Positions 1 to 62,841 of a DNA stretch of 62,841 nt are shown here, piece after piece. Made by a program: the position numbers and the translations under genes. The stretch is from a virus. Positions within the stretch are counted from its first letter, which is position 1. Every line of letters starts with the position of its first letter. Where the stretch lies: positions 1 through 62,841 of the IMG/VR virus record IMGVR_UViG_3300027759_000093; one strand, written 5' to 3'. The notes beneath the pieces are model-generated. The model made no database searches and was not told the DNA's origin. It saw only the letters and a list, made by a program, of their open reading frames with translations.

Positions 1-1557
1 CAGTTAAACTCAAGTCTTACTCCAGTAGTTGCTCAAAATACTACAAACACATCAGCAATAAATGCTATTAATACAACATCTTTAACTAATGCCGTAAACT
101 CAGCGGTATCTAGTAAAACAAATTTACAAACACAATTAAATACAAATGCTCAAGAGTTAATTACAGCAATTAGCACTAATATTCCTACTCCTGCTCCAAT
201 AATTTTAGAAACAGTCGTTCAGGGTACAACAGTTACCATAGCGCCAGAACTTCCAACAGGGTATGCAGCAAATACTTGGTTTTATCAGGTAGAAACTGAA
301 GATCCTAGTGCAGAAAATCCATATGAAGGTGGTACTTATAATACAAGTGGTGCTCCAGAATCTATTGAATTAACTGGTTTAACACAAGGTGCTACATATT
401 CTATTAGAGTTGCTAACTGGTCAGGGCCTGTAAGTGAATATGCAGAAGTTGTTGTTTCTATACCCGCTACTCAAGGCGCAAATTTAAATGGTGGTGGAGC
501 AATTCAACCGCCACCTGCTCCAGAGCCTCCTGTTGAGCAACCATCTGATCCAACACCTATGCCAGAGCCACCTGCAGAAGAACCTCCTGTTGTAGTTGAA
601 GAGCCACCTGTTGTAGTTGAAGAGCCACCTGTTGTAGTTGAAGAGCCACCTGTTGTAGTTGAAGAGCCACCTGTTGTAGTTGAAGAGCCACCTGTTGTAG
701 TTGAAGAGCCACCTGTCGTAGAGCCTGAACCTCCTGCTATTGAAGAATTACCACCATTAACGGTTGAAGAAATTATTTCAGTTGTAGAAGATCTGGTTGC
801 TGACGGTAATTTAACAGCAGCAGATGCAGAAGCAGTACTGGATGCCTTAATGTCTGATGGAGAAATAACATCTTCAGAAATTAGTACACTTACTGATAAT
901 TTAATATCAGACGGAACTTTAACCGCAAATGAGTCAGGCTTAGTTCTAGATGCTTTAAATTCTGATGGGGTAGTTACAAATTCAGAAGTTACATCATTAG
1001 TTGAAGCACTTGTATCTGAAGGTGGATTATCTGCAAATGAAGCAGCGTTAATTGTAGATGCATTATCTGCAGATGGAGATATCACTACTTCAGAGGTAAA
1101 TAATCTATCTGATGCTTTAACTCAGGATGGGTCTTTCACCTTAGCAGAAAAAGATTTAGTTTCAGATGTATTGATAACAGCAGCAGAAGGAGCACCTGTA
1201 ACTGCTGCAAACATAGAATCGGCGGGACTTGAATATCGTGATCTTCCTCCATTAATACCAGTAGAAGTAAGAGAAGATGCTAACGGTAACCCTGTTGTTA
1301 TTACTGCAGAAGTGGCTTCAGCATTGCTTGTACTAGAAAATCCAGCAGCATTATTAGGTGCAGTTGCTACTTGTTTTAATCCAGATGAAGCAATTGAAGG
1401 TTTGACAGAAGAGCAAAAATGTGAGTTAGGCAAAGCCTTGCTTAGCATAGGTGCTGATATGTCTATTCCAGAACGTGAAAAAGCAGAAGATATTGTGGTT
1501 GTAACAATTATTGCTGGTCAAATAATTGTTGCTGCTGCACCTAGAAGAAGGAGATAA
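1..1557 (+). CDS. Large virion/tail-associated protein, 5' end outside window
   Basis: The frame is open from the first base, so this is the C-terminal 518 residues of a longer protein. Around residues 75-155 it reads like a fibronectin type III-style beta domain. It is followed by a Pro-Val-Glu linker made of perfect 21-base repeats (residues about 186-240), then a helical region of about five similar units of the form DGxLTxxEAxxVxDAL (residues 255-390), and a hydrophobic segment ending in RRRR. The DG-containing units faintly recall EF-hand or dockerin-like repeats, but I cannot assign Ca2+ binding. Its position ahead of the membrane and endolysin genes suggests a tail or fibre protein. 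Exact function unknown. Confidence 0.75.
   Translation, partial: QLNSSLTPVVAQNTTNTSAINAINTTSLTNAVNSAVSSKTNLQTQLNTNAQELITAISTNIPTPAPIILETVVQGTTVTIAPELPTGYAANTWFYQVETEDPSAENPYEGGTYNTSGAPESIELTGLTQGATYSIRVANWSGPVSEYAEVVVSIPATQGANLNGGGAIQPPPAPEPPVEQPSDPTPMPEPPAEEPPVVVEEPPVVVEEPPVVVEEPPVVVEEPPVVVEEPPVVVEEPPVVEPEPPAIEELPPLTVEEIISVVEDLVADGNLTAADAEAVLDALMSDGEITSSEISTLTDNLISDGTLTANESGLVLDALNSDGVVTNSEVTSLVEALVSEGGLSANEAALIVDALSADGDITTSEVNNLSDALTQDGSFTLAEKDLVSDVLITAAEGAPVTAANIESAGLEYRDLPPLIPVEVREDANGNPVVITAEVASALLVLENPAALLGAVATCFNPDEAIEGLTEEQKCELGKALLSIGADMSIPEREKAEDIVVVTIIAGQIIVAAAPRRRR
586..717 (+). repeat. 21-bp tandem repeats encoding a PPVVVEE linker
   Basis: Five perfect units of gagccacctgttgtagttga(a) run from 601 to 705, flanked by partial units. 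Each encodes EPPVVVE. They form a stiff acidic proline-rich spacer inside the virion protein and are likely to vary in copy number by slippage. Confidence 0.9.
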
Positions 1558-1558
1558 A

Positions 1559-1735
1559 ATGAAAAAGTTAAAAGAATGGGGTATGGCAGCCCTAAACGAA
1601 AACTTTACATTCCTTGGCTTCTTTGTAGCATGGGTGGTTTTAGAGGGTAGCGCAAAGACGGTGGTTGGGTACGTAACCCTAGCATCAGTAGCCATATGGT
1701 TTGCAACCATCGGGATTCGTAAAGAAGACAAATAG
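1559..1735 (+). CDS. Small two-helix membrane protein, holin-like
   Basis: 58 residues. The ATG at 1559 follows AGAAGGAGA at a good distance, and the stop of the preceding gene lies one base upstream. Two hydrophobic stretches (about residues 13-28 and 30-49) are joined by a short GSAKT turn, with a basic N-terminus and a KEDK tail. This size and topology and the neighbouring lipoprotein and endolysin make a holin or lysis-accessory role plausible, but no family signature is visible. Confidence 0.6.
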   Translation: MKKLKEWGMAALNENFTFLGFFVAWVVLEGSAKTVVGYVTLASVAIWFATIGIRKEDK

Positions 1736-1759
1736 CAATAGTATAGTATAATAAAGGTT

Positions 1760-1954
1760 ATGAAAAACCTTCGTAGCCTACTAGTTATATCATTAATAGC
1801 CTTATCCTTGACTGGATGCTCTAATAAGTATCGCTATGATTGTCAAGATCCAGAAAACTGGAATAAAGAGTCATGCAATCCACCAACTTGTTTAGGGTAT
1901 GGAGAATGCGTAAATGATATTTATGGTTATGATCCAAGAGAGGTAGCAAAATGA
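1760..1954 (+). CDS. Small lipoprotein
   Basis: 64 residues. The N-terminus has a basic start, a hydrophobic core and the lipobox LTGC, so it should be lipidated at Cys20 after export. The mature part has five further cysteines (CQDPENW, ESCNPPTCLGYGEC), suggesting disulfides outside the cell. A TATAAT box at 1747-1752 lies seven bases before the ATG, which predicts a leaderless transcript. Stop and next start overlap (ATGA). It could act in lysis or in superinfection exclusion, both of which use lipoproteins in phages. Confidence 0.7.
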   Translation: MKNLRSLLVISLIALSLTGCSNKYRYDCQDPENWNKESCNPPTCLGYGECVNDIYGYDPREVAK

Positions 1955-2355
1955 GACAAAGATATACTTCAAATGAGTTAGACGCAAGATTAAAGTTTTT
2001 CCTTGGACTAACACTGGGGGCAATTTTACTATTTACAACAATGGGTATTTTATATGCCTTGGTTTTTGTAACTCAACCACTGGGTAATGTGTCAGAAAAC
2101 GACAAGATGTTCTTTAATGTTTTATCCTCAGTTGCAACATTTATTACTGGAACACTTGCGGGTATATTAATTGGCAAAGATGGCGCTAAAGATGTAATGT
2201 CTGCACAAATAGCAAATAAAGAAGTAGATGCTAAAAATATGCAAGCAGATAAGAAATTAGAATCAGAAATTGACGCAACAGCAGCACGTCTAGCAGCAAA
2301 ACCAGACGGGGCAATGCCAGAAGAACAACCAGTTGATACAGATTGGGATAAGTAA
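1951..2355 (+). CDS. Membrane protein with two TM helices, putative holin
   Basis: 134 residues. Two strong transmembrane segments (about residues 15-40 and 50-68) are followed by a soluble helical, charged C-terminal domain. It overlaps the lipoprotein by 4 bases and sits two bases before the endolysin gene. That gives the order expected for a holin, but the family is not recognised. Confidence 0.6.
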   Translation: MRQRYTSNELDARLKFFLGLTLGAILLFTTMGILYALVFVTQPLGNVSENDKMFFNVLSSVATFITGTLAGILIGKDGAKDVMSAQIANKEVDAKNMQADKKLESEIDATAARLAAKPDGAMPEEQPVDTDWDK

Positions 2356-2357
2356 AA

Positions 2358-2936
2358 ATGGCAGATCAAGGTACAGCAGCACGTTTAATTGAAGTTGCCA
2401 CAGCAGAAATTGGCACTATTGAAGGACCAAAAGACAACGAAACAAAGTACGGCTCTTATACAAAGGCTAACTTCCAACCTTGGTGTGGATCATTTGTTAA
2501 TTGGTGTGGCAACGAGGCTGGCGTAAAAATTCCTAACACTGTTTATACTCCAGGTGGCGCAGCAGCATTTAAAAAGGCTGGTCAATGGATTGATGTTGAC
2601 ATAGCAGATCCAGAACCAGGCGATATTGCTTATTTTGATTTTCCTTCAGACGGCGTTGATCGTATTAGTCACGTTGGCATTGTTGTTAAAGATAATGAAG
2701 ATGGAACTGTTTGGTGTATTGAAGGAAACACTTCTTCAAAGAAATCTGGAAGTCAAAGAAATGGTGGAGAGGTTTGCAAACAACTTCGTGCTTATAAAAA
2801 GAACAAGGCTGGAGTTTTAATCTCAATAGTTGGGTTTGGTCGTCCAAAATTTGGAGCAACTGCCCCTACTGCAACTGCTAAAAAATCTCAAAATAAAGCA
2901 AAAACATGCTCAGCATGTGGTCAAACTATTAAATAA
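2358..2936 (+). CDS. CHAP/NlpC-P60-type endolysin
   Basis: 192 residues. The N-terminal part is a papain-like amidase/peptidase domain: PWCGSFVNW carries the likely nucleophile Cys43, SHVGIVV the likely His105, and EGNTS (122-126) the third polar residue. This is the usual layout of CHAP and TIGR02594-type peptidoglycan hydrolases. A linker of Ala, Thr and Lys leads to a short C-terminal CSACGQ half zinc ribbon that may help wall binding. There is no signal peptide, so it should depend on a holin. It is the last gene of the plus-strand lysis-like set. Confidence 0.8.
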   Translation: MADQGTAARLIEVATAEIGTIEGPKDNETKYGSYTKANFQPWCGSFVNWCGNEAGVKIPNTVYTPGGAAAFKKAGQWIDVDIADPEPGDIAYFDFPSDGVDRISHVGIVVKDNEDGTVWCIEGNTSSKKSGSQRNGGEVCKQLRAYKKNKAGVLISIVGFGRPKFGATAPTATAKKSQNKAKTCSACGQTIK

Positions 2937-2942
2937 AGGTGT

Positions 2943-2971
2943 TTGACTAAGCAAAAAGGGTTTGGTATACT
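2943..2971 (+). promoter_or_regulatory. SigA-type promoter TTGACT-17-TATACT
   Basis: TTGACT at 2943-2948 and TATACT at 2966-2971 are separated by exactly 17 bases, upstream of the Ntn-hydrolase gene. An AGGGGGA Shine-Dalgarno sequence follows at about 2987-2993. Confidence 0.8.
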
Positions 2972-3000
2972 TAAGTAGTATATTCTAGGGGGATTTTCGT

Positions 3001-3525
3001 ATGACAGTATTAGCCGTAGTTCGCCATGAAGGAAAAATCTTTATGGCTGGAGATCGTGGTGCCTCTGATGATAATACAATTCTTTCTTTAACAGCACCAA
3101 AGGTTTGGAAACTTGGCCCATATTTAATTGGATACGCTGGAGCATTAGACGGTGAGCGTATTCGCTATAACTTTAATCCATATGTGCCAGATATAAAAGA
3201 TACAGATAAATTTATGCAAACTAAGTTTATTAAACAACTAAGAAATTTTTATAATGATTGGTGGGTTGATACATCTAAAGAAGGTGATCTTGGTCTTATT
3301 ATTTGTATTAGAGGACAGATATATGAACACAGTTCGGTAGATATGTCATTATCAAAATATAATTTAGATTATTTAGCAATGGGGTCAGGTGCAGAATATG
3401 CATACGGATACTTAAATGCTACAGAAAACTCAAAAGATGCTCGTAAAAGAGTTGTCGGAGCAGTAAATTCTGCTATTAAATTTAGCCCCTCCTGTATGGG
3501 GCCAGTTGACGTAGTAAGCATTTAG
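3001..3525 (+). CDS. HslV/proteasome-beta-like Ntn-hydrolase
   Basis: 174 residues. The N-terminus MTVLAVVRHEGKIFMAGDRG aligns by eye with the start of mature HslV (TTIVxVRRxxxVVxxGDGQ). After Met removal Thr2 would be the N-terminal nucleophile, Asp18 matches HslV Asp17 and Lys34 (APKVWKL) matches Lys33. A later LAMGSGAEYA matches the HslV IAxGSGGPYA active-site loop. The length equals that of HslV. No HslU ATPase is seen in the window. It could be a peptidase working with a host unfoldase, a morphogenesis protease, or an inactive relative. It has its own strong promoter. Confidence 0.75.
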   Translation: MTVLAVVRHEGKIFMAGDRGASDDNTILSLTAPKVWKLGPYLIGYAGALDGERIRYNFNPYVPDIKDTDKFMQTKFIKQLRNFYNDWWVDTSKEGDLGLIICIRGQIYEHSSVDMSLSKYNLDYLAMGSGAEYAYGYLNATENSKDARKRVVGAVNSAIKFSPSCMGPVDVVSI

Positions 3526-3540
3526 CGCTATACTTAATAT

Positions 3541-3747
3541 ATGAACCATAAGCATAAAGAAGATTTGTCTGCAGAAGAACAAGAGTTTGGTATCTGGCTT
3601 GAAAACGGTATTGAAAGAGGTTGGGTAACACCCCCTTATTGCAATACTCACGATGGTGGATACGAATATATGGGTGAAGAAGAGCAAGAAGAATGGGAAG
3701 CAGGTGGCGACCCATGTTGTCATGTCATCAGATTGATGATATCTTAA
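3541..3747 (+). CDS. Small acidic protein with conserved Cys/His
   Basis: 68 residues, not assignable to a named family. It is acidic, with GWVTPPYCNTHDGG in the middle and GGDPCCHVIR near the end, which could form a small metal site. This pattern of TPPxCxTHD then GGDPC is familiar from small actinobacteriophage proteins of unknown function. TATACT at 3529-3534 puts the transcription start on the ATG, so it is probably leaderless. Confidence 0.65.
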   Translation: MNHKHKEDLSAEEQEFGIWLENGIERGWVTPPYCNTHDGGYEYMGEEEQEEWEAGGDPCCHVIRLMIS

Positions 3748-3763
3748 ATAGATTAGGAATAAA

Positions 3764-4756
3764 ATGAAAAAGATAACGTTTATACTTACAGCAACATTTT
3801 TTTTGGGATTGTTTCAATCACAACCAGCAAATGCTGAGGTTTGCTCTACTGGAACATACACAGTAGGAGGAATTAATACTTTTGGTGATTTGCCATGCAG
3901 TGATCCTGGAACTGAAATTAATGTAACCGTTCGTGGTTTGCATGACTATGGAGTTCCTGGTGGGCCAACAGCCTATTGTTCATTTGTATATGTAAGAAAA
4001 AATTTGGGGACTTCTGCAAGTCCAAATTGGTCTGCATCTACGGACACAATCTGTCCTCCAAAGCCAGCGCAAGTGCCTACGCCAACGCCAACGCCAGTGC
4101 CTACGCCAACGCCAACGCCAGTGCCTACGCCAACGCCAACGCCAGTGCCTACGCCAACGCCTACGCCTGAGCCAACTGCAACTCCAATAGCAACTTCAAC
4201 ACAAATTACCCTAAATACTTTGGCTGGATTTGCTTTAGTTGATGAAAATAACATTGTTCGTAATACCATTGTCCGCAACGTTAGAGAATTTTCTAATAGA
4301 GAAACATACACAACTGATGATGGTTATTGTTCAACTGGATGTAGTGTTATTTTACAAACTCAAGCAAAAAGTGATGGAAGTATTAGTCATTACAGCACTA
4401 ACGATAGCATTACAGTTACATATAACAATACAGAAAAAACGTTTGATGTAAAAGAAAATAAACTTGTTGTTTCTAAAGTTCTGGCACCAGAAATAATTCA
4501 AACAGAAGGATTTAATTTAATTACATCTTTTGAAATATTATTTTTTGAAAATGAATTAAGCAATAATGGTGTTTTTGTAAATGCAACTAATAATACACAA
4601 ACACAAAATTCTACTGATGTTGTTACCGATAACCTTGTTTTAACTCAAAAGGTTACAGAGCAACAATTAGAAACAATTATTAATAATGGGACAACCGTTG
4701 TTATAAAACAAAATATACGAAAGTTAACTCGTTTGCTTCAAAGTTGGCTTTTATAA
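3764..4756 (+). CDS. Secreted protein with PTPTPTPV stalk
   Basis: 330 residues. A clear Sec signal peptide (basic start, hydrophobic core, PANAE cleavage near residue 24) precedes a Cys-containing domain (about 25-100), a rigid Pro-Thr stalk (about 104-140) encoded by 24-base repeats, and a C-terminal Asn/Thr-rich beta-type domain. No catalytic motif is seen. A phage-encoded exported stalk protein could be displayed on the infected cell or sit in the virion. It stands alone before the tRNA cluster. Confidence 0.7.
   Translation: MKKITFILTATFFLGLFQSQPANAEVCSTGTYTVGGINTFGDLPCSDPGTEINVTVRGLHDYGVPGGPTAYCSFVYVRKNLGTSASPNWSASTDTICPPKPAQVPTPTPTPVPTPTPTPVPTPTPTPVPTPTPTPEPTATPIATSTQITLNTLAGFALVDENNIVRNTIVRNVREFSNRETYTTDDGYCSTGCSVILQTQAKSDGSISHYSTNDSITVTYNNTEKTFDVKENKLVVSKVLAPEIIQTEGFNLITSFEILFFENELSNNGVFVNATNNTQTQNSTDVVTDNLVLTQKVTEQQLETIINNGTTVVIKQNIRKLTRLLQSWLL
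4073..4168 (+). repeat. 24-bp tandem repeats (PTPTPTPV stalk)
   Basis: Three exact units of gtgcctacgccaacgccaac(gcca) at 4073-4144 are followed by a diverged fourth unit. They are G+C-rich compared with their surroundings. Confidence 0.9.
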
Positions 4757-4769
4757 TTTAATGTCGTTA

Positions 4770-4840
4770 GCGGATATTGCATAGTGGTAGTGCGTAACCT
4801 TGCCAAGGTTAAAGTGCGGGTCCGATTCCCGCTATCCGCT
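4770..4840 (+). tRNA. tRNA-Gly(GCC)
   Basis: Complete cloverleaf: acceptor GCGGATA/TATCCGC, anticodon arm TAACC-TTGCCAA-GGTTA (anticodon GCC), T arm GCGGG-TCCGATT-CCCGC. The CCA end is not encoded. Confidence 0.93.
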
Positions 4841-4844
4841 CTAT

Positions 4845-4916
4845 GCCCTCATCGTCTAGTGGTTAGGACATCACCCTTTCACGGTGGTAGCAGGGGTTCA
4901 ATTCCCCTTGGGGGTA
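4845..4916 (+). tRNA. tRNA-Glu(TTC)
   Basis: Acceptor GCCCTCA/TGGGGGT (with wobble pairs), anticodon arm TCACC-CTTTCAC-GGTGG (anticodon TTC), T loop TTCAATT. Lies 4 bases after tRNA-Gly. No CCA encoded. Confidence 0.93.
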
Positions 4917-4918
4917 CT

Positions 4919-4990
4919 GCCTCCTTAACTCAGTGGCAGAGTACCCGCCTTGTAAGCGGGTTGTCGTAGGTTCAAATCCTACAGGAGGCT
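4919..4990 (+). tRNA. tRNA-Thr(TGT)
   Basis: Acceptor GCCTCCT/AGGAGGC, anticodon arm CCCGC-CTTGTAA-GCGGG (anticodon TGT), T loop TTCAAAT. Third of the tight plus-strand tRNA trio. Confidence 0.93.
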
Positions 4991-5020
4991 CAACATGATA
5001 CAATGGAATAAAGGAGAAAA

Positions 5021-5734
5021 ATGGCAATAACAATTTATTGGGCTTGTTTGGAAAACGAATGGGTAAAAGCAGATGAACCAGAAAAAGTATTAAAAAGATT
5101 TTATTCTTCTAAAGGAATTCAAAGTGTAGAACGAAATCATCCAATGGCACTTAATCATTGTCCAGTTTTTAATCAAACATTAGCAAATACTTATGCAGTA
5201 AAGTCAATATATGATTATTCATTTAAAATTCAAAACAATAAATGTGTTTCTCTTGACCATGGTCAAAGATTTTTTGATGAACATATTATTGTTAGATCTA
5301 TAGATAAAAAATTTTTTGGTTATCAAAATAAATATATATTTTTTACAGAAGAGGATAGTTTAATAATGAACGCCTATCAGCATCCAATTTTTGAAGAAAA
5401 TGAAATATCAAAAAGGTGCATGATCATTCCTGGATCGTTTGACATAGGAAAATATTTTCGTAATTTAGAATTTTCTTTTATTTTAAAAGATGGATTTGAT
5501 GAGTTTGTTGTTAAAAACAACGATGTTTTATATTATTTAACGTTTAACACTAAAGAAAAAATTGAATTTAAACAATTTAGGGATGTTCCTGAATTAAGTG
5601 CTATGATGCAATCACTTAGACGTGCAGATAGTTTTAATTTAAGCCGAAGGGTTCCAACAATGGATGTGTGGTATGACAAATTTAAAGGGAAAAAGTGGAT
5701 TTTAAATAAAATTAAAGAAAATTTATTAGATTAA
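5021..5734 (+). CDS. Distant DUF6065-like phage protein
   Basis: 237 residues, no named function. It shares the plan of the three DUF6065-like proteins at 19827, 20536 and 38286: an N-terminal segment naming a Cys-Pro-x-Phe site (LNHCPVF), a middle SIYDYSF block, and an IIPGSFDIGKYFRNLEF core where the others have IPAGTPIAQVIPF. It is more divergent than they are to each other. GATACAAT at about 4995 and AAGGAGAAAA before the ATG give it its own promoter and Shine-Dalgarno sequence. Confidence 0.6.
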   Translation: MAITIYWACLENEWVKADEPEKVLKRFYSSKGIQSVERNHPMALNHCPVFNQTLANTYAVKSIYDYSFKIQNNKCVSLDHGQRFFDEHIIVRSIDKKFFGYQNKYIFFTEEDSLIMNAYQHPIFEENEISKRCMIIPGSFDIGKYFRNLEFSFILKDGFDEFVVKNNDVLYYLTFNTKEKIEFKQFRDVPELSAMMQSLRRADSFNLSRRVPTMDVWYDKFKGKKWILNKIKENLLD

Positions 5735-5743
5735 ACTTATGAT

Positions 5744-5780
5744 ATAATTATAATGTATCTGCCAAATGGGGATACATTAA
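5744..5780 (+). promoter_or_regulatory. Hsp20 promoter -10 box and 5' UTR hairpin
   Basis: TGATATAAT (-10 at 5744-5749) is followed by a perfect 9-bp hairpin, TAATGTATC (5752-5760) with GATACATTA (5772-5780), in the leader of the heat-shock gene. The Shine-Dalgarno GAAAGGGGA lies at about 5793-5801. Confidence 0.55.
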
Positions 5781-5805
5781 CTTATTCGCTTGAAAGGGGA
5801 ATAAA

Positions 5806-6222
5806 ATGGTAACACAGTTTGCAATGGATCTATTCAATGATCCTTTTTTTATTGGCTTTAACAGAGAGTTAAGCCGTTTAAATACAGCACATAAAATAAA
5901 TTCACAATCATATCCTCCGTATGATCTTCTTAAATTAGATGAAGATACATATAGGCTATCTCTTGCTATTGCGGGATTTACAAAAGAAGATATTGATGTA
6001 TCAGTAGACAATGGAACCCTGGTAATTAAAGGTGAAATTGTAGAGGTTGCAGATGCCGAAGTTGTTCACAAAGGAATTGCTGGTCGTAAATTTGTACGAT
6101 CTTTTGCTTTGGGTGAATATATGGAAGTACCTAGTGCTGAACTAAAAAATGGATTACTAACAATTAGTGTTGTTCGTGTCATTCCTGAAGACAAAAAACC
6201 TAAAGTAATTAAAATAAAATAA
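5806..6222 (+). CDS. Small heat-shock protein (Hsp20/IbpA type)
   Basis: 138 residues. An alpha-crystallin domain occupies about residues 40-130: YPPYDLLKLDEDTYRLSLAI, GFTKEDIDVSV, GTLVIKGE, GIAGRKFVRSFALGEYM, and AELKNGLLTISVVR, closing with PKVIKIK. RKFVRSF and the NGLL motif are typical of the IbpA branch. As an ATP-independent holdase it would keep unfolding proteins soluble. Related genes occur in several large aquatic phages. The leader contains a stable hairpin (see findings). Confidence 0.9.
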   Translation: MVTQFAMDLFNDPFFIGFNRELSRLNTAHKINSQSYPPYDLLKLDEDTYRLSLAIAGFTKEDIDVSVDNGTLVIKGEIVEVADAEVVHKGIAGRKFVRSFALGEYMEVPSAELKNGLLTISVVRVIPEDKKPKVIKIK

Positions 6223-6294
6223 AAAATAACAACCTGGGCATGTTGTAAAACTGCCTATTTTTTGATATACTTAGATATAACTATAGGAGAGTTT

Positions 6295-6468
6295 ATGCCA
6301 AGATATGACTACAAATGCTCTATTTGTTCTTCACAGATTGAATTTGAAAAAAAGTTTGATGAAGAACTATTTCCAGTATGCTGTAATCAATCTATGCAAA
6401 GGCTTTGGAGTGCTACTACTGCAATTTTCAATGGTAGTGGATTTTATTCAACCGACAACAGAAAGTAG
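6295..6468 (+). CDS. FmdB-type zinc ribbon protein
   Basis: 57 residues. The start MPRYDYKCSICSSQIEFEKK is the FmdB/CxxC_CXXC_SSSS opening. A second Cys pair lies in FPVCCNQSM, and the tail SGFYSTD is also characteristic of FmdB. AGGAGA precedes the ATG at 6295, with TATACT at 6266-6271. Likely a small zinc-binding regulator. Confidence 0.8.
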   Translation: MPRYDYKCSICSSQIEFEKKFDEELFPVCCNQSMQRLWSATTAIFNGSGFYSTDNRK

Positions 6469-6483
6469 ATGTATAATATGAGT

Positions 6484-6741
6484 ATGACTAACACTATTGA
6501 AGATCATCCAAGCGTAGTTTCAAAAAAATACATACTAAATGCCAATGATCGCTGCGACAAGTGTGAAGCACAAGCCTTAGTTAGAGTTAAAGGTTTATCG
6601 GGACAACTAACATTCTGTAATCATCATTATGAAAAAATAATGAATAACCCTGACTCACACAACAAAATGATGGCTTTTTTAGTAGAAATTCTTGATGAGC
6701 GTGAAAAACTTATTAAAGATAAAACCGTTGGAGGTATATAA
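6484..6741 (+). CDS. DUF7455-like actinobacterial zinc protein
   Basis: 85 residues from ATG 6484. DRCDKCEAQALVRV, then LTFCNHHYEK, matches the actinobacterial DUF7455 pattern (DRCDRCGAQAYVR, LLFCAHHxxK) as I know it. This supports an actinobacterial host. TATAAT occupies 6472-6477, touching an in-frame ATG at 6478, so the transcript should begin at the ATG at 6484, which I therefore prefer. Confidence 0.75.
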   Translation: MTNTIEDHPSVVSKKYILNANDRCDKCEAQALVRVKGLSGQLTFCNHHYEKIMNNPDSHNKMMAFLVEILDEREKLIKDKTVGGI

Positions 6742-7148
6742 TGTATGAGTATTTTGTTAGAGAAGTAAAAAATGTTGTTGATGGAGATACCATTGATGTA
6801 ATTATTGATTTAGGGTTTGATATTTTATTTTCATCCCGTGTTCGTTTGGCAGGTATTGATACGCCAGAATCACGCACAACAGATAAGGCTGAAAAGGCTC
6901 TTGGTCTTGAGGCTAAAGAATATTTAAAGAAACAACTTAAGGATGCTAAGTCAGTTGTAATTCGTACAGAAAAAATGGATTCATCAGAAAAATATGGTCG
7001 TATTCTTGGTTGGGTATATATTAATGGAGAATCAGAATCTATTAACAATAAGATGATTAGTGATGGCTATGCTTGGGGTTATCTTGGAGATACCAAGGTT
7101 AAAGATTTTGAAGTTCTTAAAAAGGCCAGAGAAAGGTCAAAGAAATGA
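6741..7148 (+). CDS. Thermonuclease (SNase family)
   Basis: 135 residues. It has all the SNase landmarks: VVDGDTIDVIID (Ca2+-binding Asp), RVRLAGIDTPES (catalytic Arg and Glu) and KYGRILGWVYING (second catalytic Arg). It overlaps the previous stop by one base and the thioredoxin start by four. Possible roles are host DNA degradation or recycling of nucleotides. Confidence 0.9.
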   Translation: MYEYFVREVKNVVDGDTIDVIIDLGFDILFSSRVRLAGIDTPESRTTDKAEKALGLEAKEYLKKQLKDAKSVVIRTEKMDSSEKYGRILGWVYINGESESINNKMISDGYAWGYLGDTKVKDFEVLKKARERSKK

Positions 7149-7408
7149 AAGAAAAGTCAATAGTTTATTTTTCTGCAGATTGGTGCCCATCTTGCAAAAG
7201 AACAAAACCAGTTGTAGAAGAAATCAATAGAGATATTTTTCCTGGTATGTTTCAAATGATTGATGTTGATATAGAACGAGAAATGGCTATAACTTTTCAA
7301 ATTAGTTCTATTCCAACATTTGTTTTATTTGAAGATGGTTGTGAAATTAATCGTATGATGGGTAATCAGACAAAACAATCTTTAATAAATTTTATAAACA
7401 ATGGATAA
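7145..7408 (+). CDS. Thioredoxin-like protein
   Basis: 87 residues. DWCPSCK holds the redox pair Cys14/Cys17 and SIPTF gives the cis-proline loop. It is shorter than bacterial thioredoxin (about 105) but has the full fold core. The 4-base overlap with the nuclease gene indicates one operon. It could reduce the phage ribonucleotide reductase. Confidence 0.85.
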   Translation: MKEKSIVYFSADWCPSCKRTKPVVEEINRDIFPGMFQMIDVDIEREMAITFQISSIPTFVLFEDGCEINRMMGNQTKQSLINFINNG

Positions 7409-7785
7409 TGAAAAAACTATTCAAGAGAATATTTAACCCAGATGGTAAAACTATGACTTCAAGTGAAAATGAAATGATTGAAAAGTTAATACTTGAAGGT
7501 GGCTTAGAGGTCGCAGGTGTTGATTCTGAAAACGGATCATTACTATATTCATTTACCCCTAAAATTAAAGAATTAATGCCAGAACTTTACAACGATCATC
7601 TCAACAGAGTTAATGCTGAGATACTTTCTTTATGGGAAAGAGCCTATGTAGACATAGATTTCTTGTCAAAAGAGCCAATAGTGACTCTTACAGATAAATC
7701 TTTTGATCCCGTAGAAATGTCAAAACTACGCAAGCAAGACGTTTGGGCTATAGAAGAACTTAAACGTCTAACTCGCAAGAAATAA
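7408..7785 (+). CDS. Hypothetical helical protein
   Basis: 125 residues, family not recognised. It starts on the last base of the thioredoxin stop codon. Mostly helical and charged, with no Cys and no hydrophobic segment. The middle contains FTPKIKELMPELYNDHLNRV. Phage proteins of this size beside thermonuclease genes are common and uncharacterised. Confidence 0.65.
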   Translation: MKKLFKRIFNPDGKTMTSSENEMIEKLILEGGLEVAGVDSENGSLLYSFTPKIKELMPELYNDHLNRVNAEILSLWERAYVDIDFLSKEPIVTLTDKSFDPVEMSKLRKQDVWAIEELKRLTRKK

Positions 7786-7803
7786 CTCTGATATAATAAA
7801 AGC

Positions 7804-8574
7804 ATGAGTAATATTGTAGAAGGCGATTTCGTAATGTTTGTTCATCATGAGGATAATGAAATCATGGCTGGTCGTGTTGAATATGTTATGACTAATCCTG
7901 GCTTACTTGGTCTTCCTGGTTCTGAATACTCAATGGAATATGCTGAAGATGACAAACCAGTTATTGTTCGTGCCTATAAAGCAGAAGATGGCGCATGGGA
8001 CGAACAGCCATATGTTTTTTATCATCGCATGTCAGAAGTTGTAAAGATTGAATCACTATCTGTATCTGTTGATATGGTAGTAGAAATGGGATCAAATGGA
8101 ACTGGAATTCCAACGGTGTTATCGCAATCTGATATGGAAAACATGTATGCTGTTCAAATAGGAAAATCTTATAACTCAGATAATCAAGATGAAGATAAAT
8201 GGGACAACATGGAAAAAAAGTGTTGGGTCGGATATGAGCAACGTGGCATGAAAGAAAAGGGTGGACGCATGGTTCCTAATTGCGTTCCCGTTGGTAAATT
8301 AAATGAAATGGATAACAACATGGGGAAAGCAAAACCAAAATATGAAGATTTTATTAAACCAAGAAGTGGTGGAAGTGAGCCGTCCAATCCGAAACTTTAT
8401 GCAGCAGTTGTACAAGCAGCAAAAGACAAGTTTGATGTTTATCCATCTGCAGTAGCAAATTCTTGGGTAGTACAAGAATATAAGCGTCGTGGTGGCACAT
8501 ATAAGTCAGAATCACAATCTACAACCAAAAGTATTTGGGGTGGAGCATTTAATCCTTTGACATTGGAAAAATAA
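7804..8574 (+). CDS. Two-domain phage protein with DUF5872-like C-terminus
   Basis: 256 residues. The first ~90 form a small beta domain (VEGDFVMFVHHEDNEIMAGR). A linker holds CWVGYEQRGMKEKGG then MVPNCVP, a basic motif known from aquatic phage structural proteins. The end, KLYAAVVQAAKDKFDVYPSA followed by YKRRGGTYK, resembles the DUF5872 domain. Probably a capsid or tail-associated protein. TATAAT at 7792-7797 is seven bases before the ATG (leaderless). Confidence 0.65.
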   Translation: MSNIVEGDFVMFVHHEDNEIMAGRVEYVMTNPGLLGLPGSEYSMEYAEDDKPVIVRAYKAEDGAWDEQPYVFYHRMSEVVKIESLSVSVDMVVEMGSNGTGIPTVLSQSDMENMYAVQIGKSYNSDNQDEDKWDNMEKKCWVGYEQRGMKEKGGRMVPNCVPVGKLNEMDNNMGKAKPKYEDFIKPRSGGSEPSNPKLYAAVVQAAKDKFDVYPSAVANSWVVQEYKRRGGTYKSESQSTTKSIWGGAFNPLTLEK

Positions 8575-8714
8575 TGCCAAAGAAAAAATCAACAGCATTT
8601 AACCCTACACAAATAAAAAATGGTAGGGTTGTTCGTTTAAGAAAAGATGGTACTGTTAAAGCAGACCTTGGTCCATATCCAAAAACAAAGACAGGGGTAA
8701 CTTATGGCAAATAA
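8574..8714 (+). CDS. Small basic protein
   Basis: 46 residues, starting MPKKKSTAFNPTQIKNGRVV. Start and upstream stop share TAATG. It is strongly basic with an RLRKDGTVKADLGPYP block. Translationally coupled to its neighbours, so probably a real micro-gene. Function unknown. Confidence 0.6.
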   Translation: MPKKKSTAFNPTQIKNGRVVRLRKDGTVKADLGPYPKTKTGVTYGK

Positions 8715-8814
8715 AGAACAAAAGGGAAATGCTAATAAAAAGAAAAAGCCAAAAATGACTCTTAAAGAAAAGCGTGTTGCTAAACAACAAAAACAGGATA
8801 AGAAAAATGGCTGA
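8704..8814 (+). CDS. Very basic short protein
   Basis: 36 residues, about 40 percent lysine (NKKKKPKMTLKEKR). It overlaps the preceding gene by 11 bases and the next by 8, the usual coupling in this phage. Possibly nucleic-acid binding; the call rests on context only. Confidence 0.45.
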   Translation: MANKEQKGNANKKKKPKMTLKEKRVAKQQKQDKKNG

Positions 8815-9175
8815 TACATACACACCTACATCTGGCATGAAGGCTGCTGCTCGTCGTGCTTTAAAGTGGAAAGCAGATGGTAAAGCAACTGGTGCAGGAA
8901 CTCCAGTGGGTTGGGGTCGTGCAACTGATATTGTAAATGGATCAGCAATGTCTCTTAGTACTGTTAAAAGAATGTTTTCTTTTTTTTCCCGTCACGAAGT
9001 AGATAAAAAAGGCAAAGGGTTTTATGATGGTCCAGAGTTCCCTTCTAACGGCAGAATTATGTGGGATGCTTGGGGTGGCGATGCAGGATTTTCATGGAGC
9101 CGTGCAATTGTAGAAAGAGAAAAAAAGAAAGTAGAAAAGGTTTGGCAGGGAACTGCCTTTGATCTAAGAAAGTAA
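8807..9175 (+). CDS. Conserved phage protein with GRATDIVNG motif
   Basis: 122 residues from ATG 8807. Landmarks: TPTSGMKAAARRALKWK, GTPVGWGRATDIVNG, STVKRMFSFFSRHEVDKKG and DAWGGDAGFSWSR. The GRAxDI, SFFxRHE and WGGDAGxSW order is shared with many phage virion-associated domains found alone or next to prohead-protease regions. I can name no biochemical role. Confidence 0.7.
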   Translation: MADTYTPTSGMKAAARRALKWKADGKATGAGTPVGWGRATDIVNGSAMSLSTVKRMFSFFSRHEVDKKGKGFYDGPEFPSNGRIMWDAWGGDAGFSWSRAIVEREKKKVEKVWQGTAFDLRK

Positions 9176-9184
9176 GGGGGGCGT

Positions 9185-9346
9185 ATGGATAATCTAGAAA
9201 AAAATGAATTAATTCAGTTAATATCATTCTATAAGCAAAAACTATCTGACGTAGAACTAGAGTCATTAAAACTACAACTTGAAGTTAATAAACTTAACTC
9301 TATGGTTTTAGGTTTGAGCAAAGAATCAGTTAAAAAGACTAAATAA
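9185..9346 (+). CDS. Small coiled-coil protein
   Basis: 53 residues, preceded by a strong AAGGGGGG Shine-Dalgarno. Heptad-like LIQLISFYKQKL and ELESLKLQLEVNKL suggest a coiled coil. It fills the gap between two firm genes. Function unknown. Confidence 0.6.
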   Translation: MDNLEKNELIQLISFYKQKLSDVELESLKLQLEVNKLNSMVLGLSKESVKKTK

Positions 9347-9347
9347 A

Positions 9348-9776
9348 ATGGAATATCTATTAGTTATAGGCTTGACATTGCTGGCTTACTGGTCTATAAT
9401 TAAGATATCAAATAAAAAAAGAATATCATTTTTAAAAAAAATTAAATATCGGCAAAGTGATATTTATGAAATGATTAAAGATTTTATTCCAAAACAAAGG
9501 TTTGAGAAGCCTAAGTTTATTACTCAATCTCAAAAACATGTTCAAAAAAACATGTTAAAGGTAGTAATAGAAAAAGATAAAGCATATTGGATATTAGATA
9601 ATGTTTTTTATACTGCTAATGCTATTAACGGCAGGATAGATGAAGATACAGCAAAACCATTAGATATTGAAAATATGTCAACAAAAGAATTAGATAACAT
9701 GTTATCAATACTTGATGACTTAAAACAAGGAGTGGGACCAGATGATAGTGGCAGTGCAGGGAACGAAAGAGTTTAA
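9348..9776 (+). CDS. Membrane-anchored phage protein
   Basis: 142 residues. One N-terminal TM helix (residues 2-20) is followed by a basic stretch and a soluble domain: VVIEKDKAYWILDNVFYTAN, GRIDEDTAKPLDIENMSTKE, ending SGSAGNERV. The same YWI-N-FY, DxD and NMSxxELDxM order recurs in conserved proteins of other aquatic phages. Overlaps the next gene by 35 bases. Confidence 0.65.
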   Translation: MEYLLVIGLTLLAYWSIIKISNKKRISFLKKIKYRQSDIYEMIKDFIPKQRFEKPKFITQSQKHVQKNMLKVVIEKDKAYWILDNVFYTANAINGRIDEDTAKPLDIENMSTKELDNMLSILDDLKQGVGPDDSGSAGNERV

Positions 9777-10092
9777 CCAGTACAACATCTTTTTACGTGC
9801 CATGAGTGTTGCCTTGTCAGGAATGAAAGATGAGGATAATGAATTTATTATTTACTCCGCTGGCCCATCAAAAATAAATAATTTTGTTTCAGAGTTTTCT
9901 AATTTATCAGAACGTGGAATGAAGGCAAGAGGCAAAAAGATTAAATTTTATAACGTAGCACCTGCATGGTTGAGCGAAAATATAAATCAAATTAATTATT
10001 TTGCTTTTTTAAGTAATCCAAAAGAAACCAAATCAAAATTGGTTTTAACTGCAGAAGCAAACAACATTGACGTTGGTCTTTTTAAATATTAG
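9742..10092 (+). CDS. Conserved phage protein, Rossmann-like
   Basis: 116 residues starting MIVAVQGTKEFNQYNIF. FIIYSAGPSKINNFVSEF and ERGMKARGKKIKFYNV look like alternating strands and helices. The opening recalls SLOG/DUF2493-type nucleotide-binding folds, but the match is weak. It starts inside the previous gene, so translation is probably coupled. Confidence 0.6.
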   Translation: MIVAVQGTKEFNQYNIFLRAMSVALSGMKDEDNEFIIYSAGPSKINNFVSEFSNLSERGMKARGKKIKFYNVAPAWLSENINQINYFAFLSNPKETKSKLVLTAEANNIDVGLFKY

Positions 10093-10100
10093 GAGAAAAA

Positions 10101-10310
10101 ATGATTATTAGAAGTTTAAATACAATGGAAAAAATTGTAAGTAAGAATGAAAACCTTATTTGGCATGCGTGGGATGTAATTGATTTAAAAGAATCTGATA
10201 CAGCAAAAACCTCTCCTGCGGGGATTAGAGTAAAAAACAAGTGGTATCTGCATAGAATTTATAAGCCTGGTCGTAATGGTTGGGATATACCAAATAAGTA
10301 TAAGGATTAA
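10101..10310 (+). CDS. Small hypothetical protein
   Basis: 69 residues with AGGAGAAAA before the ATG. Contains LIWHAWDVIDLKES and NKWYLHRIYKPGRNGWDIP, a small aromatic-rich beta domain. No family recognised. Adjacent to whiB, only two bases from its start. Confidence 0.6.
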   Translation: MIIRSLNTMEKIVSKNENLIWHAWDVIDLKESDTAKTSPAGIRVKNKWYLHRIYKPGRNGWDIPNKYKD

Positions 10311-10312
10311 CC

Positions 10313-10594
10313 TTGAAACAGCATTTATGGAAAGATGAGGCTATATGCTTAGGTCTTGATACAAACTTATATTTTGATAAATATGAAGATCAAGAAGACT
10401 CTAGGCATGGCGTTGATGCACTTTGTAAGCAGTGCCCAGTTAGAAAAGTTTGCTTTGCCAATGGTGTTTCAGGAAAAGAGTGGGGAGTTTGGGGCGGTGT
10501 TTATTTAGAAGGTGGAGAAGTTTCAAGAGAATTTAATAAACATAAAACTAAACAAGACTGGTCAACTACCTGGCAAGCCCTAACAATGGAATAA
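10313..10594 (+). CDS. WhiB-family Fe-S transcription regulator
   Basis: 93 residues from a TTG start at 10313. The four cluster ligands are Cys12, Cys38, Cys41 and Cys47 (CKQCPVRKVC), followed by the family turn GVWGG at 58-62. WhiB-like proteins bind a [4Fe-4S] cluster and act with the primary sigma factor. They are restricted to Actinobacteria and their phages, the best host marker here. Phage WhiBs (for example in TM4) can repress host whiB2 and block septation or superinfection. Confidence 0.92.
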   Translation: MKQHLWKDEAICLGLDTNLYFDKYEDQEDSRHGVDALCKQCPVRKVCFANGVSGKEWGVWGGVYLEGGEVSREFNKHKTKQDWSTTWQALTME

Positions 10595-10596
10595 AG

Positions 10597-10827
10597 ATGT
10601 ATACAGATACTATGAGAATGGCCGTGCATTCAATTACACCACCTAAAGGATTTGGCGTGGAGATTATTGACAACGAGCACTTCCTTACGATAAAATTAGA
10701 TGAAAGAAAATTTTTGCACATGGTGCATGATGATAAAATATCAGCACTTCAGTATGTTGTAAAATTAAAAAAGGCTTTAGAAGAGTGTGGTGCTATAGTT
10801 TTAATAACCAGAGAGGCAATAAAATGA
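10597..10827 (+). CDS. Small hypothetical protein
   Basis: 76 residues, starting two bases after whiB. It has an alternating beta-type pattern (GFGVEIIDNEHFLTIKLD) and then a helix with LQYVVKLKKALEECGAIVLI. Ends in ATGA overlapping the next start. Function unknown. Confidence 0.6.
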   Translation: MYTDTMRMAVHSITPPKGFGVEIIDNEHFLTIKLDERKFLHMVHDDKISALQYVVKLKKALEECGAIVLITREAIK

Positions 10828-10955
10828 TAAAACAAATTGCATTATTTTTTATTTGTAAGATAAAATCACATAACCTTGTTGATGCTGGGTCATGTCCATT
10901 TACTGGAAAAAGTTATAATGCTTGTCTAAGATGTGGAGCAACAATAACAAAATGA
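10824..10955 (+). CDS. Zinc-ribbon micro-protein
   Basis: 43 residues. CKIKSHN, then CPFTGKSYNACLRCG gives four possible Zn ligands, similar in plan to DUF1660-type small phage proteins. Start and stop overlap neighbours by four bases on both sides. Confidence 0.6.
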   Translation: MIKQIALFFICKIKSHNLVDAGSCPFTGKSYNACLRCGATITK

Positions 10956-11083
10956 AAAAGAAAATAATTATATTTATATTATCAGTCATATCTGTTCTTG
11001 TTACAATTAGTTTATTTTTTGCTTCAAGACTTAGCCAATTATCAGACTTAGAACTATTTGACATTGAAGAAGATGACTTTTAA
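10952..11083 (+). CDS. Single-pass membrane micro-protein
   Basis: 43 residues: MKKK, a hydrophobic helix (about 5-24), then an acidic tail ending EEDDF. Four-base overlap with the previous gene. Confidence 0.55.
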   Translation: MKKKIIIFILSVISVLVTISLFFASRLSQLSDLELFDIEEDDF

Positions 11084-11113
11084 CGCTGTTCAGAGTAGGG
11101 TACAATAGATAGT

Positions 11114-11476
11114 ATGGAAATGATATTTTTGGTATTTTTTGCCACCCTCTCCTTTTCTTTTGGGCTATCTTATTGGGCAACGCTTAGTAAACTAAAAAAG
11201 TCTAACCTATTATTGGCTGAACTTTTTATAAAAAACAGGGCACTTGAAGAGTTAAACTCTCAAGCCAACAGTGGTATTAATATGTCTGACGATACATTAC
11301 ATAAAGAAAATTTTATAAAATTCCTGTCCGACTCTAGAGACTGGGCATTTGAATATATTGAAAAGTCACAGCAAACCATTAAAGAGGTTTCTGACGAGTT
11401 GAAGGTAAGAGGTTTGGACAACTATTCTGAGAAACTTTTAGCGCTTTTACCAGAGATTGGTCAAGAGAAAAAATAA
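11114..11476 (+). CDS. Membrane-anchored helical protein
   Basis: 120 residues. N-terminal TM helix (residues 2-22), a coiled-coil-prone region, then DSRDWAFEYIEKSQQTIKEV and a C-terminal helix. TACAAT at 11101-11106 lies seven bases before the ATG (leaderless). Similar small proteins with a DWAFxYIE motif occur in other phages. Function unknown. Confidence 0.65.
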   Translation: MEMIFLVFFATLSFSFGLSYWATLSKLKKSNLLLAELFIKNRALEELNSQANSGINMSDDTLHKENFIKFLSDSRDWAFEYIEKSQQTIKEVSDELKVRGLDNYSEKLLALLPEIGQEKK

Positions 11477-11477
11477 C

Positions 11478-11636
11478 ATGAAAGATGTTCTGTTATCAAT
11501 TATCACAGGTTTTGGATGCGGTGTCGTGTTCGCAGCATTCAAATTGCCAGTACCAGCACCACCAGTTTTTGCGGGAGTCGCAGGAATTATTGGTTTATGG
11601 ATTGGCTATAAAACACTAACACAGATTATATCCTAG
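11478..11636 (+). CDS. XapX/DUF1427-like membrane protein
   Basis: 52 residues. Two short hydrophobic stretches flank FKLPVPAPPVFAGVAGIIGL, the SPAPP-x-x-A-xxGxxG signature of XapX-domain (DUF1427) proteins. Bacterial members are small membrane proteins of unknown role. Here it precedes the putative holin. Confidence 0.75.
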   Translation: MKDVLLSIITGFGCGVVFAAFKLPVPAPPVFAGVAGIIGLWIGYKTLTQIIS

Positions 11637-11644
11637 GAGGAATA

Positions 11645-11929
11645 ATGAATAACTTATTAAACGATAAGGCAAAGGCAATGCTGGCATCATACGGACGATC
11701 TGTCCTTGGTTCAGTAATTGCACTTTACATGGCTGGCGTAACAGATCCAAAAGATCTTTGGGCTGCACTAGTTGCTGCTTTAGCACCAGTCGCATTGAGA
11801 GCACTAAATCCTAACGACAAAGCATTTGGCGTATTGCCAGATACAGGTGCCGTTTCGGATGCACTTAGCAAGATTGTACCTGCTAAGAAGGCTCCAGCAA
11901 AGAAAAAGGCTGCTGCTAAAAAGAAGTAG
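11645..11929 (+). CDS. Putative holin with lysine-rich tail
   Basis: 94 residues, preceded by CTAGGAGGAATA. Two amphipathic/hydrophobic helices (residues about 16-32 and 38-55) are followed by a C-terminal KKAPAKKKAAAKKK tail. The opening NDKAKAMLASYGRSVLG and the DPKDLWAALVAALAPVA segment resemble holin-annotated proteins of actinobacteriophages. A terminator follows directly. Confidence 0.6.
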   Translation: MNNLLNDKAKAMLASYGRSVLGSVIALYMAGVTDPKDLWAALVAALAPVALRALNPNDKAFGVLPDTGAVSDALSKIVPAKKAPAKKKAAAKKK

Positions 11930-11944
11930 TTAGTTAATTAGGAG

Positions 11945-11976
11945 AGGCGAATTTACTAAAATAGATTCGCCTTTCT
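11945..11976 (+). terminator. Rho-independent terminator
   Basis: AGGCGAAT (11945-11952) pairs perfectly with ATTCGCCT (11965-11972), followed by TTCTT. It ends the plus-strand accessory operon. Confidence 0.75.
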
Positions 11977-11997
11977 TAATTTTTATAATGGAGAAGT

Positions 11998-12690
11998 ATG
12001 GACTTTGTATATATATGTAAAGATGGAATAAACGAAGAATTGAAGTATTCAATTAGATCTGTCGTTGAAAGTTTTCCAGAAACAAACGTATGGGTTGTTG
12101 GCGGTAAGCCTGATTGGTATGTTGGCAATTACATAAAAGTAGAACAAAAAGAATCAAAGTATAAAAATGCTGTAAAAAATTTAGAAACAATTTGTTTTTC
12201 ACAAGAAATATCAGAATCATTTATCTTAATGAATGATGACTTTTATATTATTAAAAAAATAGACAGAATAGAAAATTTTCACAGTGGTTTTCTATTAGAT
12301 AAGATAAACCTATACCAAAAATTAAATGGCAACTCTCAATACACCAGAAAACTTTCAGGCACATATAAAAAACTTAAAGCGTTGGGATTTGAGAACCCAC
12401 TAGACTATGAACTACACGTTCCAATGATTATGGAAAAAGAAAAATTAAAGATAGTCTTAGAACTTTTAGATCAATTCCTATGGAGATCAATATATGGAAA
12501 CAAGTTTAATGTCGGTGGCACACAAATGGAAGACGTTAAGGTTTACAATTCTGGACCATTAGTTCTTAAGTCTTATAATTTAAACATAGATGATCATACA
12601 TATTTGTCTAGTGCAGACAGTTCATTTAATAGTATATTTAATAAAATACTTAAAGACAAGTTTAACAAAAAAACTAAATTTGAGCAATAA
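11998..12690 (+). CDS. Stealth/glycosyltransferase-like protein
   Basis: 230 residues. The start DFVYICKDG, the arrangement ELKYSIRSVVESFPETNVWV and VVGGKPDW, and then FILMNDDFYII resemble the conserved regions of Stealth-type sugar-phosphate transferases, where a LNDDxF motif is catalytic. It overlaps the opposing glycosyltransferase gene by 17 bases. TATAAT at 11984-11989. Likely transfers a sugar or sugar phosphate to a phage or host surface glycan. Confidence 0.65.
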   Translation: MDFVYICKDGINEELKYSIRSVVESFPETNVWVVGGKPDWYVGNYIKVEQKESKYKNAVKNLETICFSQEISESFILMNDDFYIIKKIDRIENFHSGFLLDKINLYQKLNGNSQYTRKLSGTYKKLKALGFENPLDYELHVPMIMEKEKLKIVLELLDQFLWRSIYGNKFNVGGTQMEDVKVYNSGPLVLKSYNLNIDDHTYLSSADSSFNSIFNKILKDKFNKKTKFEQ

Positions 12691-13711
12691 GTTCTAGGTA
12701 TTTATCTTTTAATACTGTTGGTGCAAAGTTATTAAACCCTAAATCGTAAGCCTGTTCTTTATAGTTAGTTTTATCATTGATAGACATATACTTATCAATT
12801 GTTTGTGCTAACAAAACATTGTTTGCTTCAAACAAATTAATTCTAACCTTTGTTCTAATGCTTCCTATAGAGTCTGACTCAATCAGCCAATCTTGTGGCA
12901 AGATCTGGTTATTGGGTGAAACATTTGTCATAAAAACGGGGAGGCCAGAAAGCAAAGCCTCATTCATTGGTAAACATAGTCCTGCATATCGTCTTGGTAA
13001 TACCATAGCGTCAAAGCCATTATACAGATCTTCCCTGTTTTCTGGATTGCCAATTTCAATTTTTAGTCTTGAGTCTGTTACATTTGTTACTATTTCACTT
13101 TGACTTCTAATAACTAATTCATAATCAGCCTTAGAGTGTTTTAACATATTTATTACAGTTTCAGTGCCGTTTCTATCTTTGGCTGCTTTCTTGCCAGCAA
13201 TGTGTAATAGTCTATTGTGTGATTTAAAAATGTTATTATTTTTTACAGTTGTAAATAACTCAGGAGTAGTGGGTGGCGGAAGATGAACTACCTTTGTCCT
13301 ATCTCCAAACATGCTTTGAATTGTTTCAATTTGCCATAAACTAGGCGATAACAATACGGTTGGTAAAGGTAGTTCTGGGTTTGACAGGTGACCAAACAAT
13401 TCATAATTATACTGAAGAATAGTTTTTACACCACGTCTATTTGCAAACCTTACAAAATTTTGATCATAAAAGGTTTCACAACTTAATACAACATCTACAT
13501 CTCCTAAAAACATTTTTATTTGTTGAACAGACGGAAAACCTTGTGTCTTAATACAACTATATTGGTCATACCAGTGTGGATGTTGTTTGTTATTATTAAA
13601 CGGGGTAGAGTCAATTAAAAGAATCTTATCAGGGTTAAGCATATTAACTAACTCTTTAGTTTGATTACCAAGTCCAGTATTATCTGATCTTGCTATGATT
13701 CCTAGTCTCAT
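12674..13711 (-). CDS. GT4-type glycosyltransferase
   Basis: 345 residues with a GT-B layout. The N-terminal GLGNQTKELV loop and the C-terminal donor site GLCLPMNEALLSGLPVFMT (the E-x7-E region of retaining GT4 enzymes) are clear, with LSPSLWQIETIQSMFG between them. It is the last gene of a minus-strand operon, overlapping its upstream neighbour by four bases. Confidence 0.8.
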   Translation of the reverse strand: MRLGIIARSDNTGLGNQTKELVNMLNPDKILLIDSTPFNNNKQHPHWYDQYSCIKTQGFPSVQQIKMFLGDVDVVLSCETFYDQNFVRFANRRGVKTILQYNYELFGHLSNPELPLPTVLLSPSLWQIETIQSMFGDRTKVVHLPPPTTPELFTTVKNNNIFKSHNRLLHIAGKKAAKDRNGTETVINMLKHSKADYELVIRSQSEIVTNVTDSRLKIEIGNPENREDLYNGFDAMVLPRRYAGLCLPMNEALLSGLPVFMTNVSPNNQILPQDWLIESDSIGSIRTKVRINLFEANNVLLAQTIDKYMSINDKTNYKEQAYDLGFNNFAPTVLKDKYLELIAQI

Positions 13712-14469
13712 TCTTTATACCCCCAAGTTTGATCATCGGAAGTATACTTTCTTCCGCCTTGGCGACCATCTAGATGATAAGAGCGTTTAATGCTTCCCTC
13801 TGGATGATAAATCCAAAGTTTATGCATCTCCCAACCTTCTTGATTAAATACCTCATACGGAGAGATATCATCTTGAATTGCTCCATGAAATGTATCTTCT
13901 ATAAAAAATTTATCTCTACATCTTGGTAGCACAATATCTTTGTAGTATTTTTTTCTACTTAGATGTGGTCGCTGACTCCATTGTATGGTTTTCATAAAGC
14001 CATCTTCTAGCCCAAACATCAGGTGTTCGTGATCTTTTGGTATAAATGATTCATAGTGAAAACGAATAGTGTTTGCCTTATTGTATTCAAACATATCCAA
14101 GCATTTATCCCAGTCTATTGGTGTATCTGGAGTCAAAGGAGCATCTCCTTCAACATAAAGCAAGAGCGGTGTTTTAACTTCAGTAATTGTTTGACGCATC
14201 ATATTGGTTTGATGGCTATGCTCTTTAAATATAAAAGGTAGGATGTTCTTATCTTCATGCAAACACTTCCATAAAATGCGATTTTTATATTCATCGTAAT
14301 CTTTTTTACGATTTTTTTGTTCTTCCCTAAGACCATCTATCTGCATGATAATTTCGTTGTCTGGAAAATGAACACGAATATCACTAATAGTTTGATCTAT
14401 CATTTTTGTACTTGGGTGATCTAAAATTACAGAAGTAGCCATGACAATTGTTATATCTCTTTTATGCAT
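13708..14469 (-). CDS. GT-A-type glycosyltransferase
   Basis: 253 residues. An N-terminal nucleotide-binding segment (DITIVMATSVILDHPSTKMI) is followed by LLLYVEGDAPL, where EGD takes the place of the DxD metal motif. The C-terminal half carries many His, Trp and Arg residues (GSIKRSYHLDGRQGGRKYTS). Overlaps both operon neighbours. Sugar donor not predictable. Confidence 0.7.
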   Translation of the reverse strand: MHKRDITIVMATSVILDHPSTKMIDQTISDIRVHFPDNEIIMQIDGLREEQKNRKKDYDEYKNRILWKCLHEDKNILPFIFKEHSHQTNMMRQTITEVKTPLLLYVEGDAPLTPDTPIDWDKCLDMFEYNKANTIRFHYESFIPKDHEHLMFGLEDGFMKTIQWSQRPHLSRKKYYKDIVLPRCRDKFFIEDTFHGAIQDDISPYEVFNQEGWEMHKLWIYHPEGSIKRSYHLDGRQGGRKYTSDDQTWGYKE

Positions 14470-15316
14470 TTACCTGCCTCATTAATTCATTAAACAAATC
14501 TCTTTTATATTTAATCCACCAACAAACTACTTGATGCATTTCAGATGTGTAGTTATTTAATAATTCAGGTAATAACTTGGGTAGGTTTTGCCAATTTTCA
14601 ACAGTATTTATTGAGTGCTCACCTTGAAATAAAAAATTAAAAAAATCTGTGCGCTGCATTTTTGAATCTAGTTTATCTCCTATAGGCAAGCAAAGCATTT
14701 CAATTGCTTCATAGAATCTAAATGAATCAACAACCATTGCTCCACTAGGGCAAGGAACAATCTTTGACAAAAACATTTTGTCATAGTATTGTTTTGGTTT
14801 TAATCCTTCTGCAAAACCAGTAGTTGGATTATAAAAAGAGTTTGGTATATCAGGCATAACAGTTGCAAGTTCTTGCCTTCTTTGGTGTGTTATCTGTCCT
14901 GAAAAAAATACATCATACGATTTATCTTGATACTCTGGTAAATTACTTGATAAATGTTGTGGAACACCTAACGCTAATTTATTATATTGTGAATGTTTTC
15001 TGTGCGGGTATTGAATCCAAATCTCAATATTATTATGCTCTATCTTATCAACTTTAAAAGTAGCGCTTTCATCTCCAGTAATAAATAAAACTACCCTGCC
15101 TATCTTACTTAACTCTTCAGATATTTGATCTTCAAAATCTACATTTTGTGGTCCAGGAATGACAACAAAGGCTCTATCTACATTAGGCAAAGTTGTTACT
15201 CTGTCTGGTTTAATCTTGTTTTTATTAAAAAATTGTTTTAATAAACCGTAATCCCATTTATCAGCAGCACAGTCTTCTTGTTTAACTGAATAAAGGTATG
15301 CGTTAATATCACTCAT
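14462..15316 (-). CDS. Glycosyltransferase-like protein
   Basis: 284 residues from the ATG at 15316, which overlaps the upstream stop as ATGAGTGA. The second half, YDVFFSGQITHQRRQEL, then VDSFRFYEAIEMLCLPIGDK and a Trp-rich helix, follows the plan of exostosin-like GT47 or GT1-type donor domains (FRFYEA, the ExxxxxxxPI stretch). Acceptor unknown. Confidence 0.6.
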   Translation of the reverse strand: MSDINAYLYSVKQEDCAADKWDYGLLKQFFNKNKIKPDRVTTLPNVDRAFVVIPGPQNVDFEDQISEELSKIGRVVLFITGDESATFKVDKIEHNNIEIWIQYPHRKHSQYNKLALGVPQHLSSNLPEYQDKSYDVFFSGQITHQRRQELATVMPDIPNSFYNPTTGFAEGLKPKQYYDKMFLSKIVPCPSGAMVVDSFRFYEAIEMLCLPIGDKLDSKMQRTDFFNFLFQGEHSINTVENWQNLPKLLPELLNNYTSEMHQVVCWWIKYKRDLFNELMRQVNA

Positions 15317-16016
15317 AAAATAAGTGTACTTCATGTTGATAATCAAGCAATGTTTCTTTATATCCAAGCCCCCACAACCAAAATCTTAAATCATATAAGT
15401 ATTCATTCCATTGTTGCATCATAAATTCTGGATGACCAGATAACCAGATCTTAGGCTTAAACTCCTTTAAAACGCCTTCTGCGCCCCTTAAAACACGTCC
15501 TTCGCTGCCTTCTACGTCTAAAGAAATTGCCGTAGGAGGCTTAATCCCATGATCATATACACAGGAATCTATCGTAATTTGACCATAGGTATCTCCTTCA
15601 AGGTATAGTTCTTTAAATCCATGTGCTGCTTCAATTTCTAAATTTGATTCTGGTGGAAACTCATTATAATAAATACGTGTAAGGTTATTGTTTTTGTCTG
15701 AAGCAAATCCAGGAATGCAAACTGTTGGATTTTTTAAATTATTTGCCTTCCAAATTAATGGATAGTGAGACCAAACCTTTGGATTTGGTTCAAATATTAC
15801 AGTTTCTGCTCCCCAAATTTGACATAAAGCAACCATTTCTCCTTCTTCTCCACCAACATAATAAATAATATCATTAATGCTAAGATTGTCATGCATAGAT
15901 TTTAATCTTTTTCTTTCCCAACCAATCTCTGTGTACCATTCTGGTCTATCAGCACGATGCTTTGGAAGTATCATTTCAAATTCTTCATTAAGGATAGCCT
16001 TAACCATTTCAGTCAT
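15309..16016 (-). CDS. FkbM-family methyltransferase
   Basis: 235 residues. IIYYVGGEEGEMVALCQIWG is the SAM-binding loop (degenerate GxxxGE), VIFEPNPKVW provides the acidic end of strand 2, and TAISLDVEGSEGRVLRGAEG is the FkbM hallmark (DVEGxExxVLxGA). It probably O-methylates a sugar made by this operon. Confidence 0.85.
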   Translation of the reverse strand: MTEMVKAILNEEFEMILPKHRADRPEWYTEIGWERKRLKSMHDNLSINDIIYYVGGEEGEMVALCQIWGAETVIFEPNPKVWSHYPLIWKANNLKNPTVCIPGFASDKNNNLTRIYYNEFPPESNLEIEAAHGFKELYLEGDTYGQITIDSCVYDHGIKPPTAISLDVEGSEGRVLRGAEGVLKEFKPKIWLSGHPEFMMQQWNEYLYDLRFWLWGLGYKETLLDYQHEVHLFYE

Positions 16017-16896
16017 CTTGCAACCAATCCATTAAAGATACTTTTGGCATCCATCCAGTTAAATCTTTAAACTTGGCATTAGACGCAAGAGTTTCTTGCA
16101 TTTCACCAATTCTTTGCGGGATAAATTTAATATCATTTGAAATCATATTAGCAATATCAAGTATAGAATAATTACTTCCATACCCAATGTTATACACTTC
16201 CCCAAATCCATTTTCAACCTCAGATGCAAGAATGTTTGCTTGTATTACATCTGATATGTGAGTAAAATCTCTACGCTGAGACCCATCTCCAACTACTGTT
16301 AATGGCTTTGACTCATGGTATTGTTTTAAAAATAGTCCTATTACTGGTGCGTACTGACCCTTTAACGGTTGTCTATCTCCATAAACATTAAAATATCTAA
16401 GAGATATAGTTTTTAATCCATAAAGGTTATAATAAACTCTTGCAAGGTTTTCACCAAAAATTTTAGCAGCAGAGTATGGAGTTAGTGGATCAGGTGATTG
16501 TGTTTCCTGGTTTGGAAGCAAAGCCTTTTTACCATAAGAAGAGGATGTGCTTGAATAGATTAATCTATCTACTTTGTTAACCCTACAAAGTTCAAGAACA
16601 TTGGCTGTTCCTACTGCGTTTGATTGAATAGATTTTTTAGGATTTAATATTGCTGGTTGTATTCTTGCATCAGATGCTACGTGAAATACGCAGTCAACAT
16701 CTTTAAAGAGTGGTGCAATTAGGTCATAATCACAAATATCATGCTTATAATTTTGTGCTTTATCATTCCAATAGAACTGCTCATGACATTCTGCAGACTC
16801 ATCATCAATACAAATAACATCGTGACCAAGACTAATTAACTTATCAACAAGGTTTGATCCAATAAAACCAGCACCACCAGTAACTAAATATTTCAT
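16009..16896 (-). CDS. NAD-dependent nucleotide-sugar epimerase/dehydratase (extended SDR)
   Basis: 295 residues from the ATG at 16896, which gives the 4-base overlap usual here. MKYLVTGGAGFIGSNLVDKL holds the Rossmann GxxGxxG, IYSSTSSSYG the catalytic Ser/Thr, and TPYSAAKIFGENL the YxxxK pair. GDGSQRRDFTHISDV is the GDGxQxRDF(V/I) substrate motif of UDP-glucose 4-epimerase and dTDP-glucose 4,6-dehydratase relatives. It supplies an altered nucleotide sugar to the adjacent transferases. Confidence 0.9.
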   Translation of the reverse strand: MKYLVTGGAGFIGSNLVDKLISLGHDVICIDDESAECHEQFYWNDKAQNYKHDICDYDLIAPLFKDVDCVFHVASDARIQPAILNPKKSIQSNAVGTANVLELCRVNKVDRLIYSSTSSSYGKKALLPNQETQSPDPLTPYSAAKIFGENLARVYYNLYGLKTISLRYFNVYGDRQPLKGQYAPVIGLFLKQYHESKPLTVVGDGSQRRDFTHISDVIQANILASEVENGFGEVYNIGYGSNYSILDIANMISNDIKFIPQRIGEMQETLASNAKFKDLTGWMPKVSLMDWLQDD

Positions 16897-17852
16897 TTTA
16901 TGTTTAGAGTTTCTAATATGCTTGCCCATCTATGAACATAGGTGTGCTCTTGTTTAGTTCTTTCGTGTCCGTTAAGTCTGATTGCTTCTCTTGATACCCC
17001 GTCTAACAAGTATTTGTCTATTTTAGTTTTTAGATCTTCAAGGTTACCGTGTTCATAAAATACAATTTCATTTTCATCTTTAAAATATTCTTCAAGACCT
17101 TTAATGCGAGGGTAAATAGTAAAACCACCACGACCAGTACTTTCAAACAACCTATCACTAGTGTAGTAAGGATAGTTAAAGTTAATGTTTAAACTATCAC
17201 CTATTGCTATTTTGCTTCTTGCATAAATACGGTTTAACGCTTCTCCACGTACAGTTCCAGTGTCACCGTCTCCACCAACATGTAAGAATCTTTTGCCATA
17301 TGTGTTTCTCAAAAAGTCTATCAATTCTGGACGATATTTATGTTCATGATGATAACCTTTACTACCAACAAAGATAATGTCATTCTCAAAATTATGTGGA
17401 TCGTAATCTTGATGCAGATAACACTCTTTATCATAGACACCAGCAGGCAAGAAGTGCCCTTTTACCTGTGTATTTTCATTAAACCAATCACACATTAACT
17501 TATCTGTAGCAAAAAAGTGACCAATGCTTGTGTAGAAGTCATCATTCTTTAAATCTTTTTCACGCTCAATTCCAAACCATAAGTCTAAATGATAGGTCAT
17601 AGTTGGTATACCAGCACCCTTTAAATCATTTAAAACACCAGTCATGTTTCTAGATCCTGGGGTTTGCCATCTATGTGTATGAACCCAGATGAATAAGTCA
17701 GACTTTAATGCCTTCATTAATATTTCTGAACTGCCCGCTTTTTTCTCCTGCAATTTTTCAACAGTATGTCCAAGAGATTCCAAAGACTTAGCATGATGAT
17801 TCTCACTACTATAAGGTACTTCAAAGTTACCAAGAAAAACTATATTAGCCAT
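16893..17852 (-). CDS. CgeB-like glycosyltransferase
   Basis: 319 residues. GT-B-type features: IVFLGNFEVPYSSENHH at the start, MTYHLDLWFG in the middle, IIFVGSKGYHHEHKYRPELI opening the donor domain, and YTSDRLFESTGRGGFTIYPR near the end (the RxFExxAxGG pattern of CgeB proteins). First large gene of the sugar operon. Confidence 0.75.
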   Translation of the reverse strand: MANIVFLGNFEVPYSSENHHAKSLESLGHTVEKLQEKKAGSSEILMKALKSDLFIWVHTHRWQTPGSRNMTGVLNDLKGAGIPTMTYHLDLWFGIEREKDLKNDDFYTSIGHFFATDKLMCDWFNENTQVKGHFLPAGVYDKECYLHQDYDPHNFENDIIFVGSKGYHHEHKYRPELIDFLRNTYGKRFLHVGGDGDTGTVRGEALNRIYARSKIAIGDSLNINFNYPYYTSDRLFESTGRGGFTIYPRIKGLEEYFKDENEIVFYEHGNLEDLKTKIDKYLLDGVSREAIRLNGHERTKQEHTYVHRWASILETLNIK

Positions 17853-18066
17853 CTATTTGCTCGTTCTGCCCTCTAGCAATGGCAGCAGATGCTTCAAATG
17901 CTTTTTGTGTTTTACGAGACTTCAACAAACCTTTTGACTTCCAAAGTGGAATTGTTGCTTCAATATCTTTGGCTATCTGCTCTCTTATTTCTTTAACAGT
18001 AAAAACAACAAAGTTCCACACCTCTTCTTTTTGTTTATCGTTAAGTTCTTCAGTCCAGTTAGTCAT
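17845..18066 (-). CDS. Small helical protein
   Basis: 73 residues from ATG 18066 (TNWTEELNDKQKEE). Helical, with KEIREQIAKDIEATIPLW and an Arg/Lys-rich turn. Overlaps the genes on both sides by 8 bases. Function unknown. Confidence 0.6.
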   Translation of the reverse strand: MTNWTEELNDKQKEEVWNFVVFTVKEIREQIAKDIEATIPLWKSKGLLKSRKTQKAFEASAAIARGQNEQIDG

Positions 18067-18160
18067 CTTCTTCCTCAAATTCTCTTAAAGCATTGACATT
18101 TTTAAGACAGTTGTAACAATCTTTATTTATTAATCTTTCCCCACAATATTCACAGAACAT
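18059..18160 (-). CDS. Zinc-ribbon micro-protein
   Basis: 33 residues beginning MFCEYCGERLINKDCYNCLK: two CxxC knuckles and an acidic tail EEEDD. Its ATG follows a TGATATACA -10-like stretch, so it probably opens the sugar operon. Confidence 0.6.
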   Translation of the reverse strand: MFCEYCGERLINKDCYNCLKNVNALREFEEEDD

Positions 18161-18181
18161 ATGTATATCATATCATGCGTG

Positions 18182-18252
18182 TAGGACTGGAAGGTAACGC
18201 TCCTTCTTCTCAGGATTAAAAGTCCTGAGCATCACTTTAATGCTTCAATCCC
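18182..18252 (-). tRNA. tRNA-Lys(TTT)-like, non-canonical elbow
   Basis: All four stems pair: acceptor GGGATTG/CAGTCCT, D stem GCAT/ATGC, anticodon arm CAGGA-CTTTTAA-TCCTG (anticodon TTT), T stem GAAGG/CCTTC. But the D loop is TAAAGTG without GG, and the T loop is AGCGTTA instead of the TTCRANY consensus. Either a highly derived tRNA-Lys or a tRNA-like element. Confidence 0.65.
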
Positions 18253-18256
18253 CTAG

Positions 18257-18329
18257 TACCCATAGTTGGATTTGAACCAACGCTTTGTGAATTTTAAGTC
18301 CACTGCCTCTACCGCTGGGCTACATGGGT
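18257..18329 (-). tRNA. tRNA with TAA anticodon (Leu), short variable loop
   Basis: Acceptor ACCCATG/TATGGGT, anticodon arm GTGGA-CTTAAAA-TTCAC (anticodon TAA), variable loop of only five bases (AAAGC), T arm GTTGG-TTCAAAT-CCAAC. Bacterial tRNA-Leu normally has a long variable arm. Confidence 0.8.
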
Positions 18330-18332
18330 TTG

Positions 18333-18405
18333 CTGGTCTGGTAGGACTCGGACCTACGACTTGCGAATTAACAGTTCGCCACTCTACCAACTGAGTTACA
18401 GACCA
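18333..18405 (-). tRNA. tRNA-Asn(GTT)
   Basis: Acceptor TGGTCTG/CAGACCA, anticodon arm GCGAA-CTGTTAA-TTCGC (anticodon GTT), canonical T arm GTAGG-TCCGAGT-CCTAC. No CCA encoded. Confidence 0.92.
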
Positions 18406-18409
18406 AGAG

Positions 18410-18483
18410 TACACTAGGTAGGACTTGAACCTACGATATCCGAATTATGAGTTCGGGGCCTTAACCAACTTGGCTACTAGTGT
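18410..18483 (-). tRNA. tRNA-Met/Ile2 (CAT)
   Basis: Acceptor ACACTAG/CTAGTGT, anticodon arm CCGAA-CTCATAA-TTCGG (anticodon CAT), T arm GTAGG-TTCAAGT-CCTAC. Whether it is elongator Met or lysidine-modified Ile cannot be told from the loop alone. Confidence 0.9.
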
Positions 18484-18510
18484 CTGCCATGGTTCTTATA
18501 TTTTTATATA

Positions 18511-18909
18511 TTACTTTTCTATAGACTTACACAATTTGTCAAAATTAGTAATTGAAGAAATCTTTAAATTCATTGCAGCATTAATTGCTTCAAGATTTTT
18601 ATTGTTTATTGCAATTTTTGTATTTTTTTCTGATGTAATCCAAGAGGCAATAGTTGTTTTAATTTTACCAGTTGTAAGTTTTTGCTTTGAAGTAAGCATC
18701 TTTATATTTAAATCTATTTCTTTTAACACGTCTTGATCACTTGCTAAGCCATTAGACCAATTAGCAATTACTTCTGACTTATAATTTGCTTTAATACTTT
18801 TACATGAAGACTTATTGCTTTTAGTATTTAATGATTCTGTTGCAGCCTGAGCAGATGCGCTTGGGATTAATAATGCAATTAATAAAGAAGTTATAATTAT
18901 TTTTTTCAT
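18511..18909 (-). CDS. Small secreted protein
   Basis: 132 residues. Signal peptide MKKIIITSLLIALLIPSASA with cleavage near AQAA. The mature part is helical, with two Cys (SSCKSI, KLCKSI) that could form a disulfide. TATACT at 18916-18921 sits seven bases from the ATG, so it is likely leaderless and separately expressed. No known family. Confidence 0.65.
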   Translation of the reverse strand: MKKIIITSLLIALLIPSASAQAATESLNTKSNKSSCKSIKANYKSEVIANWSNGLASDQDVLKEIDLNIKMLTSKQKLTTGKIKTTIASWITSEKNTKIAINNKNLEAINAAMNLKISSITNFDKLCKSIEK

Positions 18910-18923
18910 ATTATAAGTATATC

Positions 18924-19115
18924 CTATTCTGTTTGTTTTGTAAAGTTATGATTATTTTTAATAACTGGATCAAGCCTATCCCAGTACCCACCAGGATTAC
19001 CCTGATAGGTCTCTCCCGTTTCCCTATCTATAAGCATCCATTTTTCAGGAGATTTAGTGTGCACAACTAAATCTATTGGATCACCAAGTTCTTTAAATTT
19101 TTTTTGCTTTCTCAC
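18924..19115 (-). CDS. Small conserved phage protein
   Basis: 63 residues from a GTG start that overlaps the upstream stop (GTGA). WMLIDRETGETYQGN and GYWDRLDPV form a beta-hairpin-like unit shared by other small phage proteins (LIDxxTGExYxGN, WDRLxPV). Function unknown. Confidence 0.65.
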   Translation of the reverse strand: MRKQKKFKELGDPIDLVVHTKSPEKWMLIDRETGETYQGNPGGYWDRLDPVIKNNHNFTKQTE

Positions 19116-19219
19116 TGATGCTTCCTCATATGATTATAAATTGTCTGATACGCCATTGCTGATCTCACCTGTATTTCTTCATTACATATTTCACAAACAA
19201 CAACTCTATTAGCCGACAT
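19112..19219 (-). CDS. C2H2 zinc-finger-like micro-protein
   Basis: 35 residues: VCEICNEEIQVR, then a helix with YNHMRKH. The Cys-x2-Cys and His-x3-His spacing resembles a classic single zinc finger. Possibly a small DNA-binding regulator. Confidence 0.55.
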   Translation of the reverse strand: MSANRVVVCEICNEEIQVRSAMAYQTIYNHMRKHQ

Positions 19220-19277
19220 ATAGATCAAGTGTATCAAACTTTGAGCATTATGTCAAGATAGGGTATAATAGTAATGT

Positions 19278-19616
19278 ATGATTTTTAAACTTAAAAACAT
19301 AATCTGGGTGCAATCTGTATTAGTCGTAATCCTTTCTGTGTCTTTGCTTTTTATGGGAGGAGACTTAAGGCAATCTCGTAAGATGAACTTAGATCAAAGC
19401 AACTACTGCATAAGATACACAAGTGATATTATTGCAAGCAGTCGTCTTGATTTAATAAGAGAACAAGATGCCCACAGTCGGACGGTAGATAAAGCAAACT
19501 CTGTAATAGATGATATTGTTAATAGATACAACACTCTTGTAGAACGATACAACAAAAATACTAATGGAATTAATTATGACCCCCTTAATGAATACTCATA
19601 CAGGATAAGACCTTGA
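19278..19616 (+). CDS. Single-pass membrane protein
   Basis: 112 residues. N-terminal TM helix (about 8-27), then RQSRKMNLDQSNYCIRYTSD and a long helix of coiled-coil character. TATAAT lies at 19264-19269. Function unknown. Confidence 0.6.
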   Translation: MIFKLKNIIWVQSVLVVILSVSLLFMGGDLRQSRKMNLDQSNYCIRYTSDIIASSRLDLIREQDAHSRTVDKANSVIDDIVNRYNTLVERYNKNTNGINYDPLNEYSYRIRP

Positions 19617-19617
19617 T

Positions 19618-19800
19618 ATGTGTCCGCATTGCAATAATAAATTAATCCCAATATTATATGGTTTTGTAGATCCTAAATATGTGGATATGCATAAAGAAGG
19701 TTTGGTTTTTTTAGTCTCTACTACCTATCATACAAAGAATAGCCCTACCGCATATTGTAAAAAATGTGAAGAAAGTTTTAATATCAAAGTTAAATTTTAA
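19618..19800 (+). CDS. Zinc-ribbon protein
   Basis: 60 residues. CPHCNNKLIPILYGFVDPKY at the start and AYCKKCEESFNI at the end form a two-knuckle zinc ribbon, a plan seen in small actinobacterial proteins (CPxCGxxLIPIxYGxP). Confidence 0.7.
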   Translation: MCPHCNNKLIPILYGFVDPKYVDMHKEGLVFLVSTTYHTKNSPTAYCKKCEESFNIKVKF

Positions 19801-19826
19801 ATAACTTTTTAAAATTTGTTTTTATA

Positions 19827-20543
19827 TTATTCATATCTTTTTTTCTTCCAAAATGCATTTTTATACCAACCTTTAAATACCATTCCAGTATGTTCGTTGT
19901 GCAAGTCTCCTTTTGCAAGTATTCCTTTTGTTAATTTAGCAAACCAGTTTTCTTGACGAAATGGAATTATCTGTGCAATTGGTGTCCCCTGCGGAATCAA
20001 ACCTTCAAAATCTTTTTTAATATAAAAAGGAAGTTTGCCGTGAGCATATAACACTAATCCACCATCAACAACCCCAGTTACTGTTGTAAACGGAAGGTCG
20101 TGCCTATTTAATGGATGCGTAACTATGGCACTATATCCTTTTGGAATTGTATATGCTACACAATAATTCCAAGTAAATTCTATTTTGTGATGTCCAAAAG
20201 GAACTAATTTTTCATGTGCAACAGAATCTCTAACTCCTGGAGCATTTTGAACTGCTCCTGGCCAAACTATTACTGGATTTCCGTTTTGCATTTTAATATA
20301 AAGATCATATGGTAATGTAATTATATATCCCAGAGTAAATGCTTCTAAAAATGGTACACAGGCTTTTACAGTTCTTTTTATAGTATCTTTACGATCTATT
20401 TTAAAAAATTCGTTATCTGCCCAAAGTGGTATTTTTTTATACCAATCTGGAATATGATTTTTTGCTGGAGTAATTGTATTTGGATAAGTATCCAAACGAG
20501 ATTCATATTGCAAAATTGGGTTTTTTCTAAATCTATTATTCAT
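19827..20543 (-). CDS. DUF6065-like protein, paralogue 1
   Basis: 238 residues from ATG 20543 (ATGAATAA overlap with the upstream gene). Core motifs: HIPDWYKKIPLW, CVPFLEAFTLGYIITLPYDL, GYSAIVTHPLNRHDLPFTTV and GTPIAQIIPFRQENW. The His-Pro-Leu-Asn and IAQ-x-IPFxRExW order matches DUF6065 as I recall it. Members are known from marine phages and bacteria with no assigned function. Confidence 0.75.
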   Translation of the reverse strand: MNNRFRKNPILQYESRLDTYPNTITPAKNHIPDWYKKIPLWADNEFFKIDRKDTIKRTVKACVPFLEAFTLGYIITLPYDLYIKMQNGNPVIVWPGAVQNAPGVRDSVAHEKLVPFGHHKIEFTWNYCVAYTIPKGYSAIVTHPLNRHDLPFTTVTGVVDGGLVLYAHGKLPFYIKKDFEGLIPQGTPIAQIIPFRQENWFAKLTKGILAKGDLHNEHTGMVFKGWYKNAFWKKKRYE

Positions 20544-21225
20544 AACTTTTTTTTCTCCAAAATAATTGTTTATAGTATCCCGACATAACATTTCTTGCTT
20601 TTTGACCAATAAGATCTGCTTCATCTTTTAACTCTGGAACTTCTTTAGCAATCCAGTTTTCACGTTTAAATAAAAGTATTTGTGCAATAGGGGTTCCTGC
20701 TGGTAAAAGACCTGAAAAATCTTTTTTAAAAAAAACTGGCAGGGATCCGCCACCAGGCATTTTAAAATCATCAACGACTCCACCAAGAGTATAAAATGGT
20801 AAATCAAATCTATTTAATGGATGCATTACAACAGTGCTATAGCCAGGTGGTGCCTCAAACGCATTTGGAATTTGCCAAATATAATGATTTTTATGATATT
20901 CGTTTGGAATTGGCATTGGCATCTGTTCGGGATGTCTTTCGTTAATAATGTTTTTATTAGAAGCAATTTTAAATGATAGTCCTCCTTGTGGTATTGGAGT
21001 TGCAAATATGTCAACTGGTAGCAACATTGTATATCCAGTCGTGAAGGCCTCTAAAAACGGTACACAGATTTTTCCAGTATGTTGCATAAATGGATTTACG
21101 TTAGAGTTTTTTGCTGGTATGTTTTTATACCATTTGGGAATAACATTTTTTATTGGCACAATATCTAAAAAGTCTGGACTAATTTTTGCAAATTTAAAAA
21201 TATTTTTTTTATTTTTTTCAAACAA
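20536..21225 (-). CDS. DUF6065-like protein, paralogue 2
   Basis: 229 residues, adjacent to and overlapping paralogue 1 by 8 bases. Same motif order: VIPKWYKNIPAKN, CVPFLEAFTTGYTMLLPVDI, GYSTVVMHPLNRFDLPFYTL, GVVDDFKMP and GTPIAQILLFKRENW. The pair looks like a tandem duplication that diverged at the termini. Confidence 0.75.
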   Translation of the reverse strand: MFEKNKKNIFKFAKISPDFLDIVPIKNVIPKWYKNIPAKNSNVNPFMQHTGKICVPFLEAFTTGYTMLLPVDIFATPIPQGGLSFKIASNKNIINERHPEQMPMPIPNEYHKNHYIWQIPNAFEAPPGYSTVVMHPLNRFDLPFYTLGGVVDDFKMPGGGSLPVFFKKDFSGLLPAGTPIAQILLFKRENWIAKEVPELKDEADLIGQKARNVMSGYYKQLFWRKKSYE

Positions 21226-21240
21226 TTTTAATTACCCACC

Positions 21241-21570
21241 CTAGTTAAATGAATCACCGCAGGCGCATGAGCCCTGAGCATTTGGATTATCAATTGTAAA
21301 GCCCTGTTTCTCAATAGTATCTTCAAAATTAAGAGTGGCTCCTTCAAGATAAGGAACTGACATCTTATCTATTCTAAAATCAAAATCATTATAATTATAA
21401 ACATAGTCGTCGTCAAGTATTTCATAATCAAGATATGTTTTATATCTTAATCCAGAACACCCACCTGGCTGTACTGCAAGTCTTAAAAATATTTTTTTGT
21501 CTATATTTTCTGCTTGTGCCTCTTTGACAAAAAAAGCAATTTTATTTTGTGCCAATTCGGTTATATTCAT
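21241..21570 (-). CDS. A-type Fe-S carrier (IscA/ErpA/HesB family)
   Basis: 109 residues, full family length. The three ligands are Cys38 (QPGGCSGLRY), Cys102 and Cys104 (GSCACGDSF), with the family spacing of about 64 residues. It would hold and transfer Fe-S clusters or iron, possibly to the WhiB regulator or to host proteins. TATACT at 21577-21582 lies seven bases from the ATG, so this gene is probably leaderless and separately expressed. Confidence 0.9.
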   Translation of the reverse strand: MNITELAQNKIAFFVKEAQAENIDKKIFLRLAVQPGGCSGLRYKTYLDYEILDDDYVYNYNDFDFRIDKMSVPYLEGATLNFEDTIEKQGFTIDNPNAQGSCACGDSFN

Positions 21571-21607
21571 GTTTTTAGTATATCATGTTTTGGCTTTAGA
21601 TAAAATT

Positions 21608-22321
21608 TCATAAAATTTCTACTAATACCTGAGTTCCACTTACGGCAATATATTTATATTTTGTATTATTTTTATCACAATATTCTTTCCATGCTTTAAA
21701 TTCATGATTTTTCCAGCCAGCAAAACCAAAATATTCATCAAAAACTATGAGTGTTCCAGAAACAATTCTTTTTGGACCTAAAAGATCAAGTACGGTTTTT
21801 GTAGATTTATAAGTATCGCAGTCTACGTGTATAAATGAAAATATTCCTGGGTTTTCTACTAACCAAGGTGGTAGGCTATTTGAAAAAGACCCCTTAACCA
21901 ATAAAACATTTTTTCTTACCATTGGTGGGATTCCGTTTAAACTAAATCCGCCTTTAAAAAAATCTATAGAAAAGTTTTCTTCAAGACCCCAAAAAGAATC
22001 AAAGCCCCAAACGGTTTTATTATTAAAAATTGATGCTAAATGATTTATAGACTCCCCTTTGTATACACCAAACTCTGCCATATGGCCATCTAAAATAGTT
22101 TGACTTTTTACAGAATCAAAAATTGCAAGTCCATATCCAGAAGTTATGTAGGTTGCGTCTTGCATATGCTGTTCAGCATAGTCTGCAGATCTCTCAAGTT
22201 CTCTTTTTAGGACCGTAGAAGAGACGGTTTCGCTTCTCCAAGAAGTGCCAAAGATAGCGTCTTGATTGGCCCTTGTTTGTTGTTTGACGGCATCTATTAA
22301 TTCTTTTAATAATTCTTGCAT
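21608..22321 (-). CDS. TylF-like sugar O-methyltransferase
   Basis: 237 residues. MAEFGVYKGESINHLASIF is the SAM loop, VWGFDSFWGLEENF the acidic strand, SFIHVDCDTYKSTKTVLDLL the metal-binding Asp region and TLIVFDEYFGFAGWKNHEF the family end block. Mg2+-dependent TylF/MycE-type enzymes methylate sugar hydroxyls. It probably works with the 12-18 kb glycan operon. Confidence 0.85.
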   Translation of the reverse strand: MQELLKELIDAVKQQTRANQDAIFGTSWRSETVSSTVLKRELERSADYAEQHMQDATYITSGYGLAIFDSVKSQTILDGHMAEFGVYKGESINHLASIFNNKTVWGFDSFWGLEENFSIDFFKGGFSLNGIPPMVRKNVLLVKGSFSNSLPPWLVENPGIFSFIHVDCDTYKSTKTVLDLLGPKRIVSGTLIVFDEYFGFAGWKNHEFKAWKEYCDKNNTKYKYIAVSGTQVLVEIL

Positions 22322-22361
22322 AAATTTTACAGTCCTGTCTATTTTAATTTTATATATAAGA

Positions 22362-22499
22362 TCATATCATACTTTGGTTAGTATCTTCTACCTTTGCCAA
22401 TATCCTTTGCTTCATTTCTTCTCGTTCTTGCGGGGATAGTTCAATCCCTGTATCTATCTCTGTCATTGAAATGGCTAGATCAACTAAGTCTTTGCTCAT
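22362..22499 (-). CDS. Small acidic hypothetical protein
   Basis: 45 residues, MSKDLVDLAISMTEIDTG, then LSPQEREEMKQRILAKVED. Four-base overlap with the upstream gene. Helical. Function unknown. Confidence 0.5.
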   Translation of the reverse strand: MSKDLVDLAISMTEIDTGIELSPQEREEMKQRILAKVEDTNQSMI

Positions 22500-22720
22500 A
22501 GATTTTCTTTCCAATCTACCTCATAGTATGTGCCCCACCGCTCATAAAGTTTATTAAGATAATACCAAACCTTGGCATGGAATTTAAAACGGTACCCAAA
22601 GTTACCTTGTTCCTGTAACTCAATGGCTTTAGACAAACTATTAGTAGCAGGATAACTTAACTGGTTTGCAATCCACCTAAGCGGGAGTATCTTGGTCTTG
22701 TGTTGTTTCTGGAACTGCAT
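22496..22720 (-). CDS. Small hypothetical protein
   Basis: 74 residues, basic and aromatic-rich (KVWYYLNKLYERWGTYYEVD). It lies in a run of minus-strand micro-genes with overlapping ends. No family recognised. Confidence 0.55.
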   Translation of the reverse strand: MQFQKQHKTKILPLRWIANQLSYPATNSLSKAIELQEQGNFGYRFKFHAKVWYYLNKLYERWGTYYEVDWKENL

Positions 22721-22820
22721 TTTTAGGTATCCACACTTTCTTGCCGTCCTTGTATACAGGCCAATAGCCTGCTGATCGCCAATCCATTCTCATAATCTTT
22801 GGCTCTTTAATCTTGGTCAA
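22677..22820 (-). CDS. Small conserved hypothetical protein
   Basis: 47 residues from a TTG start at 22820; an ATG at 22793 would give 38. The middle, MRMDWRSAGYWPVYKDGKKV, is a beta-rich unit. It overlaps both neighbours. Start uncertain. Confidence 0.45.
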   Translation of the reverse strand: MTKIKEPKIMRMDWRSAGYWPVYKDGKKVWIPKNAVPETTQDQDTPA

Positions 22821-22896
22821 CCTTATATGTCATTGCAATATAACATGCAACGTATCCTGCAACAAATGCGGGAATAAGAAATAAAACATTAATCAT
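22807..22896 (-). CDS. Membrane micro-protein
   Basis: 29 residues, one hydrophobic helix (VLFLIPAFVAGYVACYIAMT), preceded by GAGAAAGGA. Its end overlaps the next start. Confidence 0.5.
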   Translation of the reverse strand: MINVLFLIPAFVAGYVACYIAMTYKVDQD

Positions 22897-22898
22897 TG

Positions 22899-23015
22899 TT
22901 AATCCTTTCTCTTAGTAGTACACCAGATATGACCATCACTCATGGTTTGATGAATCTGCCAAAATAGGGGGTCCTTATAAGACATTTGACATTTAGCGCA
23001 TTCGTTTGATTTCAT
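22899..23015 (-). CDS. Cys/His micro-protein
   Basis: 38 residues with CAKCQMS and later HIWC, a probable Zn site. AGGAGGATATTA precedes the ATG, and TAATG couples it to the gene above. Confidence 0.55.
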   Translation of the reverse strand: MKSNECAKCQMSYKDPLFWQIHQTMSDGHIWCTTKRKD

Positions 23016-23221
23016 TAATATCCTCCTGTACAAATATTGCGGGTATGGTAAAGTCTGGTCTTAGTATAATCTTTCTTATTAGGTGCAAAGAATTGCTCAT
23101 AACAAGAGTTGCATTTACCAACCCATTCTTTAGCAAAGAAGTCATAATACATGCCTTTAAAGTTGGCATACTTTTTGGCTACGAAGGTTTGGAAAGGGTC
23201 TGGTATTTCTAGATTAATCAT
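23015..23221 (-). CDS. Small Cys-containing hypothetical protein
   Basis: 68 residues. EIPDPFQTFVAKKYANFKG is followed by GKCNSCYEQFF and a single Cys near the end. Probably metal-binding. Coupled to its neighbours by overlap. Confidence 0.55.
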   Translation of the reverse strand: MINLEIPDPFQTFVAKKYANFKGMYYDFFAKEWVGKCNSCYEQFFAPNKKDYTKTRLYHTRNICTGGY

Positions 23222-23361
23222 AGTTTAGAAACAATGTTAGATGCCATCTTCAAACCTTTAACCAAACCATCGTGATAGTCTTGGTTCTTAATTACCTTAG
23301 TCGTGTCCCAAATGCGATAAGATTCTTTGTCTAAAAGGTTTGATATTTCTTCATTTGTCAT
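23218..23361 (-). CDS. Small helical protein, first of its operon
   Basis: 47 residues (NEEISNLLDKESYRIWDTTK). TATGAT at 23368-23373 lies seven bases from the ATG, so transcription of this minus-strand micro-gene run should begin here, leaderless. The coding sequence already contains two GGTTTGA motifs of the neighbouring array. Confidence 0.55.
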   Translation of the reverse strand: MTNEEISNLLDKESYRIWDTTKVIKNQDYHDGLVKGLKMASNIVSKL

Positions 23362-24300
23362 GTATCCATCATACCAAAGTTCGGCGAAAAAAGCAAGGCG
23401 GAAAATAGAACTATCAAACCTTCCAATGCCCTAAGAGGGCAATAGCGGTTAGTATCCTAAAATCGGCGGGTATATAAAGAATGTCGTAATACCCCTAGTG
23501 TAATAACAAACCTTTCAAACCCTATAGCCTGATATCCCCATAGCCAGATAACCAGATATAAAGGTTTGAACCTGTGTGCAACTATCTGGTTTGATAATGA
23601 GAATATGCACAATATGGATCCAGGGCGATGGTTTGATACCCTGCGAAAATAGGGTTTGAAGGCTTCTAAATGCCATCTGGAGAGGTTTGATAGGATAATT
23701 AAATCTTACTGATATTTTTTATATTTGGTCTAGGTGGAGGAAAGTGGAGGATAGTGGGTGATTGAGCGCTTTTATAGATGGCTTCGTAATCCTCTGGCGG
23801 CCAAACCTCCCATCCCCAAACCTTTCAAACCTTTCTATCCCGCATATGGGGCATGCATTATACCTTCAAAACCCTGGTTTGTCAAACCTTCATAGCCTAA
23901 AAACCCCCACAAAAATGCCCAGAAAATGTAGGAAAATCTTTTAAAACACCAGCAAAAAATCTAGAAAGGTTTGATAACTATGGGAATAGTTTTAATAAGT
24001 TGTGGATTTAAATTCCCGCTTCGTAATGTCTAATAGTACTAGGACTTGGCGCCCCGCAGGGACGCAAAAACGGCGGGGATAAAAAGATATACCAATACTT
24101 CCAGTAGTATACAAACCATATCTTCTGGATAGAAAGGTTTGGCAGATATGAGGTTTGAAGGTTTGAGATAGGAAGGTTTGAAGGTTTGATATGAATCTGG
24201 AAAATTCTACAGATTACGTAATCTCCCACGATCTGGGATTTTTTTGGAAAGGTTCTTAATGTTTTTTAGGAAAAAGGGATGTCCAATTTGGGTGGTTTGA
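23250..24300. repeat. GGTTTGA iteron-like array (gene-poor control or origin region)
   Basis: At least 17 exact GGTTTGA/TCAAACC copies occur here, in both orientations, where about 0.1 would be expected by chance. Between 23362 and 24323 I find no convincing gene. The densest cluster is 24152-24189 with four copies spaced 7-15 bases apart. Many copies carry upstream A or AAA (AAAGGTTTGA), and several neighbour TATCTGG or CAGATA. Candidates are a replication origin, a partition site or a multimeric repressor region. Confidence 0.8.
24043..24068. other. GC-rich stem-loop inside the GGTTTGA region
   Basis: CCCCGC (about 24052-24057) can pair with GCGGGG (about 24073-24078) across an A-rich loop. 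It is the only G+C-rich island in the gene-poor stretch. It may be a terminator for the flanking minus-strand transcript or an origin structure. Confidence 0.35.
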
Positions 24301-24323
24301 TATAGTTTGACCCGAGTGCAGGG

Positions 24324-24593
24324 CTATGCCTGGTTGCCAAGCAACTCGTCAAGACTTTCCCACTCTTTATCCTCAACACCAAGAGAGGCAATAAATAAAT
24401 TATATGTTTCATCTATATAAACAGCAGATTGTAGGGTTGGCAAAACAATTTCATTCATTAAGAAGTAAGCAAGTGGTAAACCTAGATCGTTATACTCTAT
24501 AAAATCTTGCAGTTCCTCATCATCACGATAGTTCATCCACAACTCAGCAAGGATACTTATCTTGTTGTCAAACGTATTACCTGCCGTTGCCAT
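24324..24593 (-). CDS. Conserved small acidic phage protein
   Basis: 89 residues. ILAELWMNYRDDEELQDFIE and YNDLGLPLAYFL are a recognisable conserved pair in actinobacteriophage hypothetical proteins. Acidic and helical. It overlaps the upstream gene by 17 bases. Function unknown. Confidence 0.65.
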   Translation of the reverse strand: MATAGNTFDNKISILAELWMNYRDDEELQDFIEYNDLGLPLAYFLMNEIVLPTLQSAVYIDETYNLFIASLGVEDKEWESLDELLGNQA

Positions 24594-24813
24594 AATAAGC
24601 CCCTCTGTCTAATTGCTCAACTTCTTTATTATACTGCATGGCTTCTAATACTTCATTAGCCCTGCTATAAATAATATGGGGCGAACCCTTTGCCAAATAA
24701 AATCCAATGGCTTCTAAGTCAAGAGTAAAGTCAGATAGCAGAGTAGTAATTCTGCCAGCAACCTTTTCCTCTTTACTTATTCCCAGCCTAATAGACCTAC
24801 GCATAAATCCCAT
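24577..24813 (-). CDS. Conserved small phage protein
   Basis: 78 residues. A basic N-terminus is followed by RITTLLSDFTLDLEAIGFYL, then a helix with SRANEVLEAMQYN. It pairs in operon with the next gene, as similar genes do in other actinobacteriophages. The -10 box TAGAAT (24820-24825) lies close to the ATG. Confidence 0.65.
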   Translation of the reverse strand: MGFMRRSIRLGISKEEKVAGRITTLLSDFTLDLEAIGFYLAKGSPHIIYSRANEVLEAMQYNKEVEQLDRGAYYGNGR

Positions 24814-24819
24814 ACCCCA

Positions 24820-24848
24820 ATTCTATCAAAAAAGTGTGGGGAGAGCAA
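24820..24848 (-). promoter_or_regulatory. Promoter TTGCTC-17-TAGAAT
   Basis: Minus strand: -35 TTGCTC at 24848-24843, spacer 17, -10 TAGAAT at 24825-24820. The -35 box lies inside the stem of the upstream terminator. Confidence 0.6.
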
Positions 24849-24872
24849 GCCCACCACAAACCCGCTCTCCCC
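24826..24872 (-). terminator. Rho-independent terminator
   Basis: Minus strand: GGGGAGAGC (24872-24864) pairs with GCTCTCCCC (24846-24838), followed by ACAC and a run of six T (24833-24828). It ends the 24906 operon. Confidence 0.85.
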
Positions 24873-24905
24873 CTATCTTTGGCAAGAGGTGACCCTACCT
24901 CTGCC

Positions 24906-25274
24906 TTATGAGGCCCCTACGGTAGAAAGGATACCGCTGGGCAAATGATAGTTAACAAAACTGTCAATGTCATGAGAGCCTGTCTCATCAGTGATAGTGT
25001 TATTAGTTAAGTCAATTAATATTGGATGGTCCGCCCAACCTAGGTCATTAGGATTGCAAGCATAGAGGCCAAACCCTGTTTCATCAAGGATAGAGTCTTT
25101 TAGCAGATAACTCACAGCCATACGAGTGTAGTATTCATTATCTGATTTACGTACCACTGCATGCTGCAGGGCCTGAGCAAGGTCTGAATGCATAGCGTCT
25201 TCACCCCAATGGCTGTACAGCGCTACTGCTAGGTCCTCTGATTGTTTAAATACAAATGTACAACGTGCTCCCAT
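24906..25274 (-). CDS. Hypothetical protein
   Basis: 122 residues. Starts GARCTFVFKQSEDLAVALYS, with HWGEDAMHSDLAQALQHAV and a beta-type C-terminal half (IDLTNNTITDETGSHDID). Similar proteins are common in actinobacteriophages. No function assigned. Confidence 0.6.
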   Translation of the reverse strand: MGARCTFVFKQSEDLAVALYSHWGEDAMHSDLAQALQHAVVRKSDNEYYTRMAVSYLLKDSILDETGFGLYACNPNDLGWADHPILIDLTNNTITDETGSHDIDSFVNYHLPSGILSTVGAS

Positions 25275-25432
25275 TACTCTTCCTCATTCTTTTCTACTAG
25301 GTTAGGGACGATGGATAATTGGTTTGATACCTCGTTAAAAATAACATCTTCGTCTTCAGTGTCAGTCTCATACACAAAGTTCATGTAATCGCCTGTTGGT
25401 TCAAAGATTACTTCTATTTCCCATTTAGCCAT
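25274..25432 (-). CDS. Small acidic hypothetical protein
   Basis: 52 residues, WEIEVIFEPTGDYMNFVYET then an acidic helix. TAATG links it to the upstream stop. Confidence 0.55.
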   Translation of the reverse strand: MAKWEIEVIFEPTGDYMNFVYETDTEDEDVIFNEVSNQLSIVPNLVEKNEEE

Positions 25433-25623
25433 TACAGGGTCTCCTCTGATTCTACTGATTCAACTAGGTCCCATGCAATTCCTGAACCATCTGCACCTGT
25501 TGCGGCATAGTTATCTAGGAATTCGCTTTCGGCAATGTTCATAGCGTCAATCTCATCTTCTGCGTCTTCAATACGAACAGACTTGGTGATTTGTCCTATA
25601 ACTTTAATATCATAGGTTGGCAT
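25432..25623 (-). CDS. MPTYDxKV-family small acidic protein A
   Basis: 63 residues. MPTYDIKVIGQITKSVRIED is followed by an Ala/Glu helix. It belongs with 26511-26702 (MPTYDVKVIVEYNYEVEAEN) and 33011-33151, all starting with a beta strand pair and an acidic helix, the ferredoxin-like plan also seen in DpnD-PcfM-type proteins. Function unknown. Confidence 0.6.
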   Translation of the reverse strand: MPTYDIKVIGQITKSVRIEDAEDEIDAMNIAESEFLDNYAATGADGSGIAWDLVESVESEETL

Positions 25624-26059
25624 TTTTTGGGCTCTCCACTCCTACTAGTTTGAGTTCTTCAACTGTACCACATTGTGGGCACTTTTCCAAATCGTGCTCA
25701 TCAAAGGCATCTCTGATAGTATTATCAGGGTCCTCAAATTCAGCACCACAGTTTTCACAGTAGAACCAGTTGTGACTAATCAATACCTGTATAGTTGTAT
25801 CAGGTGGGCAAGGAACCTCAGTGATAAAGTATCCTATTCTATTTACGATGTGCCATCCGTTCCAGATGTAACTACCACCGTCGTCACCATCACCATACAT
25901 CCAGATATAGGCAGGGTCTTGTTCTTTTACAAAGGCCACTTCCCCATCGTAGGTCTCAAACATATGCCCATCAAAACTAGCATTCTCATCTAGATGATTC
26001 TTAATAGGCTTATAAGTGTCAAACCACTCATCTTCCGTCATCTCAATAAAGTTATCCAT
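25610..26059 (-). CDS. Zinc-ribbon-containing protein
   Basis: 149 residues. The N-terminal 95 are acidic and Trp/Tyr-rich (DPAYIWMYGDGDDGGSYIWN). The C-terminus has FYCENCGAEF and KCPQCGTVE, a two-knuckle zinc ribbon. Overlaps its neighbours by 14 and 8 bases. Confidence 0.65.
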   Translation of the reverse strand: MDNFIEMTEDEWFDTYKPIKNHLDENASFDGHMFETYDGEVAFVKEQDPAYIWMYGDGDDGGSYIWNGWHIVNRIGYFITEVPCPPDTTIQVLISHNWFYCENCGAEFEDPDNTIRDAFDEHDLEKCPQCGTVEELKLVGVESPKNANL

Positions 26060-26324
26060 TTGTCTTAGTCCTATCTGATATGGCGAATGCTAACTCATAG
26101 GTTAATTGATATACCGCTGAATATGCGTCAAGCATACCCTCCCAGTACTTACGTTCCATAGAGTCCATGGCTTCGCCTGATTCATCCTCTGCCTCTTGGG
26201 CAAGAGTTAATTGCTCTTCTGCTTCTAGCATGAGGTTCTTTAATTCACCATGTAGGATATCAGTTCCTGATTCCCCTAGGTCTACTAGTTTTTGTAGTCG
26301 TGGTGCTAGTGTCATGTTGTTCAT
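26052..26324 (-). CDS. Small helical acidic protein
   Basis: 90 residues. TLAPRLQKLVDLGESG is followed by two long helices (LMLEAEEQLTLAQEAEDESG; MERKYWEGMLDAYSAVYQLT). Likely a helical hairpin. Function unknown. Confidence 0.6.
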   Translation of the reverse strand: MNNMTLAPRLQKLVDLGESGTDILHGELKNLMLEAEEQLTLAQEAEDESGEAMDSMERKYWEGMLDAYSAVYQLTYELAFAISDRTKTNG

Positions 26325-26536
26325 TAATGTATTCCCCCTGAATAGTGGATATCGTCAAAGTTAGATGACATAAGTATATCGTCTGCCACTGACAAAAGGT
26401 GGCGGGTATTATAAATCTCAGCCTCTTTAACCCTATAGAAATGATGTTCATTAACATAGTCAATCTTTTCAAGGTCTTGCATAAGACTTATCTCATGTAT
26501 CTTCATATACTCAAGCAACTGATTCAGTGGATTCAT
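26324..26536 (-). CDS. Small hypothetical protein
   Basis: 70 residues from ATG 26536 (NPLNQLLEYMKIHEISLMQD). His-rich towards the end. It overlaps the upstream gene by 26 bases. Confidence 0.55.
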   Translation of the reverse strand: MNPLNQLLEYMKIHEISLMQDLEKIDYVNEHHFYRVKEAEIYNTRHLLSVADDILMSSNFDDIHYSGGIH

Positions 26537-26702
26537 CTTCTTCCTCTTCAGGTTCAGGTTGTTCATCTACATCAATAGAATAAACTTCACTTGAATAGCC
26601 GTAGTCTTCGTAGTGCCAGCCTTGTTCTTCTGCTTCTGTTTCATTTTCTGCTTCTACTTCGTAATTGTATTCTACAATCACCTTTACATCATATGTGGGC
26701 AT
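26511..26702 (-). CDS. MPTYDxKV-family small acidic protein B
   Basis: 63 residues. MPTYDVKVIVEYNYEVEAEN is followed by a strongly acidic tail (EPEEEEDE). Paralogue of 25432-25623. A -GGAAATCC leader gives a modest ribosome site. Confidence 0.6.
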   Translation of the reverse strand: MPTYDVKVIVEYNYEVEAENETEAEEQGWHYEDYGYSSEVYSIDVDEQPEPEEEEDESTESVA

Positions 26703-26731
26703 TTTGGGATTTCCTTTCTTTGGTCTTAATA

Positions 26732-26956
26732 TTAATTATAGGGGTTGGAGTTGATTTTTACAACTTCTGTGGCTGTGATGTTGGTCACATACTCAGGAGC
26801 AACTTTAACTGTAGCATCCGCATAACCTATCATCATTAGATTAGCAGATCCACAAGAGCACCACCCTCTCCAAGATTTAAGTTTTATGCGGGTAGTAATC
26901 TCCATAAGGGCATCACAATCACTACATACATAATCATACTTAGTCCACATATGCAT
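26732..26956 (-). CDS. Zinc-ribbon protein
   Basis: 74 residues. YVCSDCDALMEITTRIK and WCSCGSANLMMIG form a zinc ribbon, followed by a beta-rich tail. Overlaps the next upstream gene by 17 bases. An internal ATG at 26950 is an alternative start. Confidence 0.6.
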   Translation of the reverse strand: MHMWTKYDYVCSDCDALMEITTRIKLKSWRGWCSCGSANLMMIGYADATVKVAPEYVTNITATEVVKINSNPYN

Positions 26957-27056
26957 ACTCCAATTCCATCATATAATTATCTGTCTCACAAGCAGGGCAG
27001 TCAACAATGTCATAGTCTTCATATATATTCATACACATATTACATCTAACCATCAT
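26940..27056 (-). CDS. Zinc-ribbon micro-protein
   Basis: 38 residues with RCNMCMNIYED and DCPACETDN, two CxxC pairs. Coupled to its neighbours by short overlaps. Confidence 0.55.
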   Translation of the reverse strand: MMVRCNMCMNIYEDYDIVDCPACETDNYMMELEYAYVD

Positions 27057-27211
27057 TCAAAGTACCCTTCTGCCCATAGGCCACCTAAGAAATCTGAAGC
27101 GGTAACTAAATAATTATGAATAGCAGGATGCTCATCTGAATCAAGAACAAGTAGAGCAGAGTCAACACCATACTTCATGTTGTTTAAATCATTCATTGTA
27201 TAACCTAGCAT
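27053..27211 (-). CDS. Small hypothetical protein
   Basis: 52 residues, LGYTMNDLNNMKYGVDSALL then HPAIHNYLVTASDFLGGLW. Helical. Overlapped at both ends. Confidence 0.5.
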   Translation of the reverse strand: MLGYTMNDLNNMKYGVDSALLVLDSDEHPAIHNYLVTASDFLGGLWAEGYFE

Positions 27212-27372
27212 GGCTCTCCCCAATATTTTAGAATGGTTTCAAGGGTATTACAGATATGACAGTCACAAGGGTCTCCCCCCATATTATCCATAAAATCAAT
27301 ATGAGAGAAATTATCCTCGTAGATATCCTCTACAAGTTGGGCTATGGTTTTTTCATTGGTTTTGGTGGTCAT
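27205..27372 (-). CDS. Small Cys/His protein
   Basis: 55 residues. A helix (KTIAQLVEDIYEDNFSHIDF) is followed by GGDPCDCHICNTLETI, a compact CxCxxC metal site. Confidence 0.5.
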   Translation of the reverse strand: MTTKTNEKTIAQLVEDIYEDNFSHIDFMDNMGGDPCDCHICNTLETILKYWGEPC

Positions 27373-27587
27373 GCATATTCCTTTTCATAGGCAGGCAGTG
27401 ATGTTACTACCAATTCTAACATTTGTGCAGGATATCTGTCAAGTACCCAATTAAGAGCCTCTCCAGCAGTTTTAAAATCAGAGGCGGTGCTACTGTAGCC
27501 ATACCCCTGGATAGTTGCTTCCCAGCAATCAATCCCACCAGGAGATACGGCATAGTTCATTTCATAGATTTCTACTTTTAGGGTCAT
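27369..27587 (-). CDS. Small hypothetical protein
   Basis: 72 residues. LKVEIYEMNYAVSPGGIDCW and QGYGYSSTASDFKTAGEALN suggest a small alpha/beta domain. First gene after a strong promoter, heading the 24.9-27.6 kb operon. Confidence 0.6.
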   Translation of the reverse strand: MTLKVEIYEMNYAVSPGGIDCWEATIQGYGYSSTASDFKTAGEALNWVLDRYPAQMLELVVTSLPAYEKEYA

Positions 27588-27593
27588 GTATTA

Positions 27594-27622
27594 ATTATCC
27601 TACAAACTGGGAAAAATGTCAA
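27594..27622 (-). promoter_or_regulatory. Promoter TTGACA-17-GATAAT
   Basis: Minus strand: -35 TTGACA (27622-27617), 17-base spacer beginning TTTTTCCC, -10 GATAAT (27599-27594). The spacer start is shared with the 32265 promoter. Confidence 0.8.
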
Positions 27623-27692
27623 GTATCCGTAATGAGAAAATGGGAAAAATATCATCTCAACGTAATAAGATTATAACAAAAATGTTATTTAA

Positions 27693-27703
27693 CTCGGGGC
27701 CCC
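27693..27703. repeat. CTCGGGGCCCC spacer element
   Basis: One of seven CTCGGGSCC-type elements in the 27.6-36.4 kb spacers. Others are at 28990, 30253, 32328, 33805 (reverse), 35223 and 36364 (reverse). Confidence 0.6.
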
Positions 27704-27707
27704 TTTG

Positions 27708-27781
27708 CGGCTCTGATGGGACTTGAACCCACGATCTCTACCGTGACAGGGTAGCGCATTAACCAACTATGCTACAGAACC
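27708..27781 (-). tRNA. tRNA-Asp(GTC)
   Basis: Acceptor GGTTCTG/CAGAGCC with a G.T pair, anticodon arm CTACC-CTGTCAC-GGTAG (anticodon GTC), T arm GTGGG-TTCAAGT-CCCAT. It stands alone between DUF932 and the next operon. Confidence 0.92.
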
Positions 27782-27787
27782 AAATGG

Positions 27788-27813
27788 TGAGCAGTTTTAT
27801 TTCATGCTCAGGA
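27788..27813 (-). other. Repeated 3' hairpin motif, copy 1
   Basis: Minus strand: CCTGAGCATGA..AAACTGCTCA, a 6-bp TGAGCA/TGCTCA stem 11 bases downstream of the DUF932 stop. Confidence 0.7.
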
Positions 27814-27823
27814 ATTTTTTTTA

Positions 27824-28840
27824 TTATGCGAGAGACATTACATTCTGCACAACTTTTAGCAAACGATTTTTCTCTGCGTTAATTGCAGGGTCAAATCCTG
27901 ATGCACTTGCAAGGATAGATTCGTTAGAATTACCACGAGCAGAACGATACCAGTCAAGGCGCTCAGTAAGTGCATTGAAAGCACCCCACGCATTTCCAGC
28001 AATCATGCCGTTAAATTCACCAGTGTAAATATCATTCACAAGGTCAATTTTATTTTCCCATTTCTTGATTGCACCCTTAGCATCTTTTTCTGGCTTAGGA
28101 TAAGCAGCGAGAATAATATCATTGAAAGACTTAGCATTGACTTCTTTCTCAATCATAGCCTTAGCCATCATGTCAAATTCGTCCATGTACTTATTAGCCA
28201 TGCCAAGAGTCTCACGAGCAATCTGCACCTTACCGCTTGCAGTTTGTGTGTGGCGAATCTTGAATGATTGCTTGACACCGTTCTTCTTCTTGATTGAACC
28301 TAACGCAAGGTTAAGAGTATTAGCGCACACTACACGAACAGGTGTGATGCTTGCTTGAATAGCGATTGAGCCATCGTGTGATGTGTTAATGAGTAGATAA
28401 GTTTTAACCTTATCTGCAACACCATTAGGGTCTAGGATTGTCTCACGCTCAAGAGCAAGAGCGCCAAATACTACACGCCCACCCTTGATTGAGCCAGCGG
28501 TCTCCCAACGTCCACCACCATCTAGGATATTATCACCAAATGAAAATAAATCTTCATTTTGCATTACATGATAACGCTCACCAACGACACCTAAAATGTC
28601 TGTCTGAGTTTTATCTGTAGGGTTAGTACGCAAAACATATTGGTATGCCTTGTCGCTTGTTAAGTGTGTTGGGGTTTCCAAATCCTCAAGACGAACATTC
28701 CAACCGTTAAGGCTTGCAGCCTCTAGCATTTCTGCGGTTGTCTTTTCTTCTGTGAATACGGTACCCAATCCATGCCATGCAGGTTCACGGAAAGAAGCGA
28801 AAGATGTCTTACCGTTTTGTATTTCTAGGTCATGTGCCAT
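27824..28840 (-). CDS. DUF932 / TIGR03299 phage-plasmid protein
   Basis: 338 residues, full family length. It starts MAHDLEIQNGKTSFASFREP, with AWHGLGTVF (the family opening), NTSHDGSIAIQASITPVRVV-CANTLNLAL (the DGSxAIxxxxTPVRVVCxNTL block) and a C-terminal SARGNSNESILASASGFDPA. DUF932 proteins are common on phages and conjugative elements near replication or recombination genes. Biochemical role unknown. It has its own TTGACA-17-TATGAT promoter. Confidence 0.9.
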   Translation of the reverse strand: MAHDLEIQNGKTSFASFREPAWHGLGTVFTEEKTTAEMLEAASLNGWNVRLEDLETPTHLTSDKAYQYVLRTNPTDKTQTDILGVVGERYHVMQNEDLFSFGDNILDGGGRWETAGSIKGGRVVFGALALERETILDPNGVADKVKTYLLINTSHDGSIAIQASITPVRVVCANTLNLALGSIKKKNGVKQSFKIRHTQTASGKVQIARETLGMANKYMDEFDMMAKAMIEKEVNAKSFNDIILAAYPKPEKDAKGAIKKWENKIDLVNDIYTGEFNGMIAGNAWGAFNALTERLDWYRSARGNSNESILASASGFDPAINAEKNRLLKVVQNVMSLA

Positions 28841-28872
28841 GAGTTTTCTCTTTTCTGTTTGTTGTTAATCTA

Positions 28873-28901
28873 ATCATACACCCAGCCACTGACAATGTCA
28901 A
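28873..28901 (-). promoter_or_regulatory. DUF932 promoter TTGACA-17-TATGAT
   Basis: Minus strand: -35 TTGACA (28901-28896), -10 TATGAT (28878-28873), 33 bases before the ATG. Confidence 0.85.
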
Positions 28902-28919
28902 TCTGTATTGTTAAACATA

Positions 28920-28935
28920 GGACAAATCGGACATT
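28920..28935. promoter_or_regulatory. GGACAAATCGGACATT operator-like element
   Basis: 16-base tandem GGACA element 19 bases upstream of the DUF932 -35 box. Copies recur at 31442-31457 and 36252-36267 (GGACAAAACGGACATT), with half or degenerate copies at 32316 and 36373. Confidence 0.6.
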
Positions 28936-29011
28936 TTCTGGAGTGTCGTAAATCACATCTTAAAGACTTGACAAGATCAAAAAATTTGCCTCGGGTTTTC
29001 TAAATAAAAAA

Positions 29012-29038
29012 TGAGCAGTTTACGTGGCCGTGCTCAGG
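29012..29038 (-). terminator. Repeated 3' hairpin motif, copy 2 (with T run)
   Basis: Minus strand: CCTGAGCA..AAACTGCTCA followed by TTTTTTATTT, a likely terminator for the 29096 gene. Confidence 0.75.
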
Positions 29039-29095
29039 GCCCTTACCTAGTTTAAAGACATTCGGCATGTCTATTTTGATAGCCCCCTATCAAAT

Positions 29096-29575
29096 TTAGT
29101 AGTGGTCCTCTAATGAAACTTCATCTACATTTAAGTCTGCGTCATAGTCATATGAATTAAGTTCTGCTTCAATTGAAACGTTACTTAAATCAAAGTCTGC
29201 AATTTCTGACATTGGGACGCTGATTGTTCCGCTGAATGAAACTGTTCCTTGTACTTCAATTTCCTTGACTGGATTAACACCAAAGAGTTCGCATAGCGCT
29301 ACAAGAACTTCTTCTTTAGAATAGTTAGGGTCGTACCATTCTACAATACTATCTTCAAGTTGACTCACTGTTCCTTGAAGACCACGAAGTGTTTGTTCTT
29401 GGGACCGTGCACCGCTCAGCAGCCATTCAAGGTCTGTTACCTTGGATGTTAAATATGTTGGCTCTTCAGGAGCAGCATATGTACCAGCAATGGCCTTATA
29501 CGTTACGAGAAGATTTGGGTTGTACGGTACCTCTAGTTTATCAATTGTTACTGCGTCACTGATATTGGTTGACAT
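29096..29575 (-). CDS. Conserved acidic phage protein
   Basis: 159 residues. A helical first half (LLSGARSQEQTLRGLQGTVS, LEDSIVEWYDPNYSKEEVLV, ALCELFGVNPVKEIEVQG) is followed by a beta-rich end (GTVSFSGTISVPMSEI). The ILxxLxxxFxxxPxKEIxVxGTVxFxGTI plan is frequent in actinobacteriophage early genes. Function unknown. Confidence 0.65.
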   Translation of the reverse strand: MSTNISDAVTIDKLEVPYNPNLLVTYKAIAGTYAAPEEPTYLTSKVTDLEWLLSGARSQEQTLRGLQGTVSQLEDSIVEWYDPNYSKEEVLVALCELFGVNPVKEIEVQGTVSFSGTISVPMSEIADFDLSNVSIEAELNSYDYDADLNVDEVSLEDHY

Positions 29576-29610
29576 TGTGGGGCCTCTTCCTTGTTGGTTG
29601 GTTTATATTA

Positions 29611-29640
29611 ATTATATTACAGGGTACTGACAAATGTCAA
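29611..29640 (-). promoter_or_regulatory. Promoter TTGACA-18-TATAAT
   Basis: Minus strand: -35 TTGACA (29640-29635), -10 TATAAT (29616-29611), leading to the 29096-29575 gene. The -35 sits immediately after the stop of the 29641 gene. Confidence 0.8.
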
Positions 29641-30138
29641 TTACCAAGATGATTGATAGTAGAATGAGAGATTATCAAATTCAGGTAGGGCAAGGACACG
29701 CTCTAGTTGAGCAATAGTGCTCTTTAGATCGTTCCAATACCACTCATCAATATCTGTGCCCCCAAAGAAAAATCCTTCTCGTGGTGGCAATAGGTTTGGG
29801 TCTTTAATTTCTAGGGAGTGCTTACATATAGCCAGTAGTTCTATTAGTTTGTCTGAGGGAACATAGTACTCTCCGCAATTATCCTCGCCACCTTGAACAT
29901 TTGTAACGAACCAGTTGTGTATCTGATTAGCCTTGCGCCAGTAGGCACATGTAACTTCTACGGTTGCTCCATACATATCTGTAGCGACGTCTGTAAGTTG
30001 AGTTAATTCCATTAGGTCATTGAATTGTGGATAGACGGCTTCAGGTGAGTTATAAGTTAATTCATCATTAGCCTGTAGTGTGTGCCAATTAACTTTGGCT
30101 AAGTGCTTTCTTGCGTTGAGATACATATCTAATCCCAT
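29641..30138 (-). CDS. Conserved phage protein (MGLDMYL family)
   Basis: 165 residues from ATG 30138, preceded by GAAGGAAGCCCCC. MGLDMYLNARKHL, then EVTCAYWRKANQIHNWFVTN-VQ and CGEYYVPSDKLIELLAICK are a widespread but uncharacterised phage and bacterial family. The YWRKAN-x-IHxWF block is the most conserved part. Confidence 0.75.
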   Translation of the reverse strand: MGLDMYLNARKHLAKVNWHTLQANDELTYNSPEAVYPQFNDLMELTQLTDVATDMYGATVEVTCAYWRKANQIHNWFVTNVQGGEDNCGEYYVPSDKLIELLAICKHSLEIKDPNLLPPREGFFFGGTDIDEWYWNDLKSTIAQLERVLALPEFDNLSFYYQSSW

Positions 30139-30172
30139 GGGGGCTTCCTTCTTTCTTTGTGGTATTAATATA

Positions 30173-30201
30173 ATTCTAACACCAAGAACTGACAAATACA
30201 A
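30173..30201 (-). promoter_or_regulatory. Promoter TTGTAT-17-TAGAAT
   Basis: Minus strand: -35 TTGTAT (30201-30196), -10 TAGAAT (30178-30173), for the 29641-30138 gene. Confidence 0.75.
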
Positions 30202-30217
30202 TTGGGAATCTTAAATG

Positions 30218-30248
30218 TCTCACATAATGAGATGTGATTTAGATCACG
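30218..30248. promoter_or_regulatory. Double operator: TCTCA-N5-TGAGA abutting TGTGATTTAGATCACG
   Basis: The 15-base palindrome (30218-30232) begins 16 bases before the -35 box, and the CRP/GlxR-like 16-mer (30233-30248) touches it directly. Confidence 0.7.
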
Positions 30249-30283
30249 TTGCCTCGGGCCCGCTTTGCGGGGGAATTAAAAAG

Positions 30284-30310
30284 TGAGCAGTTTAGAACTC
30301 ATACTCAGGA
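30284..30310 (-). terminator. Repeated 3' hairpin motif, copy 3 (with T run)
   Basis: Minus strand: CCTGAGTATGA..AAACTGCTCA, then CTTTTTAAT. One stem position is T.G instead of C.G, so pairing is kept. Followed by the GC hairpin CCCGC-AAA-GCGGG. Confidence 0.75.
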
Positions 30311-30361
30311 GTCTTATCTCAGGGAACGCTTGCTATAAATAGCGTGGAGCGCAGAGATAAA

Positions 30362-30532
30362 TTATTTAGTTGTGCTTACCATAGCAAGACGACGAGAGCC
30401 GTTTGCTAACTGTAGCGAAACTCTAGTTAGTTTAGAGTTGATAGGTGAGAACTTTACAATTCTACCTGTAACGCCAGTTTTGCTTGTGGTGAATAAATCA
30501 CCTAGTTGATATGTGTATCCGCCTAGTGTCAT
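30362..30532 (-). CDS. Small SH3-like protein A
   Basis: 56 residues from ATG 30532. LGGYTYQLGDLFTTSKTGVT, then GRIVKFSPIN and a beta-rich tail. The GDxxTSxKSxxTGxI pattern is shared with 31143-31307, so the two are paralogues. Probably small beta-barrels. Confidence 0.6.
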   Translation of the reverse strand: MTLGGYTYQLGDLFTTSKTGVTGRIVKFSPINSKLTRVSLQLANGSRRLAMVSTTK

Positions 30533-30569
30533 TTGTATTGCCTTTCGTTTATGGTGGTTTGTTATATTA

Positions 30570-30598
30570 AGTCTAACATTTTTTAGGGGGGAAGTCAA
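30570..30598 (-). promoter_or_regulatory. Promoter TTGACT-17-TAGACT
   Basis: Minus strand: -35 TTGACT (30598-30593), -10 TAGACT (30575-30570). AAAAAATGTTAGACTTA is shared with the 31342 promoter. Confidence 0.75.
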
Positions 30599-30624
30599 TT
30601 ACCCTTCCCCACCCAAGTATCTAA

Positions 30625-31047
30625 TTAAAGATAACGAGCAATAGCGTTATATGTGCTAGTGCTAACTGTTTCCTCATCTGTCATCTTTAGCATACGAATA
30701 GCATTAGAGATTTCCTCTTTCTGCTCACGATAGGTGTGCTGATGGATTTGCTCAAAATCCTTTTCAGGTTCTGTTGGAAAATCCTTCTCGCTTACGATAA
30801 TGTCAAAATCAACATTGAGAGTTTTGTTCCAAGAACGATAGTTGGTGCGTAGGTTTTCAGCCTTTGAGAAGTTGGCAATAGCCCACTCACCAATTTCCTT
30901 GCGCCACGCTTCTCTTGCTTTTTCATACTTTGCTTCATTTGCTTCTTGTGATGTGTAGTCAAGTTCTAACTTATTTAGTGCTTGTGTGAGTGCGTCAATA
31001 ACTCGCTGTGTAGGTATCTTTACTGAGATTGCTTTTCCTCTTGCCAT
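30625..31047 (-). CDS. Hypothetical helical protein
   Basis: 140 residues. A basic start (MARGKAISVKIPTQRVIDAL) is followed by long helices (ANEAKYEKAREAWRKEIGEW) and a C-terminal helix (EEISNAIRMLKMTDEETVST). No family named. Probably DNA- or protein-binding. Confidence 0.6.
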   Translation of the reverse strand: MARGKAISVKIPTQRVIDALTQALNKLELDYTSQEANEAKYEKAREAWRKEIGEWAIANFSKAENLRTNYRSWNKTLNVDFDIIVSEKDFPTEPEKDFEQIHQHTYREQKEEISNAIRMLKMTDEETVSTSTYNAIARYL

Positions 31048-31096
31048 CTGTGTTTCTCTTTTCTTTTGTAGTGGGTTTGGTTAGGGGGTTTTAAGT

Positions 31097-31122
31097 TGAG
31101 CAGTTTGTCGTCATGCTCAGGA
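31097..31122 (-). other. Repeated 3' hairpin motif, copy 4
   Basis: Minus strand: TCCTGAGCATGA..AAACTGCTCA, 20 bases after the stop of the 31143 gene. No T run follows. Confidence 0.65.
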
Positions 31123-31142
31123 CTTTAGCCACTAGGCTAAGA

Positions 31143-31307
31143 TTACTTTGCTGTCCAAGTTGTCCAGCGTGTTGCGCCAGCAACATCTAACTTAACACGA
31201 ACATTACCATTTGCTTGTGGCACGATTTCTGTAATTGTTCCTGTTTGCTTTGACTTTTGGCTTGTGTAGGTATCTCCTACTTTGTAGATTGCGTTTGCTA
31301 CTGACAT
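31143..31307 (-). CDS. Small SH3-like protein B
   Basis: 54 residues. SVANAIYKVGDTYTSQKSKQ, TGTITEIVPQANGNVRVKLD and ATRWTTWTAK. Paralogue of 30362-30532. RBS AGGAGAACC. Its promoter has the full operator set. Confidence 0.65.
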   Translation of the reverse strand: MSVANAIYKVGDTYTSQKSKQTGTITEIVPQANGNVRVKLDVAGATRWTTWTAK

Positions 31308-31341
31308 GGTTCTCCTTTGTTTGGTTTTTGCTTACTGTATA

Positions 31342-31370
31342 AGTCTAACATTTTTTGACTAAAAATACAA
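31342..31370 (-). promoter_or_regulatory. Promoter TTGTAT-17-TAGACT
   Basis: Minus strand: -35 TTGTAT (31370-31365), -10 TAGACT (31347-31342), 35 bases before the ATG at 31307. Confidence 0.75.
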
Positions 31371-31386
31371 GTTATATTTCTAATAA

Positions 31387-31426
31387 TCTCATATTTTGAG
31401 ATGTGATATCTGTGATGTATATCACA
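31387..31426. promoter_or_regulatory. Double operator: TCTCA-N5-TGAGA and perfect TGTGA-N6-TCACA
   Basis: TCTCATATTTTGAGA at 31387-31401, 16 bases before the -35 box, abuts a TGTGA half-site. TGTGATGTATATCACA at 31411-31426 matches the CRP/GlxR consensus fully. Confidence 0.75.
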
Positions 31427-31441
31427 CCAAGATACCGAAAC

Positions 31442-31457
31442 GGACAAAACGGACATT
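31442..31457. promoter_or_regulatory. GGACAAAACGGACATT operator-like element
   Basis: Identical to 36252-36267. It lies 15 bases upstream of the CRP-like site. Confidence 0.6.
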
Positions 31458-31521
31458 ACTTATGACCAAGACCTGCGAATAAGACCATGATAAATAAGAT
31501 AGTTAGAATTGTTAATTCCAA
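31456..31521 (-). CDS. Possible membrane micro-protein
   Basis: 21 residues from a TTG start with GGGGTAA upstream (MELTILTILFIMVLFAGLGH). One hydrophobic helix. It is weakly supported and rests on position after the Gp88-like gene. Confidence 0.35.
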   Translation of the reverse strand: MELTILTILFIMVLFAGLGHK

Positions 31522-31529
31522 GATTACCC

Positions 31530-32258
31530 CTATTTTTTAGATGATGAAAAAACTATGTCGCTCTTAGAGTATACACACAATCCACAAGAAACGCAAGCAG
31601 AGCCAGCGCTTGAGATAAGTGGAATGGCCTTTAAGTTTTCAGGACACTTAGCACCAGGCTTATTAAATAACTCTTTCATATCTGCTTGACCTATTGCAAA
31701 ATTCTTTGCAAGGTATGCAAGGCGTACGCCATGATCTTTTTTAAGACTAACGCCTATCTCTTTATTCTCACTGTCTGTTGAATAGTATAAAGATAGATTA
31801 GGAATATCCTTTAGCATTACCGCTGCAGACTTTACTCTAGTGTAAACCCAAAACCTTATGTCGCTGTGATACTCTATGATTTCTTTCCATGCTTTGGTAT
31901 AAGTATCATTAAAGAAATCGCCATCCCAATGAATACGAAATAGCAATGGAGCATTTTTCTTTTCACAATCTTTTTTGAAATCAGCAATCATCGTATATAA
32001 CAATCCAACCATAGTTTCATGGTCTGCGTCTTTCAATAACTCCCAATTGTGTAGGAGGTTAGTCTTTACTCCTTTGAATAACTTTTCAAGTTTTCCTGCG
32101 TAGCAAACACTCTCACAAATATTAGTGGCACCAGGGCATGAGTAAGCCTTACCAGCAGGGAGGCCGAATGTGTTTGCAATTGCGGCTTGCTTTCCGTTTT
32201 TCGTAACAAGATTAGCAACCTTTCTATCATGAGATCTTTTTAACTGTGGTGTTGTCAT
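31530..32258 (-). CDS. Mycobacteriophage L5 gp88-like protein
   Basis: 242 residues. AGKAYSCPGATNICESVCYA holds a C-x6-C-x3-C cluster, FRIHWDGDFFNDTYTKAWKE and DIRFWVYTRVKSAAVML the central block, and SACVSCGLCVYSKSDIVFSS a second CxxC-x2-C cluster. The order fits the phage Gene product 88 family as I know it. The cysteine clusters would suit Fe-S or Zn binding. TTGATA-17-TAGAAT precedes it. Role unknown. Confidence 0.75.
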   Translation of the reverse strand: MTTPQLKRSHDRKVANLVTKNGKQAAIANTFGLPAGKAYSCPGATNICESVCYAGKLEKLFKGVKTNLLHNWELLKDADHETMVGLLYTMIADFKKDCEKKNAPLLFRIHWDGDFFNDTYTKAWKEIIEYHSDIRFWVYTRVKSAAVMLKDIPNLSLYYSTDSENKEIGVSLKKDHGVRLAYLAKNFAIGQADMKELFNKPGAKCPENLKAIPLISSAGSACVSCGLCVYSKSDIVFSSSKK

Positions 32259-32264
32259 ATGAAA

Positions 32265-32293
32265 ATTCTAGCAGAAAATGGGAAAAATATCAA
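32265..32293 (-). promoter_or_regulatory. Promoter TTGATA-17-TAGAAT
   Basis: Minus strand: -35 TTGATA (32293-32288), spacer starting TTTTTCCCA as at 27594, -10 TAGAAT (32270-32265). A degenerate GGACA element (32316) and CTCGGGCCCC (32328-32337) lie upstream. Confidence 0.8.
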
Positions 32294-32340
32294 GTACCCT
32301 TAATTAGTGCAAAACGGACAAATCGCCCTCGGGCCCCAGT

Positions 32341-32583
32341 TTATCTTTCTTCGTCTACAAAAACATAAAGTTTGAACATATCTTCATATGTGCAAAAAGT
32401 TTCATTCTCTTCACCAAAATCATTGCGGTGTGTAATTGTATAGTTGTCACCTCTAGCATCATCAACAACGGAAATAACTTCAACAATTTCATCATCAATG
32501 TTGATTAAGTCACCCTCCATTAATTGCGATGGTGTAAGCAGGTCTGCGTATACAAATTTCATATTCGTTATTGTAGCAGTCAT
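32341..32583 (-). CDS. Hypothetical beta-rich protein
   Basis: 80 residues. FVYADLLTPSQLMEGDLINI, VEVISVVDDARGDNYTITHR and an acidic C-terminus. The LxPxQLxEGDLI opening suggests a small SH3-like barrel. An internal ATG (residue 8) is an alternative start. Confidence 0.6.
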   Translation of the reverse strand: MTATITNMKFVYADLLTPSQLMEGDLINIDDEIVEVISVVDDARGDNYTITHRNDFGEENETFCTYEDMFKLYVFVDEER

Positions 32584-32670
32584 TTATTCCTCAATTTCAT
32601 TTAGTAGATCCCAAAGAATGGGTTCTAGTTCTAGGGCAACCTTATCTAATTTATCTTGTAAGGTTTTCAT
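32584..32670 (-). CDS. Helical micro-protein
   Basis: 28 residues (MKTLQDKLDKVALELEPILW). It exactly fills the gap between two coupled genes, with stop-start contacts on both sides. Moderate support. Confidence 0.45.
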   Translation of the reverse strand: MKTLQDKLDKVALELEPILWDLLNEIEE

Positions 32671-33009
32671 TTATTCTCCCTCATCATACTCTAGTGAGAG
32701 TGGAAAGTCATCTGAGTCATCTTGCCATTCATCTACTGGGTCAATAAAAGTGTGAAGGTGGTGCTGGTCTACAATAGCACTTGCAGGTGCGTGTGTCATG
32801 CCTTTATACAAAATCTGAAAGTCGCCAACCATAGGCATTTCAATCATGCGTGAATAGTCCTCGTCATAGTAAGCGTCAATCGCTTCAATGCAAGGGGCTA
32901 CCATTTCTGCGGGGACTGGTGGATAGTGATTACCTTTAAGGTGATAAAGAATCTGAGTTTCCAAATCAAGGACTGAATCTTTAATTCCCAACGCTGTAAC
33001 TGAACCCAT
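32671..33009 (-). CDS. Conserved small phage protein
   Basis: 112 residues. DLETQILYHLKGNHYPPVPA, EMVAPCIEAIDAYYDEDYSR, then a beta part and an acidic tail. The HLxxNHYPPVP and CxxAIxAxxDxDxxR pair recurs in actinobacteriophage hypotheticals. Function unknown. Confidence 0.65.
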   Translation of the reverse strand: MGSVTALGIKDSVLDLETQILYHLKGNHYPPVPAEMVAPCIEAIDAYYDEDYSRMIEMPMVGDFQILYKGMTHAPASAIVDQHHLHTFIDPVDEWQDDSDDFPLSLEYDEGE

Positions 33010-33010
33010 A

Positions 33011-33151
33011 TTATTTCTCCTCTATATCTGCGACATATACATCGCTGCGGTTAATATTTCCATATTTTAAGTTATTGTCAAACGCTTCTATTGCTGAGTC
33101 ATAGTCTTTAGCCTTTATATCTATGAAAGTGGTAAATTGAAATACTGGCAT
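33011..33151 (-). CDS. MPxYxxxV-type small protein C
   Basis: 46 residues: MPVFQFTTFIDIKAKDYDSA, then an acidic helix and a final strand. Plan like 25432-25623 and 26511-26702. TAATG-type contact with the upstream gene. Confidence 0.5.
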   Translation of the reverse strand: MPVFQFTTFIDIKAKDYDSAIEAFDNNLKYGNINRSDVYVADIEEK

Positions 33152-33366
33152 TACTTACCTCCTACATTTCCGTTAGCATAAAATATCTTAGTATGCATCT
33201 TACCTGAAGGCTCTGACAAATTAACTGTTGAGTATTCCATAGCAAATCCATAGTCTACAAATTTATTGTAGGTATTTACTGCGTCAAGTGCGTTGTCATA
33301 GCGACCAACCCAATGAGGTGAGCGGTCTCCATCATAGGTGCAAGTTACTGAGTATAGGTATTCCAT
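33151..33366 (-). CDS. Small hypothetical protein
   Basis: 71 residues: LYSVTCTYDGDRSPHWVGRY, DNALDAVNTYNKFVDYGFAM, then a beta-rich end. Ferredoxin-like alternation. Overlapped with its upstream neighbour by one base. Confidence 0.55.
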   Translation of the reverse strand: MEYLYSVTCTYDGDRSPHWVGRYDNALDAVNTYNKFVDYGFAMEYSTVNLSEPSGKMHTKIFYANGNVGGK

Positions 33367-33551
33367 TATGCGTTCTCCTTAGTGTTAAATAATTGGTGGT
33401 ATTCCTGTATTTCATCAGCAGGGATATTGTAAGGATTACACTCACACGCCCATACATCATAGTCTATAGCATTTCCTACGAATTGCCAACCTGCGCCATA
33501 GCAATCGCTATGAGCAAGAATATCCATTAGTGCATTTTTAATTTTACTCAT
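33366..33551 (-). CDS. Small hypothetical protein
   Basis: 61 residues: IKNALMDILAHSDCYGAGWQ, VGNAIDYDVWACECNPYN. Two Cys in CEC and one earlier could bind metal. Coupled by overlap. Confidence 0.55.
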   Translation of the reverse strand: MSKIKNALMDILAHSDCYGAGWQFVGNAIDYDVWACECNPYNIPADEIQEYHQLFNTKENA

Positions 33552-33673
33552 TAGTTATATCCCTTCGCACAATACGAGCATAGCATCATAGTTTTACAAT
33601 AGCAATCAGACACGCTAACACGCTCAACGCTAGAATAATACTCATCATAGAATTCATCAAAGTAATCTTTCAT
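33551..33673 (-). CDS. Small Cys-containing protein
   Basis: 40 residues: an acidic helix (KDYFDEFYDEYYSSVERVSV), then SDCYCKTMMLCSYCAKGYN with two Cys pairs. First gene after the 33697 promoter. Confidence 0.5.
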   Translation of the reverse strand: MKDYFDEFYDEYYSSVERVSVSDCYCKTMMLCSYCAKGYN

Positions 33674-33696
33674 AGTTTTCCTTTCGTTATATCTTT

Positions 33697-33726
33697 ATCC
33701 TATCAGACTGGACTGACATTTTCCAA
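33697..33726 (-). promoter_or_regulatory. Promoter TTGGAA-18-TAGGAT
   Basis: Minus strand: -35 TTGGAA (33726-33721), -10 TAGGAT (33702-33697), 24 bases before the ATG at 33673. Confidence 0.6.
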
Positions 33727-33756
33727 TCAGGAACCCTAAATCTGGGACAATCTGGG

Positions 33757-33772
33757 TGTGTTTTTAATCACA
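33757..33772. promoter_or_regulatory. CRP/GlxR-like site TGTGTTTTTAATCACA
   Basis: Nine of ten half-site bases match TGTGA-N6-TCACA. It lies 30 bases upstream of the -35 box. Confidence 0.6.
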
Positions 33773-33781
33773 CGTAAAGCC

Positions 33782-33790
33782 TGTGGATAA
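33782..33790. promoter_or_regulatory. DnaA-box-like TGTGGATAA
   Basis: Exact reverse complement of TTATCCACA, next to a second TGTGGAAAA. Two more exact copies lie at 36288 and 36329. Confidence 0.5.
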
Positions 33791-33830
33791 ACCTGTGGAA
33801 AACGCCCCGAGGATTTTAGAACAAATGTTC

Positions 33831-33855
33831 GGACAGTTTTAGATCGTGTCCAGGA
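33831..33855 (-). other. Repeated 3' hairpin motif, copy 5 (compensatory change)
   Basis: Minus strand: TCCTGGACACGA..AAACTGTCC. The stem is GGACA/TGTCC instead of GAGCA/TGCTC, with the same flanks and loop, 7 bases after the stop of the 33863 gene. Confidence 0.7.
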
Positions 33856-33862
33856 TTTTTAT

Positions 33863-34012
33863 TTATACTTTTAGCGCTTTACGCAATTCATTTCGCAATC
33901 TGCGAATTTCTTTTTGTTGTTCAACATTTTGTTTCCAAAATAAACACATAACAGTTATTGAACCAGCAAGTGCAATAATTATTGCGAGCAGTGTTCCATT
34001 ATCTAAAATCAT
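33863..34012 (-). CDS. Membrane micro-protein with coiled coil
   Basis: 49 residues: one TM helix (LLAIIIALAGSITVMCLFW) followed by a charged heptad-like helix (EQQKEIRRLRNELRKAL). ATGA overlap with its upstream neighbour. Topology resembles small spanin-like or anchoring proteins; function not assigned. Confidence 0.6.
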   Translation of the reverse strand: MILDNGTLLAIIIALAGSITVMCLFWKQNVEQQKEIRRLRNELRKALKV

Positions 34013-34185
34013 TTTGTTAACCCACAAGCGTGTGTGAATTTTTCCATTTTGAAATTTGGATTATCTTGTGTAAATAAATCAGCAAAATCATTTACCAAAT
34101 CTTCATACCAAAATCCGTCAATCATTGCCATTTGATAGCCTTGCAAAATTTCTGCAACGGCTACATAGTCTTTGCGTGTCATCAT
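34009..34185 (-). CDS. Conserved small phage protein (MTRKDYV family)
   Basis: 58 residues. TRKDYVAVAEILQGYQMAMI, LVNDFADLFTQDNPNF, then FTHAC. The TRxDYxxIAxIL..F..DNPxFxxxxFxxAC plan is very common in phages of many hosts. Start at either of two adjacent ATGs (34185 or 34182). Confidence 0.7.
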   Translation of the reverse strand: MMTRKDYVAVAEILQGYQMAMIDGFWYEDLVNDFADLFTQDNPNFKMEKFTHACGLTK

Positions 34186-34186
34186 T

Positions 34187-34336
34187 TTAGTTAGCCTCTC
34201 CGCTAGTAAATAAATCGCCTAATGCAAAATCGCTACAATCGCATTTTTCTACATCATAGTCAAGGTCGTTGCCCCAAAATACAAGACCAACGCCATTACA
34301 TTCATCACAAGGAAAAGACATTACAGAGTTTATCAT
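34187..34336 (-). CDS. Zinc-binding micro-protein
   Basis: 49 residues: FPCDECNGVGLVFWGNDLDY, then KCDCSDF. Cys-x2-Cys and Cys-x-Cys suit a small Zn site, as in half DnaJ-type CxxCxGxG repeats. Confidence 0.55.
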   Translation of the reverse strand: MINSVMSFPCDECNGVGLVFWGNDLDYDVEKCDCSDFALGDLFTSGEAN

Positions 34337-34521
34337 TAGAGAACCGCCTTACCTCTAAGAGTGCCACGAATACCAAGAGCGTCGCAATCTAATTTAACAG
34401 ATACGCCAACAGGTAGTTGGTTTGGATAAGTGTTGATGAATTGAGCAACCGCACCTTTAGAAGGTAAGTTGATTTTTTTTACAGAACCATTAAAGGTTTC
34501 TAGTTTTACAGTGTAAGTCAT
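34336..34521 (-). CDS. Small beta-rich protein
   Basis: 61 residues from ATG 34521, with AGGTGGTCAG upstream. TYTVKLETFNGSVKKINLPS and VGVSVKLDCDALGIRGTLRG. Function unknown. Confidence 0.6.
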   Translation of the reverse strand: MTYTVKLETFNGSVKKINLPSKGAVAQFINTYPNQLPVGVSVKLDCDALGIRGTLRGKAVL

Positions 34522-34555
34522 TTCTGACCACCTTTCTTTATTGTTTGATAGGACT

Positions 34556-34584
34556 ATCCTACCAAAAGGGTCTGACATTTTCAA
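34556..34584 (-). promoter_or_regulatory. Promoter TTGAAA-17-TAGGAT
   Basis: Minus strand: -35 TTGAAA (34584-34579), -10 TAGGAT (34561-34556), 34 bases before the ATG at 34521. Confidence 0.7.
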
Positions 34585-34605
34585 ATCTATTTAGGTGTGT
34601 TGGGG

Positions 34606-34621
34606 TGTGAGTTGCCTCACA
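34606..34621. promoter_or_regulatory. Perfect CRP/GlxR-like site TGTGAGTTGCCTCACA
   Basis: Full TGTGA-N6-TCACA palindrome, 21 bases upstream of the -35 box and overlapping the stop codon of the upstream gene. Confidence 0.75.
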
Positions 34622-34739
34622 ACGCCCCTTCCTGAAATAAGCCTATTTCTAGGTCAAGGATTTCTGCGGGGGTAGCCTCAGAAAGGTCAACCCACCCAGC
34701 ACCTTGCTCATCAAGGCGAAAAATCTCTATGTATCCCAT
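34617..34739 (-). CDS. Small hypothetical protein
   Basis: 40 residues: GYIEIFRLDEQGAGWVDLSE then an acidic helix. Coupled to the upstream gene by TAATG. Its stop lies in the operator at 34606. Confidence 0.5.
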   Translation of the reverse strand: MGYIEIFRLDEQGAGWVDLSEATPAEILDLEIGLFQEGAL

Positions 34740-34954
34740 TACTCACCAACCTTCACCGCAACAGTGCGGAAAGTTCTGCGACCCCAATTATTAGAACCGC
34801 TATAAGGAGCAACCTCTACAAGATAGGTTTCGCAATTCTCATACCAAATTGGCTGAGGGTGCTTTTCCGCACTTATGATTTCACCTTTTAGGGTGCTGGA
34901 ATTGTAGGTTTTTCCTACGAGTAGATTTTCTACAGTGTATATATTGGCTGACAT
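34739..34954 (-). CDS. Small hypothetical protein
   Basis: 71 residues from ATG 34954 (GAAGGTGACAAT upstream). IYTVENLLVGKTYNSSTLKG, YENCETYLVEVAPYSG, WGRRTFRTVAVKVGE. Beta-rich. Promoter and double operator lie directly upstream. Confidence 0.6.
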   Translation of the reverse strand: MSANIYTVENLLVGKTYNSSTLKGEIISAEKHPQPIWYENCETYLVEVAPYSGSNNWGRRTFRTVAVKVGE

Positions 34955-34989
34955 ATTGTCACCTTCTTTTCTTTTTTCTTGATATAGCA

Positions 34990-35018
34990 AGTATAACATT
35001 TTTAAGACTAGAAATCAA
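34990..35018 (-). promoter_or_regulatory. Promoter TTGATT-17-TATACT
   Basis: Minus strand: -35 TTGATT (35018-35013), -10 TATACT (34995-34990). AAAAATGTTATACTT resembles the 30570 and 31342 promoters. Confidence 0.8.
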
Positions 35019-35033
35019 ATCCTAGCGATAAAA

Positions 35034-35075
35034 TCTCAACCTTTGAGACGCTCAACGAGTGTGAATTGCGTCACA
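35034..35075. promoter_or_regulatory. Double operator: TCTCA-N5-TGAGA and perfect TGTGA-N6-TCACA
   Basis: TCTCAACCTTTGAGA at 35034-35048, 15 bases before the -35 box, then TGTGAATTGCGTCACA at 35060-35075. Third instance of this pairing. Confidence 0.75.
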
Positions 35076-35169
35076 CCGTTCTTGCTACTTATTTAATTGT
35101 ATAAGAGAATAATATCAGATAAAGTTCAAAAAGTCAAGACGACACGCCGTAAAATCAGGAAAATAATTC

Positions 35170-35185
35170 TGTGATCTTAACCACA
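35170..35185. promoter_or_regulatory. CRP/GlxR-like site TGTGATCTTAACCACA
   Basis: Nine of ten half-site bases match. Second site in the same spacer. Confidence 0.6.
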
Positions 35186-35212
35186 TTGTACGTAAAACGA
35201 CACGCCGTCTGC

Positions 35213-35236
35213 GCCGAGTCAACTCGGGTTTTTTTG
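35213..35236 (+). terminator. Hairpin with T run on the plus strand
   Basis: CCGAG (35214-35218) and CTCGG (35223-35227) form a tight hairpin followed by GTTTTTTT. It holds the CTCGGG spacer element. Confidence 0.65.
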
Positions 35237-35259
35237 CAGAGTTTTTATTTCTGCAAAAA
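35231..35259 (-). terminator. Perfect 10-bp hairpin after the 35267 gene
   Basis: TTTTTGCAGA (35231-35240) pairs with TCTGCAAAAA (35250-35259). With the T/A runs on both sides it can end transcripts in either direction, eight bases after the stop of the 35267 gene. Confidence 0.75.
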
Positions 35260-35266
35260 TTTTTTA

Positions 35267-35377
35267 TTAGTTAAATTTATCTAATAAAATTTGTTTAACA
35301 ATTTCTAAATCTAATTCACTTAAATTAGTTAAGTCAACTGCATTTTCAAATTGCTTAGTTATATTTTCATTTTGCAT
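35267..35377 (-). CDS. Small acidic micro-protein
   Basis: 36 residues: MQNENITKQFENAVDLTNLS then LDLEIVKQILLDKFN. Very A+T-rich. Overlaps the upstream gene by 11 bases and ends at the hairpin. Confidence 0.5.
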   Translation of the reverse strand: MQNENITKQFENAVDLTNLSELDLEIVKQILLDKFN

Positions 35378-35489
35378 TTTTATGTTTTACCTTTCTAGTA
35401 TATTTTTTTTTATTTGGAATTGGTGTTGCCGCATTACTACGGCGCAATTCTTGAATACGAATTATTTTATTTTTTATTTCTTTTAACAT
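35367..35489 (-). CDS. Basic micro-protein
   Basis: 40 residues: LKEIKNKIIRIQELRRSNAA then KKKYTRKVKHKNAK. Strongly basic, perhaps nucleic-acid binding. Confidence 0.5.
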   Translation of the reverse strand: MLKEIKNKIIRIQELRRSNAATPIPNKKKYTRKVKHKNAK

Positions 35490-35490
35490 T

Positions 35491-35604
35491 TTATCCCCAA
35501 CAGTCTGGACAAGTAGCGGTTAAAAGTTTTGCATCTTCAAGAGCAACCTCTACAGTAGGCTCTTCGCAGATTTGACAAGAGAGCATTATCATTTCTTTAT
35601 TCAT
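35491..35604 (-). CDS. Zinc-ribbon micro-protein
   Basis: 37 residues: LSCQICEEPTVEVALEDAKL then TCPDCWG. Two CxxC pairs. TAATG contact with the upstream gene. Confidence 0.6.
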   Translation of the reverse strand: MNKEMIMLSCQICEEPTVEVALEDAKLLTATCPDCWG

Positions 35605-35843
35605 TAGTTGTTCTCCCAACCTCGTAGATATTGAAATTCGGAATAAGGTAATTCAATTGTGAATACATTATTATTTTTATACACATTAGCGTTTCCGCTT
35701 ATTGTATATTTTTCTAGGATTACAGTAGCAATACCGCTATCCTCATTTATAGATACAATTTCTACAACCTTGTGATTGTAAAATTTTGAAGGGGGCTGAA
35801 AGAATTTATCTTTAGCCTTTTCATTAGTAAGTGTAAGGGTCAT
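35604..35843 (-). CDS. Small beta-rich protein
   Basis: 79 residues from ATG 35843 (GGAAGGTGTC upstream). TLTLTNEKAKDKFFQPPSKF, YNHKVVEIVSINEDSGIATV, then IELPYSEFQYLRGWENN. Probably a small barrel. Function unknown. Confidence 0.6.
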   Translation of the reverse strand: MTLTLTNEKAKDKFFQPPSKFYNHKVVEIVSINEDSGIATVILEKYTISGNANVYKNNNVFTIELPYSEFQYLRGWENN

Positions 35844-36022
35844 AGAGACACCTTCCATTCTGACCACATAGATAAGCGGTCGCTATCATGTTCAATATAG
35901 AAACTTTCTATATTGTTTTCACATACTTCGCAGAATGTGTAGCATACATCGTTATGAAACGATTGAGCAATTTTATTAGGTGTATGTTTTTTACATACAT
36001 CGTTTATTGTTAGTGTAGTCAT
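35840..36022 (-). CDS. Small Cys/His protein
   Basis: 60 residues from ATG 36022 (AAAGGTGGTC upstream). TLTINDVCKKHTPNKIAQSF, CYTFCEVCENNIESFYIEHD. Several Cys and His suggest metal binding. Confidence 0.55.
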   Translation of the reverse strand: MTTLTINDVCKKHTPNKIAQSFHNDVCYTFCEVCENNIESFYIEHDSDRLSMWSEWKVSL

Positions 36023-36162
36023 TATTTGACCACCTTTCTTGAGCAATTGCTCATGTGTACATAGCCAGCGTACTGACATTCATCGCAGATACTTTCTGCA
36101 AGGCGTTCACGGATTTGTGAATAACTCTCTAAGGAGTTTCTATTTTCATATAGTGAATTCAT
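36022..36162 (-). CDS. Small Cys-containing protein, first of the minus operon
   Basis: 46 residues: NSLYENRNSLESYSQIRERL, then ICDECQYAGYVHMSNCS. The rightmost gene of the minus-strand early block, downstream of TATACT (36217-36212). Confidence 0.55.
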   Translation of the reverse strand: MNSLYENRNSLESYSQIRERLAESICDECQYAGYVHMSNCSRKVVK

Positions 36163-36434
36163 TTTGAATTCCTTTCTTAGTTAAAACCTTTTTAACTTTT
36201 CTTATACTAGAAGTATAACAGGGGGGTCTGACATTTACTGACCAGTAGGTAGGACAAAACGGACATTTGGAAATGTGATATAGGTCATGTGGATAACTCA
36301 CGCTCAATTCTGAATGTGATGTGCGTCATGTGGATAACTGATCACGAGGTCGGGCGTGTCGGGCCCCGAGTCAATGTCCGATTTGCACCATTTGTCATGT
36401 GGTGTATATCACATACGACACGCCGCACTAGGAC
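36163..36434. promoter_or_regulatory. Divergent control region with CRP-like, GGACA and DnaA-box elements
   Basis: No gene found. It contains GGACAAAACGGACATT (36252-36267), three CRP/GlxR-like sites (36274-36289, 36315-36330, 36398-36413), two exact DnaA-box sequences TGTGGATAA (36288, 36329) embedded in a direct repeat of GTCATGTGGATAACT 41 bases apart, and the palindrome TCGGGCCCCGAG (36359-36370). It separates minus and plus operons and is a candidate replication origin or master switch. Confidence 0.65.
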
Positions 36435-36463
36435 TTGACTTTTGGGCTTATCCCTGCTATAAT
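36435..36463 (+). promoter_or_regulatory. Strong promoter TTGACT-17-TATAAT
   Basis: TTGACT (36435-36440), spacer of 17 ending TGC, TATAAT (36458-36463). Extended -10. It drives the plus-strand micro-gene operon. Confidence 0.88.
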
Positions 36464-36739
36464 TCCATTATACAAAAAAATAAAGAAGCAGACTCAATGA
36501 GCCTAGCGAATAACCCTCAACAAGAGGATGAGCCTAGCAAATAAGTGAGTCAAGGATTAGATAGCCTCAATGAGCCTACCAAATAAGCCTAGCAATAGGA
36601 TGAGCGTAGCAATTAAGTGAGGTATCTCACACCACGACACTAGGGGAATATCCCCAAAATGTCAGCGGTATCTGATAGGATACTAGTATCAAGGTTAATC
36701 AAGGTGATTAACTTAGTAAAAGAAAGGTTAGGTCTAAAA
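36464..36739 (+). repeat. Long leader with four ATGAGCCTAGCRAATAA repeats
   Basis: The 17-mer occurs at 36497, 36528, 36570 and 36600 (last two slightly changed), spaced 31, 42 and 30 bases. A small hairpin AGGGGAATATCCCC follows at about 36644. No Shine-Dalgarno sequence precedes the ATGs, so this 276-base leader is probably untranslated. Possible uses are RNA regulation or protein binding. Confidence 0.6.
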
Positions 36740-36901
36740 ATGACTAACACTATATATAACGAGATAGCAGAAGAGTTTGGCTCTTCAGCATTATCTATTA
36801 ACAATCCTCAGCCTGAGATTAGCATTACTCGTGCTTATCAGTTGCTAAACGAAATGGGCTTTGACAATGCTAAAGCCTATCTGTTGGCAGGTGGTCGCTA
36901 A
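36740..36901 (+). CDS. Small helical protein
   Basis: 53 residues from ATG 36740, preceded by AAGAAAGGTTAGG. TNTIYNEIAEEFGSSALSIN, then ITRAYQLLNEMGFDNAKAYL, a helix-turn-helix-like layout. An upstream ATG at 36659 without a ribosome site is less likely. Confidence 0.6.
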   Translation: MTNTIYNEIAEEFGSSALSINNPQPEISITRAYQLLNEMGFDNAKAYLLAGGR

Positions 36902-37005
36902 TGACTACCGCTAACATGGATAAAATTAACGAAGCCATAGAGGCTTTACAAAATGCTAACAAGGCGTTAGTAGAAATGTTTGGAATTGACGAGGAGAATA
37001 ACTAA
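36901..37005 (+). CDS. Helical micro-protein
   Basis: 34 residues: ANMDKINEAIEALQNANKAL then EMFGIDEENN. Starts on the last base of the previous stop. Confidence 0.55.
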   Translation: MTTANMDKINEAIEALQNANKALVEMFGIDEENN

Positions 37006-37164
37006 ATGAAAATCACTTACACAATTTGGCAGGGTAGCCTACTAAAGGGCAGACTAACCGCTAAGAGCATGAAAGAGATCATCGCTCTAATTGATGAACT
37101 AAACGAAGGCAAGCCTACTCTAAAATTTGAGTATCTTGTCCATGAGATTGAGCAGGTCGCATAG
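37006..37164 (+). CDS. Small hypothetical protein
   Basis: 52 residues, GAGGAGAATAACTAA upstream. KITYTIWQGSLLKGRLTAKS then a helix and strand. One base after the previous stop. Confidence 0.55.
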   Translation: MKITYTIWQGSLLKGRLTAKSMKEIIALIDELNEGKPTLKFEYLVHEIEQVA

Positions 37165-37169
37165 TGGAG

Positions 37170-37301
37170 ATGTATTTAGATTATGAGTTCTTTGGTTTGT
37201 ATGTTGATAGCATAGCGTTATCTATTCAAATCCCAACATGGTTATTGCTTGGCTCTATTGCTTTATCCTATTCTATTCATTTACTTAGAAAAGATAGATA
37301 A
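37170..37301 (+). CDS. Membrane micro-protein
   Basis: 43 residues with one TM helix (IPTWLLLGSIALSYSIHLL) and a basic RKDR tail. Last gene before the terminator. Confidence 0.55.
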   Translation: MYLDYEFFGLYVDSIALSIQIPTWLLLGSIALSYSIHLLRKDR

Positions 37302-37319
37302 GTAGCATAGGCTGCTAGG

Positions 37320-37356
37320 GCACACTACCCAGAGTGGTGTGCTCACTATTTTTTTT
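37320..37356 (+). terminator. Strong Rho-independent terminator
   Basis: GCACACTAC (37320-37328) pairs with GTGGTGTGC (37334-37342, one G.T), then TCACTATTTTTTTT. Ends the plus-strand micro-operon. Confidence 0.88.
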
Positions 37357-37434
37357 ATTTTTTATTTTTAAAATTACATATCATACATCTAAGAAAAATA
37401 TTCAGATTTTCTCAAAATGAAAATTTTTTCAGAT

Positions 37435-37581
37435 TTAGGCGGGTAGAGAAATATTTGCTGGATTAAGTTCTGGATAAGCAGTAAAGAAATCTACCTGTAT
37501 GCCTTGAATTGCCCACTTGCTTATGTATGCTAAAATCATTACTGTTATAAAAAGTCTAAAGATATATTTGCTAAGGGGCAT
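37435..37581 (-). CDS. Small membrane protein
   Basis: 48 residues from ATG 37581. TM helix (YIFRLFITVMILAYISKW) then a polar tail. TATACT at 37593-37588 is seven bases before the ATG (leaderless) and overlaps the opposing -10 box of the 37604 gene. Confidence 0.55.
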   Translation of the reverse strand: MPLSKYIFRLFITVMILAYISKWAIQGIQVDFFTAYPELNPANISLPA

Positions 37582-37587
37582 GTTGAT

Positions 37588-37597
37588 AGTATATAAT
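37588..37597. promoter_or_regulatory. Overlapping divergent -10 boxes
   Basis: The minus-strand TATACT (37593-37588) and plus-strand TATAAT (37592-37597) share two bases. Each is seven bases from its start codon, at 37581 and 37604. Confidence 0.7.
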
Positions 37598-37603
37598 ATT
37601 ATT

Positions 37604-37762
37604 ATGTGCCAACACGTATATAAATACACAGGTCCTGGGCTATGCCGATATTGTGGTTTGGACACCCACGATCATGATTGGGCTAAGCAAAATAAACTAT
37701 ACGCAGAGTACAGGGAAAAAGTTGGATTCTTCTTCAACAATAATACCTGGTGGTCTATATGA
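37604..37762 (+). CDS. Small conserved Cys/His protein
   Basis: 52 residues from ATG 37604. CQHVYKYTGPGLCRYCGLDT, HDHDWAKQN, and the end WWSI. GPGLCRYCGxxTHxxDW is common in small actinobacteriophage and bacterial proteins. Probable zinc site. Confidence 0.65.
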   Translation: MCQHVYKYTGPGLCRYCGLDTHDHDWAKQNKLYAEYREKVGFFFNNNTWWSI

Positions 37763-37774
37763 TAGAATTAATAT

Positions 37775-37915
37775 ATGTATTTACTAGGACTAGAAATTCG
37801 CAAAGACCGTAGAGAAAAACAATACTCTATGAAGACCTGTTTTGGCTGTAACAAAATAATGTGGGTAGCCCGAGAAAACATCAGAGTATATAACTATTGC
37901 GGTAGTTGCAAATGA
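37775..37915 (+). CDS. Zinc-ribbon micro-protein
   Basis: 46 residues: KTCFGCNKIMWVARENIRVY then CGSCK. Two CxxC pairs. ATGA overlap with the next gene. Confidence 0.6.
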   Translation: MYLLGLEIRKDRREKQYSMKTCFGCNKIMWVARENIRVYNYCGSCK

Positions 37916-37977
37916 AACAACAAATCCTAATCTCTATCATCATAATCGGTTTGGCAGCATTGATATGGCTATCTTAG
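37912..37977 (+). CDS. Membrane micro-protein
   Basis: 21 residues, one hydrophobic helix (MKQQILISIIIIGLAALIWL). Supported only by tight overlaps with both neighbours. Confidence 0.45.
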   Translation: MKQQILISIIIIGLAALIWLS

Positions 37978-38117
37978 ACAATCTTGAAGCATCTATGGCA
38001 GATGACGACGGCATGCCAAGAAAAACAGTTAACGATGTAATTAAAGAAATACTTGAAGATCCAGAGCACCATAAACTCATGGAACGATTAAAATATATGG
38101 AGGATCATGGAATCTAA
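37965..38117 (+). CDS. Small acidic helical protein
   Basis: 50 residues: AILDNLEASMADDDGMPRKT, VNDVIKEILEDPEHHKLMER. Overlaps its neighbours. Function unknown. Confidence 0.55.
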   Translation: MAILDNLEASMADDDGMPRKTVNDVIKEILEDPEHHKLMERLKYMEDHGI

Positions 38118-38274
38118 ATACCCTATACCACCTTACAGACATACTGAAAAAGGATTAAGCATAGTAGATAAAACAACTAAGTCAACAAAATGTTGTGATG
38201 CCTGTGAGTGTGGTAATTCTGAAGAACAAAAGTTTAATAAACTAATGGAAACGCAATCCTCATTTGAGGAATGA
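38107..38274 (+). CDS. Small Cys-containing protein
   Basis: 55 residues: YPIPPYRHTEKGLSIVDKTT, then KCCDACECGNSEE (a CC-x2-C-x-C metal-like cluster). Last of the plus-strand run. Confidence 0.55.
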   Translation: MESKYPIPPYRHTEKGLSIVDKTTKSTKCCDACECGNSEEQKFNKLMETQSSFEE

Positions 38275-38285
38275 GAAAACACATC

Positions 38286-38975
38286 TTACTTATATTCTTT
38301 GCGATTCCAAAAGAAATTTCTGTATGAGCCAAACATGCTTGAACCAAGTGTTCGTTTAAATTCTTCTACTTTCTTAATATCTTTTTTATTGTCAAAGTCC
38401 ATTGTCCACTTTTCTCTTTTAAATGGAATGACTTGAACCATAGGCGTTCCTGCTGGGATAATTCCTTCAAAATTCCTATCTTTATACATAAATGGAAAGT
38501 TTACAATATGTTGTTGGTCAGTATCAACAATTCCTTCAAAAACCTTTATCTGACTTGCTTCTTGATGCATTGGCTGTGTAAACAAACAAGAATATCCAGG
38601 GGGAGTAACTATAGCAAAAGGGTTAACAAACTTTTTTGCTGCTAAGTTAAATTCAACTTCTGGGTACGTTGAAAATTGTTCAGGAGCGTGGTATTGTACT
38701 AAATTAAAACTTAACATATCGCTCTGCTCAGCCATTTGAACACGCTTTCCTTTATGATATCCAAATTTTACAAGAATATCTGCGGGAAGTAAGATTGTGT
38801 ATCCACTAGTAATAGCATCAAATACTGGCATACATCTTTTAACTGTCATTTGAGTCTTTAAATTATCTACGTATGGAACCATTCTTTGATACCAATTAGG
38901 AACAAGTTTAGAACTAGGAACTGGCTTGTATTTTGGGTCAATTTTGTGTATTTCTACAAAACTAATTTTATTCAT
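38286..38975 (-). CDS. DUF6065-like protein, paralogue 3
   Basis: 229 residues. LVPNWYQRMVPYVDNLK, CMPVFDAITSGYTILLPADI, GYSCLFTQPMHQEASQIKVF, GIVDTDQQHIVNFPFMY and GTPMVQVIPFKREKW follow the same motif order as 19827 and 20536. QPMH replaces HPLN, so it is more diverged. Confidence 0.72.
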   Translation of the reverse strand: MNKISFVEIHKIDPKYKPVPSSKLVPNWYQRMVPYVDNLKTQMTVKRCMPVFDAITSGYTILLPADILVKFGYHKGKRVQMAEQSDMLSFNLVQYHAPEQFSTYPEVEFNLAAKKFVNPFAIVTPPGYSCLFTQPMHQEASQIKVFEGIVDTDQQHIVNFPFMYKDRNFEGIIPAGTPMVQVIPFKREKWTMDFDNKKDIKKVEEFKRTLGSSMFGSYRNFFWNRKEYK

Positions 38976-39014
38976 ACGTTCTCCTTATACCAAATATGCC
39001 ATTCTTGCCAAACC

Positions 39015-39629
39015 TCATAATATCTCCAATTTTGTCGGGGCACCAATAAGACTCTCATTAACACTGGTCCACAATTGTGACGACATACTAGTATTAATTC
39101 TAGCAGATAAACCAATAGACTCCATAACGTAGTTATACCCCCCAGACTTGGTTTGAACTTTGTTCCAAACCCCACTATCATATATTAAGGTTTTGGAATC
39201 AAAAATAAATAGATAATAAACCTTCTTTTCATTTTCGGCGGGGACAAAAGACCAATCCTGGTCGCTCTTAGCAAGACACACATAGTAATCAGCACTATTA
39301 TTCACTACGCTAGATATCATGGCATCTAAGGTTTGATATTTGCCTAGCCTGGATCCAGAAAATGTTAGTGTGTTATTTGCGTATACACCTGATTTGACAG
39401 AGAAACTTTCGCCTGACTCTAAAGACATGTCTACGCTGATACTATGGCTTCTATTAGGCTGCCAGTCGTTTATATACCCTGCCTCAGTCAAAGTGTTAGC
39501 AATGAGTTCTTCTAGAAATTCACTTGTGCAGGGCAGCCTATAAACCGAGTGATGTATTTTTAGTTTACTTGTCAAACCTTCAATAAGGGTTTGCTTTATA
39601 GAATGTAGCACAATTTTAGAATGTAGCAC
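39015..39629 (-). CDS. Putative PD-(D/E)XK nuclease
   Basis: 204 residues from a GTG at 39629, seven bases from TATACT (39640-39635). TSEFLEELIANTLTEAG, SHSISVDMSLESGESFSVKS and LGKYQTLDAMISSV follow the plan of restriction-type nucleases: a Glu-rich helix, an Asp strand (SVDM), then an xVKSG catalytic Lys strand. No methyltransferase partner is nearby. It could attack host or rival phage DNA, or be a structural relative. Confidence 0.5.
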   Translation of the reverse strand: MLHSKIVLHSIKQTLIEGLTSKLKIHHSVYRLPCTSEFLEELIANTLTEAGYINDWQPNRSHSISVDMSLESGESFSVKSGVYANNTLTFSGSRLGKYQTLDAMISSVVNNSADYYVCLAKSDQDWSFVPAENEKKVYYLFIFDSKTLIYDSGVWNKVQTKSGGYNYVMESIGLSARINTSMSSQLWTSVNESLIGAPTKLEIL

Positions 39630-39632
39630 AAT
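39597..39632. repeat. Tandem AGAATGTAGCACAATT duplication
   Basis: AGAATGTAGCACAATT occurs twice in a row (18-base period) over the start of the nuclease gene, encoding the duplicated LHSKIV/LHSIK residues and giving two alternative GTG starts (39629, 39611). Confidence 0.7.
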
Positions 39633-39748
39633 TAAGTATAACCTATATCGGGCTATTAAGCAAGTATAGATGCTCCATCCAGTTAGACATTAGTGACTGC
39701 TTGCAGTCATATTTTGTCTTAGGGTGGTTTGGTATCTCTATTTTCGGC

Positions 39749-40033
39749 TTACACGAAATGCTTGACTATTGCTACCGTCGCTAAAATTGACCAACCGACA
39801 TTAAAGTATATAATGGTTGGCAAAGTCTTTATTGTAGAAGTAAAAATTAAAGCCAAACTAGAGGCTAAGGCAAATACAAATAACCACCACCATTGTTTGC
39901 CGAACAAAAGACCTGGAAATATAATTGCCAGTTTTGTTGAAAATGCCCAAAACTCAATTATGTTAGTTTTATTCCAATATTTTTTTTCAAATAATTTTTT
40001 TGTTATTGCCCAAATATCTTTATGATTTATCAT
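39749..40033 (-). CDS. Small multi-pass membrane protein
   Basis: 94 residues with about three hydrophobic segments (STKLAIIFPGLLFG, WWWLFVFALASSLALIFTS, IYFNVGWSILATVAIV). It overlaps the halogenase gene by 14 bases, so it is cotranscribed. Possibly a small transporter or anchor. Confidence 0.6.
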   Translation of the reverse strand: MINHKDIWAITKKLFEKKYWNKTNIIEFWAFSTKLAIIFPGLLFGKQWWWLFVFALASSLALIFTSTIKTLPTIIYFNVGWSILATVAIVKHFV

Positions 40034-41612
40034 TGTGAATATTTTCTTTTAACCATTGATACATAGTGGGAGAATCATCCGCTTCTTTTTGCCAACTATG
40101 GCGAAAAATTCTCCACGTATTCCAGGTGCTCTTGCAACGTTCATAAATATCAACCCCATGGTTAAACTTCCACCTATCAACAGTTATTGCATTTACTGGA
40201 AAATAATTTAAGCCAGTAGCAATACAATGAATTCCACCAATTCCGTTGTGCTCATTACGATTCATTTGAACTTCTGCCAAATCTGCAAAAGAGTTAACCA
40301 TAGCCGATTTTAATTCTGGAACATTTGGCTGAAATGTTTTTTCTGTAATGTCTCTCCAGTATTTTGTATCTGTTCTGTTTGAAAGAGCATAGTGTTGTCC
40401 TACAAATTCTTTAAATCCAAGATATTGTTGTCTTGTTTTTGAGTTATATGCGTCTCTATCCCATTGCGTTATTGTTTCTCTTCCTAAAGTTTTTACAAGT
40501 TTATCTAAAAACTCATGAACTGTAAATAAGCCGTTTGATTCTAATGGTTCAATAAAGCCTGCAGCAAATCCAATAGCAACCACGTTCTTAACAAACGTAC
40601 GCCTATGAATTCCAACACGGAACTTAATATGTTTATACTCATACGAATCTACATCACGATTTGGATCATGAATAGTCATTTTATCTGAGCGTAGGTGATC
40701 TTTAAATTCTTGTAAAGCATTTTCTGGTGATATATATTTATCGCTAAATACGTATCCTGTTCCAATTCGTTCCCATGAAGGAATATTCCATACCCATCCA
40801 TGTCCAATTGCTGTGCAGTTGGTATATGGCTCCATTTCTTTTTCTTTATCTGTATAAGGAATACGAGTAGCCCATGCGCTATTGTTTGGAAGCATATGAG
40901 AGAAATCATCCCACGGCTCTTGTAATGCTCCTTCAAGAAGCATAGACTTAAATCCCGTGCAATCAATAAATAAATCCGCTGTAAGTTTTTCTCCAGTAGT
41001 AAGTGTTACCGACTCAATACCTTCTTCATTTGTAGTAACATCTGTTACGGTATCTGAAATAATTTTTACTCCACGAGGAATACAATAATTATTTTTTAGC
41101 CACTGCCCAAACTTTGTAGCATCAAAATGGTAGGCTACATCCTTTTTAAAATCAAAATTATTTAATTTTCCAGACTTATTCCAAGATATTTTATTTTGTT
41201 CTGCTAACGTTAAAGCGGGAAAGAAGGTACGTGCATAATCTGCAACATCTAAATCTGGGAATTTGGCCTTTTTTACATACCAGTCATTAAGACCATTTAC
41301 TGTTCCTTTTGTATATACTTGGCCAAATGGATAATGAAATCCACCTGCATCTTTTTTATAAAAATCTGTAAACTTGATAGACATCTTATATACAGCATCT
41401 GTAGCAGGCATAAAATCTTTTTCGTCAATGCCAATCCAGTTTGCCCATCCAGTAATTCCACCTAGCGTAGATTCACCGACTCCAATAATCGGATAGTCGG
41501 GGGACTCAATAACGATAATTTCTTTATTTGGAAATGCTCTAATCATAGACGCTGCGGACATCCATCCAGCAGATCCACCACCAACAATTACAATTTTATT
41601 TAAATTTATCAA
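40020..41612 (-). CDS. Flavin-dependent (tryptophan-type) halogenase
   Basis: 530 residues from a TTG at 41612 preceded by AAGGGGAAC. IVIVGGGSAGWMSAASMIR is the FAD loop (GxGxxG then WM), VGESTLGGI the family start, YKMSIKFTDF contains the expected catalytic Lys, and HGWVWNIPSWERIGTGYVFS holds the GWxWxIP signature that separates halogenases from monooxygenases. FIEPLESNGL completes the family pattern. It would use FADH2, O2 and halide to halogenate an aromatic or phage-specific substrate. Related halogenases are known from cyanophages. No flavin reductase is seen. Confidence 0.88.
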   Translation of the reverse strand: MINLNKIVIVGGGSAGWMSAASMIRAFPNKEIIVIESPDYPIIGVGESTLGGITGWANWIGIDEKDFMPATDAVYKMSIKFTDFYKKDAGGFHYPFGQVYTKGTVNGLNDWYVKKAKFPDLDVADYARTFFPALTLAEQNKISWNKSGKLNNFDFKKDVAYHFDATKFGQWLKNNYCIPRGVKIISDTVTDVTTNEEGIESVTLTTGEKLTADLFIDCTGFKSMLLEGALQEPWDDFSHMLPNNSAWATRIPYTDKEKEMEPYTNCTAIGHGWVWNIPSWERIGTGYVFSDKYISPENALQEFKDHLRSDKMTIHDPNRDVDSYEYKHIKFRVGIHRRTFVKNVVAIGFAAGFIEPLESNGLFTVHEFLDKLVKTLGRETITQWDRDAYNSKTRQQYLGFKEFVGQHYALSNRTDTKYWRDITEKTFQPNVPELKSAMVNSFADLAEVQMNRNEHNGIGGIHCIATGLNYFPVNAITVDRWKFNHGVDIYERCKSTWNTWRIFRHSWQKEADDSPTMYQWLKENIHNDKS

Positions 41613-41762
41613 AATAGTTCCCCTTATAAGACTATTTAATTGTACCATGAGGTAGGCTAACACTAGTCACGCTCAAAGATAGTTGGTGGTATACTGTATT
41701 TGTGGGCAAAAAAACCTTTTATAAGAAAAAAAATACTTCTATAGAAAAGATTATATTTTAAA

Positions 41763-42740
41763 ATGTCAATATATGTTTCAATTTCTTGTCTAGGAGAAGA
41801 CAAAGAATTAATTAAAACAGTTCAAGATTGTAAAGAAATGGCAAAAGATCCAGATAGTGTTTATTTTGGAATTGCTGTTATAGAAAATTTAGAATTTTAT
41901 AAAAAAATAAAAAAAGACTTGTCAAATATTAAAAATATTTCTTTTTTATATAAAGAAGAAAAAAATAATCTAGGTGTTGCCAAAGGTAGAAACTTTGCAG
42001 CAAGCATGTATAACAATGAAGAATATTTTTTACAAATTGACCCTCATTCACGTTTTAATAAAAACTGGGATATCACATTAATTGACACTTTTAATCAAGC
42101 AGTTGAAACTGTAAATAATAAAAAAACAGTTTTAACTGGATATTTGGGAAAGTATTTATATAATAAAGATGACGGTCAAATTTATGTAGATGACAATCTT
42201 TCTTATACTCGTTGGATTCCAAACGAGTTTGTGATTGGTGATGTCATACCAAAATTTAATCATGCCCCTTTGCATTCAATATCTGATGAATTAAATATTT
42301 TTTTACAAAACAATAAGTTTGCCCCAGCATCTTTAATTTCTGGTCACTTCATATTTGGCAATTCCTATTTTGGAAAAAACATACATTTGCCAGAAAATTT
42401 ACTTTTTTGGGAAGAAGAAATTCTTCAAACAATAGAACTAATAAGTGATGGGTTTTCAATATTACATTTTGGTAGTATTTCTCCAATATATCATTTATAT
42501 ACATTCAATATATTCTCTCAAGAAGAATATGGCAGAGACGATTTGCAAAATTATTTACCAAATCACGAAGAAAATTATCAATTAATGAAAAATAATTTTT
42601 TGTCATATTTAAAAAATAATGATTTAAAAGTTAAAAAATTTGAAAAGTATGCAAATATAGACATACTTACAGGTGCAAAAAATTCAAGCACGTTCCCAGA
42701 TACATACTCAAATATTGGTTTTTTACCTACAAAAAAATAA
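41763..42740 (+). CDS. GlcNAc-transferase-like glycosyltransferase (PF11397 type)
   Basis: 325 residues. IYVSISCLGEDKELIKTVQD, LGVAKGRNFAASMYNNEEYF, LQIDPHSRFNKNWD: the ARxxA..Y..E.yfLQiDsHxxFxxxWD block of Skp1-type GlcNAc transferases, with DPH in place of the DxD/DSH metal motif. GHFIFGNSYF matches the later acceptor region. TATACT lies at 41690-41695, leaving a 67-base leader. It probably glycosylates virion or host surface proteins. Confidence 0.75.
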   Translation: MSIYVSISCLGEDKELIKTVQDCKEMAKDPDSVYFGIAVIENLEFYKKIKKDLSNIKNISFLYKEEKNNLGVAKGRNFAASMYNNEEYFLQIDPHSRFNKNWDITLIDTFNQAVETVNNKKTVLTGYLGKYLYNKDDGQIYVDDNLSYTRWIPNEFVIGDVIPKFNHAPLHSISDELNIFLQNNKFAPASLISGHFIFGNSYFGKNIHLPENLLFWEEEILQTIELISDGFSILHFGSISPIYHLYTFNIFSQEEYGRDDLQNYLPNHEENYQLMKNNFLSYLKNNDLKVKKFEKYANIDILTGAKNSSTFPDTYSNIGFLPTKK

Positions 42741-42851
42741 AACATACTTGATAAATAGCAAAAGGCTAGTCTTGGCGCATATAAGCCAATGTATTTTGAT
42801 ACACCAATAAAGGCTAACACAATTGTCTCAAATAATGATATAATTTACTTT

Positions 42852-43067
42852 ATGTCACCGCAAGATTGGGCAGGATTAATATTAACAGGTTTAACAATTA
42901 TAACGATTGTTGCTGGTGGAATCGGTTGGCTCGTAAAACATTATTTAAACGAACTTAAGCCGAATTCTGGATCAAGCCTCAAAGACTCCGTTGATAGATT
43001 AGAAAAAAAGACTGATCAATTATTTGATCTTTTGCTTGAACACTTTAAAGATCATTCTAAGAAATAA
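42852..43067 (+). CDS. Membrane protein with coiled-coil tail, holin-like
   Basis: 71 residues from ATG 42852, TATAAT at 42839-42844 (seven bases away). One TM helix (AGLILTGLTIITIVAGGIGW) then SLKDSVDRLEKKTDQLFDLL. This topology is common for actinobacteriophage minor tail-linked or holin-like proteins. Confidence 0.65.
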   Translation: MSPQDWAGLILTGLTIITIVAGGIGWLVKHYLNELKPNSGSSLKDSVDRLEKKTDQLFDLLLEHFKDHSKK

Positions 43068-43224
43068 TTTTCTTTATATATAATATATAAGATACTTTAA
43101 AAACCTTACTTGCTAGTTATTCTTTATTCTTTATATTTTTAAGTATACACGTTTATACCCTGGTTTTTTACAATTTATGCAGAAGTGATTATAACAATCG
43201 TATAACAATTTGTTTAATGTCTGG

Positions 43225-43270
43225 TTTATAACGTTTTGTTACTATTTATCCCTTTTATAACGTTTTGTTA
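43225..43270. repeat. Direct repeat TTTATAACGTTTTGTTA
   Basis: Exact 17-mer copies at 43225-43241 and 43254-43270, in a 320-base A+T-rich gene-free region (43068-43388). Related TAACAA and TTGTTATA words surround them. Likely operator or late-promoter control region. No other feature found there except the terminator. Confidence 0.65.
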
Positions 43271-43312
43271 TAATTTGTTATATTCTAATAATACAATGTT
43301 ATAATTTTTACG

Positions 43313-43369
43313 CTGGCACCTAGATTCTAACCCCCACCCCACTGCGTCTAGGTGTCCAGTTTTTTATTT
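43313..43369 (+). terminator. Long-stem terminator
   Basis: CTGG-CACCTAGA (43313-43324) pairs with TCTAGGTG-TCCAG (43347-43359) with one bulge, followed by TTTTTTATTT. It lies just before the first virion gene. Confidence 0.85.
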
Positions 43370-43388
43370 AATGGTATAATCAATTATC

Positions 43389-43787
43389 ATGTGTGCTCCT
43401 ACAGTAGAAAAATATGGCGCCTCGCCAGCAAATATTCAATGGACAGTAGTCCGTGGAGACACAGCAACCTTGCTTGTAGAGTTTTTAGAAGACGATGAAG
43501 TAACGCCATTTGACTGCGATGACTGGACATTTAGAGCAACCGCCTATGATCCAATGGGAAATGTATTAGATAACCTAACCGTAACTGTTGTTGATAATGA
43601 GGCAACTATTACTGCTCCCGCATCAGTTACAGAGGATTGGGGAACAGGCTATAGCCAAGTAGCAGCAGAGTTAAGATTTGACCTTGAAGTAATTATAGAA
43701 GGTGGTAGTGGGCCAAATGCAGATACAGTGTGGACACCAGTTATAGGAACTATCTGTGTTCTAAGTGATATGACTCCAGGTTTATAA
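43389..43787 (+). CDS. Virion beta-domain protein A
   Basis: 132 residues. IQWTVVRGDTATLLVEFLED, DCDDWTFRATAYDPMGNVLD, then beta repeats and TPVIGTICVLSDMTPGL. The W-x-VxRGDxxxxxVxFxEDD layout is shared with 44630-44980 and 49790-50236, suggesting repeated Ig-like or baseplate-type upper-fibre subunits (compare BppU N-terminal domains). TATAAT at 43375-43380. Confidence 0.65.
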   Translation: MCAPTVEKYGASPANIQWTVVRGDTATLLVEFLEDDEVTPFDCDDWTFRATAYDPMGNVLDNLTVTVVDNEATITAPASVTEDWGTGYSQVAAELRFDLEVIIEGGSGPNADTVWTPVIGTICVLSDMTPGL

Positions 43788-43876
43788 TGCCAATAGTAAA
43801 AGTTTCAAACCCTACACCCCTTCTTCCGCCAGTAATAAAAATTGGCAAAAAAATATTTAAGATCAAAATAAAGTAG
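43787..43876 (+). CDS. Basic micro-protein
   Basis: 29 residues: MPIVKVSNPTPLLPPVIKIG then KKIFKIKIK. TAATG overlap. Between two virion genes. Weak support. Confidence 0.45.
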   Translation: MPIVKVSNPTPLLPPVIKIGKKIFKIKIK

Positions 43877-43888
43877 TTAAGATAAGTC

Positions 43889-44605
43889 ATGGCTAAAAGC
43901 ATGGACTTTCCCCCAAAGAAAAAATATCTAGAAACAATCCAAGAGGTTAAAACAACAGAGTACGTCGCTGTTCCTGGAATCACTGGAGAAAAAGGAGAAG
44001 TCGGTCCACCAGGGCCTCCAGGACTACAAGGACCCAAAGGTGACAAAGGCGATAAAGGTGATCCAGGAAGACAAGGACCACAGGGTGAACGTGGAGAGCC
44101 AGGAAGAGCAGGGGATGGATATGACAGCCCATCTGGACAGTATCCTGGTTGGGCTTATTATGCAAATAAAAGTATTCAAGAATATAGACTAGGTCCAGAA
44201 AGAGGCGAAGACGGTTGGGTAAATTTTTTCTTAGACATAGACGAATCAAAAACCGTTGAAACCTATTTGCCAAACAGATCGGTTTCACTATTAAACCCAA
44301 CAGCAAGAAACATAAATTTAAAAACCTTAAAGGTTGGCTCAAAAGTAGATATTAGGTATGATTTTTCTTTAGAAACCTATACTTCAAATACGGAGGTTTG
44401 GATAAGAACTCTTTTAAGAGATGAAGAAATTTCTCCAATGGGATATGTTGGATTACTTAAATATCAGTACTCGTATGACATTTCACACTGTCAAACCATC
44501 TTTATCAATAGCGATAGAATTAAAAACTATGGAGGGCAACCTCAAATTAGAACTGACAACGAAGGCTCTTTTATTTTAAAAGGCATATATGTATCAGTCT
44601 CTTAG
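43889..44605 (+). CDS. Collagen-like virion fibre protein
   Basis: 238 residues. A Gly-x-Y triplet region (about residues 34-75: [20 protein letters not shown], then [20 protein letters not shown]) would form a trimeric collagen-like stalk. The remainder is a beta-rich globular head ([33 protein letters not shown]). Typical of receptor-binding fibres. An ATG at 43901 is an alternative start. Confidence 0.82.
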
Positions 44606-44629
44606 TGGTATAATGTTACAGGAGGAATA

Positions 44630-44980
44630 ATGGCATTTCCAGGTTCTTATAATTTTAGTTACTATCGTGGTGATAGGTATGAGTTTGTAATCCGTCCAAA
44701 AACTGCAAATGGTGGCGCTTTTGATTTAACAGGTTATAGCGCAAACTTTACTGTTGCCAATGCAAGAGGAGAAGGTAAAACTCAGTACGAAATGCAGGCT
44801 GTTGTTGATGGCTCTGCAGATACCGTAACTTGCACAATCCTACCAGGCGCAGGAGAAGCGTTAACTGCTGGAAGTTATGTCTATGACGTTCAAATAGATT
44901 CTGGCGCAACATTAGTTTATACACTTTTAACGGGGACTGTAACAGTAGTAGATGATATTACTGGAGCAGATGATTCATAA
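44630..44980 (+). CDS. Virion beta-domain protein B
   Basis: 116 residues, AGGAGGAATA upstream and TGGTATAAT at about 44606. YNFSYYRGDRYEFVIRPKTA, FDLTGYSANFTVANARG, then VYDVQIDSGATLVYTLLTGT. Same plan as 43389-43787. Probably an upper baseplate or fibre-base subunit. Confidence 0.65.
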   Translation: MAFPGSYNFSYYRGDRYEFVIRPKTANGGAFDLTGYSANFTVANARGEGKTQYEMQAVVDGSADTVTCTILPGAGEALTAGSYVYDVQIDSGATLVYTLLTGTVTVVDDITGADDS

Positions 44981-45555
44981 TGGTTGACGTACTACTTAAT
45001 ACTGATGATGTTGTTGTTATAGGACCACCAGAATCAATTGATTTATTAATTGATATTGGGCCACAAGGAACTCGTGGAAGTAAATTTATTGTTGGTTCTG
45101 GAGAGCCTAATGCGCTAACAGCAAGTGGTGTTTTATTTGGAACTGCTTTAATCCTAAATGATATGTATATTAATACCGCTCCAGGAGAAAATTATGGATA
45201 CATGTATCAATATATATCTCAGGCTGGTGCAAATACTTGGGTTCAAGTTTTAAAAGTAAGTCCAGCAATTTACTCATCTGTAAGAGCAGTTACTTTTACA
45301 TCTGGAGCAGGATCAACAACCATTCCCATATCAAACATTGTAACAGTTAGTGGTTCACCACTTACCGCTTCAAATTTTAGTGTTCAGTTTCAAATTGAAG
45401 GGGCAAACCCAATTGCTTCGTCAATGGAGATTCCTGCTTTAGCAGGTGCAGGAACAAACCTGGTAATAAATTTTGACGCAGTTCAATATAGTGGTGGCAC
45501 TTGGTCAGCACTTACTGGAAGTAAGACGGTTCATCTGTTTATTTCTATAGTTTGA
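44980..45555 (+). CDS. Virion protein with short collagen-like start
   Basis: 191 residues. VVVIGPPESIDLLIDIGPQG, then YINTAPGENYGYMYQYISQA and beta-rich ends. The IGPQGTRGSKF stretch resembles fibre linkers. Starts on the last base of the previous stop. Confidence 0.6.
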   Translation: MVDVLLNTDDVVVIGPPESIDLLIDIGPQGTRGSKFIVGSGEPNALTASGVLFGTALILNDMYINTAPGENYGYMYQYISQAGANTWVQVLKVSPAIYSSVRAVTFTSGAGSTTIPISNIVTVSGSPLTASNFSVQFQIEGANPIASSMEIPALAGAGTNLVINFDAVQYSGGTWSALTGSKTVHLFISIV

Positions 45556-45589
45556 TATAAAAATGGTATAATTTTAAAGAGGTGACCAC

Positions 45590-46069
45590 ATGGCTGTAGA
45601 AAATATAGGAAATTTAGTACCAACAAAAATTCCAGCATTAGCAGACGATGCTAATATTCAGGACGCACTAAAGGCATATCACTACGGCTCGTATGATTTT
45701 GATACCGCAGAAAATAATTCAGCAAATCTTTTAAATCCATCAATTGCTTACACAATTAATAATTTGCAAAGTCAAATTACCACAAAGGCTGCGCTAGAAG
45801 TTGCAGCAAGGGATAGTTCAAGAGCAACAACAACCGCTCCGACTGCAGCAGCATTTACAGCATTCTCTAATACAATACCAGATGGATATATTTGGGTAGA
45901 CAAAGATGCAGCAGCACCAGTAGGGTATATATCAGCAACATCTGTCTATACTGCAACACAGCCAACAACGGGGCTGGCTAATGGCGTTATTTGGATTAAA
46001 AAGGGATCAAGTCCTTTAGAGATGTATGTTTATAATGGCGACACTAGCGCATTTAATCGGGTGATCTAG
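45590..46069 (+). CDS. Virion/fibre protein
   Basis: 159 residues, AAAGAGGTGACC upstream, TGGTATAAT at about 45566. ALADDANIQDALKAYHYGSY resembles the fibre-base motif IQDALxxYHYG (short helical adaptor), then a Ser/Thr-rich tail with GYIWVDKDAAAPVGY. Confidence 0.65.
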   Translation: MAVENIGNLVPTKIPALADDANIQDALKAYHYGSYDFDTAENNSANLLNPSIAYTINNLQSQITTKAALEVAARDSSRATTTAPTAAAFTAFSNTIPDGYIWVDKDAAAPVGYISATSVYTATQPTTGLANGVIWIKKGSSPLEMYVYNGDTSAFNRVI

Positions 46070-46494
46070 TGCCAACATTTAATACAGATGGTAAACCAGG
46101 ATATATTTATAATGTAGCAGACGATACATGGTATGAATTATCTGGCAAGACAGACACATCTGGAACCTTTGAATGGGCTGGTCTACAAAGTTATTTATCT
46201 GCTGTAACAATGCTTGAAGCACTGGTTGCAAAAAAAGGTATAAATAATTACCTTAATCCAACAGCAAGAGATACATCAATTACTTCACCAACCGCAGGAT
46301 CAATATGTGTAATAAGACAAGATGGCAGTGGAAACGTAATAAACCAACTTCAGGTTTATAGTGGATCAACGTGGGTTCCTTTTATTCCAGCACAAGCAGG
46401 AAATGCTGGAAAGGTTTTACAAACAGATGGTATAATAACATCATGGCAAGACTCAAGTGGATTGCCAGATGTATTCTTATTAATGGGAGGCTAA
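46069..46494 (+). CDS. Virion/fibre protein
   Basis: 141 residues from GTG 46069 (TAGTG overlap). FNTDGKPGYIYNVADDTWYE, LSGKTDTSGTFEWAG, VIRQDGSGNVINQLQVYSGS and AGNAGKVLQTDGIITSWQ, all short fibre beta elements. The GKVLxTDGxxxxW block recurs in 53766-55571. Confidence 0.65.
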   Translation: MPTFNTDGKPGYIYNVADDTWYELSGKTDTSGTFEWAGLQSYLSAVTMLEALVAKKGINNYLNPTARDTSITSPTAGSICVIRQDGSGNVINQLQVYSGSTWVPFIPAQAGNAGKVLQTDGIITSWQDSSGLPDVFLLMGG

Positions 46495-46497
46495 CAA

Positions 46498-46830
46498 ATG
46501 GCAACAGCATATAAAGTACTAGCACAGAACGCACCAAGTGCTACTACAGAAACAACACTTTACACAGTACCATCATCAACTTCTTCAGTGATTTCAACTA
46601 TTGCAATATGTAATCAGGCAGGATCTTCAGGAACATACCGAATTGTGGTACGTCCAGCAGCAGATGCCTCAACAACACAAAAACACTACATTGTTTACGG
46701 AGCAACAGTTGCAGCAAATGACTCAATTATGCTGACTCTCGGACTAACCCTTGCAACAGGAGACCTTGTTCGTGTTTATGCATCTTCAGCAAACATGTCA
46801 TTTTCAGCATTTGGTTCAGAACTTTCCTAA
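46498..46830 (+). CDS. Small virion beta-sandwich protein
   Basis: 110 residues: AYKVLAQNAPSATTETTLYT, VPSSTSSVISTIAICNQAGS, then GATVAANDSIMLTLGLTLAT and ASSANMSFSAFGSEL. This order is common in tail-fibre-associated proteins of aquatic phages. Confidence 0.7.
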   Translation: MATAYKVLAQNAPSATTETTLYTVPSSTSSVISTIAICNQAGSSGTYRIVVRPAADASTTQKHYIVYGATVAANDSIMLTLGLTLATGDLVRVYASSANMSFSAFGSELS

Positions 46831-46852
46831 TTAAAGATTGAGGTAATACATT

Positions 46853-48052
46853 ATGGCAGTAAGAAAAGCAAGCGATTCTAACCTAACTGGCAAGAAGTAC
46901 AATGATGGTTCGGCTGGTGGAACAAAAGTTCCAGATGTTGTGGATCCCGTAACTCCTGGAACACCTACTATCACTGCCTCGTCAGCGTCTGTTCCTTTTA
47001 CTGCTTCAGAAAAAGGTGGAGCGGCTTCAACCTATACAGTAACATCAAGTCCAGGAGCACTTACTGGATCAGGAGCATCTTCCCCAATTACAGTTAGTGG
47101 TCTTTCAGATGACACATCCTATACATTTACAATTGCTGGAACTAATGCAACAGCAACAGGACCAGCAAGTGCTCCAAGCACAAGCGTAACAGTTCCTAAC
47201 TATCCATTAAACGAAACAGATAATTTTAATAGAACAAATGCTGTTAATTTAGGCACAGCATCTGGCAATGGAAGCACTTGGGACAATGTTCGTGGTACTT
47301 GGACAGCAGATGGTACACAAGCAACTTCTGCTAACACACCAAGTGATAACAGTATTTCAAGAGTCTATACTAAAGGAACTACAATTACTAATCTGCAAGT
47401 AGATACTTTAGGAACTGGTGGTGTAGGTGTTGCTTTTTGGGTATCAGATGCCAATTCTTGGTATGCTGCAACAGTTTTCCATTCAACAACTTCGGGCAGC
47501 AACACAACCTGTTCTGGAGGTTGTACTCAGGGTGGCGGATACTGTGCAACTTGCTGTGGTGGTCAACACACCTATCAGCAATATCACGGAAGACAGCATT
47601 GCTGCGATGGCTACAACCTTGGCTATTCAAATAACTCTGGCGCATGCGATTCTCACTATGGTTTTTATTGCCAAGTTTCAAGCCGTGGAAACTGTGGCTG
47701 TAGCGGAAGTTGGGGATTTTATTATGCATGTACCGCAAACGTAACCACAAACTTTACAAACTATATTTCAAACTTTAAATTACTTAAAAATGGTAGTGCC
47801 CTTGTAAACTCACAATACAATTCAAACACTTCCGCATACTCTAGTGCTGGTTCAATATGTATTACAACCTCTGGAGACGCTATTTCTTACTTGGTATATG
47901 AAAATGCCAACAAGGGTGGATCAACTAGAGCATCTGGATCATATACCGATACTGGTGCTACAAAATCAAGATATATGGGAATCTTTAAGGGAGATGGTGG
48001 AACCAACCAGGGATCAAACGTTGATAACTTTAGCGTAACGGTAACTACCTGA
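46853..48052 (+). CDS. Fibronectin-III and LamG-like fibre protein with Cys-rich insert
   Basis: 399 residues. Residues about 30-120 form an Fn3-like domain (TPGTPTITASSASVPFTASE, SDDTSYTFTIAGTNA). The rest reads like a concanavalin/LamG fold (NFNRTNAVNLGTASGNGSTW; FKLLKNGSALVN) interrupted by a 74-residue insert (Cys220 to Cys293) with 12 cysteines and many Gly, His and Tyr. Probably a glycan-binding adhesin. Confidence 0.7.
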   Translation: MAVRKASDSNLTGKKYNDGSAGGTKVPDVVDPVTPGTPTITASSASVPFTASEKGGAASTYTVTSSPGALTGSGASSPITVSGLSDDTSYTFTIAGTNATATGPASAPSTSVTVPNYPLNETDNFNRTNAVNLGTASGNGSTWDNVRGTWTADGTQATSANTPSDNSISRVYTKGTTITNLQVDTLGTGGVGVAFWVSDANSWYAATVFHSTTSGSNTTCSGGCTQGGGYCATCCGGQHTYQQYHGRQHCCDGYNLGYSNNSGACDSHYGFYCQVSSRGNCGCSGSWGFYYACTANVTTNFTNYISNFKLLKNGSALVNSQYNSNTSAYSSAGSICITTSGDAISYLVYENANKGGSTRASGSYTDTGATKSRYMGIFKGDGGTNQGSNVDNFSVTVTT

Positions 48053-48067
48053 TAAAATGGGGGAAAA

Positions 48068-48313
48068 ATGGAAAATGAAGACAACAGGACAGCAAGACCA
48101 TGGGATTTATTTAATAAAAACATTGGTCGTGTACAAACAATTGTTGCAGAAGAACGCATGTCTATTTGTAATGGATGTGATAGACTTATTAAGGCTACCA
48201 AAAATTGCAAAGAGTGTGGCTGTTTTATGACACTTAAAACAAAATTGCCTAACGCAGAATGCCCACTGGGCAAATGGGGTAAGGTTACAATAGATATAAC
48301 TAAGGAGATATGA
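48068..48313 (+). CDS. DUF6171-like Cys-rich protein
   Basis: 81 residues. ERMSICNGCDRLIKATKNCK, ECGCFMTLKTKLPNAECPLG, KW. Six Cys in the pattern CxxC, CxxCGC, CP. This matches the small DUF6171-type proteins found next to phage tail genes. Zn binding likely. ATGA overlap with the next gene. Confidence 0.75.
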   Translation: MENEDNRTARPWDLFNKNIGRVQTIVAEERMSICNGCDRLIKATKNCKECGCFMTLKTKLPNAECPLGKWGKVTIDITKEI

Positions 48314-49038
48314 TGTCAGAAGAAAATAATGAACAGCAAGTTGCACTTCCACCAGTAAAAATTGCTTTTATAATTGAGGGTTTTGTTGCTGATGTAATGC
48401 ATACTGATGAGCGATTAGGGGCAATTTTTACAAGCAATCCATTAATTAAAGATGTAACTGCCGTAGATGGCAGTCAAATGGCTTGGCTTGAGGATGTTTA
48501 TGATCCTGAAACAGAAACCTTCAGTAGAGATGGTGTTTCCCCAACTGCCCAAGGTGGAGATGATATGCCACCAATTAAAATTGCTTTGATATTAGACAAC
48601 ACAGTTGTTGATGTACTACATACAGATGAAAGACTGGCTGCAATACTTTTAAATCATCCAATTATTAAAAATGTAACTGGAGAAGATGGAAATGCAACTA
48701 CACAGTATGGTGATATCCATAATAGCGAAACAGATTCTTTTGAGCGACCATATGGAGAGTTTAAACGTCCACCAGAAGAACCTCTGTATGACAATTGGGT
48801 AATGGATGAAGAACTTGGTCATATAGTTCCGCCAATTGCATATCCACAAGATGGAAAGTTGTACGCTTGGGATTTTGGTCTAAATAACTGGGTTGAAGAT
48901 CTTCCAAGGCCAGCAAATGCATTTGAAGGTTGGGTAATGGATGAGGAATTAGGTAATTTGGTTCCACCAATTCCATATCCAGAAGATGGAAAAAGATATG
49001 TTTGGGATAATCCAACTCAGAGTTGGGTTGAAGACTAA
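48310..49038 (+). CDS. Virion protein with two kinds of internal repeats
   Basis: 242 residues. The first half has two copies of KIAxIIEGxVxDVxHTDERL. The second has two copies of NWVMDEELGHIVPPIAYPQD / GWVMDEELGNLVPPIPYPED, each ending with a Trp-x-x-D turn. Similar WxxDxxxxxWxxP(x)PxPxDGxxYxWD units occur in many aquatic phage fibre-linked proteins. Adjacent ATG at 48313 also possible. Confidence 0.68.
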   Translation: MMSEENNEQQVALPPVKIAFIIEGFVADVMHTDERLGAIFTSNPLIKDVTAVDGSQMAWLEDVYDPETETFSRDGVSPTAQGGDDMPPIKIALILDNTVVDVLHTDERLAAILLNHPIIKNVTGEDGNATTQYGDIHNSETDSFERPYGEFKRPPEEPLYDNWVMDEELGHIVPPIAYPQDGKLYAWDFGLNNWVEDLPRPANAFEGWVMDEELGNLVPPIPYPEDGKRYVWDNPTQSWVED

Positions 49039-49054
49039 ATTAAAAAATAAATAA

Positions 49055-49095
49055 AAAAATACCCCCAAGGCATAAAGCCAAGGGGGATTTTTTAT
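49055..49095. terminator. Bidirectional terminator
   Basis: CCCCC-AAGGC (49062-49071) pairs with GCC-AAGGGGG (49077-49086), flanked by A7 and T6. It separates the converging 48310 and 49103 genes. Confidence 0.9.
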
Positions 49096-49102
49096 TTAAT
49101 TG

Positions 49103-49645
49103 TTATTTACATGGATACTTGTTATACCACTCTTTATACCGTGTTCCATTTACGGAACTCCAAGCAGACCAGTCTTTTCCACCCTTAGTCATGTGGAGAG
49201 CAATCTCTGCATTCACTACTGGGTTTAACAACTCAGCGTTTGAATCCAGTTCAAATTTTTCTCTACGATCTGAACCTAGTTCCCCAAGCATATTTATTTG
49301 AAATACACCATAAGAACTATCTCCAGTTTTTACATTGCCGTTAAAGGCAAGAGGACGACCATTAGACTCTGCCTTTGCAATAGCACAAGCAGACCTTAAA
49401 GCCCTTCCTTCAAACCCAACCTGACGCAACATATCAACTAACTGCCCATCAGTCAAATTATGAGCATTTTCATACTTTTCTAATTTTTTATCTTTAGAAA
49501 CCAAAAAAGCCACCTGTTGGGTGGCAGATTTCACGGACTGTTTAATTAGTAAGTTATTTTCATTTGTTGCATTTGCTGAAGCCGAAAAGACGGTACTGCA
49601 AATAACCAACGTTAATACCCCTAGCCAAACATTTGCTTCTCTCAT
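49103..49645 (-). CDS. Secreted lysozyme-like lytic transglycosylase
   Basis: 180 residues from ATG 49645 (CTAGGAGGT upstream). Signal peptide REANVWLGVLTLVICSTVFS, cleavage near ANA. The SLT/lysozyme-like fold shows ACAIAKAESNGRPLAFNG (catalytic Glu in AESNG), SSYGVFQINML and NAEIALHMTKGGKDWSAWSS. The Sec signal distinguishes it from the cytosolic endolysin at 2358. It could act from outside the membrane during lysis, or in the virion. It is the only minus-strand gene in the late region. Confidence 0.85.
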   Translation of the reverse strand: MREANVWLGVLTLVICSTVFSASANATNENNLLIKQSVKSATQQVAFLVSKDKKLEKYENAHNLTDGQLVDMLRQVGFEGRALRSACAIAKAESNGRPLAFNGNVKTGDSSYGVFQINMLGELGSDRREKFELDSNAELLNPVVNAEIALHMTKGGKDWSAWSSVNGTRYKEWYNKYPCK

Positions 49646-49669
49646 TGTAGAATACCTCCTAGAGAACAA

Positions 49670-49689
49670 ATGCTACCTACTGGTAGCAT
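49670..49689. promoter_or_regulatory. Perfect 8-bp inverted repeat upstream of transglycosylase
   Basis: ATGCTACC-TACT-GGTAGCAT, 25 bases before the ATG. Either an operator or a leader hairpin. Confidence 0.6.
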
Positions 49690-49789
49690 GTATTAATTAT
49701 AACACTAATTTGGCTCTTTGGTCAAGTTAAAGCAATAAATATAAAAATCTTTTAAATATTACATTAGTTAATGGTATAATGATATAACT

Positions 49790-50236
49790 ATGGCACAATA
49801 TAGAAACCCCGATGAATCTGCAATTTCGCCTCAACCAACGGCTCCAGCAACATATAATCTTGGAAATATTCCGCCACTAGTTAACTGGACAGTTGTTATC
49901 GGAGACAGTGCTTCTTTTAGAATTTATGTAGAAGATGATCTTGGAAATGAATTAGATTATACAAATGATGAAAGCGGAGATATTACTGGTTGGGATATAA
50001 AAGCAGATTTTAGACGGTACTCAGATAATATTGGAACCGACTTAATATTTAGCGTAACTCCATATGCAACAGAGTTTGATGATCCAGGAGAATTCACAGT
50101 AACCATATCCCCAGCACAATCTAAGCAACTAAGAACTGGCGACGTATTTGATGTTCAGTTATCTGACGCTACTCGTGTTTGGACGGTATGTCAAGGTGAA
50201 ATGATTATGATAGGTGAAGTTACAGATCAGAGTTAA
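49790..50236 (+). CDS. Virion beta-domain protein C
   Basis: 148 residues. LVNWTVVIGDSASFRIYVED, DITGWDIKADFRRYSDNIGT, then VFDVQLSDATRVWTVCQGEM. Same plan as 43389 and 44630. TGGTATAAT at about 49772-49780. Confidence 0.65.
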   Translation: MAQYRNPDESAISPQPTAPATYNLGNIPPLVNWTVVIGDSASFRIYVEDDLGNELDYTNDESGDITGWDIKADFRRYSDNIGTDLIFSVTPYATEFDDPGEFTVTISPAQSKQLRTGDVFDVQLSDATRVWTVCQGEMIMIGEVTDQS

Positions 50237-50239
50237 TAT

Positions 50240-50581
50240 ATGGCTATCACAACAATCAGCAATATATCAAACCCCATTTCCATTCAAGATATAAAACCAA
50301 CAAAAACCCTCTCTAATATAAAGCCATTTAATTCAACAGCCTCTAATGTTGCTTTAGGTGCAGTTCTTGCTATTGCTACATTAACCAATACCGTCGCAGT
50401 TTCTGATTTAAAACCAATACCGTCAAATTTTCAAAAAGTAGACTATGCAAAAGTTATTACACCAACATCGGTTTTGCCTTTTAGGCTTACACTTACAAAC
50501 ATCGGGATTGAGGGATATAATCCAGCAAACCCTCCTGGAATTGGTATTCAGATAATTGGTTTCTCTAATTATATTCTTTAA
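50240..50581 (+). CDS. Virion-associated hypothetical protein
   Basis: 113 residues, beta- and Ser/Thr-rich (TISNISNPISIQDIKPTKTL; NVALGAVLAIATLTNTVAVS). No family recognised. Between fibre genes. Confidence 0.55.
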   Translation: MAITTISNISNPISIQDIKPTKTLSNIKPFNSTASNVALGAVLAIATLTNTVAVSDLKPIPSNFQKVDYAKVITPTSVLPFRLTLTNIGIEGYNPANPPGIGIQIIGFSNYIL

Positions 50582-50601
50582 CATAATGATATAATATCCT
50601 C

Positions 50602-51048
50602 ATGGCAAAGATATCAACCACCAACGTAAAGGCCCTGTTTCAAACAGGCGATAGACCAACTCAGGAAAACTATGTAGATTTAATTGATAGTACTTCTGCT
50701 AGGTCTACCGACTTAGGATCAGACGGCAATAACGAGTTAACAATTAATGGAATTGAAAACTCAACAGTGTTTGATAGTTTTACCGCAAGTGAATGGCGAT
50801 CAATGAAATATATGATCTCACTCAAGCATGTAGCAGGCGGTGCAAATAAGTACGCTGTTACAGAATTAACAATATTGAATGATGGATCAGATGTATCTGT
50901 TAGTCAATATGGCACTATTGAAAATGATGGGAATATTGGCACCATCTCTGTTTCAAAGGCTGGAGACACAGTTTCACTGACTGTTGTCCCTGTGGGGGGA
51001 AGTACACCTATAACTCTACGCTACATGCGTATGGGATTAAAGGCCTAA
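50602..51048 (+). CDS. Virion/fibre protein
   Basis: 148 residues. TTNVKALFQTGDRPTQENYV resembles fibre-base adaptors, then SMKYMISLKHVAGGANKYAV and TVVPVGGSTPITLRYMRMGL. The end matches the C-terminal domain of 51064-53250 (YIVQMKKGNDIEVIELLVTV). TATAAT is seven bases before the ATG. Confidence 0.65.
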   Translation: MAKISTTNVKALFQTGDRPTQENYVDLIDSTSARSTDLGSDGNNELTINGIENSTVFDSFTASEWRSMKYMISLKHVAGGANKYAVTELTILNDGSDVSVSQYGTIENDGNIGTISVSKAGDTVSLTVVPVGGSTPITLRYMRMGLKA

Positions 51049-51063
51049 CTAAGGAGATAAAAG

Positions 51064-53250
51064 ATGGCAACCGTAACAAAAGATTTTAGAGTAAAATCGG
51101 GACTGATAGTTGAGGGATCAACTGCGACCGTTAATGGAAAGAACGTAATCACAGCAGGCACAATAGATGCTAAGGGTGATTTATTAGTAGGCAGTGCAGA
51201 CGATGCAGTAGCACGTCTTGGCATTGGATCAGATGGACAAGTACTTACAGCAGCGTCAGGAGCAACATATGGCGTTCAATGGTCAAACCCTGCAGCAGTT
51301 GGTGTATTTGATACATCAATTACCTTTGAAGGCGCAACAGCAGATGCCTACGAGACAACTCTTACAGTTGCAGACCCAACAGCAGATCGTACAATTACAC
51401 TTCCTAACGTAACAGGTACCGTAGTTACATCTGGTGATACTGGTACAGTTACAGCAACAATGCTTGCTTCAGATTCAGTAACTACCGTAAAGATTTTAAA
51501 CGCTAACGTAACAGCAGCAAAACTTGCTTCAGATTCTGTAGAGACAGCAAAGATTGTTGACGCTAACGTAACTAACGCTAAACTTGCTGCAGACTCAGTA
51601 ACAACAGCAAAGATTACAGACTCAAACGTAACAGCAGCAAAATTGGCTGCAGATTCAGTTACAACTGTAAAGATTCTTGATGCTAACGTAACAGATGCAA
51701 AACTTGCTGCAAACTCAGTAACAAATGCTAAGATTGCAGATTCAGCAGTAGACACAGCAGAGATTGCTGCAAGTGCAGTAACTACAGCAAAAATTGCAGA
51801 CCTAAACGTAACCACTGGTAAACTTGCAGATAGCGCAGTAACAACAGCAAAGATTGCAGATGCTAACGTAACAGAAGGAAAACTTGCTTCAGATTCTGTA
51901 ACAACAGCAAAGGTTGCAGATTCTGCAATAACTTCAGCAAAGATTGCTAACGATACAATTGTAAACGCAGACATTAACTCTGCAGCAGCAATTGATCAAT
52001 CAAAGATCTCAGGACTTACAACATCACTTAGCGAAAAATTAGCAACTGCTGGCGGAACAATGTCTGGCGCAATTGCAATGGGTACAAACAAGATTACAGG
52101 TCTTGGAGATCCAACATCTTCACAAGATGCAGCAACTAAAAACTATGTAGACGGCGTTGCTCAAGGTCTTGATATTAAGGCTTCTGTTTGGGCAGCAACA
52201 ACAGCAGAATTAACTGGTGTAACTTATGATAGTGGTAGTGGTACTTTTACAGGAAATGCTACTGGTCTATACTATATAGATAACCAAAGCGGCGGTCCAG
52301 GAACAAGATTTCTTGTAAAAAATCAAACCGATGTAACACAAAATGGTATTTATCAAACAACTGTTACTGGCTCTGATGGATCAAGAGGTCCAGCCGCAGC
52401 AATAGTGTTAACTCGTACAAGCGATGCTAATAACATTGGTGTTGATTTAACTGGTGGATCATTTGTTTTCGTAGAGGCTGGAGAAACAAACGGTGGAAAA
52501 GGGTTTGTTTGTCTTTCAACTGTCGTTGAAAATGGTGGCAATACTTGGGCTCAATTCTCAGGAGCAGGAACATTTGTTGCAGGTAATGGTTTAACACTAA
52601 CTGGTAATTCATTTAGCATTAATACAACTATTACAGCAGATCTTTCTACCGCTCAAACATTAACAAACAAAACACTTACATCACCAACACTAACAACTCC
52701 AAACCTTGGAACACCAAGTGCATTAACACTTACAAATGCAACTGGTCTTCCAGTAGCAACTGGTATCTCAGGTCTTGGAACTGGCGTAGCAACATTCCTT
52801 GCAACTCCATCTTCTTCAAACCTTGCAGCAGCATTAACTGATGAAGCAGGTTCTGGAACAGTAGCATTTACTACTAGCCCAACTTTTGTTACACCAACTC
52901 TTGGTGCAGCAGCAGCGACAAGTATTGCTCTTCCAGATGTTCTTCTTGGTTCTGCTCTTGCTACCGCTTCAACTTCAGCAACAACAATTGATACATGGTC
53001 AGCAACAACATACTCAAGTGCTAAATATATCGTACAAATGAAAAAAGGTAATGATATTGAAGTAATTGAATTACTTGTTACAGTTGATGGATCAAATAAC
53101 GTTTACTTAACAGAGTATGCAGATGTAATCAGCAACGCTGAACTAGGAACAACTAACGCTGTTTACAGTGGTGGAAACGTTCTTCTTCAGGTAACTGGTG
53201 CAGCAGCAGATACCGATGTTAAAGTACACAAGATTTATATTGAAGCATAA
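51064..53250 (+). CDS. Long tail fibre with DSVTTAKI repeats
   Basis: 728 residues. After a short N-terminal domain (TVTKDFRVKSGLIVEG, shared with 53269), residues about 130-310 consist of about nine 20-residue units of the form ADSVTTAKIxDxNVTxAKLA, probably a repeating beta-helix shaft. NYVDGVAQGLDIKASVWAAT starts a globular part, and two [20 protein letters not shown] linkers precede a C-terminal head domain. Architecture of a trimeric fibre. Confidence 0.82.
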   Translation: MATVTKDFRVKSGLIVEGSTATVNGKNVITAGTIDAKGDLLVGSADDAVARLGIGSDGQVLTAASGATYGVQWSNPAAVGVFDTSITFEGATADAYETTLTVADPTADRTITLPNVTGTVVTSGDTGTVTATMLASDSVTTVKILNANVTAAKLASDSVETAKIVDANVTNAKLAADSVTTAKITDSNVTAAKLAADSVTTVKILDANVTDAKLAANSVTNAKIADSAVDTAEIAASAVTTAKIADLNVTTGKLADSAVTTAKIADANVTEGKLASDSVTTAKVADSAITSAKIANDTIVNADINSAAAIDQSKISGLTTSLSEKLATAGGTMSGAIAMGTNKITGLGDPTSSQDAATKNYVDGVAQGLDIKASVWAATTAELTGVTYDSGSGTFTGNATGLYYIDNQSGGPGTRFLVKNQTDVTQNGIYQTTVTGSDGSRGPAAAIVLTRTSDANNIGVDLTGGSFVFVEAGETNGGKGFVCLSTVVENGGNTWAQFSGAGTFVAGNGLTLTGNSFSINTTITADLSTAQTLTNKTLTSPTLTTPNLGTPSALTLTNATGLPVATGISGLGTGVATFLATPSSSNLAAALTDEAGSGTVAFTTSPTFVTPTLGAAAATSIALPDVLLGSALATASTSATTIDTWSATTYSSAKYIVQMKKGNDIEVIELLVTVDGSNNVYLTEYADVISNAELGTTNAVYSGGNVLLQVTGAAADTDVKVHKIYIEA
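51465..51965 (+). repeat. About 60-bp imperfect tandem repeats in the fibre gene
   Basis: Units built on gcttcagattcagtaactac and aagatt..gctaacgtaac recur eight to nine times, encoding SVTTAKI and NVTxAKL. Prone to recombination. Confidence 0.8.
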
Positions 53251-53268
53251 CTAGAATAGAGGTTAGAA

Positions 53269-53727
53269 GTGGCAACAGTAAATAAAGACTTCAGGGTAAA
53301 GCACGGCATTATTGTAGCCGATGGCGGAACTTTTGGATCAACAGTCACAGTTGCCACTCCTACTCAAAATGCACATGCAGCAACAAAACTTTATGTAGAT
53401 ACTGCAATAGGCTCACCACAGATTCCAGTTAGTGATACACAACCAGTTTCTCCAGAAAATGGAGATTTATGGTTTGACTCGGTAACAGAACGTATTCACG
53501 TATACTATGGTAGTCAATGGATTGCAATTGCTACACTTGAAGATTCTGAAATATTACCAGATCATATTCATGACACAGCAATTGATGGAACTGGTTTAGT
53601 TGTAAGTAGATTTATTGATGCTGGGTTCTATTATGAACCTGGAGTTCTTGTAAGTGGTGGACTTTATAACACTGCAAGTTTTGAAGCAACGTACAACGGC
53701 GGGATAGCAACAGATAACTTTAACTAA
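53269..53727 (+). CDS. Short fibre protein sharing the KDFRVK N-terminus
   Basis: 152 residues from GTG 53269. TVNKDFRVKHGIIVADGGTF matches the start of 51064-53250, followed by NAHAATKLYVDTAI and PENGDLWFDSVTERIHVYYG, an NGDLWFDxxxxxxxVYYGxQW fibre motif. Likely an alternative or companion fibre. Confidence 0.7.
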   Translation: MATVNKDFRVKHGIIVADGGTFGSTVTVATPTQNAHAATKLYVDTAIGSPQIPVSDTQPVSPENGDLWFDSVTERIHVYYGSQWIAIATLEDSEILPDHIHDTAIDGTGLVVSRFIDAGFYYEPGVLVSGGLYNTASFEATYNGGIATDNFN

Positions 53728-53765
53728 TTATCTGTTATAATATAACTAAGTATAAGGAGTAATAA

Positions 53766-55571
53766 ATGGCAACCAGAATGCAACAGCGCAGAGGAACTGC
53801 AGCGCAGTGGATTTCTACAAATGCAGGAGCAGGACCAGTATTAAATGCTGGTGAAATAGGCTGGGAATCAGACACAAATAAATTTAAAATCGGTGACGGC
53901 GTAAATAACTGGGCAAGCCTAGATTACTTTGCAGACGTTGACTCTACTGTTAACCCCGCTTTCGGTACAAGTATTACTTTTGAAGGTGCTACCGCAGATT
54001 CATACGAAACAATTCTTCAGGTAACAGACCCAACCGCTGATCGTACAATTACTCTTCCAAATAATTCAGGTACAGTAGCCCTAACAACTGATATTGCAGA
54101 ACTTTCACAAGATGCTATTAATGATGCATTAACTGCAGGCACTGGTATCACAAAGACCTATAATGATGGAGCAAACACTCTAACTATTGCAGTAGACACT
54201 ACAGCAATTCAGGCTCGTGTTGCAGATGTTTCAGATACTGAAATTGGATACCTTAATGGTGTAACTTCAGCAATCCAGACACAGTTGGACGCTAAGTCAA
54301 CAGAGTCAAAAACAGAAACACTTACAAACAAGTCAATCTCCCTTGGTTCAAATACAGTTACATCAACACTTGCTCAATTAAACACAGCAATTAGCGATGC
54401 TGATGTAGCCTCACTTGCAGGAACAGAAACCTTAACAAATAAAACTTTAACATCACCAACCCTAACTACACCTGCACTTGGTACACCTGCTTCTGGTGTT
54501 CTTACAAATGCAACAGGGCTACCAATAGCAACTGGCGTAGATGGACTTGGAACAGGAGTTGCAACTTTCTTAGCAACACCTTCTTCTTCAAACTTAGCAG
54601 CAGCAGTTACTGGTGAAACAGGATCTGGCGCTTTAGTATTTGCAACATCACCAACATTAGTAACGCCAAACATTGGTGCTGCAACTGGTACATCATTAAC
54701 ACTTTCTGGTGACTTAACAATTAACGGTACAACTACAACAATTAACTCAACTACCCTTACAGTAGATGACAAGAACATTGTCCTTGGAGATGTTGCTACA
54801 CCTTCAGACGTAACAGCAGACGGTGGCGGTATAACATTAAAAGGCGCAACAGATAAGACATTTAACTGGGTAGACGCTACAGATTCATGGACATCTTCAG
54901 AGCACATCAACCTTGCTTCTGGTAAGTCATACTCTATAAATGGAACCGCTCTTAAAGATGTTTCTGAAACCCTTACCAATAAAACTTTAACAACTCCAGT
55001 TATTTCTAGTATTTCTAATACTGGAACTCTAACTTTACCAACAAGTACAGATACATTAGTAGGACGTGCAACCACAGATACGCTTACAAATAAGTCAATA
55101 TCTCTTGGATCAAACACAATTACTTCAACTCTGGCTCAATTAAACACTGCAGTTAGTGATGCTGATCTTGCATCTTTAGCAGGTACTGAAACACTTACAA
55201 ATAAGTCTATTAGTATGACAACAAATACTATTACAGGTACTTTTGCTGAATTTAATACTGCTGTTACAGATCATGATTTAGTATCTTTAACAAGCACATC
55301 TACACTATCAAACAAAACACTAGCAAGTGCAGTAGCAACAACAGCACTTACACTTAATGCTACAGCAGAACTAAGACTTGCAGATACAGACTCAACACAC
55401 TACGTTGGTTTTAAGGCTCCAGGTACTGTTACTACAAACAAGGTTTGGACACTTCCATCAGCAGACGGAACTGCTAATCAAGTTTTGTCAACAGATGGAT
55501 CTGCAACCCTATCATGGTCAACACCATCACAAGGTGCAGCATTTAGCGAATTAATGTTGATTGGTGCATAG
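53766..55571 (+). CDS. Tail fibre protein with [11 protein letters not shown]-terminus
   Basis: 601 residues. [48 protein letters not shown] is the widespread N-terminal fibre domain also found in phage hyaluronidases and the Bordetella phage tropism protein. The shaft repeats [15 protein letters not shown](T/I)TSTLAQLN several times, and the end shows a [20 protein letters not shown] block. Receptor-binding or decoration fibre. Confidence 0.85.
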
Positions 55572-55612
55572 TACTTTATAAAATACAAAGCACTAACTCT
55601 TAACTAGAGATT

Positions 55613-55646
55613 AACACGCCTTAAACAAGCGTGTTTTTCTTTTTAA
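55613..55646 (+). terminator. Rho-independent terminator
   Basis: AACACGC (55613-55619) and GCGTGTT (55629-55635) with T-rich tail TTTCTTTTT. Ends the fibre operon. Confidence 0.88.
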
Positions 55647-55654
55647 TTCTATGA

Positions 55655-55695
55655 TATACTTAACACTACTTTGGATTCTACAAAGTACTTATAAT
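55655..55695 (+). promoter_or_regulatory. nrdJ promoter region with hairpin
   Basis: TGATATACT (-10 at 55655-55660) and a second TATAAT (55690-55695) flank TACTTTG-GATTCTA-CAAAGTA (55667-55687), a perfect 7-bp inverted repeat placed like an operator. Confidence 0.55.
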
Positions 55696-55718
55696 ATTTA
55701 TAGAAAGTTGGAACATAA

Positions 55719-57749
55719 ATGTCAGATACCTTTTCTTTTCGCTTGTCAGATGAGTTTGTAAATAAATATACTGAGGTACCAGCCCCATTTGGCTTTTCAG
55801 ATGCTGGATCAAACTCTTTGGGTGAAATTACTTTTATACGCACTTATTCTCGTATGAAAGAAGACGGAACAAAAGAAAGATGGCATGAGGTTTGTAAGCG
55901 GGTAATTGAAGGAATGTATTCAGTACAAAAGAATCACGCTAAAGACAATAGACTTCCATGGAATGATAATAAGGCTCAAAAATCTGCTCAAGAAGCCTTT
56001 CAAAGAATGTTTGAATTAAAGTGGACACCACCAGGTCGTGGCCTTTGGGCATTTGGTACACCAATGACTATGGAAAAGCGTAACTCTGCTTCCCTTCAAA
56101 ACTGTGCAATGGTTTCTACTCGTGATATTGATCGTAATGATCCTGGAGCATTATTTGCTTGGGTTATGGATGCTTTAATGTTGGGCATTGGTGTAGGGTT
56201 TGATACCGTCGGTCAAGACAAAGAAATGCCTATCTATGCTCCAACAGAGCCAGAAAATGTATGGGAGATACCAGATACTCGTGAGGGTTGGGTTGACTCA
56301 GTAAGAATGCTTTTAAATTCATACCTACGACCTAATCAGGCTATACAGAAGTTTAACTACGACCTTATCCGTCCACTAGGAGCACCCATAAAAGGCTTTG
56401 GTGGGGTTGCTAGCGGTCCAGAACCACTCATTGCACTACACAGTAAGATAGACAGGGTAATTGGCGGGAGAGTAGGAGAAACACTTGATTCTCGTGCAAT
56501 AGTAGACATTGTAAACCTTATTGGTACATGTGTTGTTTCTGGTAATGTTCGTCGTTCCGCTACCTTGGCTTTAGGAAATGCTGAAGATAAAGATTTTATT
56601 AATTTAAAAAATGCAGAGGTTTTTCCAGATAGAAACTCATTTGATTCAGAAAATCCAGGATGGGCTTGGATGTCTAATAATTCTATTTCTGCAGAAGTTG
56701 GAACAAAGTATGAAGACTATGTTGACTTAATTGCAGACAATGGAGAGCCAGGATTTATTTGGCTAGATGTTGCTAGAGATTATGGAAGATTAGCGGACGC
56801 TCCAGATTATAAAGATTCTCGTGTTATGGGGTTCAACCCATGCGCTGAACAACCATTGGAAAGTTATGAATTATGCACACTTGTAGAAGTTCATTTAAAT
56901 CGTCATGAAAATAAAGAAGACTTTTTACGTACATTAAAGTTTGCTTACTTATACGGCAAGACTGTTACGCTTATGCCAACACATTGGCAAACTACAAATG
57001 GAATTATGCAACGTAATCGTCGTATTGGAACATCACTAACTGGTATTGCATCATTTGCAGATACAAAAGGTATGCCAGTAATTCGTGAGTGGATGGACGA
57101 AGGTTATAAAAAAATTCGTTCATACGATCATACATATTCAGAATGGCTATGCGTACGTGAATCAATTCGTGTGACTACCGTCAAACCTTCTGGCTCTGTA
57201 TCTTTGCTTTCTGGTGCAACTCCTGGAGTGCATTGGGGTCCTGGAGGAGCATTCTATCTTCGTGCTATTAGGTTTGGAAATACAGATCCAATGGTACATT
57301 TATTTAAAGCAGCAGGGTATAAAATTGAAGATGATGTAGTATCAGCAAACACATCAGTAGTATATTTCCCAGTAGCATCTGGACATCCAAGATCTGAAAA
57401 AGATGTAAGTCTTTTTGAAAAAATTGGTTTGGCTGCTACCGCTCAAAAGTATTGGTCTGATAATGGAGTATCCGTAACTTTGTCATTTGACAAGGAGTCT
57501 GAGACCAAGCACATTGCTCCAGCATTACACATGCATGAAGGTCAATTAAAGGCAGTTTCATTTTTACCTATGGGTAATAAAACTTATCCACAGCAACCAT
57601 ATACAAACATTACAAGAGAAGAGTATAACTCTTATGTTGGTAAAATTGGTAAAATTGATTGGTCTGCTATTTATGATGGCAAGGATAATCTTGATGCAGA
57701 GTCTGAAAAGTATTGCTCAACAGACGCTTGCGAAATCAAACTATATTAG
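55719..57749 (+). CDS. nrdJ: Adenosylcobalamin-dependent class II ribonucleotide reductase
   Basis: 676 residues. Monomeric class II type: Cys129 (LQNCAMV), the finger NPCAEQPLESYELC with Cys375, Glu377 and Cys386, and the C-terminal redox pair Cys666/Cys671 (CSTDAC). The Cys375-Cys386 and Cys666-Cys671 spacings equal those of Lactobacillus leichmannii RTPR (408/419, 731/736). GTCVVSGNVRRSATLALG and VKPSGSVSLLSGATPGVHWG are further family blocks. It reduces ribonucleotides for phage DNA synthesis using coenzyme B12 from the host. The phage thioredoxin at 7145 may be its reductant. No B12 riboswitch seen. It sits inside the virion module with its own promoter and a preceding terminator. Confidence 0.93.
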   Translation: MSDTFSFRLSDEFVNKYTEVPAPFGFSDAGSNSLGEITFIRTYSRMKEDGTKERWHEVCKRVIEGMYSVQKNHAKDNRLPWNDNKAQKSAQEAFQRMFELKWTPPGRGLWAFGTPMTMEKRNSASLQNCAMVSTRDIDRNDPGALFAWVMDALMLGIGVGFDTVGQDKEMPIYAPTEPENVWEIPDTREGWVDSVRMLLNSYLRPNQAIQKFNYDLIRPLGAPIKGFGGVASGPEPLIALHSKIDRVIGGRVGETLDSRAIVDIVNLIGTCVVSGNVRRSATLALGNAEDKDFINLKNAEVFPDRNSFDSENPGWAWMSNNSISAEVGTKYEDYVDLIADNGEPGFIWLDVARDYGRLADAPDYKDSRVMGFNPCAEQPLESYELCTLVEVHLNRHENKEDFLRTLKFAYLYGKTVTLMPTHWQTTNGIMQRNRRIGTSLTGIASFADTKGMPVIREWMDEGYKKIRSYDHTYSEWLCVRESIRVTTVKPSGSVSLLSGATPGVHWGPGGAFYLRAIRFGNTDPMVHLFKAAGYKIEDDVVSANTSVVYFPVASGHPRSEKDVSLFEKIGLAATAQKYWSDNGVSVTLSFDKESETKHIAPALHMHEGQLKAVSFLPMGNKTYPQQPYTNITREEYNSYVGKIGKIDWSAIYDGKDNLDAESEKYCSTDACEIKLY

Positions 57750-57784
57750 TCTTCATCCTGCTATAATAAGGGGATAGGAGAAAT

Positions 57785-60700
57785 ATGTCTACCCCATCAA
57801 ATTTATATGCAGAAAAAGTATATTCTGAGCATCCACTAGTTTTGTGGGCATTAGACGACACCCTTGACTATAAAAGTTTAATTACTGAAGCGCAACGCAA
57901 TCTTACAACCTTGTGGGCAAAAACAAACTGCGTAGTAGCAGCATCGGCAGAAGATTTAGATGAACCATTTTTAGATAGTAGTTTGTCAAGAATTAGAGTT
58001 AACGTTCCATCAACAGAAACACTTGAATCATCAGTGATTAGCCCCAACATACTTAATATTAACACTCTTGCAGATCTTGGAACATTTACTGTTGGATCAT
58101 ACTTTTACTCAAATAGCGTTTATTTGCAAAGTGTTTCTATAGGTTATGAATATACAGATCCAGCCACATCAACCATAGTTCAAAATTTAAAAACATTTAC
58201 TAGCACACTTTATCAAAAATGGGGATTTATTTCTGAAACTTTTGAAATTCCAAATGTTTCTGCACAATTACGAATTGTTGTTAAAATTAAAATTTTTGAA
58301 GGTTCAGGAACATCAGCAGAGAATGAGTTTTATATAAATGGCATTACTTTTGGACAATGGAATGAAGAATTTAATACATACTCTTTAAATGGAATAACAG
58401 AGACCACTGTGCCAGCAACAGTAAGCATCTATGGCGGATATGATGCAGTAGAGGCACAAGCATATGGAGTTGCAGAAGACTCTGGATACTATATTACTGA
58501 AGGTGGTTTAAAGTGTAAAAATGCTGGCATTCCTTTAGTTTACGGTGCAAGCGGAGTAACAAGATTAGAACCAAATACTGACGCATCTTTAATTCTTCCA
58601 GGTAAAGGATTTTTAAATAAAAAGGGCCAGTATAACGACTACACAATTGAGTTCTGGGCAAGAATAGCAGTAAACACATCTACACCATTTAAAATATTTG
58701 GACCAATATCGTCTGAAGATGGCTTGTATGTTGAAGACGGATTTTTAACATTAGTTATTGGCGATCAGTTTTCATCACACTTCGTTGGTGAATGGTTTAG
58801 ACCGATGCTTATCCATATTCGTTTAATTAAAGATTCTGCATCTTTATTAGTTAATGGTGAAGAGGTTTTATCATTATCTTTAGATACCGCCAATCTAACT
58901 CTTCCAGAAGAACTTGACAATAGCGGAGACAATCAAGACTGGGTAGGATTTTATGCAAGCAATACCGTGTATCCTTTTGAAATTGACTGCGTTGCTATAT
59001 ATTCTTATCAGGTTCCAGTTACAGTCGCAAAACGCAGGTGGGTTTATGGACAAGGGGTTGTTTCTGCAGAAGGAATAAACTCATCTTATGGAGGAACAAC
59101 TGCCTTTATAGATTATCCATTTGCAAATTACACTGCTAATTATAATTATCCAGATTTTGCTGGTTGGGATCAAGGAAGTTTTGACAACTTGGCAACTAGC
59201 CAAACAAACTTAAGAACGCCTGATTATGCTTTACCAGAAATATTTCTAGGCACTAAAACATTACAAGAACTATATGATGCAAATAAAGACATACAAGATA
59301 ACGAGTCTGGTCCTGTTATTAGCGATAAGTTTTTGTCTTTTAGGCCTAATAATACTTGGAACTCTGTTGAGTCATATATTAATTTTTCAAGATTTAACCT
59401 ATTGTCAAGCGAAGTTGAAAGTTGTTACGGAGTATTTAGTTCTAACAACTTAGCATCAGATGAGATATTGTTTAAAATATATAACCCATTAAACAATAAT
59501 TATTTTACAATTCTTAAAGACGGAAATTTAATTAAATATTCCTTAACTTATAACGGAACTACGCAACTACTATTTACCTCTACCGCAATAACTTCCAACA
59601 GTCTTTTTGCAGTTGGATTTAATATAAAAACATTATCAGAAAAATTTGGTAGTAACATGAGTTCTTTTTTTGGAAATCAGAGTTCCTTAAAAATGTATGT
59701 GTGTGGAGATAACTCTGGAGATTACACCTTTACAGGAAGACTTTATTCTGTTGGATTAGGCACAACTTTAAATTCTACAAAAATAACAGATTATATTGAC
59801 ACAAATGGTTTTATTGAATTAGACAAAGGACAGCAGTTAATTGATCACACAGCCAGTTATACAATCCTTCCTTCAGAAGCATATGAAAAGTATTTCTTAG
59901 ACATAGGCGTTGCAGGATACTGGCAAGATTACCTACCACTTTCTTACTTTGCTCAATTTGTAAAAAATAGCAATGATGAAGAATTTTATGAAATAGATTT
60001 TTTACAATTTAATTTAGGATATCCAACAACAACAAGTTTACAGCAAGAGTCAGGTACATCTGCTTCGTATTACAATACAAATGGTGCACAAATAAAAAGT
60101 TATGTAACCTTTCAGTATGTTGCAGATGGCGCTAATAGTCCTATTTCTTTTGCTAATGAGGAGCCACCAAACGAACACAAAGTCCTTGACTTAAATAACT
60201 ACGAAAACTGGGAAACAACAAGGTTTGAAATTTTAAACAATACATTAATTTATCCAATTAAAACCATAGACTTTAATAAGTTTGCAATCGTCTATAGCCT
60301 TGAGTTTAACAGTCGTGGAGTTTTAACTAAGCCAATCTTATTAAACAAGTTGCAGTTGGCTTCTCAAGCATTTAATGATAACTCTTTTAATCCAATAGGA
60401 ACAAGATTTGGAGTAGACTTGTTCCCATATAAAAAGAACGGAATTTATTTTGACTACAAATCTAAAAATCCTTTTAGCATATATAAAGAAAGTACTCCAT
60501 ATTTATATTTAACAAAAACATCTGGAATTGAGGTCCGTGGTGAAATAAATATTCTAGAAAATCGTGGATTAAATCTTCCAATTAACAAAGAGTTGGCAAC
60601 AGACTACAAAGTAAGCGCTATGCAGTTGTGGTTAAGGTATGATCAGGACGCATTTCCAACAACCGCAACAGAGATTTTTGAAATTAACCATAAAGGCGGA

Positions 60701-61249
60701 ACCCTTAAGTTTTATCTACAGGCAAACAGCGCTGACCTAGACAGGGGTAGAATATTTGTTTTAAATCAAAACGGCGTCCCCTACAACGGTGTTGGATTTT
60801 ACTTAAATGGTAGTTTGGTAAGAGAGCCAGTCCTATCTCTTAAAGAGTGGTCTTCAATAGGAATAGCATTTTTAGCCTCTCTTGTTTATAATTCATATCT
60901 TGGAAGCATAAATTTGACGGGACCAATATTATTTAATAACATTGCATATTATCAAGCAAACAGCCTACAAGAGGTTGAAAGCAGAACGCTAAGAACTTGG
61001 TTCCAGGTGTTAACAGAGGGTATTACAACAAACGATTGGCAATTTTGGTCCAGTAACTTTACCTGGGATGGCATGTTAGTAATAGGATCATCAGAGTTTT
61101 ATGGAATTAACCCCTCAGATATTTATAAGACATATATAGGCACAAATAAAATAATTGTTGATGACGGAGAGGGATTGGTCTATCAACCTGAAAAATTAAA
61201 TATATATGCAGGTACAGAGTGGTCAACCAACGTCTCTACACCAGTATAG
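57785..61249 (+). CDS. Large LamG-like minor tail protein
   Basis: 1154 residues. Starts PSNLYAEKVYSEHPLVLWAL, the YxxxVxxDxPLxLWxLDD opening of phage LamG/concanavalin-type tail proteins. Several lectin-like blocks follow (YTIEFWARIAVNTSTPFKIF; LIHIRLIKDSASLLVNGEEV; MQLWLRYDQDAFPTTATEIF). Probably carbohydrate-binding beta-sandwiches along the tail or fibre. TGCTATAAT at about 57760 and GGGGATAGGAG upstream of the ATG. Confidence 0.78.
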   Translation: MSTPSNLYAEKVYSEHPLVLWALDDTLDYKSLITEAQRNLTTLWAKTNCVVAASAEDLDEPFLDSSLSRIRVNVPSTETLESSVISPNILNINTLADLGTFTVGSYFYSNSVYLQSVSIGYEYTDPATSTIVQNLKTFTSTLYQKWGFISETFEIPNVSAQLRIVVKIKIFEGSGTSAENEFYINGITFGQWNEEFNTYSLNGITETTVPATVSIYGGYDAVEAQAYGVAEDSGYYITEGGLKCKNAGIPLVYGASGVTRLEPNTDASLILPGKGFLNKKGQYNDYTIEFWARIAVNTSTPFKIFGPISSEDGLYVEDGFLTLVIGDQFSSHFVGEWFRPMLIHIRLIKDSASLLVNGEEVLSLSLDTANLTLPEELDNSGDNQDWVGFYASNTVYPFEIDCVAIYSYQVPVTVAKRRWVYGQGVVSAEGINSSYGGTTAFIDYPFANYTANYNYPDFAGWDQGSFDNLATSQTNLRTPDYALPEIFLGTKTLQELYDANKDIQDNESGPVISDKFLSFRPNNTWNSVESYINFSRFNLLSSEVESCYGVFSSNNLASDEILFKIYNPLNNNYFTILKDGNLIKYSLTYNGTTQLLFTSTAITSNSLFAVGFNIKTLSEKFGSNMSSFFGNQSSLKMYVCGDNSGDYTFTGRLYSVGLGTTLNSTKITDYIDTNGFIELDKGQQLIDHTASYTILPSEAYEKYFLDIGVAGYWQDYLPLSYFAQFVKNSNDEEFYEIDFLQFNLGYPTTTSLQQESGTSASYYNTNGAQIKSYVTFQYVADGANSPISFANEEPPNEHKVLDLNNYENWETTRFEILNNTLIYPIKTIDFNKFAIVYSLEFNSRGVLTKPILLNKLQLASQAFNDNSFNPIGTRFGVDLFPYKKNGIYFDYKSKNPFSIYKESTPYLYLTKTSGIEVRGEINILENRGLNLPINKELATDYKVSAMQLWLRYDQDAFPTTATEIFEINHKGGTLKFYLQANSADLDRGRIFVLNQNGVPYNGVGFYLNGSLVREPVLSLKEWSSIGIAFLASLVYNSYLGSINLTGPILFNNIAYYQANSLQEVESRTLRTWFQVLTEGITTNDWQFWSSNFTWDGMLVIGSSEFYGINPSDIYKTYIGTNKIIVDDGEGLVYQPEKLNIYAGTEWSTNVSTPV

Positions 61250-61267
61250 TCTGATATACTTATGGTT

Positions 61268-61663
61268 ATGGAATCCTTAATTAATCCAAAAACTGGTAAG
61301 CCTTATGTTAAAAATGTTCGTCGTCAGGTAATAGACAAGCACTATGACTGGGGTCTTTACGTATATAAGACATCCGCTGGTAAATGGTTTACAGACGAAG
61401 AAGGCTCAGTTTTAAATATACCTTCAGACCGTGGAGACATTACAAAAATTGCAGAGTTAAAAAAGGTTGCAATACATCACGGAGATGATGGACTTGGTAC
61501 AGCAGTATTTGTGCCAGGGCTAACTCAGGTTAGTGAAGAAGAGTATTCCGAACAAAAAGCAAGATTAAAAGAGGGTTTAATTCCTTCAATGAATGACTTA
61601 GGTGCTTGGCATGCAGCACAACAGACATTAGAGAAACATGGAAGAGGGGCAATGGATGAGTGA
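61268..61663 (+). CDS. Virion-associated protein next to portal
   Basis: 131 residues. I prefer ATG 61268 over 61262 because TATACT (61255-61260) puts the start of transcription on it. ESLINPKTGKPYVKNVRRQV, IDKHYDWGLYVYKTSAGKWF, then AELKKVAIHHGDDGLGTAVF. The HYDWGxYVYxxxxGKWFxDxExxxLxIPSxxGDxxKIAELKxAAxHxGD plan is seen in proteins beside the portal in other phages. Confidence 0.68.
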   Translation: MESLINPKTGKPYVKNVRRQVIDKHYDWGLYVYKTSAGKWFTDEEGSVLNIPSDRGDITKIAELKKVAIHHGDDGLGTAVFVPGLTQVSEEEYSEQKARLKEGLIPSMNDLGAWHAAQQTLEKHGRGAMDE

Positions 61664-62841
61664 CCAAGAGTATATCCGTGCAAGTCTTAATACAGAAGAA
61701 AAAGAAGACAACATTTTTAAATCACATGACCCATTTAACAAAACTTGGGATGTTTTAAAAGATTATGTTGGGCTTGATCAAAACTTTCGTCGTAGAACAA
61801 CTCGTAATTTAACAAAATACGCTGCACCAGAATTTAATGAGGCATACTTAGACGCAGCAAACGCAACCCCATCTGGAGTAAATGCGGGATCTAAACAAAT
61901 TAATCCAGGCACGGTATATAGAAATGGTTACGGACTATTTGACGTAATCACTCCTCCATATAACATGTACGAATTAGCCAACTTCTATGACACATCATTT
62001 GCTAACCATGCTGCTATTGACGCCAAGGTAGAAAACATTGTAGGTCTTGGATATCGTTTTGATATTTCAGATAGAACGCTATTAAGGTTTGAAATGAACG
62101 ACGATGCAGATGCTGTAGCCCGTGCTCGTAGTCGTATTGAAAGAGCCAAGATCCAATTACGTGATTGGCTAGAAAATTTAAATGATGATGACAGTTTTAC
62201 AAAAACAATGGAGAAGGTTTACACAGACCTTCAAGCAACAGGTAATGGATTTATTGAAGTAGGAAGAACAACTGCTGGAGAGATTGGTTATGTTGGCCAT
62301 ATTCCAGCAACCACTGTCCGCATACGACGCTTACGTGATGGGTTTGTGCAGATTATTGGTCAAAAGGTGGTTTACTTCAGAAACTTTGGAGCAAAAAATG
62401 CAAACCCTATGGGTACAGATCCACGCCCTAACGAGATCATTCATTTAAAAGAGTACTCACCTTTAAATACATTTTATGGTATTCCAGACATTATTGCAGC
62501 AATGCCATCTCTTATCGGAGACCAACTTGCCTCTCAGTATAATATTGACTACTTTGAAAACAAGGCTGTTCCAAGATATGTTGTAACCCTAAAGGGTGCA
62601 AAACTTTCAGGTGATGCTGAAGATAAAATGTTTAGATTTTTACAGACTGGGCTTAAGGCTCAATCACACAGAACTCTTTATATACCGCTTCCTGGAGACA
62701 CAGAAGGAAATAAGGTTGAATTTAAGATGGAGCCAATTGAAAATGGTATCCAGGATGGCTCATTTAAAGAGTATCGTAAACAAAACCGTGATGATATTTT
62801 AATTGCCCATCAAGTTCCTATTTCAAAACTAGGTGGTGCAG
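61656..62841 (+). CDS. Portal protein, 3' end outside window
   Basis: At least 395 residues, open to the last base. Starts MSDQEYIRASLNTEEKEDNI with 8 bases overlapping the previous gene. YNMYELANFYDTSFANHAAI, DAKVENIVGLGYRF, RDWLENLNDDDSFTKTMEKV, LQATGNGFIEVGR and EIIHLKEYSPLNTFYGIPDI are the core blocks of PBSX-type (HK97-like) portals, followed by DDILIAHQVPISKLGG. It forms the dodecameric DNA gate at the capsid vertex. Confidence 0.9.
   Translation, partial: MSDQEYIRASLNTEEKEDNIFKSHDPFNKTWDVLKDYVGLDQNFRRRTTRNLTKYAAPEFNEAYLDAANATPSGVNAGSKQINPGTVYRNGYGLFDVITPPYNMYELANFYDTSFANHAAIDAKVENIVGLGYRFDISDRTLLRFEMNDDADAVARARSRIERAKIQLRDWLENLNDDDSFTKTMEKVYTDLQATGNGFIEVGRTTAGEIGYVGHIPATTVRIRRLRDGFVQIIGQKVVYFRNFGAKNANPMGTDPRPNEIIHLKEYSPLNTFYGIPDIIAAMPSLIGDQLASQYNIDYFENKAVPRYVVTLKGAKLSGDAEDKMFRFLQTGLKAQSHRTLYIPLPGDTEGNKVEFKMEPIENGIQDGSFKEYRKQNRDDILIAHQVPISKLGGA

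Follow-up and report, generated by a model that had tools for sequence, protein, structure and literature searches.

Cluster A mycobacteriophages carry stoperators, which are many short asymmetric sites, some of them placed over the −35 element of a promoter. Between them, the phage lambda origin and the origins of iteron plasmids provide models with repeats for the initiator, an AT-rich region, transcription past the origin, and, in the plasmids, DnaA sites (PMC5043065). For the non-RepA origins of mycobacteriophage prophages, an RNA-based mechanism has been proposed in which a transcript acts as a primer or regulatory RNA (PMC7157519). For large tailed phages whose hosts are uncultured bacteria, next to nothing is known of where replication begins. 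The virus record analyzed here, which is incomplete and 62,841 bp long (36% GC, without end repeats; hereafter the window, meaning the whole stretch of DNA that was studied), contains a dense array of the heptamer GGTTTGA. Our analysis suggests that this array is probably the cis-acting region of a transcription-assisted, DnaA/iteron-type phage replication origin.

The sequence-only reading of this DNA had described at least 17 copies of GGTTTGA on both strands of a gene-free kilobase. An exact recount and Markov simulations confirmed the array: positions 23250 to 24300 hold 17 exact copies, 12 on the plus strand and 5 on the minus strand, and 17 copies in 1350 bp compare with a maximum of 4 across 200 simulations in which an order-4 Markov model represented the remaining window sequence. 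The coordinates given earlier were right for all but two copies, 23573 being 23563 and 23969 being 23968 (Table 1). No other 7-mer is as frequent in the region as GGTTTGA, and its flanks extend the site to AAGGTTTGATA. One more copy lies at 22944, beyond the 23250 to 24300 interval. Across the whole window, 43 copies are present versus 10.3 expected from dinucleotide shuffles; outside the array, the count is 25, and as the order-4 model predicts ~15 for a window of full length, enrichment of the motif beyond the array is only mild. Same-strand spacings of GGTTTG peak at 8 and 15 to 16 bp, and the repeats are thus not helically phased. That the region is free of genes was borne out in part. A stretch of 962 bp contains no ORF of 75 or more amino acids, but the copies at 23250 and 23337 are inside a small ORF, so that the strictly gene-free part has 15 copies. 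The region does separate two minus-strand gene runs, as had been proposed.

Table 1. Features of the array region and its neighboring genes (window coordinates).
Feature	Position	Strand	Remarks
Small ORF, 47 aa	23218..23361	−	first on the left; genes here are not conserved among relatives
Gene-free region, 962 bp	23362..24323		bounded by the small ORF 23218-23361 and gene a (3′ end)
Gene a, 89 aa	24324..24593	−	conserved neighbor
Gene b, 78 aa	24577..24813	−	conserved neighbor; predicted helical
Gene c, 122 aa, phrog_31860	24906..25274	−	conserved neighbor; query for the array-independent search
GGTTTGA array, plus copies	23337, 23563, 23588, 23630, 23653, 23684, 23968, 24152, 24160, 24175, 24183, 24294	+	
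GGTTTGA array, minus copies	23250, 23414, 23515, 23825, 23882	−	
Reverse-oriented GGTTTG block	23802, 23817, 23826 (23802..23831)	−	goes on at 23883
Forward GGTTTG block	24136, 24152, 24160, 24175, 24183 (24136..24189)	+	spacings 16, 8, 15, 8
GGTTTGATA site	23684..23692	+	11 bp from the conserved core; position of the first DnaA box of relatives
Conserved core ATCAGTAAGATTT, read leftward	23701..23713	−	within AT-rich block ~23695-23728; candidate unwinding element
10-bp repeats	23734..23769	−	GTGGAG 23734, GTGGAG 23744, GTGGGT 23754, GAGCGC 23764 on the plus strand; CTCCAC leftward
Second conserved motif TTCGTAAT, copy TCGTAATCC	23784..23792	+	
Second conserved motif, copy TTCGTAATGTC	24020-24030		
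Promoter TTGACA-17-TATAAT, perfect 12/12	23857..23885	−	leftward through the core; −35 inside AAGGTTTGACA
GC-rich inverted repeat CCCCGC...GCGGGG	24052..24078		conserved in close relatives only

The array keeps its place in related phages. Viral contigs were scanned for a pattern of three closely placed sites, which gave 94 stretches, and in ~40 contigs the array stands at the same position, just 3′ of genes a, b, and c. Genes upstream of these three, a DUF932 gene among them, are also common to the ~40 syntenic contigs. Orientation is preserved, with the reverse block ~450 to 700 bp from gene a and the forward block within ~220 bp. Because the pattern scan is biased toward the motif, we made a second search with gene c alone, which gave 472 candidates with an encoded relative, of which 80 loci were retained. 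At these 80 loci, chosen by gene c alone, GGTTTG occurs at 7.9/kb in the 2 kb past gene c versus 1.1/kb elsewhere. Array matches with large tandem repeats or high GC (e.g., L029 and L062) do not have genes a to c and were therefore excluded as unrelated. Some divergent relatives retain the layout with a drifted motif (AATGTTTGA, ATGGTTTG, and AGATTACGAA), which is expected for sites that track a changing binding protein. Scanned by motif and by gene c, the array is present in nearly all relatives, so the objection anticipated by the sequence-only reading, that relatives might lack it, fails.

Comparison with annotated sequences was less productive. A similarity search of the array region against annotated phages returned no match, a search with the core returned only fragments of 20 to 48 bp in unrelated phages and plasmids, and no description of the module was found in the limited set of literature searched. 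The AT-rich 16-mer alone was dropped as a scan query, as chance matches swamped the result. Genes a and b have no Pfam match, and the predicted folds of genes b and c have no PDB match. Gene c led to a single annotated relative, the lake-water Actinomycetia phage DSL-LC01 (34% identity), in which neither the array nor TTATCCACA was found, the module being absent. Most relatives of the DUF932 gene occur in phages that infect actinobacteria, Streptomyces and Mycobacterium among them; the host is likely actinobacterial, and probably a low-GC freshwater bacterium. The window also encodes a tryptophan halogenase-like protein (40020-41663; phrog_2928, E 5e-150), which is annotated in phage DSL-LC01 too, an Fe–S cluster biosynthesis protein (A-type carrier; 21241-21570), and three phrog_7084/DUF6065 paralogues in this one partial genome (19827-20624, 20536-21225, and 38286-38975). 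Eight tRNA genes are found in three places (4770-4991, 18181-18483, and 27707-27781).

Read leftward, the conserved module runs from GGTTTGA sites through the promoter, TCCA repeats, and AT-rich core to, in about half of the distinct relatives, DnaA boxes. Of 71 distinct relatives, 67 have the leftward promoter with no more than a single mismatch, and GGTTTGA overlaps the −35 element of perfect promoters and often the spacer as well. Many relatives have in addition a rightward promoter, GGTTTGACA...TAgAAT, in the block that matches 24136-24189. The leader of the leftward promoter is mostly ~150 nt and without a conserved ORF. The nearest downstream ORFs belong to 67 families across 67 loci (the largest family being present in 11 loci), and at 20 of the 67 loci the first ORF is antisense, facing the promoter. 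Since the genes downstream are unconserved, the leftward promoter does not exist for one operon. The CTCCAC-like (TCCA) repeats are spaced by exactly 10 bp in 86 of 112 neighboring pairs across relatives, and the AT-rich region that adjoins them, with its conserved core AAATCTTACTGATATTTTTTA, is predicted to melt. Folding of the core as single-stranded DNA was not significant. Between the promoter and the 10-bp repeats lies a conserved TTACGA-type motif. Almost every relative has the motif TTCGTAATGTC/CGTAAT in its array region, with few exceptions to a single orientation, and at locus L304 it is the main repeat.

The boxes divide the relatives into two classes. About half of the distinct relatives carry one to three, usually two or three, copies of TGTGGATAA, the complement of the DnaA-box consensus TTATCCACA, beginning 3 to 4 bp after the core. 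A scan of viral contigs for the core followed by such a box, with 0 to 10 spacer bases allowed, gave 114 stretches. The core-plus-box span is exactly 25 nt in 123 of 127 matches, and at least two boxes are present at 78 of 83 distinct core-plus-box sites, successive boxes being mostly 11 to 12 bp apart with more peaks near 21, 33, 44, and 55 bp. Bacterial and archaeal genomes totaling 257 Gb yielded the pattern a single time, and there the spacer differed; this near-absence indicates that the module is phage-specific. Beside gene c, a DnaA box is present at 33 of 71 distinct core-bearing loci, always 3 to 4 bp past the core, and the remaining 38 have no box within 70 bp of the core, even at one mismatch. 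At 21 of these 38 box-free loci, CAAACC (a GGTTTG site) is located 8 to 13 bp after the core. The window belongs to the latter set, with a distance of 11 bp, and its array contains no DnaA box, and hence no box cluster beside the core. A tree of gene c, built from 123 columns and of poor resolution, places the window in a clade of 31 members, 30 of them box-free, and box presence changes at least seven times on this poorly resolved tree. As judged from the sequence, the window's clade has lost its DnaA boxes. The presence of a GGTTTGA site where the boxes stood suggests that the protein binding it took over their role.

An origin, a partition centromere, and a multi-site repressor had been put forward as the main options. 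We favor the origin because DnaA boxes occupy a fixed position in relatives, the core is AT rich, and what follows the promoter differs in gene content from one relative to another; the centromere is disfavored, and a multi-site regulator is retained as a rival. The case for conservation is strong, that for function inferential. Support for an origin comes from the retention of the array beside genes a to c in the ~40 syntenic contigs and the 80 gene-c loci, from TCCA repeats set exactly 10 bp apart, and from a promoter conserved though the genes that it would feed are not. It comes also from replication genes: a 104-kb relative encodes a DnaB-like helicase, a DnaG-like primase, SSB, and UvsX/RecA, and no DnaA gene was found in 20 incomplete contigs.

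In such an origin, a phage (or host) protein would load on the GGTTTGA sites of the reverse and forward blocks, and the strong sigma70-type promoter would fire leftward through the origin. As the −35 element lies inside a GGTTTGA site, the same protein could couple replication and transcription. The AT-rich core would open, an event that host DnaA, on one to three tandem boxes beside the core, would promote in box-bearing relatives, and the phage DnaB-type helicase and primase would load after opening. In the window's clade, from which the boxes are gone, opening would presumably be the work of the GGTTTGA-binding protein. The sequences establish the array, its conservation and fixed architecture, and the DnaA-box strings with their loss; we infer that the GGTTTGA sites bind a putative initiator, that DnaA binds the TGTGGATAA boxes, and that the core melts and replication starts at the array. 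More tentatively, a large aquatic, probably actinobacterial phage family may share a DnaA-box origin, in which one clade has replaced host DnaA, at the same position, by a GGTTTGA-binding initiator that the phage itself specifies and that is of no recognized family, while the core, promoter, and 10-bp repeats were kept; such a clade would show a swap of initiators in progress.

Several observations weigh against an origin. GC skew, which had been suggested as a check, tracks the strand of the genes, with no switch where the array lies. No Rep3_N domain of a Rep3-type initiator was found in 19 incomplete contigs and no DnaA gene in 20, the folds of genes b and c are without a match, the GGTTTG spacing is nonhelical, and the window's array has no DnaA box. 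GGTTTGA overlaps promoter elements as an operator would, and the string TGTGGATAAC is present at a second intergenic hub (window 33782, 36288, and 36329). This hub, ~10 to 12 kb from the array, is kept by box-bearing and box-free relatives alike and might act as a second origin or in regulation. Its TGTGGATAA boxes are at 33782-33802 and 36288-36338 and include a pair 41 bp apart (GTCATGTGGATAACT twice) in the intergenic region between oppositely oriented small genes. Palindromes resembling CRP/GlxR sites (TGTGA-N6-TCACA) number 4 exact and 10 within one mismatch in the window, versus 2.9 expected. Nine of the 10 are located between 26.7 and 36.6 kb (26774, 30233, 31411, 33757, 34606, 35060, 35170, 36398, and 36616), a clustering that is repeated in four relatives and that controls with other spacers do not show; it has the appearance of a block of phage genes controlled by a host regulator of the cAMP-receptor type. 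The occurrence of TGTGGATAAC at the second hub beside CRP-like sites means that the string may have a regulatory use.

These observations bear most directly on the possibility that the array is a multi-operator transcription hub, in which GGTTTGA would serve as operator for a regulator, of phage or host, acting on the strong leftward and, in relatives, also the rightward promoter, the strings of DnaA boxes being regulatory too. It would act in the manner of mycobacteriophage stoperators or of an early-promoter switch. We consider a hub of this kind the main rival, though one of low probability. The perfect promoters with GGTTTGA in the −35 element, and often in the spacer, have the arrangement of an operator over a promoter, where the operator role would be putative; the mild excess of GGTTTGA elsewhere in the window and the TGTGGATAAC strings beside promoters and CRP-like palindromes at the second hub point the same way. 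However, the leftward promoter feeds no conserved gene and often faces antisense ORFs, boxes 3 to 4 bp from an AT-rich core that is itself ~150 bp downstream of the promoter are not placed like operators, and 17 copies in 1 kb exceed what one promoter needs. Nor is there a sign of a lysogeny switch, as no phage integrase was found in 19 incomplete contigs, where controls were detected. The origin and transcription-hub readings are compatible: the overlap of GGTTTGA with the −35 element of perfect promoters means that a multi-site regulator may be the same protein as the initiator.

The strong conserved promoter, its leader without a conserved ORF, and the AT-rich tract downstream would also suit an origin based on RNA, with the leftward transcript as primer or regulatory RNA, for which the non-RepA prophage origins offer a precedent (PMC7157519). 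We consider this unlikely, given that RNAalifold detected no consensus fold in a gappy alignment of 67 leaders, that Rfam returned no family except tRNAs, and that tandem DnaA boxes point to a protein. A short site that is repeated and keeps its place could also serve packaging (pac) or mark a recombination hot spot; the array has neither terminase nor capsid genes beside it, though, and the architecture of promoter, core, and DnaA boxes would be left unexplained, making this reading very unlikely. A short site present many times where no genes lie recalls a parS-like partition centromere, yet the sites are of mixed orientation with a promoter embedded among them. Searches of the same 19 incomplete contigs, in which positive controls were detected, found no ParB_N or ParA-type AAA_31 domain and no integrase, and we regard a centromere as highly improbable.

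If the array is an origin, the module supplies a signature recognizable in >100 contigs and a testable origin for lineages without a cultured member that carries one. It offers a natural comparison between a DnaA-dependent and an apparently DnaA-free version of one origin, and it points to a putative DNA-binding protein.

Like the lambda origin, the array has short repeats of a presumed initiator site next to an AT-rich region that would open, with a strong phage promoter directed past it (PMC5043065). The iterons of lambda are few, 19 bp long, near-palindromic, and located within the O gene, whereas the window has ~17 asymmetric sites of 7 to 9 bp in both orientations within a gene-free kilobase, and no O-like initiator was identified in these phages. 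The lambda origin is not known to use DnaA boxes; many relatives of the window carry them. The joining of iterons, AT-rich region, and DnaA boxes in one module is shared with iteron plasmid origins (P1 oriR, RK2 oriV, and pSC101), and multiple repeat copies, 17 here and kept in relatives, lie in noncoding DNA; "iteron" is a fair descriptive name. In contrast to those plasmids, no Rep gene was found in the 19 incomplete contigs, spacings of 8 and 15 to 16 bp replace helical phasing, and the DnaA boxes are lost from the window's clade. The tandem, same-orientation TTATCCACA boxes of relatives adjoin the AT-rich core at a fixed spacing as in a bacterial oriC; unlike oriC, the module is carried by phages in which no dnaA gene was found, includes phage-specific GGTTTGA arrays, and in the window is without boxes. 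With the non-RepA origins of cluster A mycobacteriophage prophages (PMC7157519) it would share a promoter-driven design, the lack of a recognized initiator gene nearby, and, probably, actinobacterial phages as carriers. Those prophages are temperate and have parABS, whereas no par genes or integrase of a temperate phage were found here in the 19 incomplete contigs, and the module has many repeats and no detected consensus RNA fold. Stoperators are scattered genome-wide, whereas the GGTTTGA sites are concentrated in one kilobase. Although it departs from its closest families in helical phasing, in the lack of boxes in the window, and in the lack of a detected Rep gene, the module, read as an origin, would work like known origins.
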